Shown piece after piece: positions 1 to 64,000 of a DNA stretch of 64,000 nt. A program made the translations under genes and the position numbers. Each line of letters starts with the position of its first letter. Position 1 is the stretch's first letter. Source of the stretch: Lichenibacterium dinghuense (lineage in GTDB: Bacteria > Pseudomonadota > Alphaproteobacteria > Rhizobiales > Beijerinckiaceae); NCBI RefSeq assembly GCF_021730615.1, contig NZ_JAJLMN010000001.1:5733501-5797500 (forward strand), written 5' to 3'. The notes under the pieces are model-generated. The model saw nothing but the letters and a program-made list of their open reading frames with translations. It had not been told where the DNA came from and did no database searches.

Positions 1-1
1 C

Positions 2-1159
2 AACATGCATTCCGACCTGACCAAGGTCAGGCAGATGCTGCTCAATCTCCTGGGTAACGCCGCCAAGTTCACCGAGGGCGGGACCATCACCCTGTCGGCC
101 GCGCGCGAGGTTGGGGAAGCGGGGCCTGTCGTGTGCCTCCGCGTGTCCGACACGGGCATCGGCATGACGCCGGAGCAGTTGGACAAGCTGTTCCAGCGCT
201 TCCAGCAGGCCGACAGCTCGACCACGCGGCGGTTCGGCGGCACGGGTCTCGGCCTCTCGCTGACCAAGGCCTTCGCCGACATGCTGAACGGCAGCGTGTC
301 GGTCGAGAGCACGGAAGGCAAGGGCACCAGCTTCACCCTCAGGCTGCCCTCGACCCACGTCGAGGCCGGGATGGACGATACCATCCTCCTTGCCGACGAG
401 GTGCGGGCGGGGGACGACGCCGGCGAGGACGCGAGCCTGGACCTCGTCCTGGTCATCGACGACGACCCGGACCAGCGCATCCTGATGACACGCTTCCTCA
501 AGCGGGAGGGCTTCCGGGTCCAGGTCGCCCCGGACGGTCGCAGGGGGCTCGAACTCGCGCGCTCGCTCCGCCCCCGCGCCATCCTGCTCGACGTGATGAT
601 GCCCGGCATCGACGGATGGTCGGTGCTGAGCATCCTTAAGGCGGACGCGGACGTGGCCGACATCCCGGTCGTGATGGTGACGTCGGTCGAGCAGCGCGGC
701 CTGGCCGCGGCGCTGGGCGCCACCGGCTACGTGCAGAAGCCGGTGCGCTGGGACCGCTTCAAGGCCATCATGGACCGCTTCCGCCCGCCCGAGGAGCGGG
801 TGCTCGTCATCGACGACGACGCCGACACGCGGGAGCGGCTGAGGGCGTTCCTGGAGAAGGACGGTTGGCGCGTCTCCGAGGCGGAGAACGGGCAGGACGG
901 CCTCGACAAGGTGGAGGCGGCCCGGCCCGGGGTGATCCTGCTCGACCTGACCATGCCGGTGATGGACGGGTTCACCTTCCTGCGGCACCTCCGGACCCGC
1001 GGCGACGGGAGCGAAATCCCGGTGGTGGTGCTCACGGCCCTGGACCTGACGCGCGAGGACCGGCGCCGGTTGGCCGGAGCCAACCAGATCCTGCACAAGG
1101 GCGACGTCAGCCTGCGGTCCATCGCGGAGCGCCTGCACCGCCTCGTCGCGCAGGGCTGA
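2..1159 (+). CDS. Hybrid sensor histidine kinase, C-terminal part (HATPase-REC-REC), 5' end outside window
   Basis: The frame is already open at the window edge, so the sensor and HisKA parts are missing. Counting from the Met at base 5, an HATPase_c domain fills residues 1-115: N-box (LLNLLGNAAKFT), G1 box DTGIGM at 49-54, F box FQRF, G2 box GGTGLGL near 78-84. Two receiver domains follow, about 147-260 (phosphoacceptor D196, in LLDVMMP; K245 in QKPVRWD) and 265-380 (D314, in LLDLTMP). The order HATPase-REC-REC and local sequence (DVMMP, DGW, KPVRWD) match the CHASE3 hybrid kinase at 29.6-32.6 kb, so the two are paralogues. It should autophosphorylate and pass phosphate to its own receivers; the output partner is not visible. 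Confidence 0.92.
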   Translation, partial: NMHSDLTKVRQMLLNLLGNAAKFTEGGTITLSAAREVGEAGPVVCLRVSDTGIGMTPEQLDKLFQRFQQADSSTTRRFGGTGLGLSLTKAFADMLNGSVSVESTEGKGTSFTLRLPSTHVEAGMDDTILLADEVRAGDDAGEDASLDLVLVIDDDPDQRILMTRFLKREGFRVQVAPDGRRGLELARSLRPRAILLDVMMPGIDGWSVLSILKADADVADIPVVMVTSVEQRGLAAALGATGYVQKPVRWDRFKAIMDRFRPPEERVLVIDDDADTRERLRAFLEKDGWRVSEAENGQDGLDKVEAARPGVILLDLTMPVMDGFTFLRHLRTRGDGSEIPVVVLTALDLTREDRRRLAGANQILHKGDVSLRSIAERLHRLVAQG

Positions 1160-1211
1160 ACCGCACGCACGTCCGGCGCAGCCCGTACGCCGGGCTGCGC
1201 CAGATCGGCCG

Positions 1212-1430
1212 TCAGGCCACCATGGGACCGCCCGGCACGTTCGGGACATTGGGCTCGTTCCCGGGCACGCCGGGCATCCCGACGCCGGGGTCGATCACGT
1301 CGGGCTGGGTCACCGGATCCTCGACCGGCGTCGGCACGTCAGGCACCTCGGGCGGGTTCGGCGAGGTGCCCGGCATCGGGAAGGGCTCTGCCGGCTCGGG
1401 GCCGGTCGGGGTCGGTCCTGGCATGCTCAT
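1212..1430 (-). CDS. Small proline/glycine-rich hypothetical protein
   Basis: A 72-residue frame starting MSMPGPTPTGPEP, made almost entirely of Pro, Gly, Val, Asp and Glu in loose PxxP spacing, ending PNVPNVPGGPMVA. There is no signal peptide, membrane segment or recognisable domain. It lies between two better-supported genes with normal spacing and is the only plausible frame there. The composition points to a disordered peptide; function unknown. A high-GC sequence can give such a frame by chance, so confidence is moderate. Confidence 0.45.
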   Translation of the reverse strand: MSMPGPTPTGPEPAEPFPMPGTSPNPPEVPDVPTPVEDPVTQPDVIDPGVGMPGVPGNEPNVPNVPGGPMVA

Positions 1431-1572
1431 CGTCGCGTCTCCCCCTCACATCGCGGATGGTCGCGCCGATGTAACGGTCGAACAACCCGATGGGTGCCGA
1501 CCCCACGCCTTCCGCATGGCGCAGGCCGGCCCGACGCTCGCGACGGGTGAACCTCGCCCGTCCGATGCCGCC

Positions 1573-2730
1573 TCAGATCTCGACCGCGGGCGGCGGCCCC
1601 GGCGGTGCGCTCTCCGGCACGGGCGCGTGCGGCTCGACGACCGGCTGCGTCGGCAGCTCGCCACCGACCCTGCCACGGACGAGGTCGTGGATGAACCCGA
1701 GCTTGGCGATGATCGCGGGGTTCAGCACGAAGGGGTAGAGGTCGCCGAGGCCCATGGACCGGTTCAGGCTGTTGAAGGCGAAGGTGAGCGGCAGCCACGC
1801 CTCGACCAGCGGCGCGATGCTGTCGGCCTGCTCGGGGCGGAAGTTCACCCTCGCCGCCAGCGCGTCGCCCTGGGCGACGTCGCGTGGGTGGATCGTCACC
1901 CCGAACGCCCCGGCCGTGTCGAGCGTGTCCACGATGTGGAGGTAGTGGGCGAAGGTCTCCGCGAAGTCCTCCCACGGGTGCGTGGTGGCGTAGGCGCTGA
2001 CGAAGCGCTCGCGCCAGCCCGCGGGTGGCCCCTCGCGGTAGTGCCGCTTCAGCGCGTCCTTGTAGCTCGCGCGCTCGTCGCCAAAGATCGCCCGGCACGG
2101 CCCCAGGGCCGGGGTACCCCGCACCAGGCGGTCCCAATAGTAGTGCGCGACCTCGTGCCGGAAGTGACCGAGCAGGGTGCGGTACGGCTCCCGCAGCGCC
2201 TTGCGCCGCCGCTCGCGCTCAGCGTCGTCGGCCTCGGCGAGAGCGATGGTGATCCGGCCCTTGCTGTGGCCGGTCATCACCTTGGGCCCGGTCGCTGGAT
2301 CCGACCTGAACTCGAAGACGAGGCCCCGCTCGGGATCCTCCTCGCGCGACACGATGGGCAGCCCCAGCTCGACCAGCGTGTAGAACAGCCTGTGCTTGGC
2401 GGCCTCCATCAAGCGCCACAGGTCGAGGTTGCCCGGCTTCGACAGGTTGGGGATGGTGTTGTTGTGGCGGCACGCGAGGCAAAGGCCGTCGCCCTCGCCC
2501 GGCGCGAGCAGCCAGTTGCAGGCATCGTGCCGCGCGTTGGCGCAGAGGACGAAGGTGCGCGCGGCGTCGCCCGCCACCTGCCAAGCCTGCGCCGCTCCCG
2601 CCCCGACCGGCACGATGGCATGCAGGTCCCGGTCCTCGGGAACGTAGCCCAACCGGCTGCCACAGCCCTCGCAGCGCGTGTTCTCGAAGTGGAGCGTCTG
2701 GCCGCAAACCTGACAATCGAAGAGTTTCAT
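1573..2730 (-). CDS. Zinc-ribbon putative metallopeptidase (Peptidase_Mx/DUF2248-like)
   Basis: A 385-residue protein. The N-terminus carries a zinc ribbon (Cys6, Cys9, Cys20, Cys23), and a second Cys cluster (Cys63, Cys71, Cys84, Cys87) follows. The motif HEVAH at 192-196, within HFRHEVAHYYWD, is a canonical HExxH zinc-metallopeptidase site; a conserved FAETFAHYLHIVDTL stretch further on is typical of the bacterial putative zinc-binding metallopeptidase family. No signal peptide or membrane segment, so it is probably cytoplasmic. The tail after about residue 360 is proline-rich and low complexity. Substrate is unknown. The gene is monocistronic; ATG at 2730 is the first Met before the ribbon. 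Confidence 0.85.
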   Translation of the reverse strand: MKLFDCQVCGQTLHFENTRCEGCGSRLGYVPEDRDLHAIVPVGAGAAQAWQVAGDAARTFVLCANARHDACNWLLAPGEGDGLCLACRHNNTIPNLSKPGNLDLWRLMEAAKHRLFYTLVELGLPIVSREEDPERGLVFEFRSDPATGPKVMTGHSKGRITIALAEADDAERERRRKALREPYRTLLGHFRHEVAHYYWDRLVRGTPALGPCRAIFGDERASYKDALKRHYREGPPAGWRERFVSAYATTHPWEDFAETFAHYLHIVDTLDTAGAFGVTIHPRDVAQGDALAARVNFRPEQADSIAPLVEAWLPLTFAFNSLNRSMGLGDLYPFVLNPAIIAKLGFIHDLVRGRVGGELPTQPVVEPHAPVPESAPPGPPPAVEI

Positions 2731-3326
2731 GGTGGGCGGAAATCCGGGATCGGCCCCTCACGCCGAGCAAGACGCGTTCCCGTCCGGGCACGGGCATGGA
2801 CGCAGGGCGACGGCCCCTCCCCCGGCGGTCCCGGACCCCGGAAACAAAGAGGCCGCCTGCCTCGCGGCAAGCGGCCCAAGTCTAGGGAGGAAACGCCCAA
2901 TGAAGGGCATGCGCCCGAAGGCGCAACGACAAGCTATGCTGCACCGCAGCAGGGCGCCACCCGGTCGCGTGCATGGCTCCATCCCACCCACGCGCATCCC
3001 GGCGTCGGCCCAGTCGGCCCGGCAGGCGGCTGTCCTACCGGTCGGTCCGAGCACACCTGATGCGGCTTCGTCCATCGTAGCCCGAGCAGGCCATCGCGAG
3101 GTCGGCCTTGCGGGTCAGCGACCACGCGGGCCTGCAGCGGGCACCCTCGGCCGTGACGGTCGGTCCCGGATCCCGTGCGGCCTGGACGATCTCGCCGAAA
3201 CACGCGGGTGGCGGCCCAGGCGTACGCCTTGACGCAAGTACCTCCGACACTCGTCCAACGGCCCCGCGTCGGAGTTACCCCCGGCTTCCCGGGCGTCCTC
3301 GCGCCCCGTGGCCAGGAGCGTGATCC
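2731..3326. other. Gene-free interval with one hairpin
   Basis: About 600 bases between the divergent metallopeptidase and LOV-kinase genes. At 2851-2875 there is an imperfect hairpin (arms about 11 bases with one mismatch, loop TCGC). A short frame from 2900 has a purine-rich GGGAGG nine bases upstream but codes for a peptide with no domain features, so I do not call it. The interval probably carries promoters for both flanking genes; no clear -35/-10 pair was seen. Confidence 0.5.
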
Positions 3327-5909
3327 TTGACGACGGCACATGACGACGCGACGCGGACACCGGCCGGGGATGCCGACCCGGGGAGGATCAGGGCCGCGCT
3401 GGCGGGCGCCGGACCGGGCACGGACCCGTTCGCCGTCGCGGTCCGGGCCACAAACATGCCCATCGCCATCTCCGACCCGCGGCAGCCCGACAACCCCGTC
3501 GTCTTCGTCAACGACGCCTTCTGCGCCATGTCCGGCTATGAGGCCGCCGAGATCCTCGGGCGGAACTGCCGCTTCCTGCAGGGCGCCGACACGGACCCCG
3601 AGACCGTGCGCCGCGTGAGGCTCGCGCTCGCCGCCGGCGAGCCCGTCGAGGCCGACCTGAGGAACTACCGCAAGGACGGGCAGGCGTTCTGGAACCGGCT
3701 CATGGTCGAGCCCGTGCGGGATGCGGAGGGCAAGGTCTCGTTCTTCGTCGCGAGCCAGGTCGACGTCACCCTCGAACGAGCCCGCATGGCCGGGCTGGAG
3801 AACCGCAACGCCGACCTGGTCGGCGAACTCGGTCGCCAGCTCGCGGCCCTGAAGGACAGCGAAAGCCGGCTCAGGCTTGCCACCGAGGCCGGTCGCCTGG
3901 GCATCTGGGAACTCGACCTGCGCGACCGCGCGCTGACGACCTCGGCGTCCGTCAGGACAATGTTCGGACACGACCCGGAGGCGGACTTCCACTACGGCCA
4001 CCTCACCGCGGCCATCCACCCCGACGACGTGGGGCGCATGGAGTCCGCGGTCGCGGCCAGCGTCGCCTCGGGGTCCGACTACGACATCGAGTACCGCGTC
4101 AGGGGGGCCCGGGGACGGCCCGCATGGGTCCAGGTCCGCGGCCAGGTGTTGCGCGGGGAGGACGGCTCTCCCGTGCGGCTGACCGGGACCGTGATCGACG
4201 TGACGGAGCGCAAGGCGGCCGAGCTGCGCAACGAGGTCCTGGTCACGCTCGACGACACGTTCCGGACCCTGGACGAGCCATCCGACCTCGCCTTTGCGGC
4301 CGCCGAGATGCTGGGGCGCACCTTGGGCGTCAGCCGCGCCGGCTACGGAACCATCGACAGCGCCGCCGAGACGATCACCATCGAGCGGGACTGGAACGCA
4401 CCGGGCATCCGCACCATCGCCGGCACGCTGCGGTTCCGGGACTACGGAACCTACATCGACGACCTCAAGCGGGGCGAGACCGTGGTCTGCGCCGACGCCT
4501 ACCTGGACCCGCGAACGGCGCCGCGGGCGGACGCCCTGAAGGCGATCAGCGCACAGTCGTTCATCAACATGCCGGTGACCGAGGGGTCCGGCTTCGTCGC
4601 CCTCCTCTACCTCAACCACGAGCACGCGCGCACGTGGGCTCCCGAGGACCTTTCCTTGGTGCGCGAGGTCGCCCAGCGGACGCGCATGGCGGTCCAGCGC
4701 CGCCAGGCGGAGAAGGATCTCCGTGACTTCGCCGGCACGCTGGAGGCGCAGGTGGCCGCGCGCACGCGGGAGCTGATGGAGACGGAGGCGGCCCTCCGGC
4801 ACTCGCAGAAGTTGGAGACCGTGGGCCAGCTCACCGGCGGCGTTGCCCACGACTTCAACAATCTCCTCACGGTGCTCCGGTCGTCCGTCGACCTGCTGAG
4901 GCGTCCCAACCTCGCCGAGGAGCGTCGGCGCCGCTACCTCGACGCCATCTCGGACACGGTCGACCGCGCCGCCAAGCTGACCAGCCAGCTCCTGTCCTTC
5001 GCCCGGCGGCAGGCGCTCAAGCCGGAGACCTTCGACGCCAAGGACCGCGTCCGATCCATCGCCGACATGCTGGACAGCGTCACCGGCGCCCGCGTGCGCA
5101 TTGTCGTCGACGTCGCCGACGAGCCCTGCCACGTCCGCGCCGACGCCAGCCAGTTCGAGACCGCGTTGGTCAACATGGCGGTGAACGCGCGCGACGCCAT
5201 GGACGGCGAGGGCACCCTCACGTTGCGCGTCCACGACGGCGGCCCGCTCCCGCCCATCCGCGGGCACGGGGGCAGCGAGGGCGCCTTCGTGGCCGTGTCG
5301 CTGACCGACACGGGCGCGGGCATCGCGCCCGAACGCCTGCCGCACATCTTCGAGCCGTTCTTCACCACCAAGGGCGTCGGCAAGGGCACCGGCCTCGGGC
5401 TCAGCCAGGCGTTCGGCTTCGCCAAGCAGTCGGGGGGCGACATCGACGTCGCGAGCACGCCGGGACGGGGCACCACCTTCACGCTCTACCTGCCCCATGT
5501 GGTCCCGGACGAGGCGGGAACGGGCTCGGCCAGGCACAAGGCCGTGCCCGCCGGCGGTGGCCGTCGCGTGCTCGTTGTGGAGGACAACGTCGACATCGGG
5601 CGTTTCGCGACGCAGATCCTGGATGACATCGGCTACCAGAGCGACTGGGCCGCCAACGCCGACGAGGCGCTGGCACGCCTATCCGCGTCACCGTTCGACG
5701 TCGTGTTCTCGGACGTGGTCATGCCGGGGATGAACGGGGTCGACCTCGCCCGGGAGATCCGCCGCCGCCACCCCGACCTGCCCGTGGTGCTGACCTCGGG
5801 TTACAGCCACGTCCTGGCCGAGGAGGGCCCGCACGGCTTCGACCTGCTGCACAAGCCGTACTCGGCCGAGCAGCTCTCGGCGGCCCTGCGCCGTGCCACG
5901 GCATCCTGA
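3327..5909 (+). CDS. LOV-domain hybrid histidine kinase (LOV-PAS-GAF-HisKA-HATPase-REC)
   Basis: An 860-residue blue-light sensor candidate. Residues 35-150 are a PAS/LOV domain with the flavin-adduct signature GRNCRFLQG; Cys81 is the expected photoactive cysteine, followed by conserved RNYRKDG and FWNRL. A second PAS (about 185-295), a GAF domain (about 310-460) and a coiled coil lead into a HisKA with VAHDFNNLL (His508), HATPase_c (DTGAGI, GKGTGLGLS) and a C-terminal receiver with Asp796 in FSDVVMPGM. The TTG start is chosen because AGGAG at 3314-3318 lies eight bases upstream and no nearby ATG is in frame. Likely a soluble kinase. The output target is unknown; the HWE kinase/receiver pair just downstream on the other strand is a possible partner. 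Confidence 0.93.
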   Translation: MTTAHDDATRTPAGDADPGRIRAALAGAGPGTDPFAVAVRATNMPIAISDPRQPDNPVVFVNDAFCAMSGYEAAEILGRNCRFLQGADTDPETVRRVRLALAAGEPVEADLRNYRKDGQAFWNRLMVEPVRDAEGKVSFFVASQVDVTLERARMAGLENRNADLVGELGRQLAALKDSESRLRLATEAGRLGIWELDLRDRALTTSASVRTMFGHDPEADFHYGHLTAAIHPDDVGRMESAVAASVASGSDYDIEYRVRGARGRPAWVQVRGQVLRGEDGSPVRLTGTVIDVTERKAAELRNEVLVTLDDTFRTLDEPSDLAFAAAEMLGRTLGVSRAGYGTIDSAAETITIERDWNAPGIRTIAGTLRFRDYGTYIDDLKRGETVVCADAYLDPRTAPRADALKAISAQSFINMPVTEGSGFVALLYLNHEHARTWAPEDLSLVREVAQRTRMAVQRRQAEKDLRDFAGTLEAQVAARTRELMETEAALRHSQKLETVGQLTGGVAHDFNNLLTVLRSSVDLLRRPNLAEERRRRYLDAISDTVDRAAKLTSQLLSFARRQALKPETFDAKDRVRSIADMLDSVTGARVRIVVDVADEPCHVRADASQFETALVNMAVNARDAMDGEGTLTLRVHDGGPLPPIRGHGGSEGAFVAVSLTDTGAGIAPERLPHIFEPFFTTKGVGKGTGLGLSQAFGFAKQSGGDIDVASTPGRGTTFTLYLPHVVPDEAGTGSARHKAVPAGGGRRVLVVEDNVDIGRFATQILDDIGYQSDWAANADEALARLSASPFDVVFSDVVMPGMNGVDLAREIRRRHPDLPVVLTSGYSHVLAEEGPHGFDLLHKPYSAEQLSAALRRATAS

Positions 5910-5957
5910 ACCTGGACCGGGGCGGCGCGACCGTTCGGCGGTGTCCTGGCTGCGGCG

Positions 5958-6332
5958 TCAGGACACCATGCGACGCATTGCGTCGGCGACCCGCGACCGG
6001 TCGTACGGCTTGCCGAAGAACACCCCGCTCACGGGCAGCTCGCGCGACTGCGGACGGCGCCGGCCCGAGGTGACGATGATCCCCACGGGTGGCCAGCGGT
6101 CCCGGATGACGTGCGCCAGCCTCAGGCCATCCGCGCCATCCGCGAGGTCGATGTCGGTGAACACGAGACGGATGTCGTCGCGGGTTTCCAGGAGCCGCAC
6201 GGCATCGTCCGCCCCGCGCGCCTCCAAGGCCTCGAACCCGGCCTCCTCGACGAGGTCCACCGCCATGAGGCGGAGGATGGGCTGGTCCTCGATGACGAGC
6301 ACCACGGGCCTCGCCTTCCACGCTTCGCCCAT
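5958..6332 (-). CDS. Single-domain response regulator (stand-alone receiver)
   Basis: A 124-residue receiver: acidic pocket VIEDQP near residue 15, phosphoacceptor Asp60 in LVFTDIDL, Thr89 region IIVTSGRR, and Lys108 in FFGKPY. There is no output domain. The start is ATG at 6332, preceded by GAGGGA about seven bases away. It begins 11 bases after the stop of the HWE kinase and is surely co-transcribed with it. Single receivers next to HWE kinases in this group are usually phosphotransfer or feedback partners; that role is inferred here. Confidence 0.88.
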   Translation of the reverse strand: MGEAWKARPVVLVIEDQPILRLMAVDLVEEAGFEALEARGADDAVRLLETRDDIRLVFTDIDLADGADGLRLAHVIRDRWPPVGIIVTSGRRRPQSRELPVSGVFFGKPYDRSRVADAMRRMVS

Positions 6333-6342
6333 GCCCGGTCCC

Positions 6343-8850
6343 TCACGCGCCCTGCAACCGTGCCAGGGGCGCGCGCATGGTGGCCTCGAACCCCGACCGG
6401 GGATAACGCAGGTCGACGTCCCCGGCTCCCGCCAGACCCAGGCGGATGAGCCGTGAGCCGAAGCCCGTGCGCCCGGGTTGCGCCGGGGTGACAGGGGGCG
6501 GCCCGCCCCGCTCCGCCCAGTCCAGCACGACGGAACGGTCCTCGCCCTCCCCCTCCAGGCGCCAAGCGACCGCGACGCTCCCCGTGGGAGTGGACAGCCC
6601 CCCGTACTTGGCGGCGTTGGTGGCCAGCTCGTGCAGCAGCAGCGAGATCGAGAGCGTCGCACGGGGCCCCAGGTCGAGGTCCGGTCCGGATGCGGTGACC
6701 CGGTCGCCGTGGCCGGTCGCATGGACGACGGCGGCGACCACGCCCGCGAACGGGGCGCCCGTCCAGGTCTTCTGCAGGAGCACGTCGTGTGCGGCCGACA
6801 GCGCGTGGACGCGCTGCTCGAACGCCTTCACCGGCGCCCTGTCCGGCACGCCCCGCAGGGTCTGCGTCGCGATGGACTGCACCATCGCCAGGGTGTTCTT
6901 CAGCCGGTGGGCGATCTCCTCGTTGAGGAGGCGCTGGTCCTCCTCGGCCCGTACGCGGGCCACGCCCGCCTCCAACCGGTCGGCGACGTTGCGGAGGAAG
7001 ATGAGCGTCTCCGGCGTCCAGGCGTGGGGCTTGTCGTCCTGGACGATGAACACCGCGACCGTGCGCCCTCGGTCCCGGACCGGGACGTTGACCAGGGCGC
7101 CGATGCCGAGGTCGAGCATGGGGTCGGGGTCGTCCCGGGTGCGTGCATCGGTGCGCACGTCGTGGATCACCAACGGTTCCCCCCGCCGCAGGTGCCCGCG
7201 GATGTCGCCGAAGTCCGCGAAACGGTGGCGCCCGGCGATGCTGGTCACCCCGGGCGCGTTCCAGCCGGGCTCGATGTCGACGTGCGTGATGTCGGGGTCG
7301 ACGCGCCCGAACCCGACGCGGGTGGCCCCCAACGTCCTGCCCACGATCTCCGAGGCCGCGCGGATCATCTCGGGGACGGTCGTGATCTCGCTGAGGCGGT
7401 CGCCGAGGGCGAGCTGGGCGGTCCGCCGGGCCTCGGCGTGGATACGGTCGGTGACTTCGAGGAACAACGCCGCGAAGCGCCCGGAGCCTACGGAGAACGC
7501 CCGGCCCTCATACCATCGGTCGAGGGTCCCGACCTTGCGCAGGAACGCCACCGGCTCGCCCGTCTCGACGACGCGGACGAACTCGTCAACCCACTCGTCC
7601 TCGATGCCCGGGAACACCTCGCGGACCGTACGGCCCTTGGCGCAACGGGCGTCGACGCCCACGAGGTTGCCCCAGGCCTGGTTGACCTCGACGTACCTCC
7701 AGTCCGTGGCATGGCCCGCATCGTCACGCACGACCTCGCCGACGACGAACCCCTCGCTGAGACGCTCGAACAGGCTGCGCCAATAGGCCCCCGTCTCGGC
7801 CAGCGCCTCCTCGCCGTCGAGCCTCTCGTGGACGCTGGTCACCATCCGGGCGAGCGTCTCGAAGAACGCCACCGTCTCGGCGTTGAACGCAGCACCCTTC
7901 GCCGAGGCGAATGCGAGCACTCCGTTCAGTCCGTTGCGGCTGACCAGGGGAAAGCCCGCGTAGGCATTCAGCCCGAGGTCCCGCAGGACGGCATGGTGCG
8001 GGTCCGCCGCGTCCTGCAGGCCGGAGAGGAGGATCGGGCGGCGGGTCTCGGCGACGAGACCGCAGGGTGGCGCACCAAACGGCAGGCGAGCGTACCGCGA
8101 CCGCGTCTCGGTCGATGCGCCGACAGCGTGGCTGAGGCGCAGATGTCGTCCATCGGGCCCCACGTCGTAGAGATGGGCCCAGTCGAACCCGAGCACGTCG
8201 GCAGCGTCGAGGAGGATGGGGACCAAAGCCGCCGCAGGGTCCGTCGCGACGAGCAGCGCGGCCGATGCTTGCGCGAGAACGTCGAGCCTCCGCGCACGGC
8301 GGAGTTCGTCACCCTGTTTGTCGATCAGACGGTCACGCTCGGAGACCGCGCGCCGCAGCTCCAACTGGTCTACCACCTGCGCCGCCAGGATGCGCAGGTC
8401 CTCGGCTTGCTCGGGGGTGAGGCCGCCGGGACGGGGTACGGTGTCGATGACGCAGAGGGAGCCGAGCACCTGACCGTCCGGCATGCGCAGCGGCGCGCCC
8501 GCGTAGAAGCGGATGAAAGGGTCCCCGGTGACGAGCGGGTTCCCCGCAGTGCGTGGGTCAACGGCGAGGTCCGGGATGACGAGGAGGTCGGGTTCGGCCA
8601 GGGCGAACTTGCAGACCGAACGGTCGAGGTCGGTCTCGCAGTGCGGGAAGTCGACGCGCGCCTTGAACCATTGCCGGTCCGCGGCGACGAAGCTGACGAG
8701 GCCGACCGGCGTCTGGCAGAGCCGGGTGGCGAGGCGCACGATGCCGTCGAAGGCCGGGTCGGGCGGGGTGTCGAGGATGCCGAGGTCATCGAGGGCGGCG
8801 AGCCGCGGCCCTGGATCCAGGGGATCGTCCGGCGTGGTGTGGATGTTCAC
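6343..8850 (-). CDS. GAF-GAF-PAS-GAF HWE-family sensor histidine kinase
   Basis: An 835-residue soluble kinase. The first GAF (about 10-165) is of the type that starts with LAALDDLGILDTPPDPAFD and contains DRSVCKFAL; a second GAF spans about 190-340, a PAS about 350-460, and a third GAF about 480-620. The HWE dimerisation motif EEIAHRLKNTLAMVQSI puts the phosphorylated histidine at about residue 648; a short HWE-type ATPase follows (LHELATNAAKYGGL, FGSRLI). The start is GTG at 8850 because GGAGG sits five bases before it; the longer upstream extension is low-complexity Arg/Ala. The pair with the downstream receiver forms a two-component module. The input signal is unknown. Confidence 0.92.
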   Translation of the reverse strand: MNIHTTPDDPLDPGPRLAALDDLGILDTPPDPAFDGIVRLATRLCQTPVGLVSFVAADRQWFKARVDFPHCETDLDRSVCKFALAEPDLLVIPDLAVDPRTAGNPLVTGDPFIRFYAGAPLRMPDGQVLGSLCVIDTVPRPGGLTPEQAEDLRILAAQVVDQLELRRAVSERDRLIDKQGDELRRARRLDVLAQASAALLVATDPAAALVPILLDAADVLGFDWAHLYDVGPDGRHLRLSHAVGASTETRSRYARLPFGAPPCGLVAETRRPILLSGLQDAADPHHAVLRDLGLNAYAGFPLVSRNGLNGVLAFASAKGAAFNAETVAFFETLARMVTSVHERLDGEEALAETGAYWRSLFERLSEGFVVGEVVRDDAGHATDWRYVEVNQAWGNLVGVDARCAKGRTVREVFPGIEDEWVDEFVRVVETGEPVAFLRKVGTLDRWYEGRAFSVGSGRFAALFLEVTDRIHAEARRTAQLALGDRLSEITTVPEMIRAASEIVGRTLGATRVGFGRVDPDITHVDIEPGWNAPGVTSIAGRHRFADFGDIRGHLRRGEPLVIHDVRTDARTRDDPDPMLDLGIGALVNVPVRDRGRTVAVFIVQDDKPHAWTPETLIFLRNVADRLEAGVARVRAEEDQRLLNEEIAHRLKNTLAMVQSIATQTLRGVPDRAPVKAFEQRVHALSAAHDVLLQKTWTGAPFAGVVAAVVHATGHGDRVTASGPDLDLGPRATLSISLLLHELATNAAKYGGLSTPTGSVAVAWRLEGEGEDRSVVLDWAERGGPPPVTPAQPGRTGFGSRLIRLGLAGAGDVDLRYPRSGFEATMRAPLARLQGA

Positions 8851-9240
8851 GCCGCCCTCCGCGAAGCCGTGCCTTCCATCGTTCCCTGGTGCCGCGCACG
8901 ATGCCGCTGCCGTCACAGCGGGACGGCCCCGCTCGCGACGTCGATGCGCCGGCACGCTATCCTTTGTTCATTTCGAAGTCGAGGTGGCCCCCTGTCGTGC
9001 CCCCCTTCCGCAGTCCCCGCGAGGTTGGCAGGGTTCCGTCGAGGTGCACGTACGTCGACTGACCTGCGCGCCACGGCGACGAACCAGGACATCCACGGTC
9101 CCGGACACGGCGTGCGGGGGCGAGGACGCTTGGGCGAGGCCGAGCAGGGGACCCGCGGGGCAGCCGGAGGCGAACGCCCGGACGAGTGAACCAACGCTTT
9201 CGTAGGACATCCGAGGTGGGTGGGCTCCTCTCCCTTCGAT
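8851..9240. other. Gene-free interval upstream of the HWE kinase
   Basis: About 390 bases with only overlapping GC-rich frames of no recognisable content. It must contain the HWE kinase promoter (reading left). No hairpin or repeat of note was seen. Confidence 0.45.
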
Positions 9241-9815
9241 TGACTACGCGACCTGCGCCGCGAGGCGTTCCTTGCCGACGCTGGCCAGGATCATGCCGCC
9301 CTGGGCCCCTTCCGCCCGCGCCACCGCCAGGGCAGGGTGCACGCAGGGCCGATGAGTCGACGCTTCGGTGACAGGCGAGGCCCAAGATCGCCGAGGCCAT
9401 GGCATGCCGGGAGTACGCCTGGCCTGCGTAGCCACGGGACCTGGGCTCGGCGCCGTCGCTGCTGCACAGGAACCGACCTGGTGCACCGATGACGCCGGGC
9501 GGTCGGCACCGCCGAGGCGGTTGGCCACAGCCTTGCGGTAGGCCGTGCAGGCCCTGGCGTGGCCGTCCCAGGTGAAAGGCACCTCGAACATAGCGATGTG
9601 GAGCTGCCTTACGCCTCCGGCCACGCGGACCGTGTCGCCCTGCAGGGCCCAGGGCTGCGCAGGGGCGGCGTCGCGGGACGCCTTGGCGAGTTCTCGGTAC
9701 CGCTGGAACCCGTCCCATCCCTGGATGGCCAGCGACGGCGTCAGCGCGATGGCGACGAGAGACAGCAGGCGTGCGAGGAGGCTTAAGGTGTGTCCGGTCG
9801 GCTCGGGCTAGGCAG
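9241..9815 (-). pseudogene. Decayed secreted-protein gene with two compensating frameshifts and no normal start codon
   Basis: Reading leftwards from about 9805, one frame gives a typical signal peptide (LLARLLSLVAIALTPSLA), then WDGFQRYRELAKASRDAAP and MFEVPFTWDGHARACTAYRK up to about 9480. Protein-like sequence then continues in another frame (GRFLCSSDGAEPRSRGYAG, HAMASAILGLACHRS) and returns to the first frame for GAQGGMILASVGKERLAAQ before a TAG at 9241. No ATG, GTG or TTG precedes the signal peptide before an in-frame stop. This pattern suggests two indels and a lost start. The family was not recognised; a sequencing error is the alternative explanation. Confidence 0.45.
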
Positions 9816-9820
9816 GGCAA

Positions 9821-10663
9821 TCGCTACCATGGAACCTTGTGGTCGTGGTGTTGAGGTCAAACTGGCAGGAAGCGCTTCCCGCTTTCGAAGGCTAAAGAAT
9901 CAATCTACGCATCCTTCGATGCCCCACGCCCTCAACGGAAGTCACGGTACCGCTCCGGCAAGGGTCGGGATGGGCGTACGCCCGGTCAAGACAGCAAGCC
10001 AAATCGCCGGGTTCGCCGTTATTTCATCAAGTATTGACTCACAACCCTATACTTGCGCGCTATCGGGCGCAGGCAGCTCGATCGGCACCATCAGCATCTT
10101 CTGAAAGCGCCCGAGGGCCGAAAAATTTTTTCACGTTGTCCACTTTTTCGCATCCTCGGCTCGACCGCATGAAACCCAAGATTTAATCCGCCGAAACCAA
10201 CCTCAACCATGGCGTACAGGGTAGCTTATTGATGTGATCCGGACTGAGCGTTTAAGGAAAGCCGGCGACCGTTTGCATCCTGGAAGCGCTTGGTCATTGC
10301 GTGTCGAACCTGTGCGACCTCCGACGTGGCTGGGGCGTCCATAGAGCGTCAGACACACCGTCGACGAGCGATTGAACAGCGGGACTGATGTGCCAGAATG
10401 GCACCGGGAAGATGGGCACCCTGGCGACCCACGCGCCCGGAAGCCCTCGGGAAACGGCCTCCCGGGGCCTTCGCGCGTGACACGCACGCGCACGCACGCG
10501 GGCGCACGGCCGGACGGGATGCCGACCTCGGCGCCGCCCGTCCGTCCGGCGGCCGGGACGCCGACGCGGCCGCGCCGGTCTTGACCGCCGCCGCCCCGCG
10601 CGTGCCGGTGCGGCGCCGACGGGCCCCGCCGCGGGGACCCGCGCGCCAGGCGAGGCCGAGGGG
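9821..10663. other. Long gene-free interval, lower GC in the middle
   Basis: About 840 bases without a supported gene. The stretch 10010-10210 has clearly more A/T than its surroundings, including a run of T at about 10124-10131. A TTGACT at about 10033 and TATACT nearby look like promoter boxes but are only eight bases apart. Near 10481-10505 there is a short alternating purine-pyrimidine tract of CGCACG repeats. The region probably marks the left edge of the integrated island and carries the promoter of the following operon. Confidence 0.45.
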
Positions 10664-11245
10664 ATGGACGAGCTGTCGGAAGTCGTCGCACGTGCGACGG
10701 AGGCCGTGGATGCGGGTTACGTGAGGCTGCGCATCGATGGTGGTCGCCCTGCCTACCGCGAGCGCGTGTACTGCTACGAACTCTACCATCAGATGCGAAC
10801 GGTCTGGCCCAGGGAATGCCCGTACACCTTGAACGGCGAGGTCGACAAGCGCGCCCACCCGATCATGGCCGACCTGGGGCTCGGGCAGGTCCCGGACCTT
10901 CTCGTTCACAGGCCCGGCAGCATGGCTGGCAACCACGCGATCATCGAGGTGAAGCACGGCGGGGGATCGACGGCGGGCTTCGCCAAGGACCTGGAAACCC
11001 TGTCGGGCTTCCGGCACAGGGCGCGCTACAGGCGCGCCATCCTGCTCGTCTATGCCACGTCGGGCAGGCCGGGGCTGCTGGGCACCATCGAGGCGCTGTA
11101 CGACCTCATGGACGAGCCCGCCGAGGTCGAGGTCTGGTTCCATCGCCGGGCGGGCGAGGCGGCGCGGCGCGAGTGCGTGCTCGCGCCCGACGGTGGGAGC
11201 GGGCCGTGGCCCAGGTCGCCGCCGCGGGGCGCCCGGAAGGCTTGA
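10664..11245 (+). CDS. Hypothetical protein with PD-(D/E)XK nuclease-like motif
   Basis: A 193-residue protein of unrecognised family. The segment VPDLLVHRPGS ... NHAIIEVKHG has the spacing of a PD-(D/E)XK nuclease core (PD, then E-x-K on the next strand, about residues 86-107), and an upstream acidic residue in NGEVDKRAHP could complete the site. A second half predicts alternating helix and strand (RRAILLVYATSG, GTIEALYDLMD). The C-terminal 25 residues are Gly/Pro/Arg-rich. It is first of three same-strand genes beside an integrase, which fits accessory or defence roles, but catalysis is inferred only from the motif. The ATG follows a purine-rich CCGAGGGG. Confidence 0.6.
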   Translation: MDELSEVVARATEAVDAGYVRLRIDGGRPAYRERVYCYELYHQMRTVWPRECPYTLNGEVDKRAHPIMADLGLGQVPDLLVHRPGSMAGNHAIIEVKHGGGSTAGFAKDLETLSGFRHRARYRRAILLVYATSGRPGLLGTIEALYDLMDEPAEVEVWFHRRAGEAARRECVLAPDGGSGPWPRSPPRGARKA

Positions 11246-11340
11246 CGGAAACCGTGCACGGCCGAACCGCGACGTCGGGCGGCACTTGCGCCGGCGCGCG
11301 CGCATGCGATCCTGGGTAGGACGCGGGTCGGAGTCGGTGG

Positions 11341-12288
11341 ATGTGGGCAAGGCGGTTGGACAGGGCGAAGCGGTATGCGGGGTGGCTCGCCGGCGCGGTC
11401 GGGATCGTGCTCACCTACCTGTCGAGCTTCGACCTGCTCAAGAAATTCTGGGGCGACCAGGACCCGCCCGCCCTGGTCGCGGACGCCTACGTGTTCGTTG
11501 GCCTGCTCGCCGGCTCGGCGTACGTGTGCTGGCGCCAGTGGGCCCTGATGCGCAAGGAGCGCTATGCGGGCGCCCTGGCCTCGCTGCACCACGCGTTGCA
11601 CGAGGTCCGCGACCTGCAGACCTACATCGAGCGGAACGAGAGGAAGGACGGTTTCGACGCCGACCACCACAGGCGCTTCCGGGGGGACTGCAAGGTCATC
11701 GCCTCCAGGGCCCTGGACCACGTCTCCAAGGCCTTCGGCACGGTCACCTCGACCCACTGCCGGGCGTCGATCAAGCTGTTCTACGAGAAGGACGGGCAGC
11801 TCTACATCTACACCCTCGCCCGGGACGGGGCGTCCTCGCAGCGGCTTGAACGGATGGACTTCAGGCGGGTCGAGGAGAACCACGACCCGTTGAAGGGCAA
11901 CCGCAAGATGGCGGCGCTGTTCGACGACGCCAACGAGAACTGGCGTTACCTTTGCAACGACCTGACCCGCGAGGGCGACTTCGCCTCGACCAGCATCACG
12001 GCCTACAAGCCGGACAGGGCGACGTCGGTGGTCCCGGACCGGCGGGAATGGCCGCTGCCATACAGGAGCACGCTCACGGCCGTGATCCGGCAGGGGCCGT
12101 TCACGCTTTGCGAGGAGGTGTCGCGCACCATCGGCTTTCTGTGCGTGGACAGCGAGGCGCGGGGGGTGTTCGAGGACCGGTGGGACACGCAGTTCCTGTT
12201 CACCGTGGCCGACGCCATGTACCATCCGTTGAAGGGCTATTCCGAGGCCGTCCAGCGGGCGGCCGCCGCGGGGACCCCGGCGCGGTGA
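11341..12288 (+). CDS. Two-helix membrane protein with cytoplasmic GAF-like domain
   Basis: A 315-residue protein. Two predicted membrane helices lie at about 12-32 (AGWLAGAVGIVLTYLSSF) and 46-65 (ADAYVFVGLLAGSAYVCW), followed by a helical linker (about 70-110) and a long soluble domain of about 190 residues. That domain has GAF-like features: CRASIKLFYEKDGQLYIYTL, a central variable loop, and the closing strand-helix RTIGFLCVDSEARGVFEDR ... FLFTVADAMYHPL. There is no kinase, cyclase or GGDEF output. It could sense a small ligand and act at the membrane. It sits 95 bases after the nuclease-like gene and 61 before a 62-residue ORF. Membrane effectors next to sensors occur in defence systems, but that role is a hypothesis. 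Confidence 0.75.
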   Translation: MWARRLDRAKRYAGWLAGAVGIVLTYLSSFDLLKKFWGDQDPPALVADAYVFVGLLAGSAYVCWRQWALMRKERYAGALASLHHALHEVRDLQTYIERNERKDGFDADHHRRFRGDCKVIASRALDHVSKAFGTVTSTHCRASIKLFYEKDGQLYIYTLARDGASSQRLERMDFRRVEENHDPLKGNRKMAALFDDANENWRYLCNDLTREGDFASTSITAYKPDRATSVVPDRREWPLPYRSTLTAVIRQGPFTLCEEVSRTIGFLCVDSEARGVFEDRWDTQFLFTVADAMYHPLKGYSEAVQRAAAAGTPAR

Positions 12289-12349
12289 CGACGGACGGAA
12301 ACAACGCCGGCCACGCCGACGTTCGACCCCATTGACGGAGGGAAGGCAG

Positions 12350-12538
12350 ATGGACCAGCCACGCGAGGTGCGGACGTCCGAGCGGGCCGACGCGGCCCCC
12401 GAGGTGGAGATCACGGTGACCCCGTCGCGGGACGCCGACCCCGGCGTCTTCGACGTCGTCGTAAAGTGCGACGGGCACCCGGGCTCCCGGACGCAGATCA
12501 ACACGACGCCGCGCGAGTTCGCGTTCCCGAGGGGCTGA
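12350..12538 (+). CDS. Small acidic hypothetical protein
   Basis: A 62-residue protein (MDQPREVRTSERADAAPEVE ... NTTPREFAFPRG). The C-terminal half predicts short beta strands (EVEITVTPS, VFDVVVKCDG). ATG at 12350 is chosen because GGAGGGAAG precedes it; a TTG 18 bases upstream is in frame but overlaps that ribosome site. It is third in the unit with the nuclease-like and 2TM-GAF genes and ends just before a strong hairpin. No family recognised. Confidence 0.6.
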   Translation: MDQPREVRTSERADAAPEVEITVTPSRDADPGVFDVVVKCDGHPGSRTQINTTPREFAFPRG

Positions 12539-12579
12539 GCGCCGCCCAACGTCGGCGCCTACCCCGATGACCGGCAAGC

Positions 12580-12607
12580 CCCCGGCCCCGCCATGGCGGG
12601 GCCGGGG
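12580..12607 (+). terminator. Perfect 14-bp palindrome, probable terminator of the 10.66-12.54 kb operon
   Basis: Bases 12580-12593 and 12594-12607 are exact reverse complements, all G/C except the central CATG. It lies 41 bases after the stop of the small acidic ORF. There is no T-run, as is common for strong GC hairpins in this group. Confidence 0.65.
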
Positions 12608-12662
12608 AGGTCTCCCGAGGGACCTGCGGCAGGGCTCGACGCGGTCGATCCCCACGAACGCA

Positions 12663-12697
12663 AGCCGCCCGCCCGCGGATCACGCGGGCGGGCGGCT
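12663..12697. terminator. 15-bp inverted repeat, probable bidirectional terminator between convergent units
   Basis: Arms 12663-12677 and 12683-12697 pair perfectly around a five-base loop (GATCA). The hairpin sits seven bases past the integrase stop on the minus strand and beyond the operon coming from the left, so it can serve both converging transcripts. Confidence 0.7.
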
Positions 12698-12703
12698 CCC
12701 GGG

Positions 12704-14155
12704 TCAGGCGAGGCCGGCCTCCCTGAGCATCCGGTCCGCCCTCTTGTGGGCGCGCATGCCGGTGAGCGCGTCGAGCACCCCGACCTGCGAGTGGCGGTCC
12801 CACTTGCCGTAGCGCCGTTCGAGCGTCTTGGTGGTGCAGCCGATGAAGTTCGCGGCGGCCCACAGCGTGACGTTCTCGCCCTTGAGCCACATCGCGCAGG
12901 TGTGGCGGAACACGTGGACGGTGACGTGCTTGCCGATGCCCGCGTCCCGCTCGATGTCGGCCCACTCGACGGAGTCGATGTGCCGCGCATACCCCTTGCC
13001 GTCCGCCCTGTGCACGATGCGGTCGATGCCGCGGGCCTGGTCGTTCCTGGCCCAGTTCAGGAGGAACCGGACCAGCTTCGGCAGGAGCAGCGCGGCGGGG
13101 CGCCGCTTGGTGGTCTCCAGCTCGCCGGGCGCCATGCGCAGCAGCTCCAGCGACACCCAGTCGACCGAGGCACCGCCCGCCTTGTGGGACGCCTGCAGCA
13201 AGGTGCCGTGCCTGCCGCCCGTGTACACGCCGAGCAGGAAGAGGCGGGCGATCCGCCGCCTCCGCGCGACCTCCTCCGGGTCGCGCAGGAACGGCCTGTC
13301 CCCCTCCAGGCCGACCAGCGACGGGTCGATGTCGCGCATGATGGTCATCCTGCCGGCCTCCCCGTTCCAGACGCGGCCGCGGCAGGCCCACAGGAGACGG
13401 GCCATGTCGGACCGGGTGAGCCAGACCGTGGCCGGGATGGGGACCTTGGGGATCGCCACCCTCACGAGCAGGTTGATGCGCGACTGGCTCGACTGGAAGT
13501 TGAACGCCGCCCGCAGCACCTCCAACTCGCCGGCGACCGTCTTCAGCGACACCTTGCGGGGCGGCTGGAGGGGCCCGTTCTTCCCCATGGCGTCCTGCGC
13601 CAGGCGCCACGCCTCGTATGCCTTGACGAGGGCGTAGTCGACCCCGCCGAGGCGGTAGACGCCGAAGAACTCGATGAGCTTGCGGAGGCTCCGCCGATAG
13701 TTCCTGATCGACGAGCGCGAGAGGCCGTCCCCGCCCGCGTCGATGAAGTGCAGATAGCCGCGCAGCACGGTCGTCATGCCGATCTGCGTCGGCAGCGCGT
13801 GCCCCAGCACGGCGTTCTTGAGCTGGTCCGTGAACACGCGGAACGCGAGGACGGCCTCGTCCCGCTCGTCCACCCCGCACCCGGTCGTGAGGCGGATTCG
13901 CTCGGGCTCGCGCCCGAGCAACTCGCACTCCCGCCGGCTGGGGCTGTGGTGGATCTGCCAAGTGCCCCCGCCCTTGTCGTCCCTCAGCCAGAGGTGGGGC
14001 CGTCCCCGGGGCGGGCGCTGGCCCGGCATGACGAAGGTGACGGTCTCCGTGTCGCCGAGGTAGTACCGGGCGAGGAGGTTGATCGCCACCTCGGGTACGA
14101 TGGATCCTGCGTGCAAGGGCATGCGGCCCTTGTCTTCCGATCCGCGATCAGTCAC
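12704..14155 (-). CDS. Tyrosine-type site-specific recombinase (integrase)
   Basis: A 483-residue phage-type integrase. The catalytic residues are visible: Arg315 in VYTGGRHGTLLQ, the H-x-x-R box HVFRH (His414, Arg417) and the probable nucleophile Tyr449 in ERRYGKWD. The N-terminal region carries a core-binding helix bundle (SRSSIRNYRRSLRKLIEFF). The start is GTG at 14155 with AAGGAG seven bases upstream. It lies about 100 bases downstream of an excisionase-like gene on the same strand. It likely mobilised the neighbouring 10.6-12.5 kb cargo; no tRNA or att repeat was identified nearby, so the element boundaries remain unknown. Confidence 0.9.
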   Translation of the reverse strand: MTDRGSEDKGRMPLHAGSIVPEVAINLLARYYLGDTETVTFVMPGQRPPRGRPHLWLRDDKGGGTWQIHHSPSRRECELLGREPERIRLTTGCGVDERDEAVLAFRVFTDQLKNAVLGHALPTQIGMTTVLRGYLHFIDAGGDGLSRSSIRNYRRSLRKLIEFFGVYRLGGVDYALVKAYEAWRLAQDAMGKNGPLQPPRKVSLKTVAGELEVLRAAFNFQSSQSRINLLVRVAIPKVPIPATVWLTRSDMARLLWACRGRVWNGEAGRMTIMRDIDPSLVGLEGDRPFLRDPEEVARRRRIARLFLLGVYTGGRHGTLLQASHKAGGASVDWVSLELLRMAPGELETTKRRPAALLLPKLVRFLLNWARNDQARGIDRIVHRADGKGYARHIDSVEWADIERDAGIGKHVTVHVFRHTCAMWLKGENVTLWAAANFIGCTTKTLERRYGKWDRHSQVGVLDALTGMRAHKRADRMLREAGLA

Positions 14156-14253
14156 TGTGAAGCTCCTTAAGGTTGGTTCCTTGGGTGTCGTCGCCCTTGC
14201 AGGGGCGGCATTCGGGCCCGGCCGGCCGCTAACCGGTCGGGTCCCTTTGGTTT

Positions 14254-14616
14254 TCAGTCCGGCGGCCTCTTCGGCGGTCCGCGGTCGAACTCGGCGAGCA
14301 GCCTCGCCCGTTCCGCTTCCAGGTCGGTGACCGGAGGAGGGACGGGGGAAGCCCGGCGCCGCCTGCGGGATGCGGCGGGTTCCGACAGCCGTGGCCGGAT
14401 CATCTCCCTGACGTGGGCGATGGTGGTCCAGTCGGCCCCGGCGATCCGCCTGGTCGCCAGCTCCCGCTTCCTCTTGGCCGTCCTCAGTGTCGAGATGGTC
14501 ACTGCACCATCCGGGAACATGAGTGCGACGGCCTCGAACAGCGTGAGGATCTCGTCCTCGTCCCAATCCGTGACGGCGGGCCTGGCGGCGACCCGCGTGA
14601 GCGCCCTGTCTGTCAT
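14254..14616 (-). CDS. Excisionase-like small DNA-binding protein
   Basis: A 120-residue protein. Residues 40-75 (TISTLRTAKRKRELATRRIA ... WTTIAHVREMIRP) resemble the helix-turn-helix/wing of small phage-type excisionase proteins, in which an STLR-type helix is followed by a TT-x-A-x-x-EM helix. An Arg-rich stretch at 84-88 and a charged C-terminal helix follow. It precedes the integrase on the same strand, the usual place for a recombination directionality factor. The role is inferred from motif and position. Confidence 0.6.
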   Translation of the reverse strand: MTDRALTRVAARPAVTDWDEDEILTLFEAVALMFPDGAVTISTLRTAKRKRELATRRIAGADWTTIAHVREMIRPRLSEPAASRRRRRASPVPPPVTDLEAERARLLAEFDRGPPKRPPD

Positions 14617-14996
14617 GTCATACGGCGGTGTGCCCCTTTCCGGTGTCGCGGGGGGCCATCTGCCCCCCGGCGGCCTCGCCTTCCTGCCCGGAGGCGGAGC
14701 GGCGCGCAAGTCCCTGCCACCGCTGGTCCCGGACGCCGTTCCGCATATGCGAAACCCGGCTTCGGGACGCGTTTCGGGATCCAGTATAGCCGGGAAGTAT
14801 AGATCCGACGGCGGCATCCGTGCGTCGTCCGCGCCCTGCCCCGAACGGGAGGCGTACGCCTCTCCGCACGGGCCATGATGCAACGATGTCCCCGAGGCGC
14901 CGGCCGAACCGCGGCCGGGCGGTGCGCAGGGAGCGTACGCTCCCGCGACCGCGAACCTGCCCGGGGCGTCGCCGGACATGTCGGTCCGACGCGGAC
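14617..14996. other. Gene-free interval with GCGTACGC palindromes
   Basis: About 380 bases with no supported gene. It contains two copies of the palindrome GCGTACGC (14852-14859, flanked to give GAGGCGTACGCCTC, and 14933-14940). The excisionase promoter must be here, and an att site may be, but no repeat of one was found. Confidence 0.45.
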
Positions 14997-15368
14997 TCAT
15001 GCCCGGCCTCCCATGGCCGCCGCCGGTCCGGCGCCGTTTCCGTCGAGGCCCGTCCCGGGCGAGGGCCGACCGTAGTCTTCCCATGGGCCGGGCATGCAGG
15101 CCGACAAGAGTTGGCCGAGGCGTTCTCCTGGAGGCACCAAGCATCTCGCGGCGACGAGGACGCCGTCGCGGGGGTCGCGGACGAGCACGGCCTCGACGTC
15201 GTCGGCGTCGACGACGACGGTGGCGTTCCCCGCCCTGGCGAGCGTGGCCCGCAGGTCGGCCGCCAGGGGACGGTACGGCAGGCCGAGGACGTGGACGGCG
15301 CCCGACGCATCGACGGGGCACGTCGTGGCGGAGGCGTACGGGTGGGCAGCGATGTGGGCGTGGGTCAT
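14997..15368 (-). CDS. Hypothetical protein downstream of the AAA+/M41 gene
   Basis: A 123-residue frame from ATG 15368 (MTHAHIAAHPYASATTCPVD), preceded by AAGGA about 12 bases away. The middle (AVHVLGLPYRPLAADLRATL, AGNATVVVDADDVEAVLVRD) predicts an alpha/beta fold; the last 25 residues are Gly/Pro-rich. It is 127 bases downstream of the FtsH-like gene on the same strand and could be co-transcribed. Family not recognised. Confidence 0.5.
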   Translation of the reverse strand: MTHAHIAAHPYASATTCPVDASGAVHVLGLPYRPLAADLRATLARAGNATVVVDADDVEAVLVRDPRDGVLVAARCLVPPGERLGQLLSACMPGPWEDYGRPSPGTGLDGNGAGPAAAMGGRA

Positions 15369-15495
15369 GACCTGTGTCCTTCGTCGGCAGTGGTGTTCGG
15401 TGTCCGCGCATGGCGGGGCGTTCGCCGCGCGGGCGTCGCGCGGCGGGGAGCGTCGGTATTCGGGATGGCGGCGCCGCGCCGGGCGCCGCGGGCCG

Positions 15496-17514
15496 TCAGC
15501 CGGCGGTGGGAGGCCTGCGCTTGCCGGGGCGCCGGGGCCGCTTCGGTGCGAGGCACCCCTCGACCGCGGGCCCGGGTTCGCCGAGGAACCCGCGCACGAC
15601 GTCGCCGGACAGGACGCGTTCGACGAGGAGGCGTGCCGTGACACGCTCCAGGGCGTCGCGCCGCGACGCGAGCAGCGTCATCGTCGCGCGGAACAGGCGC
15701 TGCAGGTCGTGCTCGACGGCCTCGGCGACGTGCGGCGCCAGCCTGCCGACGTGGCAGGGGACGTAGGACAGCGTGCGGCCGAGGCCCTGCTCGCCGTGGA
15801 CGCAGGCAAGGATCGCCGTCGCCTGCGCGAGGTCCGAGGTGGGCGAGCCGCCGCCGCCGGCGGAGCGTACGCCCAGGACGACCTGCTCGGCGGCGAGGCC
15901 CGCGAGGAGGATCGACACCTCGCGCTCCAGGCCGGCACGCAACATCGCGCCCGGACGCCCGCGGTCGACGGTAACCGTGCCCGCGTAGGTCGCCGTCTCG
16001 ACCAGCGACACGGCGGTCACCCGCAGCCCCAGCATCGTGGCGACCACGGCGTGGCCGGCCTCGTGGACGGCGCAGGTCCGGTCGTCGTCGGGCGTACGCC
16101 TCACCGGCGGGGCGGCCAGCGCCATCAGGTCGACCACGCCCAGGGGACGTCCGGCGACGCGGGCGCGGCGACGGGCGTCACGGACCAGCGCCATCAGGTC
16201 GGCCCCCATCGCGCCGGCGGTCGCCAGCGCCACCGGCGAAAGGTCCTCGCCGGCGAGGTCGCCGCCGAGGTGGCTGCGCATGATGGCCTCCCGAACCACG
16301 GGGTCGTCGGGCGTGCGCACCTGGATCACGCGCTCCAGGCGGCCGGGACGCACCAAGGCCTCGTCCAGCATGCCGACATGGTTGGTGCAGCCGACGACGA
16401 CGAGGCCGTCCGTCACGCCGGAACACGCGCCGTCGAGCGACAGGAGCACGTGCGTGACGACAGGGGTCCACCAGGTGCGGTCGCGCGCCTCCATCCCGGC
16501 ACGGTTCGGCAGGGCGTCCAGTTCGTCGATGAGCACCACGGCCGGGGCGACGGCACGCGCGCGCTCCCAAAGGGCGTCGACCTGCCGGAGTACGCCGTCG
16601 AGGTTGCCAGACGAGTTCGTGAACCAGGACGCCATTGACGTCGCGACGAGCGGCATGCCCGCCTCGCGGGCCAGGGAGCGGACCAGTTGAGTCTTCCCGG
16701 TGCCGGGCGGTCCGGCGAGCACGGCACGTGCGCTGCCATTGGGGAACGGTGTACGGCCCGCGCGCCACTCGGCGAGGTCGCGCAGCAGGTCCTGGCACCA
16801 CGCCATCGCCTCGCCGTAGCCGTGCAGGTCCGCGAGCCGGGGCGCGTCGGCGACGCCGGGGTCGGGCGCGAGCCGCGAGGCCCTGGCGCGCTCCAGGCGG
16901 ACGAGGCACTCGACGGGGGTCGAGTTGAGCCGGATGGCGGCGACGATGTCCGGCAGGTCGAGGCCGGTGGCGTCGTAGGACTCCATCGGCAGCGGGTGGC
17001 GTCGGCCGACGGCCGAGCGGACCACGGCGGCGAGCAGGTCGGCGTCGGGGAACGCGACGTCGATCCTCAGGTCGCAGGCCGAGACCAGGGTCGGCGGCAG
17101 CAACCGCTCGGGATCCGGGGAGATCCCGAGCAGCCGCATGCCCTGCGCCAGCGCGTTGGCGATGGTGCGGTCGTGCGTGTCCTCGGCCGAGCGTCGACGC
17201 TGGACCGGCGCCTCGTACACGTACCCCCACTCCGCCGAGCCGCGCAGGATGCGGGCCACGGGGCCGACCCACGCCGCAGTCGGCACGCGGACGACCGCGG
17301 CCAGCCCGGGAGCGGCGACAAGCCGTCGGCGCTGGGCGACGGTCGTCACGCCGCGGATGGAGTGGGCGACGAGGGCGCGTTCCGTGGCGCGGTCGTCGCC
17401 GCGCAAGGCACGGCGCGTGACGTCGAGGAGGTCGGGTCGGGGCTGCCCGGCCTCGGCCGGCTCGCCGTCGAAGTCTTCGTGGGCGTGCTGGGCCGCGAGT
17501 TGAACGATGTCCAT
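15496..17514 (-). CDS. FtsH-like AAA+ ATPase with M41 metallopeptidase domain, no membrane anchor
   Basis: A 672-residue protein. A helical N-terminal region (1-230) of unknown type precedes an AAA+ module: Walker A GPPGTGKTQ (Lys274), Walker B VVLIDELDALPNR, sensor-1 VVVGCTNHVGMLD, arginine finger RPGRLERV. The C-terminal domain has the M41 zinc site HEAGH (His484, Glu485, His488) and continues as in FtsH proteases, ending in a Lys/Arg/Pro-rich tail. Unlike FtsH there are no N-terminal membrane helices, so it should be cytoplasmic, or anchored by a partner. It probably unfolds and degrades specific proteins; the N-terminal region would choose them. Start ATG at 17514. It lies downstream of a hypothetical gene on the same strand. 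Confidence 0.88.
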   Translation of the reverse strand: MDIVQLAAQHAHEDFDGEPAEAGQPRPDLLDVTRRALRGDDRATERALVAHSIRGVTTVAQRRRLVAAPGLAAVVRVPTAAWVGPVARILRGSAEWGYVYEAPVQRRRSAEDTHDRTIANALAQGMRLLGISPDPERLLPPTLVSACDLRIDVAFPDADLLAAVVRSAVGRRHPLPMESYDATGLDLPDIVAAIRLNSTPVECLVRLERARASRLAPDPGVADAPRLADLHGYGEAMAWCQDLLRDLAEWRAGRTPFPNGSARAVLAGPPGTGKTQLVRSLAREAGMPLVATSMASWFTNSSGNLDGVLRQVDALWERARAVAPAVVLIDELDALPNRAGMEARDRTWWTPVVTHVLLSLDGACSGVTDGLVVVGCTNHVGMLDEALVRPGRLERVIQVRTPDDPVVREAIMRSHLGGDLAGEDLSPVALATAGAMGADLMALVRDARRRARVAGRPLGVVDLMALAAPPVRRTPDDDRTCAVHEAGHAVVATMLGLRVTAVSLVETATYAGTVTVDRGRPGAMLRAGLEREVSILLAGLAAEQVVLGVRSAGGGGSPTSDLAQATAILACVHGEQGLGRTLSYVPCHVGRLAPHVAEAVEHDLQRLFRATMTLLASRRDALERVTARLLVERVLSGDVVRGFLGEPGPAVEGCLAPKRPRRPGKRRPPTAG

Positions 17515-17588
17515 GGTGGTGTTCCGCTGGATGGCGCGGGAGGTCCGTGACCGTGGCCGCGCGCGATGGGTGTCGAGGGCTCGGAGGT

Positions 17589-18119
17589 TCAGGCGCGGCT
17601 GCGCTTGACCCTGGTCTCGGGACTCAGCGGGGCGTCGAGCGCGAGGCTGACGAGGCCCCGGCACGCGAGGGCGAGGATGGTCGTCACGCCGTCGTGGGAG
17701 GACGTCGTGGCCTGCGCGAGTTCGATGAGCGGGCACTCGCCGCCGCAGACGTCGAGGTAGTGCAGGACGCGCACCTGGTCGCTGGCGTGCACGTAGCGGC
17801 GGCGGCAGGCCCAGACCATGTCGAGGGCCCGGTGGTTGGCGTCCAGCATGGGCCGGGCGTACGCCAGCCCGGAAGCGTCCAGCCCCTCGGCCAGGACGTC
17901 GTCGACGATGCGCAGCGGTACGACCTCGCCGAAGGCGTCGACGACCATGGCGACGCGGCCCGGCGTGCCGGCGCGACCACAGCCGGAGGGTACCGGCTCG
18001 ATGGCGGACACCTCGGGGTCCAGCGACGCGCGGACGAGCGCGAGGCGCGCGACGTCGGTCACGTAGGGGACGGGCCTGACGGTCCGCGGGGAGGTGAAGA
18101 GGGGGACGTACTCGTTCAT
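17589..18119 (-). CDS. Hypothetical protein upstream of the AAA+/M41 protease
   Basis: A 176-residue protein (MNEYVPLFTSPRTVRPVPYV at the start). The C-terminal third (LHYLDVCGGECPLIELAQAT ... ILALACRGLVSLALDAPLS) looks like a winged helix: recognition helix followed by a strand with a basic tail (TRVKRSRA). The middle (RHVHASDQ region, AMVVDAFGEVVPLRIVDDVL) predicts mixed alpha/beta. Its stop is 74 bases before the protease start, on the same strand, which suggests a functional link. Family not recognised; DNA binding is only suggested. Confidence 0.6.
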   Translation of the reverse strand: MNEYVPLFTSPRTVRPVPYVTDVARLALVRASLDPEVSAIEPVPSGCGRAGTPGRVAMVVDAFGEVVPLRIVDDVLAEGLDASGLAYARPMLDANHRALDMVWACRRRYVHASDQVRVLHYLDVCGGECPLIELAQATTSSHDGVTTILALACRGLVSLALDAPLSPETRVKRSRA

Positions 18120-18174
18120 GACCAGGGGTTCCGCGACGCACGCGTCCCCCGGCGGGTCCATGGTCCGTCGCGGG

Positions 18175-18477
18175 CTACGCGGGGGGACGCGCGCAGCCGG
18201 CGCCGCGCTGGCGTTTTCGCCAGGCGGGCAGGAGCCGCGAGAGTTTGGACAGGTTCGTCATGGTCGAACAAATAGAGAACATGCTTGGACGGTTCCAGCC
18301 CCGGTAGGGCCGCGATGGCCGAAAAGTCCGCGCGGCGATGTCTGCTCGACGCGCGCCGAAACCGGAAAGTCGAGCGTCCGCCGTGACTTGGGCGAGCGTT
18401 AACCAACGCGCACGGTCGACTGCGCGGGCCGCCTGCCGACCTTCGATGACCGTCGCGGGATATGTCGTGGCAGGCAT
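18175..18477 (-). CDS. Hypothetical protein following the metallophosphoesterase
   Basis: A 100-residue frame from ATG 18477, which lies two bases past the metallophosphoesterase stop, so translation could be coupled. The N-terminal half (EGRQAARAVDRARWLTLAQV) is helical; the C-terminal half (LSRLLPAWRKRQRGAGCARP) is basic. No domain recognised. It is supported mainly by its position. Confidence 0.4.
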   Translation of the reverse strand: MPATTYPATVIEGRQAARAVDRARWLTLAQVTADARLSGFGARRADIAARTFRPSRPYRGWNRPSMFSICSTMTNLSKLSRLLPAWRKRQRGAGCARPPA

Positions 18478-18479
18478 CG

Positions 18480-19274
18480 TCAGACCTCGAACACGAGCGC
18501 GGGGTCGAACGTGACGGCGCTCGTCTCGTCCCAGTGGCCACGGGCGTTGCAGACCACTCGGGTATCGCCGACGCGGTAATCCGCGCGGCCGTGGACGTGG
18601 CCGTGCACCCACAGGTCGGGCCCGTGCCGGAGCATCGTCGCGGACAGGTCCGAGGCGTACGCCCCCGCGAGCAGGTCGTAGGGGTCCGTCAGCGACATGG
18701 GGTGGGGGGCGTGGTGCGTGACGACGACCGTGGGCCCGTCGTGCGGCCGGGCCAACTCCGTCTCCAGCCAGGCACGGGACGCGTGGTGGCGCGCCAGCAG
18801 GTCGGACGGCCGGACGTAGTGGTGGCGGCCGCTCCTCCTGCGCCTGACGCGTCGGTAGTCCAGCATGCCGCGTCCCACGACGCGGGCCGGGTCCATCGTC
18901 GTCAGCCGCGCGGTCAGCCTGAGGTCGGACCACAGCGTGGCGCCGAGGAAGCGTACGCCCGCGATGACGGCGGCGTCGTCCTCCAGCAAGCTGATGCCGT
19001 GGCGCGCTGCCAGCCCGCGGCCGCGCAGCATCTGGTCGTCGAGCGTGTAGCGGTCGACGGCGTCGGGACCGCACCAGGCGTCGTGGTTGCCGGCGACGTA
19101 GACCACCGGCACGCCCGGCAGGCGTTCGTGCAGCCAATCGAGGGCCCCGGTCAGCGGCGACGACAGGTCGCCCGCGACGACCACGGCGTCGAACGAGGCC
19201 GGGGCGCGCGGGAGCGGGTCGGGGGCGTTCCCCCCCGCATCGAGGTGGAGGTCGGAGAAGGTCCAGAGGCGCAT
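18480..19274 (-). CDS. Calcineurin-like metallophosphoesterase
   Basis: A 264-residue protein with the full metal-binding set of the family: D-x-H in FSDLHLD (residues 6-12), GD in VVVAGDLSS, GNHD in YVAGNHDAW, the His of VTHHAPHP and the final GHVHG. It should bind two divalent metals and hydrolyse a phosphodiester or phosphomonoester; the substrate cannot be read from sequence. No signal peptide, so cytoplasmic. The start is ATG at 19274 because the family begins a few residues before the D-x-H motif; upstream codons are low complexity. Confidence 0.88.
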   Translation of the reverse strand: MRLWTFSDLHLDAGGNAPDPLPRAPASFDAVVVAGDLSSPLTGALDWLHERLPGVPVVYVAGNHDAWCGPDAVDRYTLDDQMLRGRGLAARHGISLLEDDAAVIAGVRFLGATLWSDLRLTARLTTMDPARVVGRGMLDYRRVRRRRSGRHHYVRPSDLLARHHASRAWLETELARPHDGPTVVVTHHAPHPMSLTDPYDLLAGAYASDLSATMLRHGPDLWVHGHVHGRADYRVGDTRVVCNARGHWDETSAVTFDPALVFEV

Positions 19275-19532
19275 GACGGGAGCCGAGGCGTACGCCCGCC
19301 GGTGATGGCCGGGACGGGGCGATGACACGGAAGGCCGGGCGCCACGTCAGGGATGGGGGCAGCCGGCATTGACGCGCGCGGCCGCGGGCCGCGTCAGGCA
19401 GCGTCCTTGATCTTCCCGTGTCGCGCGAACGTCATCATGGCAGGACCGAAGATGTGCCTCCGAGCTTGTAGGACAAGCTCGTCGCTTCGGTAGGGTGAGC
19501 GAAGGGTGAAGCCAGGCCGGAGGTTGTCCACC

Positions 19533-20621
19533 TCAGGAAGCTGACACACGTCTCGCAAGCAAGGCGAGGTCGACCTGCCCATGAACCCCGAGCTTCTGGT
19601 ACGCAGTCTTCAGGTAGACGCGGGCCGTATCGAAGGTCAGATTCAGGCGTGCGGCCGCGTCGCGGGGCGTTCCCCCCGAAGCGATAACTCGCACCACCGC
19701 CGCCTCGCGCGGCGCGAGCCCGCCAGCCTGGATCATGAGCGAGAGTGCCTCCTCGTCGACGGGAGGCGGACGCGACGAGTCGATCAGGATGGCCACGGCC
19801 GCGGTCAGGTCGAACAGGTCCAACGCCGCACCCACCACGGGCATGAGCAGGAGGCGAACGGTCGATGCCCGTTCACTGCCCATCAGCGTCGTCATGGTGG
19901 GCCTGCCGTCCTGCAGGGTGATCCGGAGGGCGGCGTCGAGCCGGGACTGGTCCGGTGCGAACGGCGCCACCAACCGTCCGGCCACCACCTGGATCTCCAG
20001 CCCGAGCACGTCCCGCGCCGCGGGGTTCAGGTCCAGCACACGGGCGTCGTGCCCGAGGTGGATGACCGGCTCCCCGCGGCGCTCGAACGGCTCCGCCACG
20101 CGCCGTGCGCCCGCGCGCATGAGGGAGCGGGAGGCCATCACGGCGGCCCGCAGGTAGGGCAGCATCGTGCCAAACGCCGTGAGTTCGTCAGACTCGTAGT
20201 CGCCCTCGCGCGCGGACCTGTACGTGATGAGGTTCAGGTCGCCCTCGTCCGTTCGGTCGAGGAATGCCGATGCCTGGTGGACGCAGTGCCGGGGAACCAG
20301 GAACTCGTTGTAGAACGGGTCCCTGCGGCGCCCCTCCGGGCCGAACGCCATACCCTCGGTGATGAAGCCGGCCGCCGGGTCGGTCCGGATGTGGCTACGT
20401 CGCGTGAGCGGTGGGGTCCGTCCGGACTGGAAATCCAGGAACTGCTGGCGGACGCCGCTGGACGGGATGGCGAACATGCGCGGCGGCGTCGTCCTGGCGA
20501 CCCCACCGCCCAGGACGCCCATCCGCTTCATCAGGTTCTCCAAGGCCGGCATCCAGGCCCCATCCGACATCGCCGCGCCCAGCATCTCCTGCGCGGCCCT
20601 CAGCAAAGCGTCGCCGTCCAT
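19533..20621 (-). CDS. LuxR-family helix-turn-helix transcriptional regulator
   Basis: A 362-residue regulator. The C-terminal 65 residues are a LuxR-type HTH (LAPREAAVVRVIASGGTPRD ... YLKTAYQKLGVHGQVDLALL). The N-terminal 280 residues contain a PAS-like sensory region (PVIHLGHDARVLDLNPAARD) preceded by a helical segment, the architecture of a well-known alphaproteobacterial regulator group. It is transcribed alone; the neighbouring genes offer no clear target. No receiver aspartate is present, so control is probably by ligand rather than phosphorylation. Confidence 0.85.
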   Translation of the reverse strand: MDGDALLRAAQEMLGAAMSDGAWMPALENLMKRMGVLGGGVARTTPPRMFAIPSSGVRQQFLDFQSGRTPPLTRRSHIRTDPAAGFITEGMAFGPEGRRRDPFYNEFLVPRHCVHQASAFLDRTDEGDLNLITYRSAREGDYESDELTAFGTMLPYLRAAVMASRSLMRAGARRVAEPFERRGEPVIHLGHDARVLDLNPAARDVLGLEIQVVAGRLVAPFAPDQSRLDAALRITLQDGRPTMTTLMGSERASTVRLLLMPVVGAALDLFDLTAAVAILIDSSRPPPVDEEALSLMIQAGGLAPREAAVVRVIASGGTPRDAAARLNLTFDTARVYLKTAYQKLGVHGQVDLALLARRVSAS

Positions 20622-20731
20622 CGATTCCTGGATCCGGGGTTCGGGGGCCGATTGGGAGTCGAGACCTTGAGCGGCCGGACTCGTTCGATGGTAGCAGCCG
20701 ACTGTTCACGTCGGCTTGCCAGGGGTCCGCC

Positions 20732-21376
20732 TCAGAGACGGTAGGAGGCGTCGAACGTCTCCAACGGCAGCAGGCGCCTGAAGGCGACGGCGAAACCACC
20801 GTCGAACCGGCGGACCACCCGGGCCGGCGTTCGCCCGACCGTGACATCCTCGTACTCACGGGGCAGGGTCACGGACCTGATGGCGGCGCCCGAGCGGGAC
20901 AGGTCGACCAGCGTGGCACGGATGCGTTCACCCGTGCCGCGCACGATCTCGACGGCATCGACGTCCGGCCTGACGCGATGCTGACCGCGCAACTCATCCC
21001 GGCCATCGGGTGGCAGGCGGGCGAGTTTCGCGAACTGTCGTGCGAGCCGGACGCGCTTGTCCGGCGGGGCCGCGATGCCGAGGCTGAAAGCGTCGTCGGA
21101 CGTCCACACCGCCTCGCCCTCGATGCGGCCCACCAAGTCCAGGTAGACGACGACCCGGCCGTCGTCGGCCATGCTGCCGACCTTATCGGTGCTCATGTTC
21201 AGGCGTCCCCGGTAGTGCGAGACCAGGGTACAGGGGCGTTCCCCGACGCCTTGCGCCAGGAAACGGCCGGGGAGCCGGACGTCGTGCACCGCGTCGAGGG
21301 CATCGGTCGTGATCTCGTGGACAGGGAGCATCGGGCTGGTCTCGGTCGGGAGCATCGGATGGCGGGCGTGGCTCAC
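20732..21376 (-). CDS. PilZ-domain protein
   Basis: A 214-residue protein. The C-terminal 100 residues are PilZ-like (RGTGERIRATLVDLSRSGAA, a D/N-x-S-x-x-G core), and the N-terminal half may hold a second divergent PilZ barrel (VVYLDLVGRIEGEAVWTSDD). The usual RxxxR c-di-GMP motif is only partly matched (HRVRPDV region), so ligand binding is uncertain. The GTG start at 21376 overlaps the upstream gene by four bases (GTGA), so the two are translationally coupled. Probably a c-di-GMP effector for surface or motility behaviour. Confidence 0.75.
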   Translation of the reverse strand: MSHARHPMLPTETSPMLPVHEITTDALDAVHDVRLPGRFLAQGVGERPCTLVSHYRGRLNMSTDKVGSMADDGRVVVYLDLVGRIEGEAVWTSDDAFSLGIAAPPDKRVRLARQFAKLARLPPDGRDELRGQHRVRPDVDAVEIVRGTGERIRATLVDLSRSGAAIRSVTLPREYEDVTVGRTPARVVRRFDGGFAVAFRRLLPLETFDASYRL

Positions 21377-22227
21377 AGCGTGACCCACTCGTCGAACGTC
21401 CCCCGGTCCAGCGGCTCCGTGAACTGCATGGCGAGCCCGCGCTCCCATGTCCGCACCACGCGCGCCATCCGCTGGCCCACGCCCACCATGTCACCCACGC
21501 CGACCCGAGGAAGGGGTTCGGAGAACGCCACCCCCGACAGCGAGACATCCTGGATGCTGCCGGTCAGGCGACGCCCGTCGCCCGTCGTCACGATGACCTT
21601 GCGCATCCTCGGCACGATGCGGGCGTGCCGTGCCGCGGCCCTGCGGGCGTGGCCCTCGCGGGCCGTCGCCGCCACGGATTCCGCCTCGGCCTCGACGGCG
21701 TCCAGCATGCCGCGCGCGAGGCGCAGCGTCGCCGACGTGGCCGGACCACCATGGGCCTCGCGGAGTTCCCGCAGGAGCCGGTTGCCGAGCGTCACGACCG
21801 CGCCGGCACGGGCCGCGGCGGCGGCCAGGAGCGTGTCCGCGGTGTCCTCACGCGCTCCGGCGCCGCAGGCAGCACGGACGGTGGGCAGCGCGAGGAGGAG
21901 CAGGCCGGCGATGGTGGCCAGGGACTGGCAGTCGCCGCCCCACGGCGCCTGCACCGCGGCCATCGGCAGCGACAAGCAAGCCAGTCCGGCCAGCCCTGCA
22001 CCGGCGACGGCGGTGTCGATCCGGCACGCGCGGGCACGTTCCGCGGAGAACGCCTGCCGTGCCACCCTCGCCCGCGACGCCGCCTGCCCGATGGCCGCCC
22101 GCGTCCGTTCCGCGGTGGCCGCGTCAATGGGATGGGTCGTGCCCGCACCGCCATGGGCCTGTCCCGTCTCGGCGTCGGCGCCGTCCCGCGCCGACCACAG
22201 CATCGACCTCGCCGCCACCGCGCTCAT
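21373..22227 (-). CDS. Membrane protein with C-terminal PilZ domain
   Basis: A 284-residue protein from ATG 22227. Two membrane helices lie at about 74-92 (AVAGAGLAGLACLSLPMAAV) and 103-120 (SLATIAGLLLLALPTVRAA). A long helical region follows (about 135-195), then a PilZ domain (RRLTGSIQDVSLSGVAFSEP, near 215-280). The layout suggests membrane-tethered c-di-GMP signalling. It overlaps the next PilZ gene by four bases; the pair share the C-terminal pattern (FDGGFAVAF versus WERGLAMQF), which suggests duplication. Confidence 0.75.
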   Translation of the reverse strand: MSAVAARSMLWSARDGADAETGQAHGGAGTTHPIDAATAERTRAAIGQAASRARVARQAFSAERARACRIDTAVAGAGLAGLACLSLPMAAVQAPWGGDCQSLATIAGLLLLALPTVRAACGAGAREDTADTLLAAAAARAGAVVTLGNRLLRELREAHGGPATSATLRLARGMLDAVEAEAESVAATAREGHARRAAARHARIVPRMRKVIVTTGDGRRLTGSIQDVSLSGVAFSEPLPRVGVGDMVGVGQRMARVVRTWERGLAMQFTEPLDRGTFDEWVTL

Positions 22228-22380
22228 GGATTGCCCCTCACTCGACAGTGCCGTCTCGCCCGGGGGTGGAACCCGAATCGGGAGATACCGGCATGCAGAG
22301 GACGATAGGTCGAGGCGTACGCTTCGGGACGCTCCCACCTGGGAAGGGGTTCAAGGCGTCGGTCGTCGGAGGCGTACCGC

Positions 22381-24621
22381 TCAGTTGACGCGAGATGAAT
22401 CCATTTTGGTACGGGCGCCTGCGGTGGCGACCGCCAGCCACTCGCCCAACTTCGACCATCGCCGGCGTTGCCCGCCATTCCTGACCGCCATGGCGATGGC
22501 CTTGCGCTGGCCGACCAGCACGACGAGGCGCTTGCCCCGCGTCACGCCGGTGTAGAGCAGGTTGCGGGCCAGCATGGTGTAGTGCTGGGTCATCACCGGG
22601 ATGACCACGGCAGGGTACTCGGACCCCTGCGCCTTGTGGATGGTGGTCGCGTAGGCCAGCACCAACTCGTCCAGCTCGCCGAAGCCGTAGGTGACCTCGC
22701 GGCCGTCGAACGTGGCGACAAGTTCGCCCGCCTCCGCGTCGATGCGCGTTACGATGCCGAGGTCTCCGTTGTAGACCTCCTTGTCGTAGTCGTTCTCGAC
22801 CTGCATGACCTTGTCGCCCGGCCCGTAGGTCCAGCCGAACCTCTCCACACGTACCTCGCCGGGTGGGTTCAGCACCTTCTGCAGCTCGGCGTTCAGCGCG
22901 CGGGCGCCGACGCCGCCGCGGTTCATGGGGCACAGCACCTGGACGTCGCGGACCGGGTCGAGGCCGAAGGCGCGCGGGATCCGCTCGCGCACGATGGCGA
23001 GCACCTTCGCCACGGCGGTCTCCGGCTCGGCCGCGTCCACGACGTAGAAGTCGCTCCGCTCTGCCCCGGCCGGCGTCGCCTCTGGCATCTGCCCCGCGTT
23101 GATCCGGTGCGCGTTGACGATCACTCGGCTCGTCGCGGCCTGCCGGAACACCTCGGTCAACTGCACCACCGGCACGGCGCCGGAGCCGATCACGTCGGCG
23201 AGCACCTGCCCCGGCCCGACCGAGGGGAGTTGGTCGACGTCGCCGACGAGCAGCAGCGCGGCCCGCGGCGGCAGGGCGCGCAGCAGCGCCTTCATCAGCA
23301 GCACGTCCACCATGGACGTCTCGTCGACGACGAGCAGGTCGCACGGGAGCGGGTTCGCCTCGTCGCGCTTGAAGCCGCCGTTCTTCGGGTCGGTCTCCAG
23401 CAGGCGGTGAATCGTCTTCGCCTCGACACCGGTCGACTCGGTCAGGCGCTTCGCCGCGCGGCCTGTGGGGGCGCAGAGCGCGACGGCGACACCCTTCGCG
23501 ACCAGCATCTTCAGAATGGAGTTGACCAGCGTCGTCTTGCCGACTCCCGGCCCCCCGGTGATGACCAGGGCCTTGCTCGCCGCGGCGAGGCGCAGAGCCT
23601 CGCGCTGGCTCGGGGCGAGCGTCAGGCCGCCGCGGCTTTCCAGCCAAGGAACGGCCCGGTCGATGTCGATGGATGGCCAGGGCGCCTCGCCGGCGGCAAG
23701 AGTCCGCAAGCGTTCGGCGATGTCGCGCTCGGCGTGGTATAGGCCGGCCAGGAACACGCAGCGCCGTTCCCCAACCGTGTCGGCCACGACGGCACCGTCC
23801 TGCAGCTCCAACGCCAGGGCGGCCGTCAGCCGCTCGGCCGTGACCTCCAATAGCTCGGCCCCGGTCCGGAGGAGATCGTTCTCCGGCAGGCCGCAGTGGC
23901 CCTCGTCCATGGCCTCGGCGAGCGCGTAGCTGACGCCGGCGCGGACGCGGACCATGGCGTCCTTGGCGATGCCGAGCTTGCCGGCGACCTGGTCGGCCGT
24001 CTTGAAGCCGATGCCGCGGATGTCGCGTGCAAGCCGATACGGGTTCTCGGTGATGGTCGCCACGGCCTCGGCGCCGTACGTCTTGTAGATCCGCACCGCC
24101 CGCGAGGTCCCGACCCCGTGGGCGTGCAAGAACAGCATGATCTCGCGCACCACCTTCTGCTCGGCCCAACCGGCGGCGATGCGCCGGGCGCGGACGGGGC
24201 CAATGCCCTCGACCTCGCGCAGGCGCGACGGGTCGGCCTCGATGACGTCGAACACGGCTTCGCCGAACGCCTCCACCAGCCGCTTGGCGTAGGCCGGGCC
24301 GATGCCGCGGATCATGCCCGAGCCGAGATATTTCTCGATGCCCTCGACCGTCGTGGGTGCGGTCGCCTTGAGGAAGCTGGCCCGGAACTGCAGGCCGTGC
24401 GTGCTGTCGTTGGTCCAGGTGCCGGCGGCCTGGACCCACTCACCGGCCGAGATCATGGCGGCGTGGCCGACGACGGTGATCAGGTCGCGCTGCCCCCGAG
24501 CCTTGAGCCGCAGCACGCAGAAGCCGTTCTCCTCGTTGTGGAACGTCACGCGCTCGACCAGCCCGGCGAGGTTCTCCCTGGGAGCCCCGGACGACGAGGC
24601 AGGCGTCGACGCTGGGCCCAC
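22381..24621 (-). CDS. recD2: RecD2-type ATP-dependent 5'-3' DNA helicase
   Basis: A 746-residue SF1B helicase. Layout: N-terminal OB-like domain (LVERVTFHNEENGFCVLRLK), helix-hairpin-helix region (YLGSGMIRGIGPAYAKRLVE, then VEGIGPVRARRIAAGW), Walker A GGPGVGKTT (Lys362), motif II VVDETSMVD, motif III LVGDVDQLPSVGPGQ, and C-terminal motifs V/VI (TIHKAQGSEYPAV, LLYTGVTRGKRLVVLVGQ). Not part of a RecBCD operon, so the RecD2/TraA-like class applies. It probably works in repair or fork processing. A 5' fragment of a paralogue lies at 34.1-34.3 kb. The last 30 residues are basic. Confidence 0.93.
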   Translation of the reverse strand: MGPASTPASSSGAPRENLAGLVERVTFHNEENGFCVLRLKARGQRDLITVVGHAAMISAGEWVQAAGTWTNDSTHGLQFRASFLKATAPTTVEGIEKYLGSGMIRGIGPAYAKRLVEAFGEAVFDVIEADPSRLREVEGIGPVRARRIAAGWAEQKVVREIMLFLHAHGVGTSRAVRIYKTYGAEAVATITENPYRLARDIRGIGFKTADQVAGKLGIAKDAMVRVRAGVSYALAEAMDEGHCGLPENDLLRTGAELLEVTAERLTAALALELQDGAVVADTVGERRCVFLAGLYHAERDIAERLRTLAAGEAPWPSIDIDRAVPWLESRGGLTLAPSQREALRLAAASKALVITGGPGVGKTTLVNSILKMLVAKGVAVALCAPTGRAAKRLTESTGVEAKTIHRLLETDPKNGGFKRDEANPLPCDLLVVDETSMVDVLLMKALLRALPPRAALLLVGDVDQLPSVGPGQVLADVIGSGAVPVVQLTEVFRQAATSRVIVNAHRINAGQMPEATPAGAERSDFYVVDAAEPETAVAKVLAIVRERIPRAFGLDPVRDVQVLCPMNRGGVGARALNAELQKVLNPPGEVRVERFGWTYGPGDKVMQVENDYDKEVYNGDLGIVTRIDAEAGELVATFDGREVTYGFGELDELVLAYATTIHKAQGSEYPAVVIPVMTQHYTMLARNLLYTGVTRGKRLVVLVGQRKAIAMAVRNGGQRRRWSKLGEWLAVATAGARTKMDSSRVN

Positions 24622-24634
24622 GTGCCTCGTCGCC

Positions 24635-25165
24635 TCAGGTCATGGACGGCGCGGGGACGTGGACGCGACGACGGCTTCGCGGAAGGTCACGCCAGAGCGT
24701 GGATCCCAGCAGGAAGCCCAGACCCTGGACGAAGTCCGATACGGTCGTGAGCGCGTCCGTGAGCGATGCACCCGCGAAGAGGTCCCATGCGTCCCAGGTA
24801 AGGAAGGCAACGATCATCAGGATCAGGGGAAGGTAGTCGTCCCGCCGCAGGGCGCTCGCCGTGGCGGCCCCGAAGCGGGGCGGTCGACGCGCAGCCACCG
24901 CCGTCAGGTTCGACCAGATCACGCAGACCCAGCAGAAGATGCCGGCCATGGCGACGTCGAACACGCTTCCGGCTTGCAGATGACCCGAGATGACCTTGGT
25001 CGTGATCGTGGCCGCTTGCAGGACGGCAGCGGTCCGCAACACACCCGTCGCTACCCCGAACGGCCCGACGCGAAAATGGGCGACCATCAGGTCCGCCGCA
25101 CCCTGTGCGATACGATCCCGGATGAACAGGGAGGCCGCGGTCATGCGGGAACCGAGATCCTTCAA
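24635..25165 (-). CDS. Small multi-pass membrane protein of unknown function
   Basis: A 176-residue protein with about four hydrophobic segments (FGVATGVLRTAAVLQAATIT; SVFDVAMAGIFCWVCVIWSN; YLPLILMIVAFLTWDAWDLF; ALTTVSDFVQGLGFLLGSTL). The TTG start at 25165 is chosen because a full GGAGGT lies six bases upstream; the first ATG, seven codons later, has no ribosome site at the right distance, and the longer frame would run deep into the divergent gene. It ends 13 bases before the recD2 start and may be co-transcribed with it. No family recognised. Confidence 0.65.
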   Translation of the reverse strand: MKDLGSRMTAASLFIRDRIAQGAADLMVAHFRVGPFGVATGVLRTAAVLQAATITTKVISGHLQAGSVFDVAMAGIFCWVCVIWSNLTAVAARRPPRFGAATASALRRDDYLPLILMIVAFLTWDAWDLFAGASLTDALTTVSDFVQGLGFLLGSTLWRDLPRSRRRVHVPAPSMT

Positions 25166-25208
25166 CCAACCACCTCCGGATGTCCCGGCATCATGTAAGG
25201 GGTCACGC

Positions 25209-25478
25209 ATGCCACGCCGATCCGACGCCGCCGGGGGCACGATGATCGACCTCATCGGGCGAGCCATCGCGAAAGCCGATGCCGCCGACTTCGGGACGGA
25301 CACCGAACGGTATCGGCGGCTGGCGCTCGCCGCACTCGGGCCGCTCGCGAAGCCCACGGAGGCCATGGTCGATGCAGCCCACGATGCGGCTTCGTTCGAC
25401 GCCCATTGGGCCATCAACAGCCGGCGCGACTTCAGGCGAGCGGTGAAGGCGATGGTCGCCCAAGCTTCCCGTGAGTGA
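25209..25478 (+). CDS. Small hypothetical protein
   Basis: An 89-residue helical protein (IDLIGRAIAKADAADFGTDT; KPTEAMVDAAHDAASFDAHW; RRDFRRAVKAMVAQAS). The PTEAM-x(2)-AA-HD pattern followed by RRAVKAM recurs in short conserved hypotheticals of the Methylobacteriaceae. The ATG follows AAGGGG. It is divergent from the membrane protein gene. Function unknown. Confidence 0.6.
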   Translation: MPRRSDAAGGTMIDLIGRAIAKADAADFGTDTERYRRLALAALGPLAKPTEAMVDAAHDAASFDAHWAINSRRDFRRAVKAMVAQASRE

Positions 25479-25499
25479 AGGACGCATGCCGGACGAACA

Positions 25500-26051
25500 T
25501 CAGGCTCGCAAACCGACGACGATATTCACTGGGTCGTGGAGTGTATTGGCCACCGGCGACCAGAGCACGGCGTAGTCCACCACCGACTTCAGTGCGTCCC
25601 GCGGCACGTCTGCGTCGATGAGGATGTCGACGGTTATGGATTGGAATCCGAGTGGCCCGGGTCGCCTCGGACCGGTCGCCCAGAGGGCGGAAGCGTCGAT
25701 GTCACCTCCGGTGTGGACCTCCAGCTTACGGAGCGGGATCCCGCGCGCCACCGCGTTGGCCTGGATGCCGACCGTGAGGCAGGCCCCCAGGGCCGCCAGC
25801 AGCATCTCGGACGGGTGCGGCTCCTCATCCTCGGACAGCAGAGTGCCATCCTCCGCGGCCTCCGCCGTGCCGCTGCCGAAGGGCTCCAGGTGGCGGACGT
25901 GATGCCGCTGCCGAAGCCTCGTCGTGGCGACGGTCCTGCATGCCAGACGGCGTAGGTTCTCCGGCGCCGGGAGCGGATGGCTCGCGTCGGGCATCGTTGC
26001 GTCGAGGGACACCGCATCGACCCTCGGCTCATGATCGGTCAGCTCTGTCAC
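25500..26051 (-). CDS. OsmC-family protein lacking the second conserved cysteine
   Basis: A 183-residue OsmC-like protein: HPSEMLLAALGACLTVGIQA holds the first conserved cysteine and the family's ExLL-AL-AC pattern, and the closing segment WSPVANTLHDPVNIVV matches the usual CPV-x-NTL strand except that Cys is Ser. Typical OsmC/Ohr peroxiredoxins need both cysteines, so peroxidase activity is doubtful and another thiol or binding role is likely. The GTG start at 26051 has AGGAG seven bases upstream. It is divergent from a LysR gene 104 bases away, which is probably its regulator. Confidence 0.85.
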   Translation of the reverse strand: MTELTDHEPRVDAVSLDATMPDASHPLPAPENLRRLACRTVATTRLRQRHHVRHLEPFGSGTAEAAEDGTLLSEDEEPHPSEMLLAALGACLTVGIQANAVARGIPLRKLEVHTGGDIDASALWATGPRRPGPLGFQSITVDILIDADVPRDALKSVVDYAVLWSPVANTLHDPVNIVVGLRA

Positions 26052-26155
26052 GTCGACGCTCCTCGCGATGCCTGCCCCGACCGACAACGGTTTCGGTTCA
26101 CCGGAAGGCCGGAGTAGAAACGCTTTCTGGAAATGCGAAAACGCATGGAGCCGGG
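26052..26155. promoter_or_regulatory. Shared divergent control region of OsmC and LysR genes with two inverted repeats
   Basis: The 104-base gap holds GAAAcgcTTTC at 26117-26127 and ATGCGaaaaCGCAT at 26133-26146. The second lies just before the LysR ribosome site (GGAG at 26147), a position suited to autorepression, and the first suits a LysR activation site for the divergent gene. Their use is inferred. Confidence 0.5.
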
Positions 26156-27037
26156 ATGCTGGATTGGGACGATCTGCGCTTCTTCCTCGCCGTCGCCCGC
26201 CATGGCAGCCTCACCGCGGCCGCCAAGGACCTGCGGGTCGCCCAGTCCACGGTGGGGCGCAGGCTCGCGTCGCTGGAAGAGAACCTGTCCGTGCGCCTCC
26301 TGCACAGGACGCCGGACGGGTACCGCCTGACCCTCGCCGGCGAGGCGGTGCGAAGCCAGGCCGAGCGCGTCGAGGTCGAGGCGCTGACCATCGAGCGCGC
26401 CGTGGGCGGCCACGACGGGAAGCTGCAGGGCACCGTGCGGGTGTCCTGCACGGAGACGCTGGCCGTGCACGTGCTCGCACCCTGCTTCGTGGCGCTCCAG
26501 CACCACCATCCGGAGATCCGTGTGGAACTCGTGCCGAACCCGCTTGAGGTGAGCCTGGCGATGCGCGAGGCCGACATCTCGGTGCGCATGGCCCCCTCCG
26601 ACCGCAACGACCTCATGGTGCGCCGCGTCGGGCGCGTGGCCTTCAGCCTCTATGCGTCGCCGCTCTACCTGCAGCGCCACGGCCACCCGGACTTCGCGTC
26701 GGGCTGCACGGGCCACCGCCTGATGACGTCGATGGACGACGTCGACGGCGACGAGCAGGAACGGTGGGTGATGGAACTTGCGTCCCGCGCCCGGCCCGGC
26801 CTGCAGACGAGCAGCCACGAGGCCCTGGTCGTCGCCGCCCGCAGCGGCGGCGGGCTCGCCTGCCTCGCCCGGTTCAGGGCGGACCGCGATCCCTCCTTGA
26901 CGCGGCTCGAAACCCCGACCTCACCCCCGCCGGCGGAGGTGTGCATCCTGGTCCACAAGGACAGCCGTTCGACCCCGCGCATCCGGGCGACGTCGGCCGT
27001 CATCGCCGAGGCGGTGGGAGCCTTCCTCCCCGACTGA
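26156..27037 (+). CDS. LysR-family transcriptional regulator
   Basis: A 293-residue LysR protein. The winged-HTH is at 1-60 (WDDLRFFLAVARHGSLTAAA ... QSTVGRRLASLEENL) and the periplasmic-binding-like effector domain at about 90-285 (LQGTVRVSCTETLAVHVLAP). The start at 26156 has GGAG five bases upstream. It reads away from the OsmC gene, the standard LysR arrangement, so it likely controls that gene in answer to an unknown inducer. Confidence 0.9.
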   Translation: MLDWDDLRFFLAVARHGSLTAAAKDLRVAQSTVGRRLASLEENLSVRLLHRTPDGYRLTLAGEAVRSQAERVEVEALTIERAVGGHDGKLQGTVRVSCTETLAVHVLAPCFVALQHHHPEIRVELVPNPLEVSLAMREADISVRMAPSDRNDLMVRRVGRVAFSLYASPLYLQRHGHPDFASGCTGHRLMTSMDDVDGDEQERWVMELASRARPGLQTSSHEALVVAARSGGGLACLARFRADRDPSLTRLETPTSPPPAEVCILVHKDSRSTPRIRATSAVIAEAVGAFLPD

Positions 27038-27333
27038 GGCCTGCGGTGCATCGATGCATAGTGGGTCGGCGAATTTCGGCCGCATCCAGGACGGCCCGCC
27101 CCGGTTTATGCGTCATCGCCGCACCGACGATGCCCAGGGCGGGCGCCGGCACGGTACGGCGGTCGAACGCCGTCTCACACACGACACATCCATCGACCTT
27201 CCCCCCGGGAGGGAACGGACCCGTGCGCGCCGACAGGGCCCGAGGTTCTCGACGAGAAGCCGAACGACGTGACCACGCCGTTCGGGACCTTCCATCCTCA
27301 CCCACCGAAGCTTTCGCCCCCGAGGGGAACACC

Positions 27334-28578
27334 ATGGCCACCACCCTGCAGAAGCACACCATCACCGCCTTCTATGAGACCCGCGACTACGCCGACCGCG
27401 CCGCGGAGAAGCTGCGCCAGTCCGGCATCCCGGCTTCCGACGTCATCGTCTCGCCCGACACCGCCCGCGACGAGTACGGCCTCTACGGCGACGACCGCAC
27501 CGCGGTCGACACGCCGCGCAAGACCGGCTTCTGGGCCTCGCTGGAGGAGCTGTTCGGGGGCACCGACGACCACCACGTCTATGCCGAGGGCGTCCGCCGC
27601 GGCCACGTGCTGCTGACCGCCCACGTCGCCGACGCCCAGCTCGACCGAGCCATCGCCATCGTCGAGGAGCACGGCTCCATCGACCTCGACGAGCACGAGG
27701 AGACCTGGCGCAGCGAGGGTTGGACCGGCGCCCCGGCGACCTCCGCCTCGACGGCCGCGACCGCAGGCGGCGCGATGGGCATGGCCCTGGCCGGCCAGAC
27801 CACGCCCGCCCGGGTCGTCGAGACCGAGACCGTGGCCGAACGTGCCCCGGTCCTCGCGCCGAAGCCGGTCGTGGCGCCGACCCCCGTGGCCAAGGCTCCG
27901 GTCCCCGTCGCCCCGAAGCCGGTGCTCGACACCGCCACGGCCGGACGCGCCGGCGAGGACGTCGTGCAGGTCGTCGAGGAGCGGCTCAACGTCGGCAAGC
28001 GCGCTGTCAGCCGCGGCAAGGTGCGCCTGCACAGCTACGTCGTCGAGCGTGAGGTGTCCGAGGACGTCACCCTGCGCGACGAGACGGTCAGCATCGACCG
28101 CCACGCCGTCGACCGTCCCGTGACGGCCCTGGGTGAGGACGCCTTCCGCGAGCGCACCATCGAGCTGGAGGAAATCGACGAGGAGGCGGTGGTGGCCAAG
28201 ACCGCGCGCGTCGTCGAGGAGATCGGCATCCGCAAGGACGTGTCGGACCGCGTCGAGACGGTTCGCGACACCGTTCGCTCCACGAAGGTGGACATCGAGG
28301 ACGGGCGTACGCTCGGCGCGGCCGCGACCGCCGCGGTAGGGACGACGGCGAACTTCCTGTCTCGGCTCGTCAAGGACGTGGAGGTGGTCGGCTCGGACGG
28401 CGTGCACGTCGGCATCGTCGACCGCGTCGAGGGCGCGATGATGAAGCTGAAGCGCAAGGACGCCGCGGCGGACGGGCAGCATCACCTCCTTCCGACCGAC
28501 CTAGTCAGGTCCGTCGACGGCAAGGCCATGCTGAGCATCGCGGCGGCCGAGGCCATGCGGCGCTGGAAGGCGGCCTGA
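27334..28578 (+). CDS. DUF2382 (YsnF-like) stress protein with N-terminal YflT-like and C-terminal DUF2171 domains
   Basis: A 414-residue protein in three parts. Residues 1-110 resemble the general-stress YflT/GSP17M domain (HTITAFYETRDYADRAAEKL). After an Ala/Pro linker (125-205), residues 210-325 form DUF2382 with the repeated VEERLNVGKR, VEREVSEDVTLRDETVSIDR and TARVVEEIGIRKDVSDRVET motifs. Residues 345-410 are a PRC-barrel-like DUF2171 (VEVVGSDGVHVGIVDRVEGA). ATG at 27334 follows GAGGGG. Members are linked to desiccation, oxidative and general stress; molecular role unknown. First of three DUF2382 proteins here. Confidence 0.85.
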   Translation: MATTLQKHTITAFYETRDYADRAAEKLRQSGIPASDVIVSPDTARDEYGLYGDDRTAVDTPRKTGFWASLEELFGGTDDHHVYAEGVRRGHVLLTAHVADAQLDRAIAIVEEHGSIDLDEHEETWRSEGWTGAPATSASTAATAGGAMGMALAGQTTPARVVETETVAERAPVLAPKPVVAPTPVAKAPVPVAPKPVLDTATAGRAGEDVVQVVEERLNVGKRAVSRGKVRLHSYVVEREVSEDVTLRDETVSIDRHAVDRPVTALGEDAFRERTIELEEIDEEAVVAKTARVVEEIGIRKDVSDRVETVRDTVRSTKVDIEDGRTLGAAATAAVGTTANFLSRLVKDVEVVGSDGVHVGIVDRVEGAMMKLKRKDAAADGQHHLLPTDLVRSVDGKAMLSIAAAEAMRRWKAA

Positions 28579-28588
28579 TACAGTCCCG

Positions 28589-28610
28589 ACCTCCGAGGCA
28601 TCTCGGGGGT
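28589..28610 (+). terminator. Hairpin after the first DUF2382 gene
   Basis: Arms 28589-28597 and 28602-28610 pair over nine positions, one of them a G-U in RNA, around GCAT. It lies 11 bases past the stop. There is no T-run, so it may reduce rather than end transcription into the next DUF2382 gene. Confidence 0.45.
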
Positions 28611-28679
28611 TGGTAGGATGCGGTCGGGCCGGACCGCCCGACCGCGTCTTGAAAATCTATCAGGCTCAGGAACCCGACC

Positions 28680-29210
28680 ATGCCCGACCTGCCGAGAACG
28701 ACCACCGTACCTGGGCCGGGCGAAGACGCTGTGCGGCTGGCCAGCGTCGTGGAGGTGGTCGAAGCGTTCCCGACATCGCATGCCGAGCTTGGGGAAGGCG
28801 GGACGCTCCAGGTCGTCGAGGAGCGCCTGTCTGTCGGGAAGCGACGCAGGTCGACCGGCGGCGTCCAGGTCGGCACCCGCACCGAGGTCGTCGACGCCGT
28901 CGCCGAGGTCGAACTGGACCGGTACCGGGTCGAGGTGACCCGCGTTCCCATTGGTCAGGTCGTCGATGCGGCTCCGGCCGCCCGCGCCGAGGGCGGCACC
29001 ACCATAATCCCCGTGGTCGAGGAACGTCTGGTGATGGTGAAGCAGCTCTTCCTGGTGGAGGAACTCCACGTCCGCCATGTCCTTGAGCGGGAGACCGTGA
29101 GGGAGCCGGTGACGTTGCTGCGTCAGCACGCCGTGGTCCGACGCCTCGACGGCCGGGACGCGGCGCCACCTCTGCCCATGACCGACGATCCAACGTCCCC
29201 TGCAAGTTGA
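28680..29210 (+). CDS. Short DUF2382-related protein
   Basis: A 176-residue protein with two degenerate copies of the DUF2382 motif: LQVVEERLSVGKRRRSTGGV and IIPVVEERLVMVKQLFLVEE, with the closing RHVLERETVREPVTLLRQHA. It lacks the N-terminal YflT-like and C-terminal DUF2171 domains of its upstream neighbour, 101 bases away on the same strand. Likely a reduced paralogue in the same stress group. Confidence 0.75.
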   Translation: MPDLPRTTTVPGPGEDAVRLASVVEVVEAFPTSHAELGEGGTLQVVEERLSVGKRRRSTGGVQVGTRTEVVDAVAEVELDRYRVEVTRVPIGQVVDAAPAARAEGGTTIIPVVEERLVMVKQLFLVEELHVRHVLERETVREPVTLLRQHAVVRRLDGRDAAPPLPMTDDPTSPAS

Positions 29211-29255
29211 CACCGACCGGACTGGACGGCTGTTCCCAACCAAACGGCCGAGGTT

Positions 29256-29516
29256 TCACCTGACCTTCAGGGCGCGGGCGACCTTGTCGTAGATGACGCG
29301 GCATCGAGGGCTGAAACCCTGCCGCTTGCCGGTCATGCAGGCGAGCCCGTGGTCCGGGGCGGTCCACACGTCAGGGCAGATCTGGGCCGCCTCGCCGACG
29401 CAGGTCATGGCCTCCTGTTGCAGGGCGTCGGGTACGGCGACCTGGGCCGACACCGGCCGGATTGATCCGAGTGCGACCAGCAAGGCGCACGACAGGGTTA
29501 GACGAAAGGTGGTCAT
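29256..29516 (-). CDS. Small secreted cysteine-containing protein
   Basis: An 86-residue protein from ATG 29516 with a signal peptide (LTLSCALLVALGSIRPVSAQ, cleavage after about residue 25). The mature part has four cysteines (MTCVGEAAQICPD; GLACMTGKRQGFSPRCRVI), probably two disulphides in the periplasm, in the C-x(7)-C ... C-x(11)-C spacing of short Cys-rich-repeat proteins. It sits between the DUF2382 genes and the CHASE3 kinase. Function unknown. Confidence 0.7.
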   Translation of the reverse strand: MTTFRLTLSCALLVALGSIRPVSAQVAVPDALQQEAMTCVGEAAQICPDVWTAPDHGLACMTGKRQGFSPRCRVIYDKVARALKVR

Positions 29517-29649
29517 GGTCAGGTCACGTTGGTCGGGACGCCGCCGAGCGAACCTCATGCAACGCAGTCACCTCACGACCCCGGTGAACCGACGCTGAAC
29601 CGACGCGCGTCGTTGACCTCGGACGTCCGGCACCTGAGGGTTCTCCGGG

Positions 29650-32592
29650 TCACTGGGCCAGGCTTTCACCGTCGTCCTTCGGCACCAGCGCGGAAAGCTC
29701 CGCCGCCACGTCCCGCAGGCTCGTCGTCTTGGCCAGGATCCGGTCCGCGTCGTGCAGGCGCCTGCGGTCCGCGGCGGTGATGTCCCGGGCGCTGAAGACG
29801 ATGACGGGGATGTCCGCGCATCCGGGCTTCTCGCGCAGGTCGTGCAGGAATTGGAAGCCGTCCATCACCGGCATGTTGAGGTCGAGCAGGATGGCGCGCG
29901 GCGGCCCGTGCATGACCTTGACCAGCGCGTCGCGTCCGTTGACCGCCTCAACAACGCTCCACCCCTGGCGTTCCAGGGTGGAGCGCAGGCGTTCCCTTAC
30001 GCTCGGGTCGTCGTCGACGACGAGGACGTCGCCCTCGGCGTCGCGGAACCGCTCCATGACGGACTTCAGCTTGTCCCACCGGACCGGCTTGTCGACGTGG
30101 TCGGCCGCGCCCAGCGTGGCGCTGAGGCTGTTATCGTTGTTGAAGGTGACCATGATGACCGGGATCTTCGCCAGTTCCGGGTCGCCCTTCAGTGCGGTGA
30201 GCACCGCCCAACCGTCGACGTGGGGCATCATCACGTCGAGCGTTATGGCGCGGGGCTTCACCGCACGGGCCACCTCAAGGCCGCTCGGCCCGTTCGACGC
30301 CGTGCGCACGTTGAAGCCCTGCCGCTCCAGGAACTTGACCATGAGGTCGAGCTGAGCGCGGTCGTCGTCGATCACCAGCACCGTCTGGCGTTCGTCAGCT
30401 CCCTCCTGGCGTACGGTGTCCAGCGAGGTCGTGCCGTCCTCTTCGAGGTGCTGCTCGGGCATCAGTGCGGGCAGGCGCAGGGTGAAGGTCGTGCCCTCGC
30501 CGTAGGTGCTCCGCACCGAGATGTCGCCGCCGAGCAGGTGGGCGAAGGCGCGGGTCAGCGCGAGGCCGAGGCCCGTGCCGCCGAACTTGCGCGTCGTCGT
30601 CTCGTCGGCTTGGGCGAACCTCTGGAACAGGCGGCCGAGCTGCTCCTCGGTCATGCCGATGCCGGTGTCGGCGACGCTGAAGATCAGGACGGAGTCGGTC
30701 CCCGCTCCCTCGCGACGGGCCCGCAGCGTGATCGTCCCGTTCTCGGTGAACTTGGAGGCGTTGCTCAGCAGGTTGAACAGGCACTGGCGCAGCTTGACGA
30801 CGTCGGTATGCATCGTCTCGACGTCGGGCGCGACCTCGACGGCGAGGCTGTTGTCCTTCTGCGCCACCAGGGCCCCCACGGTCCCTGTCACCTCCTCCAC
30901 CAGGGTCGCGACGTCGACGTCTTCCGCGAAGGTGTCCATCCGGTTCGCCTCGATCTTGCTGAGGTCGAGGACGTCGTTGATCAGGCTGAGCAGGTGGCGG
31001 GCGTTGGACTTGATCTTGGCGAGATCGGTCAGCAGGCCCCGCTCGCCGAGGTCCTCGACTTCTTCCTCCATCATCTCGCTGTAGCCGATGACGGCGGACA
31101 GGGGCGTCCTCAGCTCGTGGCTCATGTTGGCCAGGAAGGAACTCTTGGCGCGGTTGGCGGCCTCGGCGGCCTCCTTGGCGGAGGTCAGAGCCACCTCGGC
31201 TTCCTTGCGTTCGGTGATGTCGACGTCTGACCCCACCCACTCGCGGACGGTTCCGTCCTCTTCCAGCACCGGGGCCACGTTCAGGGACATGTAGCGCCAA
31301 GCGCCGTCGTGGCGGCGGAGGCGGTGCTCGGAGATGATGGGGGTCCGCGACACCAGGGCGTTGCGCCAAGCGACCCTGACGGCGTCGAGGTCCTCGGGGT
31401 GGAGGCAGGCAAGGCGTCCCCACCCCATGGCCTCCTCGGTCGATTGACCGGTGAAGCGATTCCAGTTCGGCTGGGACGCGACGAAGGCACCACTGGCGTC
31501 GGTGGTCCAGATCACCGCGGCGCTGGCCGCGAGCAGCGTCCGGAAGCGCTCCTCCGCTTCCTTGGTGGAACGTTCGGCCCGCTTCCTCGCAGTGACGTCG
31601 GCGATCACCATGCCGATGCCGTCACCCGACCCCGCGTCCCCCGGCCGTCGCAGCGGGTAGAAGCTGGCCTGGAAGGACCTGACCTGGTCCTGTCGGAGGT
31701 TGCTGGCGGCCTGCACCTCGACGTTGGCGAGGGTGCGCCCCCCTTGGAGGACCTGCTGGAGCTTGCCTTCCAGAGAGGCGCGGAGCTGCGGGATCACCTC
31801 CCAGATCAGCATGCCGGGCGCGGCGCTCAACGCCCGTTCGCTCATCCTGGCGAGGGCACCGTTGACGTGCCGGATCCGCAGGGAACCGTCGAGGAAGCCC
31901 AGGCCGATGGGGGCGTTCTCCAACACGCCCGTGAGCAGCGCCTGGCTGGCGCGGTGCGCCCGGCGCCGCAGCAGGGCGACCGCGGCCAAGCCGGCGCAGG
32001 CCACCACGAGCCCGATGACCGAGAGGGCTCGGAGGACATCGTCCAAGGCCCGGCTCGCCTCGGCGGCGGCGATGCGCTCGTCGGCTATCTTCTGCTCGCG
32101 GGCGACCGCGGCCCGGACCCGGTCCATGTCGGCCTTCCCCGTCCCCGATTGTACGAAGGCCGCCCCCGCGGCGGCTCCCTGCGTCCGGTAGACGTCGATG
32201 CCGCGTGCGGCCTCGTTCAGCCGGCTCTCGACGAGGGTGCCCAGGGTACGCCCATCCTCGCCGTCGAGCGCCTGTACGGTCTTCAGGTCGGGCCCGACCG
32301 CGGCCACGCCCGACTCGTAGGGTTCGAGGTACTGCTCCTCGCCGGTGATGACGAAGCCGCGCTGCCCCGTCTCGACGTCCTTGAGGCCGGACAGGAGGCG
32401 CTCGGTGGCGATGACGAGGGCGTTGTCGTGCCGCACGGCCGCGTCGATGCCGCGGTCGCGCTGATAGGCCCAGACCGCACCGGCCAGCGATGCGAGGAGG
32501 ATGAGCGCCGCGAGCCATGACAGCGGAAGCAGGCCGTCCCGCTCTCCTTCCAGAGTCATCCCCGTGGACGGCGTGCTCGCGTCCTCGACCAT
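29650..32592 (-). CDS. CHASE3-domain hybrid histidine kinase (TM-CHASE3-TM-PAS-PAS-HisKA-HATPase-REC-REC)
   Basis: A membrane hybrid kinase of about 980 residues. Two membrane helices (LSWLAALILLASLAGAVWAY and LSVIGLVVACAGLAAVALLR) flank a periplasmic CHASE3 domain (KDVETGQRGFVITGEEQYLE). Two PAS domains, a HisKA with FLANMSHELRTPLSAVIGYS, an HATPase (DTGIGM, GGTGLGLALT) and two receivers (LDVMMPHVDGW; LDLNMPVMDGF) follow. ATG at 32592 has GAGGG seven bases upstream; a GTG at 32628 is an alternative giving 992 residues. Flanked by stress proteins of the DUF2382 family, so a stress-sensing role is likely. Paralogue of the kinase at the window start. Confidence 0.93.
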   Translation of the reverse strand: MVEDASTPSTGMTLEGERDGLLPLSWLAALILLASLAGAVWAYQRDRGIDAAVRHDNALVIATERLLSGLKDVETGQRGFVITGEEQYLEPYESGVAAVGPDLKTVQALDGEDGRTLGTLVESRLNEAARGIDVYRTQGAAAGAAFVQSGTGKADMDRVRAAVAREQKIADERIAAAEASRALDDVLRALSVIGLVVACAGLAAVALLRRRAHRASQALLTGVLENAPIGLGFLDGSLRIRHVNGALARMSERALSAAPGMLIWEVIPQLRASLEGKLQQVLQGGRTLANVEVQAASNLRQDQVRSFQASFYPLRRPGDAGSGDGIGMVIADVTARKRAERSTKEAEERFRTLLAASAAVIWTTDASGAFVASQPNWNRFTGQSTEEAMGWGRLACLHPEDLDAVRVAWRNALVSRTPIISEHRLRRHDGAWRYMSLNVAPVLEEDGTVREWVGSDVDITERKEAEVALTSAKEAAEAANRAKSSFLANMSHELRTPLSAVIGYSEMMEEEVEDLGERGLLTDLAKIKSNARHLLSLINDVLDLSKIEANRMDTFAEDVDVATLVEEVTGTVGALVAQKDNSLAVEVAPDVETMHTDVVKLRQCLFNLLSNASKFTENGTITLRARREGAGTDSVLIFSVADTGIGMTEEQLGRLFQRFAQADETTTRKFGGTGLGLALTRAFAHLLGGDISVRSTYGEGTTFTLRLPALMPEQHLEEDGTTSLDTVRQEGADERQTVLVIDDDRAQLDLMVKFLERQGFNVRTASNGPSGLEVARAVKPRAITLDVMMPHVDGWAVLTALKGDPELAKIPVIMVTFNNDNSLSATLGAADHVDKPVRWDKLKSVMERFRDAEGDVLVVDDDPSVRERLRSTLERQGWSVVEAVNGRDALVKVMHGPPRAILLDLNMPVMDGFQFLHDLREKPGCADIPVIVFSARDITAADRRRLHDADRILAKTTSLRDVAAELSALVPKDDGESLAQ

Positions 32593-32810
32593 CGACATTC
32601 CCTCGACGCGTGCCTGGGTTTCCGTCACTGCCTAAGTGACGGGAACGGGCTCATGTTGAGCGCCGACATACCCCTTCCGGACCTACGCGGCCAGGACGAT
32701 GGGGGCCGAACCCTGCCGGGACTGCGGCACCTTTCCGGCACGGCTGAGTTGCGCTCATTGGTCCGCGATGGCCGAGTGAGCGGCACGGCGGCGAACCTGG
32801 AGTGTTTCCG

Positions 32811-33692
32811 ATGGCTGGCATCGACGTCGTGCAGTGGCTGGAGCAGTGGGTCGAGATGAACCTGCACTCGCAGGGGCACGTTGAACGCAAGGCGGAGATG
32901 CACGACCAGGCCAAGGCCTGCGCGGAGGAGGCCAAGGCGGCCGGCATACCCATCGTCGAGCTGAAGGACGCGGCCGATGGCGACCTCGAAGCCTTCCTGG
33001 TGCGTCGGCAGAACGCGGCCCATGACCGCCGCGACGGCGGCAACGGCGGCCTGACCGGGACGGGCGAGAAATCCGAAGTCGGCGACGTCATCAAGCTCTA
33101 CGAAGAGCGGCTCGACGTCGGCAAGCGCGAGGTGAGCCACGGAGCCGTCAAGGTCCGCTCACATGTCGTCGAGACGCCGGTGGAGGAGCAGGTCTCGCTG
33201 CATGACGAGACCGTCCGGGTCGACCGCCGTCCGGTCGACAGGGTCGTCACCGGCGCTGACGCCCTGTTTCAGGACCGCACCATCGAACTTGAGGAGTTCG
33301 CCGAGGAAGCGGTCATCTCGAAGGAGGTCCGCGTGGTCGAGGAGATCTCGCTGCGCAAGGAGGCGCACGACAGGATCGAGACGATCCGTGACACGGTGCG
33401 CCACACCGAGGTCGAGATCGAGGACGGGCGCACCGGGACCGGCGTCGCCGGCGCGCGTGGTGTCCGCGAGGGCAGCGACGACGGCCGCATCGTCGAGCAC
33501 ATGGAGGTGTACGCCTCGGACGGCACCAAGGTGGGCACCGTCGACCACATGGACGGACCGGACAGGTTCAAGCTCGCCAGGAGCACGTCCCCGGATGGGC
33601 AACACCACTTCGTGCCGCTGACGTGGGTGGACCACGTCGACCGGCACGTCCACCTGAACAAGACCGTGTCGGAGATGAAGTCGCCTCTTTGA
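32811..33692 (+). CDS. DUF2382 (YsnF-like) stress protein with C-terminal DUF2171
   Basis: A 293-residue protein. An N-terminal helical region (VQWLEQWVEMNLHSQGHVER) precedes DUF2382 (KLYEERLDVGKREVSHGAVK; TPVEEQVSLHDETVRVDRRP; EVRVVEEISLRKEAHDRIET) at about 85-205 and a DUF2171 barrel (MEVYASDGTKVGTVDHMDGP) at 225-285. It differs from the 27.3 kb paralogue in its N-terminal domain. The ATG has TGGAG eight bases upstream. It is divergent from the CHASE3 kinase, sharing a 218-base control region with it, which supports a regulatory link. Confidence 0.87.
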   Translation: MAGIDVVQWLEQWVEMNLHSQGHVERKAEMHDQAKACAEEAKAAGIPIVELKDAADGDLEAFLVRRQNAAHDRRDGGNGGLTGTGEKSEVGDVIKLYEERLDVGKREVSHGAVKVRSHVVETPVEEQVSLHDETVRVDRRPVDRVVTGADALFQDRTIELEEFAEEAVISKEVRVVEEISLRKEAHDRIETIRDTVRHTEVEIEDGRTGTGVAGARGVREGSDDGRIVEHMEVYASDGTKVGTVDHMDGPDRFKLARSTSPDGQHHFVPLTWVDHVDRHVHLNKTVSEMKSPL

Positions 33693-34081
33693 TCGGTCGC
33701 CACGACCAGCCTCGGGACAAGACGCCCGAGGCCGGCCGTCACGCCTTCGCCATCGAAGATATCAAGGGCTCAAACTTACGCTGGCCCGACGTCGAGCAAA
33801 CGAATTGGGAACGCACCTGGCACCTCGGCCGGGGTGGATCTGGCAGCTTCCGACCATGGAGCGTTCACCCGTCGTGCCTGGACGGCCGCTGCGGCACGCA
33901 TGGTCGTCACGTCCCCCCGCAGCGTGGCGATGCCGCCGGTGCCGGTCGGACTCGACCTATCAGCCACTATACCGCTTTCGTGGTTTGCCATGGGAGCCTC
34001 CCAGTCGGGATCCCATCCGGTTTCGCGAGAACGTCCGGGGAGCCCTGGTAGGAGATGGCCGGCAGGGTGCTGAACGGTCGA
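33693..34081. other. Interval without an intact gene
   Basis: About 390 bases between the DUF2382 gene and the recD2 fragment. The minus-strand frame of the fragment stays open through here to 33776, but its residues stop resembling RecD2 and no domain is visible. Probably degraded DNA. Confidence 0.4.
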
Positions 34082-34300
34082 TGAGCGAGGCAGTTCGGCC
34101 TGGAACAGCAAGCCAAGCGTGCGGTGGCTACTTCGGATGCCGGCGGCCCGAACTCCCTCGCCAGCGAAGACCATCGCGGCGTGGCCGACGACGGTGACGA
34201 GGTCATGCAGCCCCCGCGCCTTCAGGCGCGGCACGCAGGAGCCGTTCTCCTCGTCGTGGAACGTCACCCGCTCGAATAGCACGGTGGGGTTCTCCGTCGG
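34082..34300 (-). pseudogene. 5' fragment of a second recD2-like gene
   Basis: About 70 codons match the N-terminal OB-like domain of the intact RecD2 at 22.4-24.6 kb: LFERVTFHDEENGSCVPRLK against LVERVTFHNEENGFCVLRLK, then DLVTVVGHAAMVFAGEGVRA against DLITVVGHAAMISAGEWVQA. After LLFQAELPRS the match stops. The DNA is also clearly related over this stretch. Upstream codons (PTENPTV) also align. The helicase core is absent, so this is a remnant of a duplicated or acquired copy. Confidence 0.8.
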
Positions 34301-34411
34301 GGGTCAACGTCGCATTGGCGGAACCGATGCTCATGTCGGCGAGCGTCGCACGTGCGGCCGTGGCGGGACAGGCCCGCCCGGATAGGGGCCTGCAGTTCGT
34401 GCCAACCCGGA

Positions 34412-35272
34412 TCAGCCCTCTCCCTGGGGCGGCCGGGTGGCCACCCCGCCTCGCACGTCAGCCCTGGAGGATGGATCGAACCCGAACAGCTCATGTGGCG
34501 CAGCACAGAGACAGAAGGCACGCTCCCCTGGATCGGGTACCCAGGTCGCGAGGTCGTCGAGGGCGTCCGCCGCCCTGTCCGCCCCTTCGAAGCGCGTATG
34601 CGGCCAGTCGGTGCCGAACAACAATCGCCGGCTCGTGAATGCCTCGCGCAGCATGGGCGCCAGACGGCTCGCCAGTGTCGCCCCGTCTGGCCCAAGCCTG
34701 TAGGAACCGGATAGCTTGAGCCACATCCGGGGCTCGTCGACGGCCCGCGCCACCATGGCGCGCCAGGACGGGTCGTCCACCCCAAGGGTGGGGTCGGGGA
34801 GGCCGAAATGGTCGACCACCACCGCAGCGCCCGCATCGAGCAGCGGCGGCAGGAGGCCGGCGAGACGCGCCGCCTCGCTCTGCACCTCGACGTGGAGGCC
34901 GGCCTCGACCACCCGCCGCATTAGACCACGCCAGGGCTCACGGGCGAGGTCGGGTGTCGGTGCGCCGATCAGGTTGAGCCGGATCCCGGCGACGCCGGAC
35001 GCCGCCAGCCGCTCCAGTTCGTCCCGCGGCACGTCGGGGTCGACAACCGCGACGCCGCGCAGCCGCTCCGGCGCGGCCGCGAGGGCGGCCAACAGGTAGC
35101 CGTTGTCGGTGCCCAGGAAGGACGGTTGCACCAGGACGCCGTGGGTGAGCCCGAGGGCGTCGAGCATCTTCAGGTAGGCGTCGAGCGGGGCGTCGTAGTC
35201 GGGCGCGTAGCGGCGCCCCTCGGCCAGCGTGAGGCCACGCGCGAAGACGTGGGCGTGTGCGTCGACCCTCAT
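34412..35272 (-). CDS. Amidohydrolase-family metal-dependent hydrolase
   Basis: A 286-residue TIM-barrel hydrolase. Metal ligands: DAHAHVF at the N-terminus (D-x-H-x-H), a His in VVVDHFGLPDP and the final Asp in LLFGTDWPHTRF. Pattern and length fit the PF04909 group, which includes 2-pyrone-4,6-dicarboxylate lactonase-like enzymes; the exact substrate is unknown. ATG at 35272 is four bases after the stop of the MFS transporter, so both belong to one operon headed by a GntR regulator. Together they suggest uptake and hydrolysis of a small organic acid or lactone. Confidence 0.85.
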   Translation of the reverse strand: MRVDAHAHVFARGLTLAEGRRYAPDYDAPLDAYLKMLDALGLTHGVLVQPSFLGTDNGYLLAALAAAPERLRGVAVVDPDVPRDELERLAASGVAGIRLNLIGAPTPDLAREPWRGLMRRVVEAGLHVEVQSEAARLAGLLPPLLDAGAAVVVDHFGLPDPTLGVDDPSWRAMVARAVDEPRMWLKLSGSYRLGPDGATLASRLAPMLREAFTSRRLLFGTDWPHTRFEGADRAADALDDLATWVPDPGERAFCLCAAPHELFGFDPSSRADVRGGVATRPPQGEG

Positions 35273-35276
35273 GCCT

Positions 35277-36581
35277 TCACCCGCGCGGGCCGGCGGCTGG
35301 GGCAAGGTCGCCGTCCCCGAGGTGGACGGGAGACTCCAGGCCCTCGGTCAGCACGGTCGCCTTCGTCTCCGGCAGCATCAGCAGCGCCACGACCACTAGG
35401 CTGTAGCCGATTGCGGCGTCGATGCCGATGGCGGCCCCGAGGCCGATGCTCTCGCTCCAGTGCCCCACCAGGAAGGGGAAGGCCGCCGACACGATGCGGC
35501 CGGCGTTGTAGCAGAAGCCGACGCCGGTGCCGCGCACGCCCGACGGGTAGAGTTCCGAGAACAGCGCCCCCATGGAGGCCGGGATGCCGGCGGCGCAGAA
35601 GCCGAGCGGGAAGCCGAGGAACAGCATCGCCGTGTTGCCGAAGGGGATGAACACGTAGGCGAGCACCACCACGACGCAGGAGGCCGCGAACAGGCCCATG
35701 GTGAGGCGCCGCCCGATGCGGTCGAGCAGCGCGGCCGCGGCGAGGCAGCCGAAGAAGAAGGCTGCGATGATGACCGCCAGGTAGGCGCCGGTGCCGAGGG
35801 TCGACAGGCCACGCTCGGTGCCGAGGTACGTCGGCAGCCAGCTCGTGACCGCGTAGTAGCCGCCGTGCGCGCCGGTGCCGAGGAGCAGGCCGACCAGCGT
35901 GACGCGGAGGTTCGCCGGCGAGAACACGCCGAGGAGCGTGGTGAGCGGCGACGGTCTTTCTCCCGCGAGGCCGGCCGTGCGGGCCGGCGACGCCTCGGGC
36001 TCGGCGATGTTCCGGCGCACCCAGACGACGAGCAACGCGGGCAGCAGCCCGACCGCGAACAGCACTCGCCAAGCGATGTCGTGCGGGACCAGCGAGAACA
36101 CCAGCGTGAACAGCAGCACCGACGCTCCCCAACCCACGGCCCAGGCGCTCTGGACGCCGGCCAGCGCCTTGCCGCGGTGCTGCGGCCGGATGGCCTCACT
36201 CATCAGGGCGACGCCCCCGGCCCACTCGCCACCGAAGCCGAACCCCTGCAGGGCCTTGAGCGTCAGGAGCTGCCAGTAGCCCTGCGCGAAGGCGGACAGG
36301 AACGTCGCGCCGGCGAACCACAGGATCATCCATTGCAGGGCGCGCACGCGCCCGACCCTGTCCGACACCATGCCGCCGGCCCAGCCGCCGACCGCCGAGG
36401 CGACAAGCGTGACGCTGGCGATGAGGCCGGCGTCCCCTTTGCTGATGTGCCACAGGCCGAGCAGCGTCGGGATGACCAAGGAGAAGAGCTGGACGTCGAA
36501 GGCGTCGAGCGCCCAACCGCCGAAGCAGGCCCAGAAGGTCTTGCGCTCCGCGTCGGAGCCGGACCGGTACCAATCCATCAT
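35277..36581 (-). CDS. MFS transporter (organic/aromatic-acid symporter type)
   Basis: A 434-residue major facilitator with about 12 membrane segments. Family motifs include WALDAFDVQLFSLVIPTLLG in TM1, DRVGRVRAL in the 2-3 loop, RPQHRGKALAG and DRIGRRLTM. The D-x-x-D in TM1 is typical of acid:H+ symporters. ATG at 36581 has GAGGA about ten bases upstream; a second ATG follows at once. The gene lies between the GntR regulator and the amidohydrolase in the same direction and probably imports the amidohydrolase substrate. Confidence 0.88.
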   Translation of the reverse strand: MMDWYRSGSDAERKTFWACFGGWALDAFDVQLFSLVIPTLLGLWHISKGDAGLIASVTLVASAVGGWAGGMVSDRVGRVRALQWMILWFAGATFLSAFAQGYWQLLTLKALQGFGFGGEWAGGVALMSEAIRPQHRGKALAGVQSAWAVGWGASVLLFTLVFSLVPHDIAWRVLFAVGLLPALLVVWVRRNIAEPEASPARTAGLAGERPSPLTTLLGVFSPANLRVTLVGLLLGTGAHGGYYAVTSWLPTYLGTERGLSTLGTGAYLAVIIAAFFFGCLAAAALLDRIGRRLTMGLFAASCVVVVLAYVFIPFGNTAMLFLGFPLGFCAAGIPASMGALFSELYPSGVRGTGVGFCYNAGRIVSAAFPFLVGHWSESIGLGAAIGIDAAIGYSLVVVALLMLPETKATVLTEGLESPVHLGDGDLAPAAGPRG

Positions 36582-36643
36582 CTGTCGTATTTCCTCGGTG
36601 TTCCGCTCTTGCCGGCGGTTCTGATGTTTGTTCGGGACGGAGG

Positions 36644-37390
36644 TCAGCGGATCTCCACACGATAGCGGAAGCGGTCCGCCGGGCCGCGCGAGCGGCGCCA
36701 CTCGATGGGGTGGCGGTCGTAGCCGCGCGCCACGCGTTCGATGACGACGACCGGCGCACCGGGTTCGAGCCCGAGCGTGCGGGCCTGGCCGGCATCCGCG
36801 ACGTCGACGGTCAGTGTCTCGTCCGCGACCGCGACGACCTCACCGCAGAGCCGCTCATAGAGGGGGTAGAGCAGGTCCCCAAACTCATGGAGCGCCAGTG
36901 CCTCCAGGGGCGCGAACCGGTCCGAGGGCAACCAGATCTCCTCCACCAGCAGCGGACGCTCGCCGTCGAGCCTGAGCCGGTCGAGGCGGATGGCCGGCTT
37001 CCCGGGACGCAGGCCGAGCGCCGCCGCGGCCTGCGGCGGACAGGACGCCCGTGCCCGTCCAAGGATGCGCGCACGTGGCAGGGACCGTACGTCGTCCCCG
37101 TCCGACAGCCGGAAGAACCGGAACAGTGACCGGTCGAGCGACGGTCGGCGCACGAAGGTGCCGCGCCCCTGCACGCGGTCGAGGACGCCCTCGGCGACGA
37201 GTAGGTCGACCGCCTTCCGCACCGTGCCGACCGCCACACCGGCATCCCGTGCCAGCTCGGCCTCGGTCGGGATGGCATCACCCGCCGCCCACGTTCCCTC
37301 CACCACCTTCGAGACGATGGCGTCCCGAAGCTGTTGGTAGCGGGCGAGACGCGGGTCGGCGGCTGCGAGCAAGGACATCGATTCATCCAT
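36644..37390 (-). CDS. GntR-family regulator with UTRA effector domain
   Basis: A 248-residue regulator of the HutC type: winged HTH at 15-80 (RYQQLRDAIVSKVVEGTWAA, GVAVGTVRKAVDLLVAEGVL, VQGRGTFVRRP) and UTRA ligand domain at about 100-240 (PAIRLDRLRLDGERPLLVEE). It heads an operon with an MFS transporter and an amidohydrolase and probably represses it until the imported substrate binds. Start ATG at 37390; a second Met is at codon 5. Confidence 0.9.
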   Translation of the reverse strand: MDESMSLLAAADPRLARYQQLRDAIVSKVVEGTWAAGDAIPTEAELARDAGVAVGTVRKAVDLLVAEGVLDRVQGRGTFVRRPSLDRSLFRFFRLSDGDDVRSLPRARILGRARASCPPQAAAALGLRPGKPAIRLDRLRLDGERPLLVEEIWLPSDRFAPLEALALHEFGDLLYPLYERLCGEVVAVADETLTVDVADAGQARTLGLEPGAPVVVIERVARGYDRHPIEWRRSRGPADRFRYRVEIR

Positions 37391-37404
37391 TCATCTATAT
37401 GAAT
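37389..37404. promoter_or_regulatory. Candidate GntR operator overlapping its own start codon
   Basis: ATTCATctatATGAAT is a perfect 6-bp inverted repeat with a four-base spacer, in a sharply A/T-rich patch. It overlaps the first codon of the GntR gene, so bound repressor would block initiation. A half site (ATTCAT) repeats at 37381-37386. Confidence 0.55.
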
Positions 37405-37456
37405 GTGCCGTCGGAAATATGCTGGGTCAAGCGGGGCCGACGCCGGCACTGCGCGT

Positions 37457-38665
37457 TCACTGCACGGCGTAGAACGGTCCGACCAGGCCAGGCGTGTCGC
37501 CCATACGCCTGCCATCCATCACCAGCGAGACCCGCCTCCCGAGGAAGAACGGCGCGCCCCACACGAAGGCCGTCGACTGAGCCTCTGCAGCCTCGGCGAC
37601 ATCGTCGGACGCCCCGGCGTGACGCTCCCGGACGCCCTGGTAGTTTCCGACGCCGAACCTCGTCGGAATTTTTTTCCCGTCGATGCCGACCATCTCCGCG
37701 TCTAGCGTACGCCTGGGCTCGACGCAGTACGCCCAGGCCATGTCTCGGCACCGCGGCAGGCTGTCGTCGCGCAGGATGTACGTCTCCGTCCCGCTGTCGA
37801 TGTAGCTGGCGGGATAGCTCCTGCCGTCGAGCACGGTCGTGAACCGGCCGGCCGCGTCGAGGTGCAGGATGCTTGCCGTGCCGGCCCCGTCGCCGGACAC
37901 GGCATCGACCCCGAACGTCAGCGTGCCGGCGACCTCGCGAGCGCCCCCGGCAGGCGATGCCGGCAGTTCGATGATGATCCCGTTGTCGTGCCCCGGCAGG
38001 TACGAGACCGGGTTCGGTAGGCGGTAGGCGGGCTCGATGGCTCCCTCGCTGGGCGACCATTCCGCGCCGTCCCGGACGAACACGCCGGGCGCGTTTGTCC
38101 CCTGCTTGCAGGCACCCTGACAGTCGAACAGGTGCTGGCCGACGCCCAGGGTGCCGTTCGACGTGGGCCGGACATCGGAGTGCGGACACGCCTGTGGCTG
38201 TGGCTCCACCTGGTCGTCGATGACCTGCAAGGGAAGCCCTTTCGCGGTCAACCCGCCCAGGCGCACGTCGGCCCGGTGCAGGGGTCCCCAGGCCGTGTCG
38301 TGGACGAAGCGGAGGCACTCGGCGAGCAACTTGCCGTCCGGACCGGGGAACGCCGGCAGTCGCAGCCATGTCGGCACCGCCGACGACTCCAGCCTCAGGC
38401 CGGTCGAGCCCGTGTCGACCATCACGTCGTCGACCGTGGCGCATCGCTCGGTGCCCGGCTCGCACACGGTGACGCTCACGACCATGCGGTTGAAGCCGCC
38501 GTGCGGGGTTCGCATCACCAGCGGCAGGACGTTCGGCCGTTCCATCGCGTGCGAGGGCGTGGCGGTCGCGGCGAAAGCCATGGCGAGGACGGCGAGCCCG
38601 GGCCAGCCTCGCGGGTGGTGAGGTCCCGTCCGATGCATCCCGAGCGGACTGGCGTTCGCCTTCAT
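37457..38665 (-). CDS. DUF3443-type secreted protein, aspartyl-protease-like motifs
   Basis: A 402-residue protein with a signal sequence (AVLAMAFAATATPSHA, cleaved near residue 40). The mature start NVLPLVMRTPHGGFNRMVVS and later FVRDGAEWSPSEG and NGIIIELPASPAGGA match DUF3443. Two D-(T/S)-G motifs are present, VDTGSTGLRL and IDSGTETYIL, in aspartyl-protease-like positions, though activity is unproven. Six or more cysteines suggest periplasmic disulphides. The ATG overlaps the stop of the upstream MFS gene (ATGA), so the pair is translationally coupled. Confidence 0.78.
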   Translation of the reverse strand: MKANASPLGMHRTGPHHPRGWPGLAVLAMAFAATATPSHAMERPNVLPLVMRTPHGGFNRMVVSVTVCEPGTERCATVDDVMVDTGSTGLRLESSAVPTWLRLPAFPGPDGKLLAECLRFVHDTAWGPLHRADVRLGGLTAKGLPLQVIDDQVEPQPQACPHSDVRPTSNGTLGVGQHLFDCQGACKQGTNAPGVFVRDGAEWSPSEGAIEPAYRLPNPVSYLPGHDNGIIIELPASPAGGAREVAGTLTFGVDAVSGDGAGTASILHLDAAGRFTTVLDGRSYPASYIDSGTETYILRDDSLPRCRDMAWAYCVEPRRTLDAEMVGIDGKKIPTRFGVGNYQGVRERHAGASDDVAEAAEAQSTAFVWGAPFFLGRRVSLVMDGRRMGDTPGLVGPFYAVQ

Positions 38666-39987
38666 GCCTGCGCCGGCACGGCACTGGACGCGCCCATCCG
38701 TCCTCGACCGGCGACCTTGAGGCCGAGCAGGCCGCCCACGGCCAGCGCCGCGGCGATGAGCAGGATGCCGGCGTCGTAGCTGCCGGTCGCGTCCTTGATG
38801 CGCCCAACGAGCGGGGGCAGGCCCATGCCGGCGAACTGCGCCATGGCGTTGATGAGGGCGATGCCGGCCGCGGCGGCCAAGCCGGAAAGCTGGTCGGTCG
38901 TGGCGGCCCAGAACACCGGCGTCGAGGCCCAGTTCAGCCCGACGGCGAGGACGAGCAGGATGTAGGCGCCGAGCGTAGCCCCGGCCTCGGCGCACCACAC
39001 CGAGCCGGCCAGCAGCACGCCGGAGGCGAGCAGCGGCAGGCCGAGGTGAAGGGCGCGCTCGCCCATGCGGTCGGAGCTGCGGCCGTTCAGGTACATGAGC
39101 ACGCAGGCGAGCAGGAACGGCAGCGCCGACAGCAGGCTGACGAGGAAGTTGCTCTGCCCCGACAGGCCCTTCACGATCAGCGGCATGAACAGGGTCACGC
39201 CGATGGTGCCGAAGGCCTGCAGGAGCCAGAAGGCCGCGAGGGCCCACACGCGTCCGCTGCGCAGGGCCGGCTTCCAGTCGTGCGAGGGAGCGGCCTCGCC
39301 ACCACCGTGGGCATCCGCCGCGAGACTCGTTTCGAGCCAGCCCTTCTCGGCGTCGGACAGCCAGCGCGCGGCCCGCGGCGTCTCGGGCAGCAGCAGGAGG
39401 ACGAGCAGGCCGAGCACCATCGCCGGCAGGCCCTCGACGAGGAAGAGCCAGCGCCAACCCGCCAGGCCCGCGACGCCGTCGAGCCCGAGCAGCGCTCCCG
39501 ATATGGGCAGCCCGACGACGGAGGCGAGCGTCGCCCCGATATAGAAGATCGACATGGCGCGGCCGCGCTCGCGTGCCGGGTACCAGAGCGACAGGTAGTA
39601 GATGACGCCCGGGGTGAAGCCGGCCTCGGCGGCGCCGAGCAGCAGGCGCATCCCGTAGAGCTGCCACGGCGCGTGGACGAGGCACATCAGCGCCGCGACC
39701 GCGCCCCAACTCACCATGATGCGGGCGATCCAGCGCCGAGCGCCGACCCGCGCCAGGGCGAGGTTGCTGGGGATCTCGAACACCGTGTAGGTGACGAAGA
39801 ACAGGCCCGCGGCGAGGCCGTACATGGCCGTGGTGAGCCCGAGGTCGGCGTTCATGGTCAGCGCCGCGACCGAGATGTTGGACCGGTCGAGGTAGGCCAC
39901 CAGAAAGCAGGCCATGAGGAACGGCATCAGGCGCCAGTTCAGCTTGCGGATGGCCGATGCTCGATGGCCGTCATCGGTGTCACTCAT
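38662..39987 (-). CDS. MFS transporter, anion:cation symporter (ACS) type
   Basis: A 441-residue transporter with about 12 membrane segments. The N-terminus (NWRLMPFLMACFLVAYLDRS) and GRAEAGFTPGVIYYLSLWYP-like region (LLLGAAEAGFTPGVIYYLSL) are hallmarks of the ACS family, whose members take up tartrate, phthalate, galactonate and similar organic anions. ATG at 39987 has GGGAG eight bases upstream. It is coupled to the DUF3443 gene. An IS21-family element begins 53 bases upstream of its start codon and may have separated it from its promoter. Confidence 0.88.
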   Translation of the reverse strand: MSDTDDGHRASAIRKLNWRLMPFLMACFLVAYLDRSNISVAALTMNADLGLTTAMYGLAAGLFFVTYTVFEIPSNLALARVGARRWIARIMVSWGAVAALMCLVHAPWQLYGMRLLLGAAEAGFTPGVIYYLSLWYPARERGRAMSIFYIGATLASVVGLPISGALLGLDGVAGLAGWRWLFLVEGLPAMVLGLLVLLLLPETPRAARWLSDAEKGWLETSLAADAHGGGEAAPSHDWKPALRSGRVWALAAFWLLQAFGTIGVTLFMPLIVKGLSGQSNFLVSLLSALPFLLACVLMYLNGRSSDRMGERALHLGLPLLASGVLLAGSVWCAEAGATLGAYILLVLAVGLNWASTPVFWAATTDQLSGLAAAAGIALINAMAQFAGMGLPPLVGRIKDATGSYDAGILLIAAALAVGGLLGLKVAGRGRMGASSAVPAQA

Positions 39988-40179
39988 CCGCGTTTCTCCC
40001 TGACGTCCTTGCGGGCCGCCAGGCTGACCAGGCAGCGTCGTGTGACTGTCAATCGGCGTTGAAATTTGACCCCCTATCGGCGTCCAATGTTGACCCCCTT
40101 GCTGCAATCTGAGGCGGTAGCGGCCGCCCGGCGAAGCGGGTCAGGGTTGCGCAGCCGGGCGGCTGCGGTGGCGTGATGC

Positions 40180-40917
40180 TCAGGCCGAGGCGCGGTTTTT
40201 GAAGCGCCAACTCTCGTTGCCGGTCTCGACGATCTCGCAATGGTGGGTGAGCCGGTCCAGCAGTGCGGTCGTCATCTTGGCATCGCCGAACACGTTCGGC
40301 CATTCACCGAAGGCCAGGTTGGTCGTCACGATGACGGAGGTCTGCTCGTAGAGGCGGCTGATGAGATGGAAGAGGAGTTGCCCGCCAGACTGGGCAAAGG
40401 GCAGATAGCCGAGTTCGTCGAGCACGATGAAGTCCATGCGCGACAGGTAGTCGGCCATGCGGCCGTGGCGGCCGGCGCGGCCTTCGGCTTCGAGCCGGTT
40501 CACGAGGTCGACGACGTTGAAATAGCGGCCACGGGCGCCGTTGCGGATGCAGGCTCGGGCGATCCCGATGGCGAGGTGAGTCTTGCCGGTCCCGGTGCCG
40601 CCCACCAGGACAGCGTTGCGCTGGTGAGCAAGGAACTCGCCGCCGGCGAGATCGCGCACCAGCATCTCGTTGATGAGCGTGCCTTCGAACCGGAAATCCT
40701 CGATGTCCTTGGCTAAAGGCAGCTTGGAGATGGTGATCTGATACTTGATCGAGCGCGCCTGTTTCTCGGCGATCTCGGCCTGCAGCAGATCACCGACGAT
40801 GCGTTGCGGCTCGTGCTGGCGCTTCAACGCCGTGGTGATGATCTCGTCGTAGCCGGCCTTCATGCCGTAAAGCTTCAGGTCCACCATCGTGGCCAGGATT
40901 TCGGAACGTTCCATCAC
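40180..40917 (-). CDS. istB: IS21-family helper ATPase IstB
   Basis: A 245-residue AAA+ protein: Walker [17 protein letters not shown], Walker [18 protein letters not shown], sensor region [10 protein letters not shown]. It helps the IstA transposase choose and bind target DNA. The GTG start overlaps the istA stop by four bases, the usual coupling in this family; an ATG is the next codon. Confidence 0.95.
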
Positions 40918-42413
40918 ATGATGCTCCTCAGAGTGTCATAGCGCGCGCAGTCGGCGACGGGCTCGTGCTGCAGGCGCAGCGCGTCAGGGGTATCGATGGT
41001 GATGACGCGCGCGGGTTCGCGGCGTCGGGCCAGGATGTTGAGGATGATGTCGGCCGAGTGGACGCCGGCTTCGAGCGCCTCCAGGCAGGCAGCCTCGACG
41101 GCCTCCAGCCCGTCGTCCATGGCGGCCGTCAGCAGGCCCACCATCTGGCGATCGCCATCGTCGGCGCCGGCGAGCTTGCGCCGGACGCGCTCGAAGGCGG
41201 GCGGCAGCACCCAATCCTTGAACGGCGCCCCGTTACGCAGGGCGCCGGGCTTGCGGGCCAGCACCGGCACATAATGCCAGGGCTCGAATACGGTCTCGTT
41301 GCGGCCGAACCTGCGAACATGCTCGCCCACGACATGGCCGCCCTGGCGCAACTCGATCCGCTCCGCATAGGCCCGCACTTCGACGGGGCGGCCGACGGCG
41401 CTCGCCATCACCGAGTAACGGTTGTTGTCGAAGCGGATCAGGCACGTCTTGGACACCGAGACCGGCACGGCGTGGAAACCGTCGAAGGCGCCGACATAGG
41501 GCACGAGGCTCGGCCGCTCCGCCTCGAACGCCTGCCAGACCGTGATCTCCTTGTTCTCGGGATGGGGATGGCCCTTGGCGTAAGCGACGCACTGATCGAG
41601 GAGCCACCTGTTCAGCTCCTCGATGCTCTTCACGCGCAGGCGGGGCGTGAAGAAGCGCTCGCGCACCGAGCCGACTCGGTTCTCGACTTGGCCCTTCTCC
41701 CATCCCGACGCCGGCGTGCAGGCGACGGGATCGACGAGATAGTGAGCGCACATCTGCTGAAAACGGCGGTTATATTGTCGTTCCTTGCCGACGAGGATCG
41801 TTTCGACTGCCGTCTTCATGTTGTCGTAGATGCCGCGGCGGCAGGCGCCCTCGAAGAAGGCGAAGGCCTTGTCGTGGGCGTCGAACACCATCTCCTGGCT
41901 TTCGCGCGGATAGGCCCGCGCAAACAGCATGCGGCTGTGGCAGAGCCGGACGTGGGCCACCTTGATGGTGACGGTGGTGCCGTTGATCAGCACGATCTCG
42001 TGGCTCCAGTCGAACTGGTAGGCCTCGCCCGGATCAAAGCTCAGCGGCACGTGGGCGGCGGCCGTCACCGCGACCCGCTCGCGCCGCCAGCCCCGGGCGT
42101 AGCGCCGGACAGCGTCGTAGCCGCCCGCATAGCCGCGGCCGCGCAGATCCTCGAACACGCGGATCATGGTGAGCCGCTCGCGGGCCGCCTTGCTGTCGTT
42201 GGCGGCCAGCATCTCGTCCAGATCAGCCCGCCACTGCCCGAGCTTGGGCATCGGCTGGACCTCACGCTCGTACTCGAACGCGGTGCGGCCGGTGCGCACC
42301 ACCTTGCGCACGGTGTTCCGGGACACGTGCAGATCCCGGACGATCTCCTTGATGGACCGGCCTCGAATGAAGAACTCGCGCCTGATGCGCGCAATCGTGT
42401 CCACGCCTTTCAT
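40914..42413 (-). CDS. istA: IS21-family transposase IstA
   Basis: A 499-residue transposase. N-terminal HTH ([20 protein letters not shown]), then an RNase H-like core: first Asp in [13 protein letters not shown], second in [16 protein letters not shown], Glu in [15 protein letters not shown]. The C-terminal region closes with the family's YDTLR-like tail. ATG at 42413 fits the usual N-terminus [15 protein letters not shown]. It appears intact. Confidence 0.95.
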
Positions 42414-42531
42414 CCCCCCCACCGCCCGTCCCGCAACAAGGACGTGCAGCTTGCTCGAATTGCACTCGAGGGGGTCAAAGTTGGACGCCGATCCCCCTCA
42501 CATGGGGGTCAAAATTCCACGCCTAATCACA

Positions 42532-42858
42532 ATCACCGACCTCGAAACCTGCTCTCGACAGGAGGAGCGCTCGATCCGCAACGCCGACGGGTACCGCGAA
42601 CCGAGGAAGGGCGGCACGGGCACGGAGTTTGTTGTCCGGGCGCAGGCTTGTGCCGGATGGTTCGCCACACCGATGCGGATGCGCCGCGTCCTCGAATGGC
42701 TCGATACCGAAGGGTTCCTCGACCATGGCCGCGACCGCACGGCGACACGCTCGAACATGTGGGCGCAGAAGCAGGTGACGTGGCCCGACGGGACGCGGGT
42801 CCGATCGATCGCGATCTACCTGCCCCGGGGCCTCGCCGATCTGACCCTCGACGGCTGA
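42532..42858 (+). pseudogene. 3' fragment of an unidentified gene cut off by IS21 copy 1
   Basis: Directly after the IS end an open frame runs without its own start: RSIRNADGYREPRKGGTGTE, then GWFATPMRMRRVLEWLDTEG, FLDHGRDRT, ending IYLPRGLADLTLDG. The middle looks like a winged-helix end domain as found in plasmid or phage replication/primase proteins, but I cannot name the family. The 5' part is not at the other IS border, so a deletion accompanied the insertion. Confidence 0.5.
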
Positions 42859-42969
42859 AGCGCGATCAACCCCCGATGAGGCCACAGAGTGCCGCGCTTG
42901 GCGTCACGTAAAGACTGCCGGGAGGCCGATCTCGGCCTCCCCCCAACATCATCAGAACTGGAGCTCACC

Positions 42970-43209
42970 ATGACCCGTCTTGAACAGGCCCACGCTGCAC
43001 GCGCGAAGCGACACGAAACCCTTATGGCCGTCCGCGCCATGAGCCAGAAGCTCGTGCAGAGTGCGGGCCACAAGCCATCGACCACCATCGAGATCTCCCT
43101 CGAGTCAAACTTCGAGGACTTCATCGACGTCGCCGGAGCGCGCCGGGCTAGCGATCTCCTGCGGAGGCTGGAAAAGCGCCTCACACGCGGCGGCTTAGCC
43201 GAGCGTTGA
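42970..43209 (+). CDS. Small hypothetical protein
   Basis: A 79-residue protein, mostly helical (RLEQAHAARAKRHETLMAVR; SNFEDFIDVAGARRASDLLR; basic tail). ATG at 42970 is preceded by GGAGCTCACC. It follows the fragment at 42.5 kb by 111 bases, on the same strand. No family recognised. Confidence 0.55.
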   Translation: MTRLEQAHAARAKRHETLMAVRAMSQKLVQSAGHKPSTTIEISLESNFEDFIDVAGARRASDLLRRLEKRLTRGGLAER

Positions 43210-43268
43210 TGTAGCGTAAGCTGCACGACGGACGTGCGGCGCTGGGCGACGATGTTGCTCAGCGCCAC

Positions 43269-43454
43269 TTGAGGCTGCCGATGCGGTTCGCACACACCTT
43301 CGCCGACCGGCACAGCGACGGCCTCACGTTCGCCGCTGGGGACGGCCGGGCAGTGCTCCGCGACGTCAATCAGGCCGCCCTCGCCGAGTTCGCCCGTTGG
43401 GAGGCGCGCCAGCCCTACACGCTGGCGGCAGCCCGGCGGTGCATGGAGGGGTAG
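43269..43454 (+). CDS. Small hypothetical protein
   Basis: A 61-residue frame (LPMRFAHTFADRHSDGLTFA; VLRDVNQAALAEFARWEARQ; PYTLAAARR) with codon use like its neighbours. The frame is open for 18 codons further upstream without a better start, so the N-terminus is unsure. It may be a remnant. No family recognised. Confidence 0.35.
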   Translation: MRLPMRFAHTFADRHSDGLTFAAGDGRAVLRDVNQAALAEFARWEARQPYTLAAARRCMEG

Positions 43455-43658
43455 GTGAGGGCGGAAACGGGCCCACCCCCGTGGGCGAGATCCTGAGGGC
43501 CTTGGCGGGGCCTTCGCACCGGCCCTCGATGGTGGCTGCGGGGCTGGCCTCGCCCCAGGGAGCCTGCGGACGGTCCCGTAAAGGGTGGGGCACGGCCTCG
43601 TTGCCCGCCACGGGTGTTCGGCGTGGCCCCGGCGCTTCCTCATGACCGGACCTGAACC

Positions 43659-43955
43659 ATGATCGCCAACCTTGCCGCCATCCTGCCGGACCACCCCCTG
43701 TTGAACGAGCACCGCCGCCTCCTCCGGGACCGGCCAAGCCTGACCGACCTCGACTCGGTGTTCGCCCAAAGACTGGCCTTCGTCAGCCTGCTTGACCACC
43801 TCGCGACAGCGGCGCCCTTCGTCGGCATGGACGACCTGATCGAGTCGGTGCTCGATGACGTCGTCGACGCCGCCTTTGACCCCGAGCCGGATGAACTGTG
43901 CGGCAGCGCGCTCGACGTCCTGTCGTGGATCGAGCCTCCGGCCGAGGAAAGCGGA
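43659..43955 (+). pseudogene. Hypothetical protein, probably truncated at its 3' end
   Basis: About 99 codons of believable protein (IANLAAILPDHPLLNEHRRL; SLTDLDSVFAQRLAFVSLLD; VGMDDLIESVLDDVVDAAFD; SWIEPPAEE). The frame stays open to 44855 but turns into low-complexity Arg/Pro sequence from about 43955, where an oxidoreductase fragment begins in another frame. So the native end is lost at a recombination joint, or lies close to it. Family not recognised. Confidence 0.5.
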
Positions 43956-44433
43956 GGGCGGCGGGGTGTTCGTCGTCGTCCGCTGCGACGATCCCGAGAC
44001 GTGGGACGTGCTGCGCGGCAAAGGGCACGTCGTCAGTCGCGACCGCCGGCGCGCCTGCATCTACCGCCCCTACCACCTGCTCGGCCTGGAGACGCCGCTT
44101 ACGATCCTGTCGGCGGCCCTGCACGGCCGCCCGACGGGCGGCGTCGATCAGGGCGCGCGAGCCATCATGGTGGCCGAGGCCGAACGCGACTTCGCGGTCG
44201 GCGACCATCTCACCTTGGCGGGCCACCACCACATCGTCGAGGGGCTGCGGGCCAAGCTCCTGCCGCTGTTGGCCGAGACGGCGCGGCTGGCGCCTTACTA
44301 TCTCGCGGCCGACAAGCAGCTTGTTACGCCGGTTCGACGAGGCGAGCTGCTCACGCCAGCGATGGTCGACTTGGCGGGGTCGGCGCTCGCGCCAGCTTGG
44401 CGGGCGGCGGTCTCCCCCAAACTGGACTCATAA
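43952..44433 (+). pseudogene. C-terminal fragment of a SAF-domain NAD(P)-dependent oxidoreductase (homoserine dehydrogenase-like)
   Basis: In the second frame the segment IYRPYHLLGLETPLTILSAA, then MVAEAERDFAVGDHLTLAGH, LPLLAETARLAPYYLAADKQ and LVTPVRRGELLTPAMVDLAG matches the C-terminal half of SAF-domain homoserine-dehydrogenase-like oxidoreductases. The Rossmann half with its GxGxxG is absent; the fragment begins abruptly inside another ORF. It was probably brought in by recombination and is not functional. Confidence 0.65.
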
Positions 44434-44619
44434 CGACGACACGGTGTGAGTGGCGACGTGCACCGACGTTGGAGGCGTATGGGTCGATTTCAGACGCTTT
44501 GCAGGCAGCGCCTGTAGCGCCAGCCCGTCGCATCTGCCTTGTCGACGGCGACCAATTTATGCGACACTCAGGCGCCGAAGCTACCTTTGGCGCCCCATGC
44601 TGCATCGTGACCTTGAGAG

Positions 44620-45084
44620 ATGGCGAACTACGAGCGGCCCCGACCTCGACCGTCCAAGGCTGCCCCTGCCTCGCAGGCGATGACGCAGGTCGACCGCGAC
44701 TCACTTTCCAAGGACGCAGTCTATGTCGGCAGCCCTCATCATACAGATGTGCCGAAATATGGGCTTGCCGCCCATCCGCGAAAAGGAGCGGCGACGATCG
44801 CGGATGCCGCGGAACAAGGACTCAAGAACCCATCCTGCATGGTCTGCCCCCGTAAATGGGTTCGTCGTCAACACGACGCGACCAAGCTTCTGCAGGACGC
44901 CATCAAAGCAGGACACTTCATCCCCGAGGATGCTGGTCAGAAACCATCTCGACTTTGGGCGCGAGATCCCGAGGATGCGAATATCGTGTACGAAGCGAAG
45001 CTGTCTGATCCGCCTGATGGATATAAAGCCTATCCGTTAACACCATTTCAGGTAGAATTTAACTTGCCGTTCGAGTTGCCATGA
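44620..45084 (+). CDS. Hypothetical protein, first gene of a lower-GC two-gene module
   Basis: A 154-residue protein. The N-terminal 30 residues are Pro/Ala-rich; the rest is charged and ordered-looking (KYGLAAHPRKGAATIADAAE; SCMVCPRKWVRRQHDATKLL; SRLWARDPEDANIVYEAKLS; LTPFQVEFNLPFELP). A C-x-x-C (SCMVCP) is present. No family recognised. Its TGA overlaps the ATG of the next gene (ATGA), so the pair is translationally coupled. Codon use has more A/T than the flanking DNA, pointing to acquisition. Confidence 0.7.
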   Translation: MANYERPRPRPSKAAPASQAMTQVDRDSLSKDAVYVGSPHHTDVPKYGLAAHPRKGAATIADAAEQGLKNPSCMVCPRKWVRRQHDATKLLQDAIKAGHFIPEDAGQKPSRLWARDPEDANIVYEAKLSDPPDGYKAYPLTPFQVEFNLPFELP

Positions 45085-46421
45085 CCACATTCAAGTTCAT
45101 TAGAGAAGGTTGGACGGACAGCGACGTCGGGGATGCCGATGAGCGCGCGACTTTCACACGTCTTCGGATCATGGCTGGCAATGCCATAGTTACTCGTGCT
45201 TTCAGCAAGCGCGGCGGCGGTGAGACGGAGGCACTGAACGTCCCGCTTTTTCCGTTGGCCGATTTCATCGCAAAGCAATGGTGGCCGCTTTTGTATGAGC
45301 CTGTCCGCTCACAGCCGCAAGAAGCTTTTGCAGCCCGGCATCGACTCGACCTCCCCATGCACGGCTACGCCTTCCCGGCTCTGGGACTTTGCTCCGCCGG
45401 TGATGACGCTTTAGTGGTTGATTGGGCGGTTATAGACAGCGAATATTCACCACTCAAATTTCTGACAAACCCTTTTAGAGAGCCGCTTCAAATATCGCGC
45501 GACGATGTCGAGCCCGAGTTGATGGATCTAATTGAGAGCGCGCTGACCCGGCTGCAAGCCGGTACGCGCGCGCACGCCGCTCTAGCGGACAATTGGAAGC
45601 GGGTCCGGGAAACCTTGGAAAGTCCTGACCAGATAAATTACTGCATGGCCGCAGGCCGTCTTGGTATCGATCCCTACGACCCGGATAGCGTCGATGTCAG
45701 TCAATTTGTCGGAGATCTGCCGGAAGATTTATTCAACGACATATCTGAGGCGAGCGATCTGTCTCGCATAGCAGACACGACGAAATGGGCTCAAGAAGCC
45801 CGCGATACCCTTAATGGATGTCCGACTATCGATGTCCAGGCTTTCGGACAGCCACCGCGTGACGATTTGCATGGCCTTCCCGGTGATCTAGGCTTCCGTG
45901 CGGCGAGAATGCTGCGGCATCGGCTGGGCTTGTCCGATAACGACCCCAAACGGGCAACAGCGGCTATCCTCGGCGATGCGGACTCTCTCGCGGGTGTGCT
46001 GACAAAACGAGGGCCCGACCGAATGACTGGGCTGACGCACCGCACGAACGGCGTCGCCCATATCGGCACCATCGCAGCCTCGGCGCGGCAGCGGCATTTC
46101 AGGGCGTGCTCCGCTGCATACATCGCGTGGTGTTCGGACCCTGGCGACTTGCGCGCGGGCACCGTCGCACTGACGCGCCGGCAACAGGCGAGCCGCGCAT
46201 TCGCCGCCGAAATGGTCGCGCCGGTCAGCTATCTGATTGAGCGTGGTGGCAACTCCGGCTTCACAGAAGACGACATCGAGCAGGAAGCGGGAACGCTTAT
46301 TGCCCCGCATGATACGGTCATGTGGCAAGCGTTGCGCGGTGGCGTGCCTCTTCTCGATGTCGAGCCCCGCTCCCCTCGGCGCAATTCATTTTTCGACACT
46401 GTTTCAAAAGACGAAGGCTGA
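45081..46421 (+). CDS. ImmA/IrrE-like protein with degenerate metallopeptidase site
   Basis: A 446-residue protein. The C-terminal third follows the ImmA/IrrE (DUF955) pattern: the segment RRQQASRAFAAEMVAPVSYL corresponds to the conserved E-x-x-A-x-x-FAAE-LLAP helix, followed by IEQEAGTLIAPHDTVMW. At the place where HExxH is expected there is RQRHFRACSAAYIAW, so the zinc site appears lost. The N-terminal 250 residues are unique. Overlaps the upstream gene by four bases. ImmA/IrrE proteins often control or relieve repressors in mobile elements and toxin-antitoxin pairs; here a non-catalytic, binding role is inferred. Confidence 0.65.
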   Translation: MTTFKFIREGWTDSDVGDADERATFTRLRIMAGNAIVTRAFSKRGGGETEALNVPLFPLADFIAKQWWPLLYEPVRSQPQEAFAARHRLDLPMHGYAFPALGLCSAGDDALVVDWAVIDSEYSPLKFLTNPFREPLQISRDDVEPELMDLIESALTRLQAGTRAHAALADNWKRVRETLESPDQINYCMAAGRLGIDPYDPDSVDVSQFVGDLPEDLFNDISEASDLSRIADTTKWAQEARDTLNGCPTIDVQAFGQPPRDDLHGLPGDLGFRAARMLRHRLGLSDNDPKRATAAILGDADSLAGVLTKRGPDRMTGLTHRTNGVAHIGTIAASARQRHFRACSAAYIAWCSDPGDLRAGTVALTRRQQASRAFAAEMVAPVSYLIERGGNSGFTEDDIEQEAGTLIAPHDTVMWQALRGGVPLLDVEPRSPRRNSFFDTVSKDEG

Positions 46422-46570
46422 TTCTGCATTGAAAGTCGTTGCGCGTTTAGCCTACGGTAGCTGCTTTCGTGGTTTATGCCTCAGGACTAGACGGGTTGAC
46501 TTGCGTCGATAGCGGCCAGCGTCGATCACCCCCTTGACGTGCCTAAACGTCGGGCTGCTAGGGGCCAGCG

Positions 46571-47202
46571 ATGCCCCGCCCCGCACCTACCCCCAACCGT
46601 ATGAGCACCGGCGACCTCGCGCATCTCGCCCGCGTCGCCGGTCCGGCTCTGCATCTCGCACCAGTCGAGTTTGTCGAGGAGATCGCGTCACGACTCGCTG
46701 CGGCTGGCATTCAGGACGCGGTGGCCCGGCGCGACCCGGCGCCGATCTATGACTGGCTCATGACCCTCGTCGCCCTTCAAGGCATCAGCGACGATGTCGC
46801 GTTCGGCTGGGACGAGCGCCATGGCGGGGTGGCCTGGACCGAGGTCGACGGCGCCCTGCGCGCCCGGCCCTCGTGCCCGCGCCTGCAGAGCTATTGGCAC
46901 TTCCACGCCTGCGGCTACCGGAAGGGCACGGGGGCCTGCGCTGAACCCGGGCATCTGCCACGCTGCCCCCTACCGCGACTGACGCTCCGCAAGGGCGGGC
47001 TGAACCAGAGTGCCTTTCACCTCGCCTTGTTCATCCGCGACGTGTGCGGCGGCGACCTCGTCGGCTGGCTCGATGCGCGGCTCGCCGGGGCCGATCCGGG
47101 TCGTGGTGCACCCGGCCGTGCCGCCGCGCTCGGGAGGGCCGTAACAGCTCCGCTGACGGGGGTGATCCGGGGCGGAACGGCGAAGACTACGACGAGCACG
47201 CC
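46571..47202 (+). pseudogene. Hypothetical protein truncated before IS21 copy 2
   Basis: A frame from ATG 46571 (AGGGG seven bases upstream) with about 190 convincing codons: LAHLARVAGPALHLAPVEFV; APIYDWLMTLVALQGISDDV; a Cys-rich stretch HACGYRKGTGACAEPGHLPR that could bind zinc or an Fe-S cluster; FHLALFIRDVCGGDLVGWLD. After APLTGV (about 47160) the residues become random and the frame runs into the IS. The family was not identified; the cysteine spacing and helical C-terminus recall DNA-glycosylase-like proteins, but weakly. Confidence 0.5.
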
Positions 47203-47273
47203 TGTTAATTTCCACCAAGATCTGACCCAGGCTTTCCACTGAGAACTGACCCGTCCTGATGGTGGCTGGTTGG

Positions 47274-48068
47274 TCAGCGAGCGGTCAAGTCCTTTGCTTT
47301 CTCCTTGGTGGGTTTGGAGGCCTTTGCCGAACTGTTCCTGAAACGGAAGCTGTCGTTTCCGGTTTCCAGGATATGGCAGTGGTGAGTGAGGCGGTCGAGC
47401 AAGGCCGTGGTCATCTTGGCATCTCCGAAGACTGTGGCCCACTCCGAAAAACTCAGATTAGTGGTGATCACGACGCTGGTACGTTCATACAGTCTGCTTA
47501 GCAGATGGAACAGCAAGGCACCACCCGAGGCGCTGAACGGCAAGTATCCCAGTTCATCGAGGATAACGACATCCGAATGGACAAGTCGGCCGGCGATCTG
47601 TCCGCCCTTTCCTTGAGCTTTCTCCTGTTCAAGGGCGTTGACGAGTTCCACGGTGGAGAAGAAACGGACTCGCTTGCGATGTTGCTCGATGGCTTGGATG
47701 CCGAGGGCTGTGGCGATGTGAGTCTTGCCAGTGCCAGGACCTCCGACCAGAACGATGTTGTGAGCATCGTCCAGGAACTCGCAACGATGGAGCTGGCGGA
47801 CGAGAGCTTCGTTGATCTCGCTGCTGGTGAAGTCGAAGCCGTTGAGATCGCGGTAGCTCGGGAAGCGGGCAGCCTTGAGCTGGTAGGCTGTTGAACGGAC
47901 TTCCCGCTCGGCTGTTTCTGCCTTCAGGAGCTGCGACAGGATCGGCATGGCCGCCTCGAACGCCGGCGCGCCCTGTTGGGTCAGCTCCTCGACGGCTTGG
48001 GCCATGCCGTGCATCTTCAGGCTCCGCAGCATGATGACGATGGCTCCGCTGGCCGGGTTATGGCGCAT
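47274..48068 (-). CDS. istB: IS21-family helper ATPase IstB (copy 2)
   Basis: A 264-residue AAA+ helper: Walker [17 protein letters not shown], Walker [18 protein letters not shown], then [20 protein letters not shown]. Own start ATG at 48068, overlapping the original istA stop region. Because of a one-base loss in istA the istB frame is now also the continuation of the istA frame, so a fused protein can be made. Confidence 0.93.
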
Positions 48069-49586
48069 GACGCACCTCCCTGGCCCGACGCAAAGCGTCG
48101 TAGCGTTCGACGTTGGCCCGCGGTTCGGTGACCAGCGTGAGCGCCTGGGAGTGTCGACCGTCGGCGCAGTCGGCGGTGTGCCGTCGATCAGTCGGTGCAG
48201 CAGGTTGATGATGTGGGTCTTGGCCGGCACGCCGGCCTTCAAGGCCAGTTCGACGGCCGTGAGCACGGCTTCCTCGTCATGCTGGAGGACCAGGGCCAGG
48301 ATCTCGACCATCTCGCGGTCGCCACCTGGCGTCTTGAGCAGGTGCTGCTGCAGGGCCCTGAAAGCGTCCGGCATCTTGGCGAAGGGCGCGCCGTTCCGCA
48401 GTGCACCAGGTTTGCGTTGCACGACCGCCAAGTAATGACGCCAGTCGTAAACCGTCTCGCTCCGACGATCATGGGACCGAGCGAAGACGCGACGGTGCTC
48501 ACCGATGGCTTGTCCGTCGGCGACGAGGAGGATGCGGTCGGGATAAACGCGCAGACTGACTGGGCGGTTGGCGAAGGACGCAGGCACGCTGTAGCGGTTG
48601 CGCTCCAGATGGACGAGGCAAGTCGGAGAAACGCGTTTGGTGTACTCGACGAAGCCGTCGAACGGTCGAGGCACAGCCATCAGATGCCGGACTTCCTCGG
48701 CCCAAATTTCGGCGATCGTGCCGGGCTGCGATCCGTGCGGCGTCACAGCCCACAACTCCCTGCATCGTTTCTCCAGCCAGTCGTTGAGCGCATCCAGGGA
48801 AGGGAAGCTCGGCATGGGCTGCCAAAGCCGATGACGGGCGTCCTGCACGTTCTTCTCGATCTGCCCCTTCTCCCAACCGGAGGCTGGATTGCAGAACTCA
48901 GCCTGGAAAAGATAATGGCTGACCATGGCCGAGAAACGGATGTTGACTTGTCGTTGCTTGCCGCGGCCGACCTTGTCGACGGCAGTCTTCATGTTGTCGT
49001 AGATGCCGCGTTGCGGCACTCCACCCAGGACGCGGAACGCGTGGACATGAGCGTCGAACAGCATCTCGTGGGTTTGTAGTAGGTAGGCCCGGAGGGTAAA
49101 GGCACGACTATAGGACAGTTTAACATGAGCGACCTGCAACTTGGTTCGCTCATCGGCAATCAGAGCCCAGTCTTCTGACCAGTCGAACTGGAACGCTTCG
49201 CCCGGCGTGAACGCCAGGGGCACGAAGGTGCCGCGACCACTGCTCAGTTGCTCACGCTGTCGGGCAGCCTTCCAATCACGGGCATAGGCGGCCACCCGAT
49301 TGTAAGAGCCCTCATAGCCGAGCCCGACGAGATCGACGTGCAGCTGCCCGATCGTCCGCTTCTGTTTGCGCGTCTTGGCCGACTCGATGCGCAGCATCGC
49401 CGAAAGTTTGTCAGCATATGCGTCGAGTTTACTCGACCGCTTGGAAGCTTTGAAGCGGGGTTCGACGTTTTCTGAGCGCAGATACTTGCGGACCGTGTTT
49501 CGCGATAGCCCGGTGCGTCGGGCGATCTCACGGATCGAAAGCTGGTCCCGGTAGTGCCAGCGTCGGATGACGCTCAATAACTCCAT
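48058..49586 (-). pseudogene. istA: IS21-family transposase IstA (copy 2), frameshifted near its 3' end
   Basis: About 480 codons of intact Ist[24 protein letters not shown], core Asp residues in [13 protein letters not shown] and [11 protein letters not shown], Glu in [15 protein letters not shown]. At the G-run 48147-48149 one base appears to be missing: in the adjacent frame the expected tail [20 protein letters not shown] continues to a TAA at 48058. In the present frame the tail is replaced by 20 unrelated residues and then IstB. Only the last 30 residues are affected, so activity may survive. Confidence 0.75.
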
Positions 49587-49707
49587 GTCGATCACTCCGA
49601 TGCCCCCCACACAGCCGCGTGGGAGGAGGTGAAAACATGGGTCAAATCTCAGTGGAAAAGTTCGTGCCCCCTGGGTCACTTCTCAGCGGAATTCAACACA
49701 CGCCGTC

Positions 49708-49935
49708 ATGGTGATCGCACCCGCGGGGCGGACGGGCAATCGCGAGTTCGAGTTCCCGGAGCGCGCCAACGCCGTGCGGCGGGTCGGCCCCAGCTCGTGG
49801 CAGATCGACAGCTCGCACACCGTCGACGGGCTCGAGGTGCCCGAGATCTTTAGCACCATCACATATACGCTGACCCGGGACGGGCTCACGCTGACGCGGG
49901 AGGGAGGTGCCTCGAAATGGGTGCGCTGCCGGTGA
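49708..49935 (+). pseudogene. Hypothetical ORF whose 5' part was separated by IS21 copy 2
   Basis: A 75-codon frame (MVIAPAGRTGNREFEFPERA; NAVRRVGPSSWQIDSSHTVD; IFSTITYTLTRDGLTLTREG). If the IS and one CACGCC are removed, the frame continues smoothly upstream as RNGEDYDEHAVMVIAPAG, so the IS lies inside a longer gene or just at its start. ATG at 49708 could still give a 75-residue product. Beta-rich; family not recognised. Confidence 0.5.
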
Positions 49936-49940
49936 GAGGG

Positions 49941-50015
49941 ATGCAAGGGATTAGTGGCAACACAGCCCTCCCGCCGGAGATCTTCGATGTGGTCGTGGTC
50001 GGCGCAGGGAAATAA
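49941..50015 (+). pseudogene. N-terminal stub of an FAD/NAD(P)-binding enzyme
   Basis: ATG at 49941, five bases after the preceding stop, starts MQGISGNTALPPEIFDVVVV and then GAGK before TAA. FDVVVVGAG is the first strand and half of the GxGxxG dinucleotide loop of a flavin monooxygenase-like Rossmann domain. The gene is cut at about 50008, where A/T-richer DNA of the defence region begins. Confidence 0.6.
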
Positions 50016-50212
50016 GTATTACCAAGAGATAAACCAACTTCGTCGGCTCCATCCCCAACGCTGGATCGCGGACGTAAGTTGGCTCGGTTGGGGTGAGAGC
50101 GGACAGGCGAGCATCGAATATTGCCCGCTCGGCGAAACGCATTTCATGACGATCGATAAGATCACTCAGTGCTCCGTCGTTGCGAGCGGTAAAGATGGAA
50201 ACCGAACGCGCT
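50016..50212. other. Short interval between the FAD stub and the type III Res gene
   Basis: About 200 bases of mixed composition with open frames on both strands (plus: WIADVSWLGWGESGQASIEY; minus: GALSDLIDRHEMRFAERAIF). Neither has a start signal or a domain, so no gene is called. Confidence 0.4.
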
Positions 50213-52957
50213 TCAGGCCGCTTCGGTAAGTGAAAAGCGGCCGAGGAGGTCCATGTCGGGAGCGACGGTATAGGCGGCGAGCAGGCCCGCCAAGGTCGCG
50301 CTGGGCTGGATCGCGTCATCCGGGATCAGCGCATATCTCCATGGCTTGCCGCCTGTCGGTTTGGCGTGGTGCTCGGTAGCGACGTGGCACCACAGGGTCG
50401 CCGAGCGAGTTTTCCGTAGCACCTCCGCATCCTGCATCTCGCTCTTCCGCTTAGGTTCGAGGATCAGCTTCTCGGTCTTCGTCTCGACTACGAAGTCTGG
50501 CTGGTAGGGTTCGCCGTTTTCGTCCTCGATGCGAAACTGGCCGGGGCCGGGCTTCATCCACTTCTCGACGCTGAGCTCCTGATCCAACAGCACGGCGAGC
50601 CGCCGCTCGGCGTCGCTGTCAAACTTCGAGAGGGCGAAGCAGCCGCGCTTGGCGCCCGTGAACACGAACTGCTTAATGGTCGAAAGCGGCGTTGGCGTCA
50701 TGGTGAGAGGAAGAGCCTTGCCCGCGCTCGCGTCATAGGTCTGCGGGCCGAGCACGCTAAAGGCGCGGGTGACGGTGAAGCGGTAGCCCGTCCGCGTCCG
50801 CCCCATATGCTCCAGCATCTGCGCGAAGATTGCGTCGTCGATGGCGCGCCTATGCGCGCGCAGCACCGCCCGCACCTCCGCGTTGTCCTTGAGGTAGCTG
50901 CGAAAGCGGGCGACCACCTGTCCGGCGAGGTCGTAGAGCAGTGTCGAGTGCGTATCGTAGTCGATTTCCGGCCGGTCGATCAGGAGGCCGACAATGATGT
51001 CCTCCGGCTGCTCCTCGATGTCGCCTTCAATCTCCGAGCCGATCAGCGACTGCTTGCCCTCCCGCAGCGTCTCGACCTTCAGTTCGCGCGCGAGGGGCTG
51101 GTAGTTCCAGCTACCGAGCCCTTGCAGCTTGAAGGGCTCGAACCAAAAGGCGACCTCCTGCATCGGCGATTGCACGATCTGCGGAATGTCGATGGTCTTG
51201 GCCGCGAACACTTCGCACAGTTCGGCGACGACGGCCTCCACGCGCTCGGGAGTGATCTCCGTCTTGAACAACCCCTCCTTGGCGTGCAGCGCGGCGAGCG
51301 CGTCCTTTGCCACCTCCCGCACTACCTTGGGCGAGGTGAGGTCGGCCATGGTCTTGACGCGGTTCGTGAAGGCGGGCAGCACCGTCTCGTATGCGGCCTT
51401 CCGCACCTCCACCTCGGCGGGAGCGTTAAAGGTGAAGGGCGAGGCGGGCGCCTCGGCGACGCCGGGCGGCAGGGGCACGTCGGCCGGGGGCGGCGCGATC
51501 CACTGCTCGATCAGGCTCGGCGCCTCCACCATCACGGGCTTGGCGATGGGCACGTCGCCACCTTCGCCGATGATGACCGCCTTGTGAATCAGGCCGCCTG
51601 CCGTCTTCGCGGCGTTGATGATCTCGTTGAAGCGGTCGTGGGCGATGACGGTCAGAGTGTCAACCGCCTCGACGCCCGTGCGCTTTCCGTAGGGTAGCCG
51701 CAGGCCGCGCCCCAGCGTCTGCTCCGTCAGGATGTCCGAGGCTGCGGCGCGCAGCGGCACGATGGTGAAGAGGTTGGTCACATCCCACCCCTCCTTCAGC
51801 TTGTTGACGTGGATCACCACGTCCATCTTGCCGGAGGTCTCCACGCTCAAAAGCTGCTGGGTGGTCTGCTCCGACTCCTCGCCGCTCTTGGCGGAGTGGA
51901 CGGTCAGCACGCGCCCGGCATAGCGGCCGTCGAAGAAGGCGGCGGATTCGATTAGTGTCTTCAACCGCTCGGCGTGCTGTATGTCGCTGGCCACCACCAG
52001 CATGAAGGGGTGCACGATGGGCTTGTTGTTCTGCCGGGCGTAGGTCTGAAGCTGCACCTTCACGTGCTCGTGGTAGTGCACGCCGTCTTCGAGCTTAATT
52101 TGTTCCAGCGTGGCCTCGTCTACCTTCTTCGGATCGAAGTTGGCGCGAGTGCCCACGGCGGGCTCCTTGACGTAGCCGTCCTCCATCGCCTCGGGCAAAT
52201 CGTATCGGTAAATAACGTTCTTGAACGCTGTCCCGCCTGCGCCCACCGCCTTCGGTGTCGCCGTGAGTTCGAGGCCGAGGATCGGCTGCAGTTCACTTAT
52301 CGCCTTCACGCCCGCCGACGCCCGATAGCGATGCGCTTCGTCCATCAGGAGCACGAGGTCAGGTAGCTCGGACAGGTAGTTAAAGTAGCTGTCGCCGATG
52401 TACTCTTGAAGCCGTTTAATACGAGGCGACTTGCCGCCGCGCACCTCGCTATTGATCTTGCTGATATTGAAGATGTTGATGATGGCTGCTTCGCGCCCCA
52501 GCAGGTCGGCTCCTCGAACGCCGCGTCCTTCCTCGTAGTTGTCGGCGTTGACGATCAGCGGCGGCTGTTGCGCGAACGCCTCCACGCCCCGAAAGACATA
52601 CTTGGGAGACTGTGGTTGGAAGTCGGCCAGCAACTTGTCGTAGATTGTCAGGTTAGGCGCGAGCACGAAGAAGTTGCGGCTCTTCCCCGTCATGAACAGG
52701 TAGCTGATGAAGGCGCCGAGGCACCTCGTCTTGCCCACCCCGGTAGCGAGCGCAAAGCAGACACTCGGGAAGTCGCGTTCGAAGTCCTGCACGCTCGGGT
52801 AGCTGGCCTTCACCGCATCCAGCGCTAGGCTCACGTCCGTTTTTTTGGAGGGGTCGGTGAGGTCGAGCACGGCCGCCAACCGCCGCAGCGACTCCTGCTG
52901 CGGCTTGCGGAGCGACAGACGCGCGCTGATCTGCGCGATGGCGCGAATGTCGCTCAC
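50213..52957 (-). CDS. Type III restriction enzyme, Res subunit (SF2 helicase-nuclease)
   Basis: A 914-residue protein. SF2 motifs: Walker A ATGVGKTRC (Lys77), DEAH in LLMDEAHRYRAS, motif III ELTATPKAVG, motif VI TEQTLGRGLRLPYGKR. The C-terminal nuclease core is visible as YQPDFVVETKTEKLILEPKR, a PD-(D/E)xK site. It should translocate and cut DNA together with Mod. The start overlaps the mod stop by four bases (ATGA). With mod broken, Res alone should be inactive, because type III enzymes need Mod for recognition. Confidence 0.92.
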   Translation of the reverse strand: MSDIRAIAQISARLSLRKPQQESLRRLAAVLDLTDPSKKTDVSLALDAVKASYPSVQDFERDFPSVCFALATGVGKTRCLGAFISYLFMTGKSRNFFVLAPNLTIYDKLLADFQPQSPKYVFRGVEAFAQQPPLIVNADNYEEGRGVRGADLLGREAAIINIFNISKINSEVRGGKSPRIKRLQEYIGDSYFNYLSELPDLVLLMDEAHRYRASAGVKAISELQPILGLELTATPKAVGAGGTAFKNVIYRYDLPEAMEDGYVKEPAVGTRANFDPKKVDEATLEQIKLEDGVHYHEHVKVQLQTYARQNNKPIVHPFMLVVASDIQHAERLKTLIESAAFFDGRYAGRVLTVHSAKSGEESEQTTQQLLSVETSGKMDVVIHVNKLKEGWDVTNLFTIVPLRAAASDILTEQTLGRGLRLPYGKRTGVEAVDTLTVIAHDRFNEIINAAKTAGGLIHKAVIIGEGGDVPIAKPVMVEAPSLIEQWIAPPPADVPLPPGVAEAPASPFTFNAPAEVEVRKAAYETVLPAFTNRVKTMADLTSPKVVREVAKDALAALHAKEGLFKTEITPERVEAVVAELCEVFAAKTIDIPQIVQSPMQEVAFWFEPFKLQGLGSWNYQPLARELKVETLREGKQSLIGSEIEGDIEEQPEDIIVGLLIDRPEIDYDTHSTLLYDLAGQVVARFRSYLKDNAEVRAVLRAHRRAIDDAIFAQMLEHMGRTRTGYRFTVTRAFSVLGPQTYDASAGKALPLTMTPTPLSTIKQFVFTGAKRGCFALSKFDSDAERRLAVLLDQELSVEKWMKPGPGQFRIEDENGEPYQPDFVVETKTEKLILEPKRKSEMQDAEVLRKTRSATLWCHVATEHHAKPTGGKPWRYALIPDDAIQPSATLAGLLAAYTVAPDMDLLGRFSLTEAA

Positions 52958-54629
52958 TTCGCGCCCTCGGGCGCGAACAGGTTGGATTGGGCCGGATCAG
53001 CTTTCGCCGACGCCTTGGACGTGGGCTCCAGCTCCAGCTCGTCCTCCGCCATGGGCAGGTTCGCAATCTTCAACGAGTAGTCGTCTTTGCCCCACTCACA
53101 GCGGTCGAGCACCGCGCCCGGAATTTTGCGGACAGTTAGGTTGGCGAAGGAGTCCACCTTGGCGCCTTGGAACGCCTTGCAGCAGATCAGGAGCGTGCGC
53201 TCCGGCCCGACCTCTTCGGAGATCACCTTCAACTGCTCGTGCGTCAGGCTGTTGGTGGTGACGTAGATGAAGTCCGTCTCGGACGAGCGGCCCTGCATCC
53301 AGTAGTGCTCAGGGTGCGGCGCGTAGGTGAAGCCGAAGTGCACGCATATGGCTTTGGCTAGCATCTCGGCGTTGTAGGCCGGGCTGATGACCCACTGCCC
53401 GAAGGCATCCTTTTCCATCAGCGACGGCGCCAGCCGGTAGTAACGGTAGCCCCCACCACCTTCCCAGCCGACCGCCTCGGTAATCCCGCTTCTGTCGGTT
53501 CCATCAACTACCGAGTTCATACGGGGAGCGATGTGAGTTTCACAATGATCTTTCAACTCGACCATGACCCAGCGACGGCCCATCTTGTGGGCGACTGCAC
53601 CTGTAGTTCCCGAACCAGCAAACGAGTCCAAAACAATATCGCCGGGCGTTGTTGAGAGTTCTATGCACCTTTTAATCAAAGCCTCCGGTTTTTTTCCTTT
53701 CGGGAAATGCACACCCCCTTCCTTGTGTAGATTGTTCGACAGAAGGTCATCCCAGAGTGTCGTCAGTGGTTCGCCAGACACATAAACGCCATCAATCAGC
53801 TTAAGCTTGGATGCGTAAAACAATGCTCGCTGTCCGTCTCTTATAAAGAGATCGTCATGATCAGCTCTTTCAACAATATGCCATACGCGGGGACTAGCTC
53901 TAGAGTCGTCTATCGCCTTTTTGATGTCTTTTCCGACAGCATCGTAGTCAGGCTGAGCCCAACGAATCACATTTCTAGCATTACTCATCACGAAATTATC
54001 AAGCAATTCCGGATTATCTTTCACTAATTTTCGAGCCTCACGTTCCAGTAGACCATTTGAATCCGCAAAGGCTGTCATGAGCGGAACAACTTGCCACTCT
54101 TTGAACGAAGATGATACATTAGTGATATACTGATTATAGCGTAGGTCGCGATCCCGCGCGGAATAGACACGGTTCGGCGTCCACATAGATCGGTCTTTTG
54201 CATACACCAAAATGAAGTTGGTCGTACTAACGCATCCAGGATTGATAGATTTGTGTCCGGTCGCCGAACCCTGCTTGAAGGTGACGATGTAGGCGCGATT
54301 TTCGCGACCAAATATCTCGTCGCAGAGAACAGTCAAATAGGCTAGCTCATTGTCATCTATATGGATGAATATTGTTCCATCTGTTGTTAGTAGGTTACGC
54401 AAGATGCTGAGGCGTTCCCGCATTAGAGACAGCCATATCGAATGTTCAACGCCATCATCATAATATTCTAGAGCTTGAAGTGTATTAAACGGTGGATCGA
54501 TGTAGATGCACTTGACTCTGCCCCGCATGCTCGACTCTATAGCCTTCAATGCAAGTAGATTGTCGCCGTGGATCAGCACATTATCAAAAACATCACCGTG
54601 GCGCCTTGAGGTTGCGTGATAGGACCTAG
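52954..54629 (-). pseudogene. Type III DNA adenine methyltransferase Mod, main part, separated from its 5' end by an IS5-group element
   Basis: About 555 codons of a beta-class N6-adenine methyltransferase: catalytic DPPF in CIYIDPPFNTLQ, then the variable recognition region (A/T-rich, roughly 53.6-54.4 kb), then the AdoMet motif VLDSFAGSGTTGAVA. The first about 30 codons lie at 56006-56097, beyond the IS. Removing the IS and one CTAG joins them in frame (VEEPPRSYHATSRR). At present a frame starting at an ATG inside the IS end (54675) could still make a Mod with a foreign N-terminus. Its stop overlaps the res start. Confidence 0.88.
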
Positions 54630-56005
54630 CAGGCCGCTGAAAAAGGCTTCGGGGTCTGGCCAGTTCGTGATTCACTCCGCCTTGCTCATGGGGGGAGTAT
54701 CGAGTGCGCGGACAGGACAGCCGGAGCGGCTCGCTGTTTTCCTACGTGGACCTGGAGCAGCGGGTCCGTTCGGATCATCCCCTGCGTACGATCCGGGCTT
54801 TGGTGAACGAAGCTCTGGCGTCGCTCGACGGGCGCTTCGGCGAGATCTACTCGGAGATCGGCCGTCCCTCGATCCCGCCCGAGCAGCTGCTGCGGGCGAT
54901 GCTGCTGCAGGTCTTCTATTCGGTGCGGTCCGAGCGCCAGCTGATGGAGCAGCTCGACTTCAACCTTCTGTTCCGCTGGTTCGTGGGCTTGGGCATCGAC
55001 GATCCCGTGTGGGACGCCTCGACCTTCTCCAAGAACCGCGACCGCCTGCTCGACGGCAGCGTGGCGGCGGCGTTCCTGAGTGCGGTGCTGGCCATCCCGC
55101 GGGTGAAGCGGCTGCTGTCGCAGGACCACTTCAGCGTGGACGGCACGCTGATCCAGGCCTGGGCCTCGATGAAGAGCTTCAGGCCCAGGCACGGCGACAC
55201 GCCGCCGAACCCGCCCGCTTCTGCCGAGCCGCCCGCGGGCGGGCGCGGTGGACGCGGTGGACGCAATGCCGAGGCGGACTTCCACGGGGAGCGCCTGAGC
55301 AACGACACGCATCGGAGCGTCACGGATCCCGAGGCGCGGCTTTACCGCAAGGGACGGGGCCGGGAAGCCAGGCTGTGCTTCATGGGGCATGCGCTGATGG
55401 AGAACCGCCATGGGCTGATCGTGGACGGCTGCGTGACCGAGGCCAACGGCCACGCCGAGCGCACCGCGGCCCTCGCCATGATCGAGAAACGCGCCGATCG
55501 GCCGGGCCGCATCACGCTCGGGGCCGACAAGGGGTATGACGCCGAGGACTTCGTCAACGAGCTGCGGAGCATGAACGTCACGCCGCACATCGCCCGCAAC
55601 ACGGCCAAGCGCCGCTCGGCCGTCGACGGGCGCACGACGCGTCACCCCGGCTACGCCGTGAGCCAGCGCATCCGCAAGCGCATCGAGGAGGGGTTCGGCT
55701 GGGGCAAGGAGTTCGGGCTGCTGCGCCGCATCCGGATGCGCGGCCGCGAGCGGGTCGACATGGCCTTCGCCGTCTCGGCCGCGGCCTGCAACCTCATACG
55801 CCTGCCAAAGCTGCTGGCCGAACCAGCGGTGGCGTGAGGTGGCGTGACATGGGGCCCTGTCCCGTCGCGACGAGCGCCAGCCCCGTCGCGGCGGCAAAGG
55901 AGCGGACAGCAAAAAGACCGACCCTCACGCTTTCCATCGTCCACCCGCCAAAAACGACGCCGGATGAAGCTCAGGGGCTGAACGTCGACCTTTTTCAGCG
56001 ACCTG
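54630..56005. mobile_element. IS5-group insertion sequence in mod, with CTAG target duplication
   Basis: A 1376-bp element with terminal inverted repeats CAGGCCGCTGAAAAAGG at 54630 and CAGGTCGCTGAAAAAGG read inward from 56005, differing at one base. CTAG flanks both ends (54626-54629 and 56006-56009), as expected for the YTAR targets of this group. One transposase gene, opposite in direction to mod. Confidence 0.92.
54704..55837 (+). CDS. IS5-family (DUF772/DDE) transposase
   Basis: A 377-residue DDE transposase. N-terminal DUF772-type region (VRSDHPLRTIRALVNEALAS; MLLQVFYSVRSERQLMEQLD), then DDE residues: Asp in HFSVDGTLIQAWAS, Asp in LGADKGYDAEDFV, Glu in RIRKRIEEGFGWGK. The GTG start at 54704 has GGGGGAG six bases upstream. 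It appears intact, so the element could still move. Confidence 0.93.
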   Translation: MRGQDSRSGSLFSYVDLEQRVRSDHPLRTIRALVNEALASLDGRFGEIYSEIGRPSIPPEQLLRAMLLQVFYSVRSERQLMEQLDFNLLFRWFVGLGIDDPVWDASTFSKNRDRLLDGSVAAAFLSAVLAIPRVKRLLSQDHFSVDGTLIQAWASMKSFRPRHGDTPPNPPASAEPPAGGRGGRGGRNAEADFHGERLSNDTHRSVTDPEARLYRKGRGREARLCFMGHALMENRHGLIVDGCVTEANGHAERTAALAMIEKRADRPGRITLGADKGYDAEDFVNELRSMNVTPHIARNTAKRRSAVDGRTTRHPGYAVSQRIRKRIEEGFGWGKEFGLLRRIRMRGRERVDMAFAVSAAACNLIRLPKLLAEPAVA

Positions 56006-56097
56006 CTAGGGGGCTCCTCAACTAAGATTCTTGTTTCCACGCGAGGACGCCGATCCTTCCCGATCCACGTCAGGTCCAGCTTCGTCTTCTCAGCCAT
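56006..56097 (-). pseudogene. 5' fragment of the disrupted type III mod gene
   Basis: ATG at 56097 starts MAEKTKLDLTWIGKDRRPRV, a normal Mod N-terminus, and reaches VEEPP at the IS border. The start overlaps the stop of the upstream Abi_C gene by one base (TGATG), showing the original operon coupling. Read-through into the IS gives a dead-end frame of about 150 codons. Confidence 0.85.
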
Positions 56098-56957
56098 CAA
56101 GCGGCCTCCGCAGCGCGTCGCGCGCGCTGATATTCATGGGTGTCGTAGAGGAAATCGCCGAGCGCGAACGCGGCGTTGACCACCAGCTTCGCGTGGTGCG
56201 GTGCGGGGTGGTAGCGACGGTCATGGCGGTCGCTCGCCTTGTTGGCCGTCGCGTAGAGGCCGCTGACGAGCTTTTGGAAGCCGTCGAGCACCGTCTTTAG
56301 GTGCACCTCAAGCGACTCGTCCTTGGGATCGAGATGCAGCGGCGCCTTCAGGGCGGTGTAGAGCGCGCGGATGTCGCCCTCGTCCGCCTTGAAGGCAACG
56401 CCCGCCTGCCGCAGCAGATCTTTCAACACCGCCTCGATCAGGGTGTAGGCGTTGGTGATCGCACCTGCGCTGTCGCCTGAGGCGATTTTGGCCCGGCACT
56501 TCTCGATGTACTCTCCCAGCGTGGCGTGGCTCACCGCCGCCAGAGCGACCGGATCCACCGTGCCTGCGCTGAGGGCGACGAGCTTAAAGCGTGGCACCCC
56601 TTCGACCTCGTGCCCGTTGTCGATCCACCCCGGACCGATAACCTTGGCGAGCCGATAGCCGTCGCGGGTCAGAAGCTTGTTGAAGTCGGCGGCCGCCGCT
56701 TCAGGGTCCAGGTCCGGCTCACCCCAAATATCGAAGGCTGCGAGCACCGCATCTCGCATCCTCGACGTGCCGTTGAGTGCGTCCAGCTTCTCGCGCGTAT
56801 GCGGATTGCGAGAACCGAAGCCCGCGCCGTAGCTGTCGTCCCAGCCGAGTGCGTTGAAGAAGGCGATGATCTTCGGGCCGCCTCGATACGGGTAGGGTCC
56901 GCCGTCGCCAGTGATGACTCCGGTGAGCTTGTCCAAGGTGCGCGGTGAGAGCCTCAT
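56097..56957 (-). CDS. Abortive-infection C-terminal (Abi_C) domain protein
   Basis: A 286-residue protein. The C-terminal half (GDSAGAITNAYTLIEAVLKD, then FKADEGDIRALYTALKAPLH, GFQKLVSGLYATANKASDRH, VNAAFALGDFLYDTHEYQ) fits the Abi_C domain found in abortive-infection proteins. The N-terminal half resembles a small alpha-helical domain (TLDKLTGVITGDGGPYPYRG). Overlaps the helicase stop by four bases and the mod start by one, so it is an integral part of the operon. It may act as a guard, effector or nucleic-acid binder; that is inferred. Confidence 0.8.
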   Translation of the reverse strand: MRLSPRTLDKLTGVITGDGGPYPYRGGPKIIAFFNALGWDDSYGAGFGSRNPHTREKLDALNGTSRMRDAVLAAFDIWGEPDLDPEAAAADFNKLLTRDGYRLAKVIGPGWIDNGHEVEGVPRFKLVALSAGTVDPVALAAVSHATLGEYIEKCRAKIASGDSAGAITNAYTLIEAVLKDLLRQAGVAFKADEGDIRALYTALKAPLHLDPKDESLEVHLKTVLDGFQKLVSGLYATANKASDRHDRRYHPAPHHAKLVVNAAFALGDFLYDTHEYQRARRAAEAA

Positions 56958-59815
56958 GCCGCCAGCATCCATCGCGCTGAGAACAGCGGCGTGAGCTTCG
57001 GCGTGAGGCTCAGTCGCGCAGCGATCTCGTCTAGCATGCGGTTGCGTTCGGCGTCGATCTCCTTCAGCCGCGTGTAGAGTTGGTGGTTTAGGTCGTCGGA
57101 CTCGCGGCGTAGGGCGGCCGCGTCGCGCTGGAGCGCGACCTTATCCGGCAAGGTGACGCTGGCGCGGGCGAGCTTGTCTTTCTCCTTGGCCTCCTTGCCG
57201 AGGACCTTGATCTTGGACTCGTAAGAAACGCGCGCATCCTCCTGCCATAGGTTGAGGCGGGTCTCCTCCTCGTCGAGGAAGTCGCCGAGGCGGGTCTGCG
57301 CGGCACCCACCAAGGCGGTCTGCGCGTCGGCGATCAGTCGGTCGAGGTTTGGGGGCGGGGCCGCGCCGTCCGCCTGCCTCGCCGTGGCCGGAACCTGCAT
57401 CAGCCGCTCCGCTGTCTCGCGCGGCACCACCCCACCGTCGTCCGTCAGGGCCACCACGATCAGGTCGTCGTAGCGTTTGGCGGGCGTGTCGAGCGTCAAC
57501 CGGGCCGCCGCGAGCCAGCCGCTGTCGCCGCGCAGCAACTCCACATCGGCCAGCTTGCCCGTGTAAGCGTCGAGATCGAAAGCGAGGGTCGCTGGGGCGA
57601 GCTCACGGTCCATCGCGCGGTCGGCGAGCGTGGTCGCAAGCTCGCCATCACTTAGGCGGTAGAACCGCCAGCCTCTCTCCTCGGAGACCGGCCACTCCGC
57701 CGTGTAGGTTGCGCCGTCGTAATCGAAGCGCTCGGCGTGGTCGGGGTGGAACCGGGCCTCAGGCAGTTCGGCGCGGGCGAGCCGCAATAGGGCCAGCTTG
57801 AAATCCCCAAGCTGGGCGTCGATCCGGCCCTTCTCGAACTTGAGCCGAGCGACCACCTTATCGTCCATCTCGGCGAGAATTGCCTCGCGCGCCTTGGTCT
57901 TGGCCTCGTCGATCTCAACAAATAGGTCGAGTTGCAGGGTCTCGAAGGCTCGGTCGATCTCAGCATTCGAGCGGCACGATTGCACGATGCCGAGGATGCG
58001 CTTTTCGATGTCCACCCCGCTCTCGATGGCGCCCAGCACCTCGTCGGAGGAGCCGAACACGCCGCTGAACAGGTTGAACTTGGAGGCGAGCAGTTCGACA
58101 ATCCGGGCCTCGGCGTGGTTGCCCCGGTTCATCATGTTGACGACGGTTACATCGATCTTCTGGCCGTAGCGGTGGCAGCGACCGATCCGCTGCTCCACGC
58201 GCTGTGGGTTCCACGGCAGGTCGTAGTTGATGAGCAGTGAACAGAATTGAAGATTAATGCCCTCCGCCCCGCTCTCCGTGGCAATCAGAATCGTACGGTC
58301 GTTCCTGAATGCGTCCACGATGGCGGCCTTTAGGTCCGCGCTCTTCGTCTTCGAGACGACGTTGCTGTTCCCGGCGTGCTTGGCCAGCCACGCCTTGTAG
58401 AGAGCTTGGCTTTCCGCGTCGGTGTTGGCACCGTTCATCAGCACCGTCTGCCCAGCGAAGCCGTTGGCCTCCAGCAGGTCGCGCAGATAGCGTTGGGTGC
58501 GGACGCTCTCAGTAAAGATCACCGCCTTGCGCTGGCCGCCCTTCGCCTCGATTTGCTTAAGCACGTCCGGCAAGCTGCCGACGAGGGCGCGTCCCTTCGC
58601 GTTGTCGTCGATGGATGTTGCGAGGTTGCGGAAGCCGCGTAGCTCCTCGATCTCACCGCGCAGCAGCGCAGGGTCGGCGGCTACGACCGACTCGGCTTCG
58701 TTCGCCTCCAGCGCGTCCGCCTCGGCATCGGCGGCGCCCTCACGCCATGTCTCGGCCGTCTCCTCCATCCCGTCATAGTCGGCCAGCATCTCCTCTCCGA
58801 CCTCCAGCTTGCGCTCCAAGCGGGCGATCATCTTGTCGAGGGTGGCCGCGACCGCGAAAGACGAGGAGCCGAGAATCTTCCGCAGGACGAGGGTGACGAG
58901 GTGGCGGCCCGTCTTGCCGATGGCCAACGTGTCCTCGCGCTGGAGGTATTCGGACATCTGCTCGTAGAGCTTTGTTTCCAGCGCGCTCGGCGTGAAGTCG
59001 AACGTCTCGGCCATGCGTTTGGTGTAGCTGATGAGCCCGGCCTGCTGGACCTGCCGCCGCAGCGTGCGTTTGCAGATCGGCTCCAGCCTTCGGCCCAGCA
59101 CCGCCAGCGTGCTAGCGTCCGACTTGCCGAACTCGGCGCGGAAGGCATCGGGCGAGCCGAAGAAGTGCTCGTCGATGAGCGATAGCAGGCCATATAGCTC
59201 CATCAGATTATTCTGGAGCGGAGTGGCCGTAAGCAGCAGCTTCTGCCGATCAGCCAGCGCGCGCCGCAGGACGGCGGAGCGAGAATTATCGGTCGCGCGG
59301 TAGACGTTCCGCAGCTTGTGAGCCTCGTCCATAACCACGAGGTTCCACGAAATTGCCTGAAGCTCGGGCGCGATCCGGGCGGCGTATTCGTAGGACAGGA
59401 TGACGACGGCGTCCGTGCGATCCAGCGGACGCGCCTCGCCCGCCTTCTTCAACTCGCGCACGCGCTTGGCGTCGAGGATCACGCTGGGCAGGGAGAACTT
59501 CTCCCAAAGCTCCTGCTGCCACTGCTTCCGCAGCGACGCGGGCGCGATCAGGAGCAGGCGCCGGCGCCCCTCCCACCACCGCTGCGTGATGACGAGGGCC
59601 GCCTCGATAGTCTTGCCCAACCCCACCTCGTCGGCCAGTAGCACGCCTTTGGACAAGGGCGAGCGCAGGGCGAACATGGCCGCATCGACTTGGTGAGGGT
59701 TCAGGTCCACCCGCGCGGCCGACAGCGATTGAGCCAGTCCCTCACCCTCAGCGATCCCCTCGCGGGTCACGTAGTGCGCGAAGAACTTGGCTTGGTGGGG
59801 CGTGTAGCCCGTCAT
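56954..59815 (-). CDS. SNF2-family DEAD/DEAH helicase, first gene of the defence operon
   Basis: A 953-residue SF2/SNF2 ATPase: Walker A LLADEVGLGKTIEAALV, DEAH in LVVMDEAHKLRNVYR, motif III LLLTATPLQNNLMELYGLLS, helicase C with NLQFCSLLINYDLPWNPQRV then EQRIGRCHRYGQ. A long C-terminal region with a coiled coil (KVLGKEAKEKDKLARASVTL ... LYTRLKEIDAERNRMLDEIA) replaces a nuclease. Related to the SNF2-type helicases of defence operons such as DISARM DrmD, but the rest of DISARM is absent. It leads a tightly overlapped set: SNF2, Abi_C, Mod, Res. Confidence 0.9.
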   Translation of the reverse strand: MTGYTPHQAKFFAHYVTREGIAEGEGLAQSLSAARVDLNPHQVDAAMFALRSPLSKGVLLADEVGLGKTIEAALVITQRWWEGRRRLLLIAPASLRKQWQQELWEKFSLPSVILDAKRVRELKKAGEARPLDRTDAVVILSYEYAARIAPELQAISWNLVVMDEAHKLRNVYRATDNSRSAVLRRALADRQKLLLTATPLQNNLMELYGLLSLIDEHFFGSPDAFRAEFGKSDASTLAVLGRRLEPICKRTLRRQVQQAGLISYTKRMAETFDFTPSALETKLYEQMSEYLQREDTLAIGKTGRHLVTLVLRKILGSSSFAVAATLDKMIARLERKLEVGEEMLADYDGMEETAETWREGAADAEADALEANEAESVVAADPALLRGEIEELRGFRNLATSIDDNAKGRALVGSLPDVLKQIEAKGGQRKAVIFTESVRTQRYLRDLLEANGFAGQTVLMNGANTDAESQALYKAWLAKHAGNSNVVSKTKSADLKAAIVDAFRNDRTILIATESGAEGINLQFCSLLINYDLPWNPQRVEQRIGRCHRYGQKIDVTVVNMMNRGNHAEARIVELLASKFNLFSGVFGSSDEVLGAIESGVDIEKRILGIVQSCRSNAEIDRAFETLQLDLFVEIDEAKTKAREAILAEMDDKVVARLKFEKGRIDAQLGDFKLALLRLARAELPEARFHPDHAERFDYDGATYTAEWPVSEERGWRFYRLSDGELATTLADRAMDRELAPATLAFDLDAYTGKLADVELLRGDSGWLAAARLTLDTPAKRYDDLIVVALTDDGGVVPRETAERLMQVPATARQADGAAPPPNLDRLIADAQTALVGAAQTRLGDFLDEEETRLNLWQEDARVSYESKIKVLGKEAKEKDKLARASVTLPDKVALQRDAAALRRESDDLNHQLYTRLKEIDAERNRMLDEIAARLSLTPKLTPLFSARWMLAA

Positions 59816-59913
59816 GAAGAGCTCGACGTAGGGGTGCGTTGCGGGAATGATTGTAGCCGAGCTGGCCCCGCCTCGTCACGCTTCGTGCAGAGCACGAGTG
59901 TGGGTCGTTCGGA

Positions 59914-60462
59914 TCAACCTGCCTCTTGCAGCACACGGTAGACCTGCATCCGCGAGCACCCGACCTCGCGGGCGATGACGGCCGGCCCGTTGCCGGCGGC
60001 GTGCAGCGTTCGGATGCGCTCGCGGTCAAGGCGGCGCTTGCCACCGGTGTACGCGCCCTCGCTCTTTGCCCGAGCGATGCCCTCGCGCTGGCGCTCCTTG
60101 ATGAAGCGCCGTTCCATCTGGGCGACCATGCCGAGGACGGTCAGAACAAGGTGGCCCATCTCGCCGCGCGTCGAGACATGCGGGTCGAGGACGGTGACGA
60201 AGGCGCCCCGCTGCTCGGCCTCGTGGATCAGGTTGAGCACGTCGCGGGTATCGCGGCCGAGCCGGTCGAGGCGGGTGACCACGAGTTCGTCGCCGGGGCG
60301 CAGGAACTCCAGCACGGTCGCCAGCTCGGTCCGGCCGTCGCGGCTGCCGCCCGAGACCTTCTCCGAGCGGGTCACCCCGCAGCCTTCGGCTTTCAGCTTC
60401 GCGAGCTGACCATCGAGATCCTGGTCGAGCGTGCTGACGCGGGCGTAACCGATGCGGGCCAT
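59914..60462 (-). CDS. Serine recombinase (resolvase/invertase family)
   Basis: A 182-residue small serine recombinase. The catalytic domain starts IGYARVSTLDQDLDGQ with nucleophile Ser10, followed by VSGGSRDGRTEL, LVVTRLDRLGRDTRDVLNLI and MERRFIKERQREGIARAKSE; the C-terminal HTH is NGPAVIAREVGCSRMQVYRV. Full length and apparently active. It lies just upstream of the defence operon and next to a spacer with palindromes. Probably left from a transposon or plasmid resolution system. Confidence 0.92.
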   Translation of the reverse strand: MARIGYARVSTLDQDLDGQLAKLKAEGCGVTRSEKVSGGSRDGRTELATVLEFLRPGDELVVTRLDRLGRDTRDVLNLIHEAEQRGAFVTVLDPHVSTRGEMGHLVLTVLGMVAQMERRFIKERQREGIARAKSEGAYTGGKRRLDRERIRTLHAAGNGPAVIAREVGCSRMQVYRVLQEAG

Positions 60463-60910
60463 TTTTGCTTTTTCACCTCAGGGTGTAGGCCCGAGGTGTC
60501 GCACGTCACAAATAGGCGATGTCAACCCAGAGGTGACGTCGAGAATGTAACATGCATGGTGTCACGCCGGGGTATACCCCGATGTGCCCGTCGACCCTTG
60601 CCGGCTTCGTGCGAAGTTCCAACGTTTCTAGTTTGCCATCTTGCAGACGGTCGAGTGTACTCGCAAACGTAAGCCTTGGTCCCGCCGTCGAGCCCCAGCG
60701 TGTTTGCAAGAATGTCACCAAAGCAACGTAACATGGTTCAATTCTATCTCCCTCGCCAGATTAGGGCACCATGTAACGCAAGGGCGACACCTTGAGTTTG
60801 CCAACGCGATGGTCTTCACATCAGATTATTTTTACGCCTCGGCATGAAGCTTGCCTACCCCCCTCGCGATGTTGCCACCGCGAACGTAAGTTTGGCGGAC
60901 ATCGGTAGGA
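60463..60910. other. Gene-free interval with palindromes, possible recombinase res site
   Basis: About 450 bases upstream of the serine recombinase gene. It contains CGAGTgtACTCG at 60652-60663, two GAGGTG-containing motifs each followed by CGT or ACGTC (60492-60540), and repeated CGTAA/TGTAAC words. Resolvase genes often lie next to their res site, so a crossover site here is plausible but not shown. Confidence 0.4.
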
Positions 60911-61020
60911 CTACCTATCGACGTCGTCGAACACGGAGCGCGTTGTGGCGCCCGGAGGAGGAGTCGGAGCCTCTTCTTTCTCCTGCGTAACGATGTGCGT
61001 CCAATCCACATCGTCTTCTG
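60911..61020 (-). pseudogene. C-terminal tail of a gene truncated by the IS701-like element
   Basis: On the minus strand the IS border is followed directly by an open frame EDDVDWTHIVTQEKEEAPTP, then GATTRSVFDDVDR and a stop at 60911. Acidic and Pro-rich tails of this kind end larger proteins. The body must lie beyond the right-hand IS copy, outside the window. Family unknown. Confidence 0.5.
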
Positions 61021-61038
61021 AGCTCGACTTTACGCATT

Positions 61039-62424
61039 TCAGGCAGCGCGGCACAGTGTGTCGATCCACCGGTCGAGGAGGTCGGGGTGAATTTTGACGG
61101 GGTCTCGGCTGGGCGGGGACGTTGATGAAATCTGCGGCCACCATAACGCGCGGCGGACGTCGGCGAGCGCGTCGCTGAAGGTTGGCAGGCGTTTGTCGTA
61201 CCAAGCTGCGGTCTGTGGGCGGATCGGTCCGGCCCGGGTGTGCAGCTCGTGTGCCCAGAGCGTGACGAGGGAGTACAAGGCGAGCAAGGCAGGTGTGGTG
61301 CGCAGGATGGCCTTGTCGGACCATTGGCGCTGGGTCTCGACGCCGAGGTGCCGGCGGACCTCCTGGAAGGTGGTCTCGATGCGCCAGCGCATGACGAACC
61401 GCGTGAGGATCGCCTCGGCGGTGAGGTCGGCGTCGGTGCACAGGAACGCCTGCGCGTCACGGGTGCCGGACGGATCGCGCACCAGCACCCAGCGGATCGG
61501 CTGGGGCGGCAGGCCGGCCTTGGACCAGAGCGCCGTGGCCGAGGTGTATTCGAGCCTGCAGGTTTGGCCGCCGTACCATTCGGTCAGCGTCACCTTTGTC
61601 CAGACGGTGGCCGGGTCGCGCAGCACGGCATCGAGCTTGGGCACTCGCTTTCCTTTCAGGGCGGGGCGGCCGCGCCGGCCTGGAACGCGCGCGGGGGCGG
61701 GTTCGAACAGGTTGGCGTCGAGGCGCAACCGCGTGATCAGGGTGACGTGGCGGCGCACGGCGGCGATGAGGTCGAGCGCGGCGAAGCTGCTGTCGGCCAC
61801 CACGGTGACGCGGCGGCTCCCCAGCCAGCGACTGCTCTGCAGGATGGCCTGACGCGCCCAGTCGGTCAGGGTCTTGTGGCGCTGGCGATGCGCCTGGCTC
61901 CAGCGCTCCGAGGGGGCCAGCACGGTGAGAAAGGGCAGCGCCCAGCGCCGGCCCGCGAAGGGGACCGGGAGCATGACGGCCAGCACGAGCCAGCGCAGGC
62001 CGCTGGTCTTGACGAAATGGCCTTTGGACGAACGGACGGGGTCACGATAGATGCCGCGCGCCGCGATCTTCGGCCCCCATCGTCGCTCCACGGTGTCGTC
62101 GATGCCGATGATCACCTCGCCGTCCGGCGACAGCACGGCGACGAGGTGCCCGAGCAGCCTGCGCGCCACGTCGCGCGCATCCCACCGCGCCCGGCTCAGG
62201 ACGTCGTGGTATCGACCGAAGCCGGGTTTTCCGGCCAGTCCCATCACGCGCAGGGCTTGCGTCACGGTTCGTCCGCCGGGCGACAACACCGCACCGGCCA
62301 CCAGCACGAGGACTCGGGTCCAGACTGGTGCAGTGAAGCACGGGCGCAGTACGGTCAGCCATGTCGACAAGATCGCTGGCACAGCGGAAAGGTCGGAAGG
62401 GGGGCGTTGGCGATGGGGTCTCAT
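61039..62424 (-). CDS. IS701-family-like DDE transposase
   Basis: A 461-residue transposase. DDE triad candidates: Asp in VIIGIDDTVERRWG, Asp in VVADSSFAALDLI, Glu in RWRIETTFQEVRRHLGVE. RYHDVLSRARWDARDVARRL and GIYRDPVRSSKGHFVKTSGL are typical of this group. ATG at 62424. It differs from the right copy at one visible base (61896), which changes SQAHRQ to SEAHRQ. Apparently intact. Confidence 0.88.
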   Translation of the reverse strand: MRPHRQRPPSDLSAVPAILSTWLTVLRPCFTAPVWTRVLVLVAGAVLSPGGRTVTQALRVMGLAGKPGFGRYHDVLSRARWDARDVARRLLGHLVAVLSPDGEVIIGIDDTVERRWGPKIAARGIYRDPVRSSKGHFVKTSGLRWLVLAVMLPVPFAGRRWALPFLTVLAPSERWSQAHRQRHKTLTDWARQAILQSSRWLGSRRVTVVADSSFAALDLIAAVRRHVTLITRLRLDANLFEPAPARVPGRRGRPALKGKRVPKLDAVLRDPATVWTKVTLTEWYGGQTCRLEYTSATALWSKAGLPPQPIRWVLVRDPSGTRDAQAFLCTDADLTAEAILTRFVMRWRIETTFQEVRRHLGVETQRQWSDKAILRTTPALLALYSLVTLWAHELHTRAGPIRPQTAAWYDKRLPTFSDALADVRRALWWPQISSTSPPSRDPVKIHPDLLDRWIDTLCRAA

Positions 62425-62531
62425 CCCGGCCGTAGAATCGCATCGCCGTTGTTCAGCAAGCCCTGCATCCAGCCCATCAGAGCGCAAACGGTCCGTGACG
62501 GGACCAGTCCCTCGGAATATCCTGCGCCGCC

Positions 62532-62813
62532 ATGGACGACGACGTCATCATGCGCATCGCGCAGTTTCGAAGCCCGCGTGGTTCTCTCGTGGCCGAGCGG
62601 CGCAACCGGGGCTACACGCTCTACGATGCGCGGTCGGGCACACCCGTCGCCCGCCTGCGACCGGCAAAACCCGACGGCCACTTCGAAGTTCTATACTGGT
62701 CCCTGTGGAAGGAGCGCTGGTCCTCGACCGGCCCCTTCGGCAGCACTATCCTCGCCCTCGACGACGCCCTCACCTGCATCGCAGCCGAGGACATCTTCTG
62801 GGTCAGCACCTGA
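62532..62813 (+). CDS. Passenger ORF inside the IS701-like element
   Basis: A 93-residue protein, MDDDVIMRIAQFRSPRGSLV ... TLYDARSGTPVARLRPAKPD ... EVLYWSLWKERWSSTGPFGS, ending EDIFWVST. It is opposite in direction to the transposase and lies wholly inside the inverted repeats. Beta-rich with a Trp-rich centre; no family recognised. It may be a host gene caught by the IS or a regular cargo protein. Confidence 0.6.
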   Translation: MDDDVIMRIAQFRSPRGSLVAERRNRGYTLYDARSGTPVARLRPAKPDGHFEVLYWSLWKERWSSTGPFGSTILALDDALTCIAAEDIFWVST

Positions 62814-62844
62814 TGCGCCTCCAAAAATGCGGAAAGTCGAGCTG

Positions 62845-64000
62845 AGCTCGACTTTACGCATTTCAGGCAGCGCGGCACAGTGTGTCGATCCACCGGTCGA
62901 GGAGGTCGGGGTGAATTTTGACGGGGTCTCGGCTGGGCGGGGACGTTGATGAAATCTGCGGCCACCATAACGCGCGGCGGACGTCGGCGAGCGCGTCGCT
63001 GAAGGTTGGCAGGCGTTTGTCGTACCAAGCTGCGGTCTGTGGGCGGATCGGTCCGGCCCGGGTGTGCAGCTCGTGTGCCCAGAGCGTGACGAGGGAGTAC
63101 AAGGCGAGCAAGGCAGGTGTGGTGCGCAGGATGGCCTTGTCGGACCATTGGCGCTGGGTCTCGACGCCGAGGTGCCGGCGGACCTCCTGGAAGGTGGTCT
63201 CGATGCGCCAGCGCATGACGAACCGCGTGAGGATCGCCTCGGCGGTGAGGTCGGCGTCGGTGCACAGGAACGCCTGCGCGTCACGGGTGCCGGACGGATC
63301 GCGCACCAGCACCCAGCGGATCGGCTGGGGCGGCAGGCCGGCCTTGGACCAGAGCGCCGTGGCCGAGGTGTATTCGAGCCTGCAGGTTTGGCCGCCGTAC
63401 CATTCGGTCAGCGTCACCTTTGTCCAGACGGTGGCCGGGTCGCGCAGCACGGCATCGAGCTTGGGCACTCGCTTTCCTTTCAGGGCGGGGCGGCCGCGCC
63501 GGCCTGGAACGCGCGCGGGGGCGGGTTCGAACAGGTTGGCGTCGAGGCGCAACCGCGTGATCAGGGTGACGTGGCGGCGCACGGCGGCGATGAGGTCGAG
63601 CGCGGCGAAGCTGCTGTCGGCCACCACGGTGACGCGGCGGCTCCCCAGCCAGCGACTGCTCTGCAGGATGGCCTGACGCGCCCAGTCGGTCAGGGTCTTG
63701 TGGCGCTGGCGATGCGCCTCGCTCCAGCGCTCCGAGGGGGCCAGCACGGTGAGAAAGGGCAGCGCCCAGCGCCGGCCCGCGAAGGGGACCGGGAGCATGA
63801 CGGCCAGCACGAGCCAGCGCAGGCCGCTGGTCTTGACGAAATGGCCTTTGGACGAACGGACGGGGTCACGATAGATGCCGCGCGCCGCGATCTTCGGCCC
63901 CCATCGTCGCTCCACGGTGTCGTCGATGCCGATGATCACCTCGCCGTCCGGCGACAGCACGGCGACGAGGTGCCCGAGCAGCCTGCGCGCCACGTCGCGC
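62845..64000. mobile_element. IS701-like insertion sequence, right copy, cut by the window end
   Basis: Begins with the same AGCTCGACTTTACGCATTTC and is almost identical to the left copy over all 1156 visible bases. Its right end and any passenger ORF lie beyond the window. Confidence 0.9.
62863..64000 (-). CDS. IS701-family-like transposase, right copy, 5' end outside window
   Basis: Same protein as the left copy from the MARRLLG region to the stop at 62863; all three DDE motifs are within the visible part. One difference (Glu for Gln in ERWSEAHRQ, base 63720). Partial only because the window ends. Confidence 0.88.
   Translation of the reverse strand, partial: RDVARRLLGHLVAVLSPDGEVIIGIDDTVERRWGPKIAARGIYRDPVRSSKGHFVKTSGLRWLVLAVMLPVPFAGRRWALPFLTVLAPSERWSEAHRQRHKTLTDWARQAILQSSRWLGSRRVTVVADSSFAALDLIAAVRRHVTLITRLRLDANLFEPAPARVPGRRGRPALKGKRVPKLDAVLRDPATVWTKVTLTEWYGGQTCRLEYTSATALWSKAGLPPQPIRWVLVRDPSGTRDAQAFLCTDADLTAEAILTRFVMRWRIETTFQEVRRHLGVETQRQWSDKAILRTTPALLALYSLVTLWAHELHTRAGPIRPQTAAWYDKRLPTFSDALADVRRALWWPQISSTSPPSRDPVKIHPDLLDRWIDTLCRAA

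Follow-up and report, generated by a model that had tools for sequence, protein, structure and literature searches.

Type III restriction-modification (R-M) systems consist of Mod, which recognises a short DNA motif and places a mark on it, and Res, which cleaves DNA that lacks this mark. The combination of these two subunits with an extra helicase-like ATPase of unexplained role has been reported for hundreds of loci, and the core formed by an SNF2 ATPase, Mod and Res is thus already in print (Murray 2021, PMC8259958). According to the sections of that paper on the m4C Type III systems Eco86II and BspHIV, the additional ATPase is encoded 5′ of mod, is dispensable for methylation and was undetected in an Eco86II preparation with partial cutting. 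The gene order in the locus presented here is the same, with a homologous ATPase 5′ of mod. SWI2/SNF2 and Type III Mod/Res are also listed in one set of islands in a figure legend (PMC11090510).

Toxin-like genes within R-M operons have been described as well. In the PrrC-EcoPrrI model such a gene is proposed to act as a second line upon failure of restriction (PMC3710099), AbiJ, Abi2 and RhuM were named as R-M partners (Anantharaman et al. 2013, PMC3710099), and AIPR is common in R-M operons (PMC2292703). Our locus resembles the PrrC type in that a toxin-like gene is embedded in an R-M operon; a fixed slot, an SNF2-Mod-Res core or an exchange between near-identical cores does not appear in the passages of PMC3710099 on these partners. 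A further likeness exists to BREX and BREX-related (DUF499) systems, which combine a RapA-like SNF2 helicase and a methyltransferase with varied embedded effectors (HEPN, PIN, Schlafen, TOPRIM, HKD; NAR 2026, PMC12839542). However, the cores described there contain BrxC or DUF499 ATPases, whereas the core of our locus consists of Type III Mod and Res, and no match to DUF499 was found in the genome.

The operon of L. dinghuense and its interrupted mod gene

The locus lies in a stretch of 64,000 nucleotides from Lichenibacterium dinghuense, in the following called the window. An initial annotation had placed four genes with overlapping junctions on its minus strand, and these positions were confirmed, the junctions base by base. 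The first gene of the operon (56954..59815) encodes a DrmD/RapA-like SNF2-family ATPase of 953 aa with the Pfam domains SNF2-rel_dom and Helicase_C. Its TGA stop codon (56954-56956) overlaps by 4 nt with the ATG at 56957 of a gene for an Abi_C-domain protein (56097..56957; PF14355, 41.6 bits at a cut-off of 24), which lies between SNF2 and mod, in the variable slot. The longest open reading frame of this gene begins at 56972 and comprises 291 aa; judging by the starts of relatives, 56957 is a plausible start. The Abi_C stop and the mod ATG have one base in common (56097), and the mod stop overlaps by 4 nt with the GTG of res (52954-52957). The res gene (50213..52957) encodes a restriction subunit of 914 aa with a ResIII ATPase domain (73.6 bits; PADLOC REase_III, 756 bits) and a PD-ExK nuclease motif, present as PDFVVE and EPKR; the Pfam model RE_endonuc scored 17.4 bits, under its cut-off of 23.4. 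Walker A and DEAH motifs are present in SNF2 and in Res. Directly upstream, a serine recombinase gene of the resolvase family (59914..60462, minus strand) borders the operon and is not counted as part of it.

The mod gene consists of two parts. Its 5′ part (56006..56097, minus strand) comprises 92 nt, or 30 full codons with 2 bases left over. This length includes the first CTAG copy, and the product matches the N-terminus of the MTase_III model (E 4.2e-7). The 3′ part (52954..54629, minus strand) encodes a Type III beta-class methyltransferase (Pfam N6_N4_Mtase; PADLOC MTase_III, 571 bits) with the motif order of this class, DPPF at position 60 and FAGSG at 352 of the 3′ open reading frame, which as listed (52954-54675) has its first codons inside an insertion element. 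This IS5-family element (54630..56005, plus strand; 1,376 bp, transposase frame 54704-55837) splits mod after about 30 codons. Its inverted repeats match in 16 of 17 bp, CTAG is found on both sides (56006-56009 and 54626-54629), and the genome has six near-identical full-length copies of the element, the one in mod counted.

An intact mod adjacent to res, as is characteristic of Type III R-M, is not found in the window; intact relatives exist. A search of the genome with the window's mod at E 1e-10 returned no match besides the window copy. Since mod is split, the window copy is probably disabled as a restriction system. The open reading frames of the initial annotation are thus real, but its operon is interrupted in mod, which had not been spelled out there. 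An intact Abi_C gene is tolerated beside the broken mod, which argues against a simple switch in which loss of Mod releases a toxin.

The SNF2-Mod-Res core among relatives

Relatives were surveyed in a non-random sample: of at least 446 Res relatives, the 80 loci nearest to that of the window were kept. SNF2 is present in 46 of the 53 loci with at least 7 kb of upstream sequence, and the extended Type III system with an SNF2 partner, as initially proposed, is thereby borne out. When the search was started from SNF2, seven of 11 loci showed the core and the remaining four run off their contigs. Pairwise identities of SNF2 and Res are correlated over 57 loci (Spearman 0.70; none of 999 permutations as high). 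On plasmids, at least 20 of 25 Res records are also among the best 40 of 50 SNF2 records, and tallies by genus suggest that 24 of the 25 have SNF2. The constant, inherited set consists of three genes, SNF2 ATPase, Mod and Res, and not of four.

As a control we used another Type III Res family, PDLC03647, which occurs at 14 places in 12 of 240 genomes; 10 regions covering 11 places were compared, with the places G077 and G215:C61 left out. A close SNF2 gene is missing from all 10 regions, in which the best match reached 124 bits. However, a distant SNF2 together with DUF4391 precedes mod in four of the eight regions with long flanks, and the place in G168, identical to locus L030 of our survey, bears an SNF2 of the window's family. 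The control is therefore not clean, and SNF2 ATPases associated with Type III genes represent a wider theme.

At the candidate Eco86II locus of E. coli NCTC86, SNF2 is 40% identical to that of the window over its full length (995 columns). The 1,040-aa Mod and the 1,126-aa Res of NCTC86 belong to another branch than those of the window: Res gave no blastp match to the window's Res at 1e-3, and Mod only two local matches, 94 and 56 aa long. The slot is empty in NCTC86.

The closest named family of the window's SNF2 ATPase is DrmD of class 1 DISARM, whose models are its best family matches (PADLOC and NCBIfam NF038318, 619 bits each), so that a degraded DISARM locus has to be considered. Yet the curated cut-off is 950 bits, and it was not reached in any of the 12 genomes, out of 299, that have matches to DrmD. 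Neither drmA nor drmB is among the genes adjoining the operon in the window, and neither is named at ten annotated plasmid loci. The only match in the genome to PF09369 (MZB), which we take to be the DUF1998 region of DrmB-like proteins, lies at C1:2,235,934 (about 2.24 Mb), far from the window at 5.73 Mb. We regard a DISARM origin of the locus as extremely unlikely. In E. coli relatives, a small HTH gene upstream of SNF2 bears the NCBI label 'mads1', which refers to the methylation-associated defence system (MADS); in L209, the model of 49 HTH residues behind this label is passed by 3.5 bits. Models of MADS2 and MADS5 match elsewhere in the genome, below their cut-offs, and not at the window locus, and no MADS model is among the matches of the window's proteins at E 0.01. 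A kinase in the slot of L084 reached 56.9 bits against MADS6, with a cut-off of 460. Membership in DISARM, MADS or BREX-related systems was rejected, based on DrmD scores under the cut-off, the lack of MADS2 and MADS5 at the locus and the lack of DUF499.

A variable slot between SNF2 and mod

The two junctions of the core differ from each other. Among 48 complete loci, the gap between SNF2 and mod measures at least 300 nt in 36, compared to six for the gap between mod and res. An insert is present in 35 loci; the one further locus with a long gap, L047, appears to have nothing in its slot and a disrupted reading frame of mod. In the other 12, SNF2 and mod overlap or are at most 13 nt apart, as judged by the longest open reading frames. 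With 13 of 48 slots empty, the core is evidently retained without a slot gene.

The slot has at least 14 different contents, one of which is Abi_C. Annotation with Pfam, PADLOC and NCBIfam, carried out on cluster representatives and not on each gene individually, revealed Schlafen, SIR2-HerA, ietAS, PIN, PLD-type and kinase genes as well as Abi_2 (L036), AIPR (L135) and a subtilase. One family, found in the slots of 11 alphaproteobacterial loci, was rejected as an effector: it resembles the C-terminal region of SNF2 (profile comparison, 99.5% probability) and forms one clade with its cores, and it was therefore not counted.

Comparisons of related loci demonstrate that contents are replaced while the core stays nearly identical. 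L036 (Abi_2) and L135 (AIPR), whose Res proteins are 91% identical, can be aligned up to the end of SNF2 and again from the start of mod, and not between. For L043 and L044, a single slot insert makes up the difference in the SNF2-mod interval. In the E. coli loci L209 and L210, SNF2 and Res are 97% identical in DNA and the slots differ, with Abi genes of 66% identity and AIPR in only one of the two; L210 and L211 are 99.9% identical save for a loss of 1.2 kb in the slot. On the Res tree (like the SNF2 tree a quick search with SH-aLRT support only), at least 24 changes are required for 20 slot states over 64 loci. These states are clustered on the tree, as shuffled labels need 43 changes, and many cassettes are therefore stably inherited.

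The sections of PMC8259958 on the additional ATPase make no mention of variable genes between it and mod, and a description of the slot was not found in our literature search, which was limited to open PMC papers. The initial annotation had left open whether its set was already described; for three of the four genes, the SNF2-Mod-Res core, this is the case.

Our preferred reading, held with moderate confidence, is that of a Type III R-M core with an exchangeable slot between SNF2 and mod for effectors of a second-line response, which would be coupled to restriction. The architecture, the position of the slot, its variability and the replacement of its contents are direct observations; the defence role of each slot gene, its coupling to the core and its trigger are what we infer from them. 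The SNF2 ATPase would probably translocate along or remodel DNA to which Mod-Res or phage machinery is bound, and the slot would take up immune effectors of various kinds or complete small defence systems. A slot gene would probably add a second response, in most cases one that sacrifices the cell, and would benefit from co-expression with the core; by analogy to PrrC for EcoPrrI, its trigger may be a block or an overload of restriction.

Alternatively, the slot could do no more than tolerate insertions, as part of a mobile defence island and without a functional link to the core. Whole independent systems such as ietAS (L090 and L091; PADLOC IetS, 1214 bits for L090) and a SIR2 gene with a HerA-type gene (L060) reside there, IS elements have landed in the slots of L036 and L209, the PLD-type gene of L039 is on the opposite strand, and the empty slots fit this explanation as well. 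However, within the same operons a long gap is seldom seen at the mod-res junction, and most inserts are co-directional and close to a neighbour: in 24 of 34 loci, no more than 40 nt separate the SNF2 stop from the first slot gene, and in 25 of 34 the last slot gene is within the same distance of mod. This spacing suggests that slot genes share translation with their neighbours. On balance, we consider a purely permissive site possible and rather unlikely.

Coming back to the coupled second-line response, a more daring extension is that SNF2 serves as a sensor hub, which would watch the engagement of Mod-Res with invading DNA and signal to any effector in the slot. To this we assign a low probability. 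If true, killers as different as HEPN, Schlafen, SIR2, subtilase, PLD and kinase could be plugged in, and both the presence of the additional ATPase in hundreds of Type III systems and the constant place of the slot would have an explanation. The role of this ATPase is left open in the relevant sections of PMC8259958, and the adjoining effector slot offers a testable idea of its purpose. As a neighbourhood rule, the SNF2-mod interval can be inspected for further defence genes, including the uncharacterised slot proteins found here.

Abi_C as one of the slot contents

The initial annotation regarded the four genes as a fixed, coupled set, and a true four-gene system with Abi_C as an essential subunit would fit the overlaps at every junction of the window. 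Abi_C is likewise placed in the slot of L048, L064 and the viral-contig locus L142, and it adjoins mod in L097, where mod and res are present and SNF2 was not found. Nevertheless, Abi_C occupies the slot in just two of the 48 complete loci of the Res-first survey, beyond which we know it from the window, L142 and L097. The core clade of the window contains seven further loci, none of them with Abi_C, and at least two gains or losses are needed on the Res tree. The fixed set did not hold up, and an essential role of Abi_C is very improbable; co-occurrence with mod and res, which had been suggested as a check, is regular for SNF2 and rare for Abi_C.

Relatives of Abi_C were also found without the SNF2-Mod-Res core; a scan of viral contigs with Abi_C yielded no relative. 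In the Abi_C tree, obtained by a careful tree search, the window copy groups with those of L142, L048 and L064 (support 87/88), though the clade of its core is otherwise free of Abi_C.

The slot-resident copies share a changed motif. The HEPN arginine is present in none of the five slot-resident Abi_C proteins, compared to 14 of 15 readable other copies. In the window copy, R is replaced by A, H is kept and a new R stands immediately before it, so that the catalytic motif of HEPN domains, R-x4-6-H, is lacking there. RNase activity of the slot-resident proteins can therefore not be assumed. According to the Abi_C tree the arginine was lost in a single event, and five of the six members of the arginine-less lineage reside in the slot, a concentration that speaks against a merely permissive insertion point. 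Should the sensor hub exist, a slot-adapted Abi_C of this kind would represent an effector now dependent on it. The structure model of Abi_C reached a pLDDT of 68.6 and a pTM of 0.44. In a Foldseek search with this model no match reached E 0.001, and the best one was to the HEPN structure 2hsb (E 0.1, TM 0.73 by target), which gives a weak hint at a HEPN-like C-terminal domain.

A three-gene core shared by several kinds of Mod and Res

The operon of the window lies on the minus strand and comprises, in order, a gene for an SNF2-family ATPase (56954-59815), an Abi_C-domain gene (56097-56957), a Type III mod split by an IS5-family element, and a Type III res (50213-52957). The junction overlaps claimed in the initial annotation were borne out, with 4, 1 and 4 nt. 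A core of SNF2, Mod and Res has already been described (PMC8259958). The window operon was tested for membership of DISARM, MADS and BREX-related systems and could be assigned to none of them.

A Res alignment was searched against one genome per species, and the best 80 of at least 446 relatives were kept with flanks of up to 10 kb and parsed with SNF2, Mod and Res profiles; these loci are the closest to the window and not a random sample. Among these best 80, an SNF2 ORF of at least 400 aa was found upstream in 46 of the 53 loci with at least 7 kb before Res. The seven loci lacking it (L057, L058, L072, L080, L092, L095, L097) include one with an SNF2 fragment left (L057) and one with a broken mod (L058). 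The mod gene was seen in 74 of the 80 loci, and the other six have Res less than 2 kb from a contig end. Starting from SNF2, matches were obtained in 12 of 299 Pseudomonadota genomes, none of which exceeds the cut-off for DISARM DrmD. In 7 of the 11 loci other than the window, SNF2 is followed by a methyltransferase and a Res-type gene; the other four run off their contigs. A separate SNF2 search gave matches in 7 of 385 genomes: both mod and res are present at L030, L031 and L032, the contigs of L016 and L033 are shorter than 5 kb, and L029 has SNF2 and an AAA gene with no recognised mod. The window's own genome encodes another member of this SNF2 family (L028; G000 C1:3349036-3351918, about 42% identical), with neither mod nor res beside it.

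SNF2 and Res identities correlate (Spearman 0.70, 57 loci, 0 of 999 permutations), and the SNF2 family has Mod-Res partners of at least three kinds: that of the window, the NCTC86/Eco86II kind (L025-L027, L031, L032, L139, L212) and that of L030, with a Res of the PDLC03647 kind; L131 scores similarly weakly. On Thioclava plasmid p5 (L170, 5989-9690), a 1,233-aa ORF fuses SNF2 residues 4-829 to Res residues 514-908, with neither slot gene nor mod annotated beside it; it may have arisen by deletion or, as a Rosetta-stone fusion, hint at SNF2-Res interaction. In another Type III family, a distant SNF2 gene and DUF4391 precede mod and res in four of eight long-flank loci (L160, L161, L162, L164); in the sole open paper found for DUF4391, the domain appears only in a table. 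At L209, L210, L211 and L213 (8814-9014), a small HTH gene before SNF2 is labelled 'mads1' by NCBI. The model has 49 residues, L209 passes it by 3.5 bits, and no other gene annotated at these four loci carries a MADS name.

An exchangeable position between SNF2 and mod

SNF2, Mod and Res occur in order in 48 of the 80 loci, where gaps were measured by longest ORFs. The SNF2-mod gap is at most 13 nt in 12 loci, 11 of them overlapping, and at least 393 nt in 36, of which 35 count as inserts; in the remaining one, L047, the mod frame seems to be broken. The mod-res gap reaches at least 300 nt in only 6 of the 48. Where this gap is filled, its contents include RhuM or YhcG/DUF1016 genes and, at L030, GmrSD. 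Genes in the slot between SNF2 and mod are tightly spaced (at most 40 nt in 24 of 34 and 25 of 34 loci).

With domains assigned via cluster representatives, and some loci carrying slot genes beyond the one named, the slot is empty in 13 of the 48 loci and otherwise holds a protein like the SNF2 C-terminus (10), an AAA/SMC ATPase (5), DUF2130 (3), Schlafen AlbA_2 (3), Abi_C (2), AAA_21 with DUF4276, which we take to be TOPRIM-like (2), ietAS (2), or, in one locus each, a PLD-type gene on the opposite strand, Panacea, PIN, SIR2 with a HerA-type gene, TcmP with DUF5131 and a protein kinase, or a YhcG-type gene; two loci have slot genes without any domain match. In other sets of loci, Abi_2 (L036), AIPR (L135, L136), AIPR with VapC (L037) and an unknown gene (L144) were found. 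The ietAS-like slots of L090 and L091 form a complete defence pair (AAA and subtilase) within a restriction operon. The protein resembling the SNF2 C-terminal region was seen in the alphaproteobacterial loci L023, L046, L050, L054, L056, L062, L073, L076, L086, L087 and L089; its tails are variable, one of them closing with a GreA/GreB-like match that is weak and under the cut-off, and it is inherited jointly with its core as one clade.

Close pairs differ at this very point. L036 and L135, with Res 91% identical, align in DNA only to about the SNF2 end and again from the mod start, with an IS and Abi_2 in one slot versus AIPR in the other, and L043 differs from L044 by one insert at the SNF2-mod point. 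The E. coli loci L209 and L210 have SNF2 and Res DNA that is 97% identical; the slot of L209 holds IS1, Abi_2 and a small gene, that of L210 an Abi gene and AIPR, and the two Abi genes have 66% DNA identity. L211 is 99.9% identical to L210 except for a 1.2-kb loss removing most of AIPR. The middle of mod, probably the target-recognition domain, varies too. On the Res tree (20 slot states, 64 loci) at least 24 changes are required, more than one gain each yet far below the 43 with shuffled labels; cassettes are thus partly inherited. As far as the open literature goes, the exchangeable slot is what is new here, the core being known: no description of it was found in searches of open-access papers.

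An interrupted mod next to an open slot gene

In Type III enzymes, Mod is required to place Res on DNA. The extra ATPase was, in PMC8259958, unneeded for methylation and undetected in a partially cleaving Eco86II preparation; that paper leaves its role open. Position, tight spacing and contents of the slot, taken with the analogy to PrrC-EcoPrrI (PMC3710099) and to the backup effectors proposed for BREX (PMC12839542), make a second-line effector beside the restriction core the likeliest role of the slot gene, with a putative coupling to that core. We give a substantial share of belief to the alternative that the slot is merely a permissive insertion point.

The window is a natural example of a disrupted mod whose neighbouring slot gene is still open. 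After about 30 codons, mod is interrupted by a 1,376-bp IS5-family element (inverted repeats identical at 16 of 17 bp, CTAG on both sides), one of six full-length copies in the genome. The enzyme motifs of the operon are otherwise present, and the two genes upstream of the insertion, SNF2 and Abi_C, remain open. Because mod is cut and nothing else in the genome matches it at E 1e-10, this copy is probably not a working restriction system. An open Abi_C gene beside a broken mod argues against a simple switch released by loss of Mod, unless this Abi_C is inert. In the same window, a single 801-aa ORF (47274-49679) of an IS21-type element combines the C-terminal domain of a Mu-type transposase with an IstB domain, the two being usually encoded by separate genes.

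The Abi_C protein and its lineage

In the window's Res-tree group of eight (SH-aLRT 100), six slots are empty and one has a PLD-type gene. The window Abi_C is nearest to the copies of L142, L048 and L064 (support 87/88), which belong to another core clade, a pattern expected from movement or repeated loss of the cassette. L142 (2767-11040), on a contig classed as viral (IMGVR_UViG_2687453119_000006), has the complete order SNF2, Abi_C, Mod, Res.

The C-terminal half of the window Abi_C looks like a HEPN domain in a predicted model (pLDDT 68.6), the top match, HEPN 2hsb, being weak (E 0.1). The motif was examined at 32 loci and was readable in 21 (two being the same gene) and unreadable in 11. 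In all five copies that lie in the slot or next to mod, the HEPN catalytic arginine is replaced by A or S, and a new R stands directly before the histidine. The arginine is kept in 14 of 15 other copies, with core genes absent from their flanks (about 1.5 kb for most); the sole exception, L177, lies beside a presumably ThyX-like gene. Loss of the arginine is one change on the Abi_C tree and therefore one event, not five, and the altered motif suggests that the slot lineage is functionally special or catalytically altered.
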